Assembly: GCA_002686955.1 (NCBI GenBank)
Contig: NYZA01000073.1
Coordinates: 1-10,539 of the forward strand
Source of the DNA: Gemmatimonadota bacterium
GTDB taxonomy: Bacteria; GCA-2686955
Reading direction: 5' to 3'
DNA length: 10,539 nucleotides
Both the position numbers and the translations under genes were made by a program. Below the pieces are notes generated by a model, which worked only from the letters and a program-made list of their open reading frames with translations, had not been told where the DNA came from and did not search any database. Numbering within the stretch: the first letter of the stretch is position 1; each line of letters begins with the position of its first letter. Shown here in pieces: positions 1-10,539 of this stretch.

Positions 1-572
1 CCTCCGCGCGAAACGGTGCGAAGCACCGCCAGGGCACGAATCTGCGCCGCCTCGCGACGAAAGTTGGTGAGAAATCCGGGCTAACGCCTCGATTTCCGGC
101 TGATCGAGCGCAGGCTTCGTCCTCTCGGAGACCAGATCGGGCGGCGGTGCTTCGCGGATCTGGCGCCACATCCACAGCACAATCCCGGCGCAACCGGCGA
201 TGAGGACCAGGGCCGGCAGGAGATAGAAAAGGAGCCCCAAGCCGCGTGCGCGCGGTTTCGCCTAAGAATGCGATCCCCGTAGTGTTCCGCCATGACATCG
301 AGCACGGCGTTTCGTTCGTGATCGCCGGCCAACAGCTTCCGGATCTCCGCCTATACCCGTGCAGAAGCGGGTGAGTCGTGATCGGCGACGACACCTTGCC
401 AGCAACACGGGGCCATCAACTCCGCTTCGAGCGAGAGGGCCAAGCGCTCGCGGGCCTCTTCGGCCTTCGGATCGACCGCGACATCGGGCGACGCAAGGGC
501 TGTCGGCGAGAAGGAGGCGAGCAGCGTTAGCAGCATCGTGGCGATTGCGGTTCGTGCGCGTCGCCGAAACAT
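1..572 (-). pseudogene. CcmH/CycL-like cytochrome c maturation protein, disrupted (amber stop plus frameshift)
   Basis: Read on the minus strand from ATG at 572, the product starts with a basic N-terminus and a hydrophobic signal segment (about residues 7-27). It then has the CcmH-type core LMAPCCWQ with paired cysteines (residues 56-57) and a following DHDSPASARV helix. CcmH proteins hold apocytochrome c for haem attachment in the periplasm. An in-frame TAG at 353-351 interrupts the reading, and the same frame resumes with AEIRKLLAGDHERNAVLDVM and HYGDRIL, exactly the expected continuation. Near 264-262 the frame shifts by a net +2 or -1, and the match continues as AKPRARGLG, a transmembrane helix (LLFYLLPALVLIAGCAGIV) and a WRQIREAPPPDL tail that is open to the window edge. 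The last roughly 80 bases read more naturally in yet another frame (NFRREAAQIRALAVLR), so a second shift is possible. The family call is firm. Whether the lesions are real or assembly errors cannot be told from the sequence. The gene may continue beyond base 1. Confidence 0.75.
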
Positions 573-797
573 TGGCGATCGTATCGAGAAAAGGATCTCT
601 ATCGACCGGATTGGCAATGAGCTTCTCCGGGATGGGAAAATGTCTCACGCATGTTGGCAGAGAGGCGATCGCGGCCGCCGGCTTCTTCCCGGATCACACG
701 GTTGCGTCTCGTTGGCATGCGTCTCATACTCCTATCCTGTCTGATCATATCTCAATGACCGAGGGGTTGAGGACGAATCCTGAAATGAGGTGCAAGC

Positions 798-1919
798 ATG
801 GAGAGTCTGAGGCGTCTGAGGGTGTTCAGTGGCGCTTTGCATGGCTCCCGCGCATTCACGGGTCCGACGAGTGTGATGATCGATATCTGCAACCGCTGCA
901 ATTTTCGATGCTCGCTCTGCTGGTATCACTCACCATTCCTCGAGCATGACGACGAGTGGCGAAAAAAAGTGCTGGACTTCGATGTATTGGAAGGGACCAT
1001 TGATGAATTGACGGACCTCGGCGTACAGGAGATCCAGCTCACCGGTGAGGGCGAGCCTTTCATGCATCCTCGCGTGATGGATGTGATTCGCCGAATCAAG
1101 TCGCGGCGGCTACGCCTACAGATCACCTCCAACGGCTCCTTTTTCGACGACGGGATAGTTTCGGAGATCGTCGATCTAGGTGTGGACGAACTCTCCATCA
1201 GCGTATGGGCTGGGACCGAGGAGGGATTTGTCGGCTTGCATCCCGGGTCCAGCGCGAAGACATTCGATGTGGTAGTCGAGAACTTGCACAAGTTGCACCA
1301 GGCGAAAAGGCAACAGGGCGTCGATCTTCCGAAGACCAGAATCGTCAACGCGATTTGCACCACCAATGTGCGCGAGATTCCCGAGATGATCGAGCTCGGT
1401 GAGCGAGTGGGTGCGGATGAGATCTACTTCCGCTTTGGTGGAATCACGCCTGGCGTCGAATTTCTCAGCCTCACCGAAGAGGACGTGCGATATCTGAAAG
1501 AGCTCTTGCCCTCATTGGTGAAATCCCGAGAGGGAAAAAGGCCCGAAACGAACTTGGGCGGCAACATGCTCGATTTGCTCGATACCGGCGATTTCGACCG
1601 AAACTACCTGCACGGTTTGGCCGATCAGATTCCCTGCTATGTCGGGTGGTATTTCGCTCGGATTCTAGTAGACGGCACTGTCGTACCGTGCTGCGCGTGC
1701 GACGATTCCAAGGAGATGGGGAACATCTCCCGTCAGCGTTTTCGGGATGTCTGGAACGGGGAACGGTACCAAGAATTCCGGAAGAGGGCGATGGGCTCAC
1801 TCGATGATCCCTATTTCGAAGGCTGTGGTTGTCTGTCAACTTGCCCGCATTATCACTCCAATGCCGCATTTCACGGTCGGGCGCCGGTGCGAATGTCGAA
1901 CCGGCTCCGGCGGCGTTGA
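798..1919 (+). CDS. Radical SAM/SPASM domain protein, 373 aa
   Basis: The N-terminal half is a radical SAM core. The cluster motif CNFRCSLC places the CX3CX2C cysteines at 34, 38 and 41, with an extra Cys at 31. The GEGEP motif that contacts SAM is at residues 83-87, followed by a QITSNG strand (108-113). The C-terminal part has a SPASM-like cysteine set (Cys280, 298, 299, 301, 343, 345, 349) around VDGTVVPCCACDD and GCGCLSTCP, which in this family usually binds one or two auxiliary 4Fe-4S clusters. Substrates of such enzymes range from peptides to cofactor precursors and sugars, and none can be assigned here. No candidate precursor peptide gene lies next to it. ATG 798 follows GAGG (787-790) at good spacing. 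The gene is AT-richer than its neighbours (27 of 60 bases are G/C at 961-1020, against 40 of 60 at 3781-3840), which may mean transfer. It stands alone: the upstream ccmH remnant is divergent and the downstream glycosyltransferase converges. Confidence 0.9.
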   Translation: MESLRRLRVFSGALHGSRAFTGPTSVMIDICNRCNFRCSLCWYHSPFLEHDDEWRKKVLDFDVLEGTIDELTDLGVQEIQLTGEGEPFMHPRVMDVIRRIKSRRLRLQITSNGSFFDDGIVSEIVDLGVDELSISVWAGTEEGFVGLHPGSSAKTFDVVVENLHKLHQAKRQQGVDLPKTRIVNAICTTNVREIPEMIELGERVGADEIYFRFGGITPGVEFLSLTEEDVRYLKELLPSLVKSREGKRPETNLGGNMLDLLDTGDFDRNYLHGLADQIPCYVGWYFARILVDGTVVPCCACDDSKEMGNISRQRFRDVWNGERYQEFRKRAMGSLDDPYFEGCGCLSTCPHYHSNAAFHGRAPVRMSNRLRRR

Positions 1920-1981
1920 TCGAATCGCCGCCGTCGATTGCCACGGAATGATCGAAGCGCCTCAGCCCGTGCTCTGTTCGG

Positions 1982-3121
1982 TCAGGTCGGCGATTCGGTT
2001 CGTGCACAGCCCACTGTACCACGTTGAAGGGTACCGTTTTTCTCGACACCAAAGACCCTCCAGTGATAGGAGCGCCCAACCGTTTCAGGTGTCGCCAGGG
2101 CGGACAGATCGATCTCGGTACCGCCAACATATCGCCCCGCGATCGCGGCGAAAGCCGGATCGAGCCCGATCTCGATGAGGTAGCGTTCCGCGCCGCGGAT
2201 CGGGGGCCAACGCAGGATCGGATCGTCGAGAGGGATCGGCGTCGCCTCCGGATCGGGCGAGATACGACGCTTCAGCACACCGTAAATGCGATCGAGGGGG
2301 GCTCTGAGTCTCATCGCCGTGGCGAGAGCCGCCAATGTCGCGGGTCCGTACATTTTTTTGTAGAAAACGACCATGCTCTCTTCGAAAATACGATCCTTCT
2401 TTGGGTTGTTCGATCCGGATTTGTCGTGATAGTGCACGATGAATGCATCGTGCAGTACCATCATTCGCAGTCCCATGCTGTGAATCTTGTGCGACCAATC
2501 GGCGTCTTCGAAGTACATGAACATATTTTCGTCGAGCGGACCCAGCCGGTCTCGGATATCGCCGCGAACCATGAAGCAGGCTCCTACCAGCGCCCGGACC
2601 TCGACGTCCTCCTCGCCGCGCCAGATCCGCCGGGACTCCCGGTGGAAGCGGTCCAAGGGAGCGAAGCGACGTAGCGCATCGGAGCTTGCGCAGAGCACCG
2701 TCAACGGACCGAGGGGAGGCAGGGCCGCGAGCTCGAGCGTCTGCTGGTCGTCCAGCCAAGTGCGGGCGGCGACCGCGCCGACATCGGGATGCTCGTCTAG
2801 ATGGGCGACCATTCGATCGAGGGCTCCGGGCAGCACCACGGTGTCGGAGTTGAGCAGCATGAAGTGCCGCCCCCTCGCCACCGACCATGCCTGGTTGTTG
2901 GCCCTTGTGAACCCGAGATTGTCGCGGTTCGTGATGAGATGCACATCAGGGAATCGGGACCCGATCGCCTCGACCGACCCGTCTTTGGAGTCGTTGTCGA
3001 CCACCACGATCTCGACCTCGATCGATCCCGTGCTCCGGCGGATCGACTCGATGCATTCGCATACCAGCTCGCGCGTATTCCAGTTGACGAGCGAGATCGT
3101 GAGATCGGGAGAAGGGTGCAT
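1982..3121 (-). CDS. Family 2 glycosyltransferase with C-terminal fibronectin-III-like domain, 379 aa
   Basis: Residues 6-235 form a GT-A fold of the rhamnosyltransferase-like GT2 group. The nucleotide-binding start is TISLVNWNT (8-16) and VVVDNDSKDGS (39-49), the metal-site strand is LLNSDTVV (89-96, an NSD form of DxD), and the acceptor-side acidic motif is FEDADWSHK (204-212), with a family-typical GACFMVRGD (180-188). These enzymes move a sugar from a nucleotide donor to a glycan or lipid-linked acceptor on the cytoplasmic side. Residues about 240-285 are helical and basic. Residues about 298-375 (PILRWPPIRGAERYLIEI ... YHWRVFGV) look like a fibronectin-III-type module of the kind with a W-x-x-x-x-GA-x-x-Y signature, an unusual appendage for a cytoplasmic transferase. 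The ATG at 3121 is the first start codon in an open frame running back to about 3219, with no good Shine-Dalgarno, so the true start could differ. The stop lies 62 bp from that of the convergent radical SAM gene. Confidence 0.9.
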   Translation of the reverse strand: MHPSPDLTISLVNWNTRELVCECIESIRRSTGSIEVEIVVVDNDSKDGSVEAIGSRFPDVHLITNRDNLGFTRANNQAWSVARGRHFMLLNSDTVVLPGALDRMVAHLDEHPDVGAVAARTWLDDQQTLELAALPPLGPLTVLCASSDALRRFAPLDRFHRESRRIWRGEEDVEVRALVGACFMVRGDIRDRLGPLDENMFMYFEDADWSHKIHSMGLRMMVLHDAFIVHYHDKSGSNNPKKDRIFEESMVVFYKKMYGPATLAALATAMRLRAPLDRIYGVLKRRISPDPEATPIPLDDPILRWPPIRGAERYLIEIGLDPAFAAIAGRYVGGTEIDLSALATPETVGRSYHWRVFGVEKNGTLQRGTVGCARTESPT

Positions 3122-3310
3122 CGCGGAGGGCGTTTTCGCTACGGGGTCGAGCTCTTCGAGGTTCGCCGCGAACCCTATCAGAAGGTGTCCAGGAACCTGG
3201 CGCCCCCTTTTGCGTAGGTTTCACTGGACCACCACACGGCGGTCGCTGGGGTCGAAATCACGACCGAAGAGTCGGCTCTTCCGCGGAGCCGTCTCCCAGG
3301 AGATCGAACG

Positions 3311-4270
3311 ATGAACAGAAAATCACTGGCGGCGCTGGTTGCGGTGGGCACCTGCCTGTCCGGATCGGCCAGGGCCTCCGAAGCCGAGGGAGCCTTTCTA
3401 GGAGTGATGATCCAGGAGGTGAACGAAGAGCTGGCCGAGGCCTTCGATCTGCCCGAGGCGCGCGGCGCCTTGATCAGCCAGGTGATCGGGGACAGCCCCG
3501 CGGAGAAGGCTGGATTGGAATCGGGCGATATCCTCATCGAAATCGGCCGCGCGGGGGTCGCGGGGCCGGACGATGTCATTGAAGCGGTTTCCGGCGCCTC
3601 ACCCGGCGACGAGATGCTGCTCGTCTACCTCAGAGAGGGGGACGAAATGCGCGGCACGGTGGTGCTGGACGAAAAGGAGCAGAGCTTCGGTCAAAACGCC
3701 TGGATCCGCGGCTTCGGCATGGGCGCCCGCGCCGGCATCGAGGTTGCCCCCCTCCAGGACGGACTCGGTGAGCCCTTCGGCGTCGAGGATGGCGGCGGTG
3801 TGCTGGTTCTCTCGGTGGAAGACGATTCCCCGGCCGAGGAGGCGGGCATCCGCGCCGGCGACGTGATCATCAAGGCCGGGAGCGAGTCGATCGCCGACCG
3901 CCACGATCTCAGAAGTGCTCTGGCGAGCTCGGCCAGCGAGAAGACCGAGATCGTGGTGAAGCGTCGAAAGAGCCGCGGCCCCGCCAGAACCAAAGAGCTC
4001 CTGCTCGATGTGCCCGCGAACTACGGCAAGATGAGGTGCCGTGTCGCACCGCGCCGGCTCGGGCGCTTATATCGCGGCCTCGTCGACGATCTGGAGCTGG
4101 ACGATCTCGAGCAGTTCGACCTCGAAGCGATTGCGCCCGATCTAGTGCTCGATTGGCAAGAGGCCGGAGAGGAGCTTCGAGAGTCGCTCGAGGAGCTCGG
4201 GAACGAGCTGCGCGAAGAGATGGAGGAGCTTCGCCAGGATCTCGAAGAGCTGAGGTCGAATCGGGACTGA
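3311..4270 (+). CDS. Exported protein with two PDZ domains and a C-terminal coiled coil, 319 aa
   Basis: A signal peptide (residues 1-22, probable cleavage after SARA) precedes two PDZ domains. PDZ1 (about 28-121) has the loop AFLGV and the SPAEKAGLESGDILIEI segment. PDZ2 (about 143-235) has GVLVLSVEDDSPAEEAGI followed by RAGDVII. Both are the circularly permuted bacterial type found in DegP/HtrA and site-2 protease partners, which bind peptide C-termini. No His-Asp-Ser trypsin-like domain precedes them, so the protein is not itself an HtrA protease. Residues about 255-319 are rich in Leu and Glu with heptad-like spacing (EELRESLEELGNELREEM), predicting a strongly acidic coiled coil. It probably acts in the periplasm as a scaffold or adaptor. 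The ATG at 3311 follows AGGAGA (3299-3304) at ideal spacing. It is monocistronic: the glycosyltransferase upstream is divergent and the symporter downstream converges with a 28-bp gap. Confidence 0.88.
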   Translation: MNRKSLAALVAVGTCLSGSARASEAEGAFLGVMIQEVNEELAEAFDLPEARGALISQVIGDSPAEKAGLESGDILIEIGRAGVAGPDDVIEAVSGASPGDEMLLVYLREGDEMRGTVVLDEKEQSFGQNAWIRGFGMGARAGIEVAPLQDGLGEPFGVEDGGGVLVLSVEDDSPAEEAGIRAGDVIIKAGSESIADRHDLRSALASSASEKTEIVVKRRKSRGPARTKELLLDVPANYGKMRCRVAPRRLGRLYRGLVDDLELDDLEQFDLEAIAPDLVLDWQEAGEELRESLEELGNELREEMEELRQDLEELRSNRD

Positions 4271-4298
4271 GTGGCTGCGCGGACCCTGAGGGTACGAA

Positions 4299-5555
4299 TC
4301 AGCGCCCAACCTCCTCTTCGCCCTCGCTGCGGGCGATGATCGCGGCGCCGCAGGAGTCGGAGAAGATGTTGACGCCGGTGCGCAGCATGTCGAGGGGACG
4401 ATCGACCGCGAGCATCGTACCCACGATGGCGGCCACCTCGGGCCCGCGCAGATTCACCGCTTCGAGCACGATGAAGATCATCACCAAGCCGGCGGAGGGG
4501 ATGCCGGCGGCGCCGATCGATGCGAGGAGAGCCGTGACCACGACGGTGATCTGCGCCGTCACGCCCAAGGGGATCCCGAGAACCTGAGCGATGAATAGCA
4601 CGCCCACGCATTCGTAGAGCGCAGTCCCGTCCATATTGACCGTCGCCCCCAAGGGAAGCACGAACGAGCTCACCCGGTTCGAGACTCCGACCTTCTTCTC
4701 GACGCATTGCATCGTGAGCGGAAGCGTGGCCGCCGAAGAGGAGGTCGAAACAGCGGTCAAAACGGCGTCGCTCATATTCGTGAAGTGGCGCCTGGGCGAG
4801 AGCCTCCCCAAGACGAGAAGGAGCACGGGCAGGGTGACGAAGGTGTGCAGCGTCAGCCCCGCGGCGACCGTGAGCATATAGATGCCCATGCTGGTGAAGG
4901 TGGAAGCGCCCGACGCCGCCACCGCGCTCGTGATCAACCCCACGACTCCGAGCGGCGCCAATCGGATCACCGCACCGGTCAGGCGCATCATCACCGCGAA
5001 GAGTGCCTCGATCAGCTCCGAAACCGGCCGCCGGACCCCTTCGGGCATCGCCGCCAGGCTCGCTCCGAACGCGATGCAGAAGACGATGATTCCGAGCATG
5101 TCCATTTCGGCCAACGCCGCCACCGGATTCGTCGGCACCATGCGGAACAAGATCTCGGCCAGCGAATCGGGTGTCTCGACCTGGGGCGCCGTCCCCCCGG
5201 CGGCCGCGATCCCTTCGAGCGCTCCAACCCCCGGCCGTAGCGCGTTCACCAGCACCAACCCGACCAGGATCGCCAAGAGGCTCGTGGTCATGTAGTAGGC
5301 GAGCGTCTTCAGCCCCAGCCGGCCGAGAGCCCCGCCGCTGCCGACCGACGCCACGCCCGAGACGATCGAGGTCGCGACCAGCGGCACGATCGTCATCTTG
5401 AGCAACCGCACGAAAAGGGTGCCCATCCAGCCGACGGCCCCGACGGCGCTCTCGCCGAAGGTGAAGGCCAAGACAGATCCGAGCAACATCGCCAACAGGA
5501 TCTGCAACCAGAGCTCGCGAAGGAGGGGCGTCTTCTCGACGTGTTGAGTGTTCAT
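4299..5555 (-). CDS. Dicarboxylate/amino acid:cation symporter (SLC1/DAACS family), 418 aa
   Basis: This is a full-length member of the glutamate/aspartate/dicarboxylate symporter family (GltP, DctA, GltPh, EAAT), an inner-membrane trimer taking up acidic substrates with Na+ or H+. Visible hallmarks are the hairpin 1 serine-rich motif VSTSSSAATLP (269-279), the TM7 NMDGT motif (307-311), hairpin 2 AAGIPSAG (349-356), and the TM8 substrate site D-R-P-L-D-M-L-R-T-G-V-N (385-396) with Asp400. Asp389, Arg392 and Asn396 align with GltPh Asp394, Arg397 and Asn401; the arginine favours acidic substrates over neutral amino acids. ATG 5555 is preferred because family homology starts just after it and a GGGGAG lies about 11 nt upstream. 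An in-frame ATG at 5618 would read through the palindromic element. The palindrome at 5605-5780 occupies most of the upstream region, so it could affect expression or separate this gene from the minus-strand genes behind it. Na+ or H+ coupling cannot be told. Confidence 0.93.
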   Translation of the reverse strand: MNTQHVEKTPLLRELWLQILLAMLLGSVLAFTFGESAVGAVGWMGTLFVRLLKMTIVPLVATSIVSGVASVGSGGALGRLGLKTLAYYMTTSLLAILVGLVLVNALRPGVGALEGIAAAGGTAPQVETPDSLAEILFRMVPTNPVAALAEMDMLGIIVFCIAFGASLAAMPEGVRRPVSELIEALFAVMMRLTGAVIRLAPLGVVGLITSAVAASGASTFTSMGIYMLTVAAGLTLHTFVTLPVLLLVLGRLSPRRHFTNMSDAVLTAVSTSSSAATLPLTMQCVEKKVGVSNRVSSFVLPLGATVNMDGTALYECVGVLFIAQVLGIPLGVTAQITVVVTALLASIGAAGIPSAGLVMIFIVLEAVNLRGPEVAAIVGTMLAVDRPLDMLRTGVNIFSDSCGAAIIARSEGEEEVGR

Positions 5556-5604
5556 GGCTGCGCATGCTCCCCGAATCTTCGCGGCTCCGCAACCCGCTGC
5601 TCCC

Positions 5605-5780
5605 CCAGGATCCGCCACCTAATGCGTGCCCGAGCCGTGCGAATCTTGGTCTTAGTCGAGGAACCGCACCGATTTGAGCGCAGGCGTAGTGCGGCTACGT
5701 TGAGCATCAAACCGGTGCGAGTGACGAAGGATAAGGCCAAGAGGCGCATGGCGAAGCGCGCATTAGGTGGTGGATCCTGG
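5605..5780. repeat. 176-bp imperfect palindromic element (MITE-like or long hairpin repeat)
   Basis: The left end, CCAGGATCC(G)CCACCTAATG at 5605-5624, matches the reverse complement of 5761-5780 at 19 of 20 bases, and at 23 of 25 when extended inward. The symmetry continues toward a centre near 5692: TCTTGG(T/C)CTTA, CGCACCG(A/G)TTTGA and finally CGTAG (5685-5689), loop TGCGG, CTACG (5695-5699). The arms are diverged and need small gaps, so the whole folds as a long, bulged hairpin. The bases just outside are TCCC on both sides (5601-5604 and 5781-5784), a possible 4-bp target duplication. There is no transposase reading frame inside. It separates the DUF2752 gene (its stop codon touches the right flank) from the symporter start 49 bp away. 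As transcribed hairpin RNA it could terminate or stabilise the minus-strand message. Confidence 0.7.
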
Positions 5781-5783
5781 TCC

Positions 5784-6176
5784 CTATCCGCTCCGGTAGA
5801 GGACCCAGATCCAATCGACCAACACAGCCCCGGCCACCACCGAGAGCGGGATCCGCCGCAACACACTACGCGTCCTGGGGAGGAACGCCATGACGGCCCC
5901 GAGCAACAAGAGCGGAACCAGAGGATTCCAGTAAAGCGCTTCCATCAGATCGCCCCGCCCGAGCGCGCTCAGCGCCCTCATTCCACCGCAGCTCGGGCAC
6001 GGAACGCTCGTATGCCGCAAGAGAGGGCAAGCATCGATCAGCGGTCTCGTTTCAATTTCGACCGGGATCGAGCTCTCCCGCGTTGGCCTCGACGCCCGCC
6101 ATCGCGGCGCCCCGCTCCGGTCCTTCACCTGCGTACCAGCGCGACAAGATGCCGTTGATCCGCCCGAGATCTCCAT
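5784..6176 (-). CDS. DUF2752 membrane protein (start uncertain), up to 130 aa
   Basis: The core VPCPSCGGMRALSALGRGDL followed by EALYWNPL (residues 58-86 from the ATG at 6176) is the DUF2752 signature: a leading Cys (50), a CPxCG pair (Cys60, Cys63), an Arg after the glycines and the Ala-x-x-x-NPL turn. It is followed by two hydrophobic segments (about 87-99 and 111-126), so it is a small inner-membrane protein. The function of the family is not established. The start is the weak point. The only ATG outside the core, at 6176, makes the gene overlap the 3' end of the upstream gene by 125 bp. GTG at 6128 and TTG at 6020 are alternatives, and the latter would drop the first Cys. The true start may also be a rare codon near the upstream stop (6052). 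The stop TAG abuts the right flank of the palindromic element. It is probably co-transcribed with the upstream exported protein gene. Confidence 0.75.
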   Translation of the reverse strand: MEISGGSTASCRAGTQVKDRSGAPRWRASRPTRESSIPVEIETRPLIDACPLLRHTSVPCPSCGGMRALSALGRGDLMEALYWNPLVPLLLLGAVMAFLPRTRSVLRRIPLSVVAGAVLVDWIWVLYRSG

Positions 6177-7068
6177 CCGGCAGGCGATCGCGCAGATAGG
6201 CGGCGGTCTCGAGAGTGCTCAGCACCAGCTCCCCTTGTTCGATCTCCTGGGTCTCGACCGCTTCGGCCTCCCGCCCGCGGCTCCGCCGCCTCTTGCCTCG
6301 CCCGGAGCGCCCTTTCTCTTTCTTCTTCGGCTCGCTCGCCTTTGCCACTCTGTCCTCGAGGGCGGCCCAGGCAGCCCCCTCTGCGGCCGTGGCCGGCGAC
6401 GAGAGCACCGGCAGCAGCGCCGGATCGTCCAGCAGCTGATTCAGGACCTTCACGACCGTCTCGTCCAGCTCGAAGAGCTTCTCCTTGACCGTCTCCTCGA
6501 GGTCGGAGACCGCGAAGACCACACGCGCCAGAAAACGTTTCAATCCATTGTCGACCCGAACGTGGATCGTGGAGCGAGTCCGGATCGTGTTCTCGTCCAG
6601 AGGATCGAATTCGATCACGTTCACGAACGATCCGGCGGAAGGGATCCCCATGACGGTCAGGGTGCCCTGGCCGGTATAGATCACCGCTCTCTCGGAGCGA
6701 TGGGCCACGAAGAAATCGACCACCAACCCCTTTCCGTCGTCGCCCCGATAGAGCTCCCCTTCGCGCTCGACCCTGTAGCTGTCCCCCAGGTAGTTGCCCA
6801 TCTCGGCCAGCTCGATCACCCGATCGAAGCACCAGTTGTAGAGCTCCACGGGGCACCCATAGTCGGCTTTCGATCGCACCAAGAGGGTCGGATCGCCGGT
6901 GACCTCGGTCGCGATCTTCCGGGCCTCATCGTTCACCGCACCCGTGACCCAGCCCGAAAACTCCGGATCGGGCTCCAGGAGCTTGCGCTCGATTCCGGAA
7001 ACGTAGATCGCCGATGCGCTCCCGATCACCAGGAGCAGCGAGCAGCACAGGGCCAATGTCGTTCTCAT
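6052..7068 (-). CDS. Uncharacterised exported protein with basic low-complexity linker, 338 aa
   Basis: I do not recognise a named family. The N-terminus is a clear signal sequence (MRTTLALCCSLLLVIGSASA, residues 1-20). Residues about 25-220 are a mixed alpha/beta region with alternating strands such as VVDFFVAHRSERAVIYTG (117-134), TRSTIHVRV (164-172) and a long amphipathic helix (189-213). The order of strands then a C-terminal helix is loosely reminiscent of START/SRPBCC lipid-binding folds, but this is only an impression. Two Cys (72, 80) could pair after export. Residues 245-267 are a Lys/Arg/Gly/Ser-rich linker, followed by an acidic helical tail containing LETAAYLRDRLPDGDLGRIN. ATG 7068 has GAGGA immediately upstream, and a perfect TATAAT lies further up (7108-7103, minus). 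The downstream DUF2752 gene may overlap its 3' end. The reading frame has strong third-position G/C bias, supporting a real gene. Confidence 0.8.
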   Translation of the reverse strand: MRTTLALCCSLLLVIGSASAIYVSGIERKLLEPDPEFSGWVTGAVNDEARKIATEVTGDPTLLVRSKADYGCPVELYNWCFDRVIELAEMGNYLGDSYRVEREGELYRGDDGKGLVVDFFVAHRSERAVIYTGQGTLTVMGIPSAGSFVNVIEFDPLDENTIRTRSTIHVRVDNGLKRFLARVVFAVSDLEETVKEKLFELDETVVKVLNQLLDDPALLPVLSSPATAAEGAAWAALEDRVAKASEPKKKEKGRSGRGKRRRSRGREAEAVETQEIEQGELVLSTLETAAYLRDRLPDGDLGRINGILSRWYAGEGPERGAAMAGVEANAGELDPGRN

Positions 7069-7102
7069 GAATCCTCATCTCGCGGAAGGGTGCCAACCCT
7101 GC

Positions 7103-7108
7103 ATTATA
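7103..7108 (-). promoter_or_regulatory. Possible -10 element upstream of the 338-aa exported protein gene
   Basis: On the minus strand these bases read TATAAT, a perfect sigma-70-type -10 box, about 35 bp upstream of the ATG at 7068 in the 151-bp divergent gap. An A/T hexamer stands out in this G+C-rich stretch. No convincing -35 box is found 15-19 bp upstream (the region reads CGGCGCCGGC), so the call rests on one hexamer and position alone. Confidence 0.3.
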
Positions 7109-7219
7109 GGAGCTTCAACGGGCCGGCGCCGATCGAACGTGGACGCCCGAGCGCTCCGGTTGATATCGTCCATCTTTTGGGCCCAATCGCGCCGCGACCC
7201 GCTCTGCCACCGAGAATCG

Positions 7220-7408
7220 ATGCGCTTTCTTCTGCAGCTGCTCTTCTTTTTCGCCCTTGGGATCGTCTTCAAGGAGCTCGGCCGCGCCTTGCTCGGTTCG
7301 AAGTCGAAGGGGGCGCGGCGGACGGTTCCCGGGCGGTCGCCAAAGCGGCCCGCGCGCGATCTGGGCAAGGCGATCGACGCCGAGTTCGAAGTGATCGAGG
7401 ACGACTGA
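7220..7408 (+). CDS. Small single-span membrane protein, 62 aa, coupled to purD
   Basis: The product opens with a hydrophobic helix (RFLLQLLFFFALGIVF, residues 2-17), then a strongly basic segment (KSKGARRTVPGRSPKRPARD, about 28-47) and an acidic end (DAEFEVIEDD). This predicts an inner-membrane anchor with a cytoplasmic charged tail under the positive-inside rule. No function can be assigned. The reading frame is open back to 7067, but the ATG at 7220 is where the membrane helix begins. The stop TGA (7406-7408) overlaps the purD ATG (7408-7410), the usual sign of translational coupling. That placement and the protein-like charge pattern support a real gene despite its size. A weak TTGATA (7160-7165) lies upstream without a good -10 partner. 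Confidence 0.65.
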   Translation: MRFLLQLLFFFALGIVFKELGRALLGSKSKGARRTVPGRSPKRPARDLGKAIDAEFEVIEDD

Positions 7409-8676
7409 TGCGTGTGCTGATCATCGGCGGCGGCGGCCGCGAGCACGCCCTGGCCTGGGCAATCGAGCGCAGCCCCGGGGTGAGCGCCCTCCACATCACC
7501 CCGGGCAATCCGGGGACGGCGCTGCTGGGCTCGAACCAACCGGGTGGGGATGCGGATCAGACTGTTCGGCTGGCCGAAGAGCTCGAGATCGATCTCGCGA
7601 TCGTCGGCCCCGAAGCCCCCCTCGTCGCCGGCTTGGCCGATCGCCTGCGGGCGAAGCGAATCGCCGTTTTCGGCCCATCAGCGGACGCCGCCCGTCTGGA
7701 GGGCAGCAAGGTTTTCGCCAAGCGCTTCATGCGCGAAAACCGAATCCCCACCGCCCCATTCGAGGTCTTCGACGACGCCGAGGCGGCGCGCGCCTTCGTC
7801 CGCTCGGCGGGCACGCCGCTGGTCGTCAAGGCCGATGGGCTGGCGGGGGGCAAGGGCGTGCTCATTCCCCGATCGCCCGAAGAGACCCTCGCAGCCGTCG
7901 ATCGCGTGTTGGTCGATCGCGCCTTTGGCGACGCCGGCGGCCTCGTACTGCTCGAGGAGCGGCTCAGCGGCCCGGAGCTCTCGGTGATGGCGATCGTCGA
8001 CGGCCGGCGCTGGCTTTCCCTTCCGCCTTCGCGCGATCACAAACGTCTGCTGGATGGAGACGAGGGCCCGAATACCGGCGGAATGGGCGCGATCGCACCG
8101 GTGCCCGGCCTCGATTCCGCCCTTCTCGATAAGATCGACCGCGAGGGGATCGACGCCGTCGTGAGCGGCATGACACTCCGGGGCACCCCCTTCGTCGGCT
8201 GCCTCTACGCCGGTCTGATGTTGACCCCCGAAGGCCCCCGCGTGCTCGAGTTCAATGTGCGCTTCGGTGACCCCGAGGCTCAGGTTCTGCTCCCCCTCGT
8301 CGAAGGGGACTTCGCCCGCCTTCTCCTCTCCGCGGCGCATGGCGAGATCGACACCGGCGCCGTGACGATCCGCGAGGCCGCGGCCGCGACCGTGGTCCTG
8401 GCGGCTCCCGGCTACCCCGCCGGACCTCGCGGCGGAATGCCGATAGCGGGGCTCGACAAGCTCCCTCCGGATCTCATCGCATTTCACGCGGGAACCTCTT
8501 TTGGGGAGGACGCGTCCGTCATCGCTTCCGGTGGCCGGGTGCTGAGCCTTACCTCGACCGCCCCCAATCTCGAAGGCGCGCTCAGCCGAGCCTATCGTGG
8601 CACCGAGCTGGTTCGCTTCGAGGGAGCGCACTACCGCAGAGACATCGGTCGCCCCCCCAGCGACCAAAGAGAGTGA
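7408..8676 (+). CDS. purD: Phosphoribosylamine--glycine ligase (GAR synthetase), 422 aa
   Basis: PurD joins glycine to 5-phosphoribosylamine with ATP, the second step of de novo purine synthesis, in the cytoplasm. The sequence starts with the family signature MRVLIIGGGGREHALAW, then the pre-ATP-grasp domain with PGNPGT (32-37) and LAIVGPEAPL (63-72). The ATP-grasp domain holds SKVFAKRFM (100-108), the ATP loop VVKADGLAGGKGV (139-151), SGPELSVMAIVDG (187-199), HKRLLDGDEGPNTGGMGA (211-228) and the metal-binding LEFNVRFGDPEAQ (280-292). The C-terminal domain (about 325-415) includes ATVVLAAPGYP. The 422-residue length is typical. ATG 7408 is fixed by homology, and it overlaps the stop of the small membrane protein gene. 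purE follows after 13 bp, so the two purine genes form one transcription unit. Confidence 0.97.
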   Translation: MRVLIIGGGGREHALAWAIERSPGVSALHITPGNPGTALLGSNQPGGDADQTVRLAEELEIDLAIVGPEAPLVAGLADRLRAKRIAVFGPSADAARLEGSKVFAKRFMRENRIPTAPFEVFDDAEAARAFVRSAGTPLVVKADGLAGGKGVLIPRSPEETLAAVDRVLVDRAFGDAGGLVLLEERLSGPELSVMAIVDGRRWLSLPPSRDHKRLLDGDEGPNTGGMGAIAPVPGLDSALLDKIDREGIDAVVSGMTLRGTPFVGCLYAGLMLTPEGPRVLEFNVRFGDPEAQVLLPLVEGDFARLLLSAAHGEIDTGAVTIREAAAATVVLAAPGYPAGPRGGMPIAGLDKLPPDLIAFHAGTSFGEDASVIASGGRVLSLTSTAPNLEGALSRAYRGTELVRFEGAHYRRDIGRPPSDQRE

Positions 8677-8689
8677 GGACAGGAACACG

Positions 8690-9190
8690 ATGGCCTTCGA
8701 ACCGCTCGTATCGATCCTCATGGGCTCGGAATCGGACCGACCCCCGATGGGCGCCGCTTCCGAGACCTTGAAGGAGTTCTCGATTCCGCACGAGCTGGTG
8801 GTCTCGAGCGCCCACCGTAGCGCGGCCGAAACGCGCGCCTACATCGCCGGAGCGGAAGAGCGCGGGGTTCGGATCTTCATCTGCGGGGCCGGAATGAGCG
8901 CCGCGTTACCGGGCTCCGTGGCGGCCGAAACGACTCTGCCGGTGCTCGGCGTGCCGCTCGGGGGATCGGCACTCAGCGGTGTCGACGCTCTCTACGCGAT
9001 TGTGCAGATGCCGGGCGGTATTCCGGTCGGGGCGACCGCCATCGGCAAGGCGGGGGCGAAGAACGCTGCGATCCTGGCCGTGCAGATCCTGGCGCTCTCC
9101 GATCCGCGGCTGGCGGATCGCCTGATCGAGTATCGCAAGGGGCTCTCGGTCCCAGCCAAGATCGAAGAGATCGCGGAGAAGAGCGAATGA
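8690..9190 (+). CDS. purE: 5-(carboxyamino)imidazole ribonucleotide mutase / AIR carboxylase PurE, 166 aa
   Basis: PurE supplies carboxyaminoimidazole ribonucleotide (CAIR) in purine synthesis. Class I enzymes rearrange N5-CAIR made by PurK, while class II enzymes carboxylate AIR directly. Visible are MGSESD (11-16), the catalytic-site SAHR (40-43), and the class-I-like long tail ALSGVDALYAIVQMPGGIPV, then IGKAGAKNAAILAVQIL (118-134). The loop that reads AGAGGAAHLPG in E. coli is here CGAGMSAALPG (65-75), so the position of E. coli His75 is Ala72. The rest of the sequence matches class I rather than class II (which has a NALSGFVDG loop), but the loop change leaves substrate use open. No purK is visible in this window. 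The ATG at 8690 follows AGGACAGGA at correct spacing, 13 bp after purD. The stop overlaps the next start in an ATGA. Confidence 0.95.
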   Translation: MAFEPLVSILMGSESDRPPMGAASETLKEFSIPHELVVSSAHRSAAETRAYIAGAEERGVRIFICGAGMSAALPGSVAAETTLPVLGVPLGGSALSGVDALYAIVQMPGGIPVGATAIGKAGAKNAAILAVQILALSDPRLADRLIEYRKGLSVPAKIEEIAEKSE

Positions 9191-9876
9191 TAGCGGCCCT
9201 TTTGCTCATGTTCGGTGTAGGGGCCGCGAGCGCAGCCGGGGAGGATTGCGTCCGTGCCCGCGGGCGATTGGCGGATCCGGCATATCGCCATCCCCCATCT
9301 TCTTTTTCCGGGGAGCGGGTGTTGCTGCAGACCAACTTCGAGAGCGGCATCATCCCCTCGGACTGGCGCGTTCAGCGTTCGAGGACTTCGTCCGATTCCT
9401 TGCCCGGCTCGTGGTTCGTGGCGCCGACGGACGGTGAGGTGGCGATCGGCGATGGGCAGTTTCTCGCGTGGGTGAACTGGGACTCGACGCAGACCGCCGA
9501 CGAATGGCTGATCACGCCGCGCATCGATCTTTCCGATCCCGGGATCGAAGAGGTGGCGCTCGATTTCTTGCGGATCTATCACGATCCGGCGAGATGGGCA
9601 GACGAAGCGACCCTGACGGTTCTCGCTTCGCGCGACGACGGTGCGAGCTTCCCCGACACCCTCTACAGGATCACGCCTCTCGCGCGGGCCGGCAGGGAAC
9701 GGGTGTCGATCGATCTTTCAGGCTATGCCGGGGGATTCCTGTTTCGCGCGGCGTTTCTCTACTCCGGGATCGGGGGGGACTCGGCGGGGATCGACGATGT
9801 CGCGGTGCGTGTGGGGTTGCCGGTGCGGATTCTGAGGCGATCATGGGGCAAGCTGAAGAGCGGCAGGGCACATTGA
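9187..9876 (+). CDS. Secreted choice-of-anchor J / cleaved-adhesin-like domain protein, 229 aa
   Basis: A signal peptide (about residues 1-17, ending ASAAG) is followed by one jelly-roll domain of the choice-of-anchor J or cleaved adhesin type (about 44-208). Its marks are LLQTNFESGIIPSDWRV (46-62), the AWVNWDS strand (94-100), ADEWLITPRIDLSD (104-117), a VALDFLRIYH strand (123-132) and the closing GGDSAGIDDVAVRV (196-209). Such domains occur in secreted or surface proteins and often bind carbohydrate or protein. Here no sorting tail follows, only a short basic end (RILRRSWGKLKSGRAH). ATG 9187 overlaps the purE stop as ATGA, so translation is likely coupled to purE. A secreted protein in a purine operon is unexpected, and the link may simply be shared transcription. 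The frame keeps high third-position G/C. Confidence 0.8.
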   Translation: MIAALLLMFGVGAASAAGEDCVRARGRLADPAYRHPPSSFSGERVLLQTNFESGIIPSDWRVQRSRTSSDSLPGSWFVAPTDGEVAIGDGQFLAWVNWDSTQTADEWLITPRIDLSDPGIEEVALDFLRIYHDPARWADEATLTVLASRDDGASFPDTLYRITPLARAGRERVSIDLSGYAGGFLFRAAFLYSGIGGDSAGIDDVAVRVGLPVRILRRSWGKLKSGRAH

Positions 9877-9913
9877 AGCGCATATTGGGTGAAAATCGAT
9901 CGGGCTAGGCGCC

Positions 9914-9954
9914 GATAGAAGATCTTGACGATCGTGAATTCACGGATCTCTATC
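9914..9954. promoter_or_regulatory. Candidate promoter/operator or leader hairpin before the sugar transferase gene
   Basis: GATAGAAGATC (9914-9924) and GATCTCTATC (9945-9954) are inverted repeats differing by one extra base. The 20-nt interval between them contains a perfect 12-bp palindrome, CGTGAATTCACG (9933-9944). TTGACG at 9925-9930 is a good -35 match, and a weak -10 (TCTATC, 9949-9954) would sit 18 bp away, placing the palindrome between the boxes, a classic repressor site, about 25 bp before the ATG at 9969. The structure could instead act as an RNA hairpin ending the purine operon, though no U-run follows. Symmetry is seen directly; the regulatory role is inferred. Confidence 0.45.
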
Positions 9955-9968
9955 AGAAATAGAGAACG

Positions 9969-10539
9969 ATGCTAGTCGACACCCAAGTGCCCCTTCCCCA
10001 AACCGAACCTGAAACCGATCTTCTCGAGCGATCCTCCGTCGAGGTTTCCGCGATGGCCGAGCGCTTGGGATTGCCGCGGGGCGGCCGACACGGGGCCCGG
10101 CGCACCCGGTTGGGGTTGCGCCTCAAGCGGACGATCGACTTCGGATGCGCCCTTTTTCTGCTCGCCCTGGCGGCGCCGGCGATGCTGCTCATCGCGACCC
10201 TGATCAAGCTCACTTCACCCGGACCGATTCTGTTCAGACAGCTCAGGATCGGGCACTCGCCCGATTGGGCCGGCCGGCGTTCGGGGCTGCCGCGGGCTTT
10301 CGAGATCTTCAAATTCCGCACGATGAAGGCGGACGCCCCGGCCTACGAGATCACTCCCGCGACGCACGACGATGATCGGATCACGCGGGTCGGTCGCTTC
10401 TTGCGCAAGACGAGCCTCGACGAGCTTCCGCAGCTGCTCAATGTGTTGCGCGGTGAGATGGCTTTCATCGGGCCGCGGCCGGAGATGCCCTTCGTGGTGA
10501 AGAGCTATGGCGTCTTCCACCGCCGGCGGCTCGCCGCGA
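9969..10539 (+). CDS. Monotopic phosphoglycosyl transferase (undecaprenyl-phosphate sugar transferase), 5' 190 codons
   Basis: This is the catalytic domain of the bacterial sugar transferase family (PglC, WcaJ, WbaP), which moves a phospho-sugar from a UDP-sugar to undecaprenyl phosphate, the first step of capsule, exopolysaccharide or O-antigen repeat assembly at the inner membrane. The membrane re-entrant helix is about residues 57-82, followed by SPGPILFRQ (83-91). KFRTM (115-119), [16 protein letters not shown] (145-160) with the catalytic Asp-Glu pair (151-152), and the FIGPRPEM motif (166-173) are all present. The 50-residue N-terminus is polar, with no multi-span or CoA-binding-like domain, so this resembles the small PglC type rather than five-span WbaP. 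About ten extra residues ([12 protein letters not shown], 97-108) sit before KFRTM, a region usually shorter. An in-frame TAG (9960-9962) directly upstream fixes the start at 9969. The gene runs past the window edge. Confidence 0.93.

Follow-up and report, generated by a model that had tools for sequence, protein, structure and literature searches.

A 176-bp palindrome lies between two minus-strand genes in the window (the whole stretch of DNA analysed, 10,539 nucleotides from a Gemmatimonadota bacterium) and is most probably, at a probability of about 0.88, a MITE (a short DNA transposon that cannot move by itself) mobilised by an IS1380-type transposase acting in trans. The element is dispersed in multiple copies and is not a local structure; it carries no gene, its copies have common terminal inverted repeats and most of them are flanked by 4-bp duplications. 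Together with its copies it forms a genuine MITE family that has IS1380-like ends and is new, though of a type already well known. The features of the locus are as follows:

4299..5556, minus strand: gene for a sodium:dicarboxylate symporter (Pfam SDF, 385 bits)
5601..5604, no strand: left target-site duplication TCCC, an identical 4-mer adjoining the other end
5605..5780, plus strand: palindromic non-autonomous MITE of 176 bp, found at about 20 sites in its own genome and at none in 59 other genomes, phage or plasmids
5605..5623, plus strand: left terminal inverted repeat CCAGGATCCGCCACCTAAT, from the search with the 19-bp end
5685..5699, plus strand: central hairpin CGTAG-TGCGG-CTACG, from sequence and fold
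5762..5780, minus strand: right terminal inverted repeat CCAGGATCCACCACCTAAT, from the same 19-bp end search, with 1 mismatch
5781..5784, no strand: right target-site duplication TCCC, its last base being the last base of the DUF2752 stop codon
5784..6176, minus strand: gene for a DUF2752 protein (Pfam DUF2752, 53 bits), ending against the insertion

The first-pass annotation had described a gene-less 176-bp palindrome with TCCC on both flanks, ends matching at 23 of 25 bases in inverted orientation and a central CGTAG-TGCGG-CTACG hairpin, placed in the leader of the symporter gene and against the DUF2752 stop, with both genes on the minus strand; each part of this description holds. Read from the sequence, the palindrome is imperfect: its symmetry runs the full length but is broken up by mismatches and small indels. 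When the left 25 bases are compared with the reverse complement of the right 25, the two mismatches fall at positions 10 and 23. The element contains no transposase gene, only spurious read-through frames. The listed open reading frame of the symporter starts at 5618, within the element, and the ATG at 5556 is the likelier start; the DUF2752 stop codon occupies 5784-5786. This second gene finds a weak match (E 0.004) in the only other genome of the same family. A consensus scan of 5500-5900 returned no promoter or terminator, and the window has no Rfam match. Folding of both strands, also proposed at first pass, gave -122.6 kcal/mol for the plus strand (z -10.9 against dinucleotide shuffles) and -103.1 kcal/mol for the minus strand (z -7.5), and no shuffle of either strand folded as well. 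The fold comprises 72 base pairs, with 81% of the bases paired.

It had been reasoned at first pass that many copies with conserved ends and variable flanks would indicate a mobile element, and a search of the rest of the genome returned exactly this pattern. The element is represented by 36 BLAST pieces at about 20 sites, these counts being search matches in a genome that is 84.5% complete. Full copies are 93-95% identical over positions 5-180, and a divergent lineage of copies (L007/L009) stands at about 85%. With up to 3 mismatches allowed, the 19-bp end CCAGGATCCGCCACCYAAT is found 44 times in the genome; a reversed control is found twice. The copies examined adjoin or separate long open frames with unrelated products, among them a histidine kinase and Rho, a RecD2-like helicase, an amine oxidase and the GTPase RsgA, Lgt and an FMN oxidoreductase, and an FGE-sulfatase. 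No copy of the 176-bp element was found in 59 other genomes, including one of the same family, nor in phage and plasmid records searched in distant mode. External core patterns of 20 bases (6 matches in genome contigs) and 18 bases (2 matches in viral contigs) were set aside as chance, since only about 18-28 bases match.

Target-site duplications accompany most copies. An exact 4-bp duplication flanks 6 of the 8 copies with both ends readable: TCCC in the window, GAGG (C166), ATGA (C8), TACC (C100), GAGC (C244) and GCAA (C266). One further copy (C167) has the 5-bp duplication CACCC and another (C163) has none. If a 4-mer matches by chance with probability 0.0049, at least six exact duplications in eight copies would arise by chance at about 4e-13; this test takes in the C266 copy, a variant with a different interior, and leaves out those at C81 and C65, which are perhaps one copy split by assembly. 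The duplicated 4-mers have no sequence in common, so the target does not look site-specific.

The link to the IS1380 family comes from longer, decayed elements with similar inverted ends in the same genome (C139, 518 bp; C98, 624 bp; C229, 306 bp). Those at C139 and C98, together with single-ended ones at C258 and C237, encode a transposase N-terminus that starts MVAxGVLPFxxVPETxKTxLTGLAGLPVYLDL... The longest fragment (C237) matches the NCBIfam IS1380 transposase model NF033539 over profile positions 6-103 (E 1.9e-7); since the fragment spans only about a quarter of the profile, its score of 30 bits falls under the whole-protein cut-off of 180. Another genome encodes a distant full-length homologue (L133), which scores 106 bits with Pfam DDE_Tnp_1_4 and 241 bits with the NCBIfam IS1380 model against the same cut-off of 180, and by these profile matches reads as a clear IS1380 transposase. 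No relatives of the fragment were found in plasmids and viral contigs. About 15 bp of the element ends are common to both ends of the transposase-bearing remnants. The remnants with both ends have no target duplication, and their ends are recognised by sequence alone. Published IS1380 elements have ends of 16-21 bp and duplications of 4 or 5 bp (PMC4133298), that of IS1247 being 5 bp (PMC3281130), and the duplication length of the present element (4 bp, 5 bp in one copy) fits these values. It is unlikely that a transposase from outside the IS1380 family mobilised the element and that the likeness to the remnant ends is secondary. Such a reading could draw on the 2-4 of 19 bases at which remnant and element ends differ, on an element interior unrelated to the remnants, and on the Pfam PF13701 search, which found no intact IS1380 transposase in the own genome (G000, 84.5% complete) or in a second genome (G001); set against it are the about 15 bp common to both ends of the transposase-bearing remnants from the same genome and the duplication length.

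Under the preferred reading, a MITE with an IS1380-type partner, another element whose ends were the same would have provided an IS1380-family DDE transposase in trans, a step that we infer, the 84.5%-complete genome having yielded no intact gene of this family. The enzyme would have bound the CCAGGATCCGCCACC ends, excised or copied the element, and inserted it where intergenic DNA had been cut with a 4-bp stagger; the window copy would have inserted with the DUF2752 stop codon on one side and the symporter leader on the other. More tentatively, if transcription continued from DUF2752 into the symporter, the element would form a highly stable hairpin in the RNA, of -103 kcal/mol on read-through, which could be cut by RNase III or alter mRNA stability, as is known for other MITEs (PMC10969869).

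The stability of this hairpin on both strands and its place in the symporter leader might instead suggest that the element acts locally, as a regulatory RNA or attenuator for the symporter or for a DUF2752-symporter transcript, with selection keeping its fold. The first-pass annotation had likewise seen compensated symmetry and raised selection on the folded DNA or RNA. In the alignment of copies, 96.5% of the counted cells are standard pairs, and both partners have changed in 6 of the 72 pairs, where shuffles give 2.2; to this extent the compensation is there. Nearly all of these changes come from the one divergent lineage (L007/L009), which has a matched change in both ends, from CCAGGATCC to CCATAATCC; the transposase, the hairpin or arm conversion may lie behind it, few copies being involved. 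The four 176-bp copies have a single both-side-changed pair among 26 differences from the consensus, most differences among near-identical copies thus being uncompensated, a pattern better explained by dispersed copies in decay than by selection acting on the individual folds. Support for selection on the fold is therefore weak. As copies also adjoin unrelated genes (histidine kinase, RecD2-like helicase, amine oxidase, FGE-sulfatase, Lgt) and the window gave no Rfam match, a local regulatory RNA is very improbable as an explanation of the palindrome. The window copy may have been co-opted secondarily; at this locus it most likely has no function or an incidental one, and the palindrome can be explained without any selected function of this copy.

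The first-pass annotation had also left the choice between a MITE and a REP/BIME-like hairpin, and here the copies and duplications uphold the former. To our knowledge, REPs leave no target duplication, and 4-bp duplications are frequent in the present element. A REP/BIME-type repeat moved by a RAYT (Y1) transposase would account for a dispersed intergenic palindrome; yet REP units measure 20-40 bp (PMC3733652), against 176 bp here, and the ends match a DDE-type insertion sequence, which leaves this origin almost negligible.

Some copies have themselves received insertions. A second MITE with GGTCSGCG-type ends lies within the C125 copy, flanked by the five-base duplication CTAAG; it occupies the same position in the copies at C81, C65 and C138, and adjoins the element end at C46. 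A third short insert, with inverted ends GGAGCCTGTT...AACAGGCTCC, splits the C167 copy (L011; C167:5692-5857). Since other elements are inserted into its copies, the 176-bp family predates those insertions and is not recent; it behaves as dispersed, ageing repeat DNA.

These inserts have features of their own. The second MITE belongs to a larger palindromic family of about 179 bp with ends GGTCSGCGMARRAATAACTT... (for example L017:102-280, in C125), for which the 40 candidates scored out of 162 gave 48 matches (L136-L155). Two of its subfamilies sit at the same CTAAG site within copies of the first element (C81/C65, C125, C138), which suggests a target-site preference rather than one shared event. 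Several of its copies lie at CTWAG (CTAAG or CTTAG), with an exact duplication in C125 and in one C17 copy. A fragment resembling the third insert adjoins an element end at C125:17261. A further dispersed repeat, GGAGACCGAG..TCCGCATCCCCGAACGCGA, is common to C191 (L114) and the region upstream of the C166 copy (L002), and at both loci it is near or beside end-like sequences.

At C266:6869-7045 the variant keeps the 18-bp ends of the family and is flanked by a GCAA duplication, but it encloses an unrelated palindrome, and this interior recurs at C102:12872-13013 without the ends, 94% identical over positions 19-160. IS1380-type ends might thus act as interchangeable caps around at least two unrelated long palindromes, that of the 176-bp family and that of the variant, an idea that we consider speculative and rather unlikely. 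If true, it would suggest that the ends were swapped onto, or inserted symmetrically around, pre-existing palindromes; alternatively, full-length palindromy itself would be favoured by the transposition process.

Among known systems, the element is closest in kind to bacterial MITEs such as TIMEs, Chunjie, Correia elements and ERIC, which are likewise short, gene-less, multicopy and intergenic, with inverted ends, target duplications and strong RNA hairpins; the folding energies of TIMEs are about -70 to -115 kcal/mol (PMC4133298). In contrast to these, the present sequence occurs only in its own genome among those searched, its 4-bp duplications have no fixed motif, and it is palindromic throughout, not at the ends alone. 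With the IS1380 family (ISPa33, ISPsp9, IS1247) it has in common duplications of 4-5 bp and inverted ends, 16-21 bp in that family (PMC4133298, PMC3281130), and a transposase N-terminus lies in similar-ended remnants of the same genome; unlike these insertion sequences, it has no transposase gene, and its interior is unrelated to the remnants. REP/BIME repeats are also dispersed intergenic palindromes, but the present element is much longer and has target duplications and DDE-type ends. A review of prokaryotic MITEs does not mention IS1380 (PMC10969869), and no description of an IS1380-derived bacterial MITE was found in the literature searched. For the organism, the finding cautions against annotating the hairpin that precedes the symporter gene as a regulatory RNA; for the lineage, which is sparsely sampled (its phylum is represented by 2 genomes in the searched set), it adds a MITE family that is now linked to IS1380.
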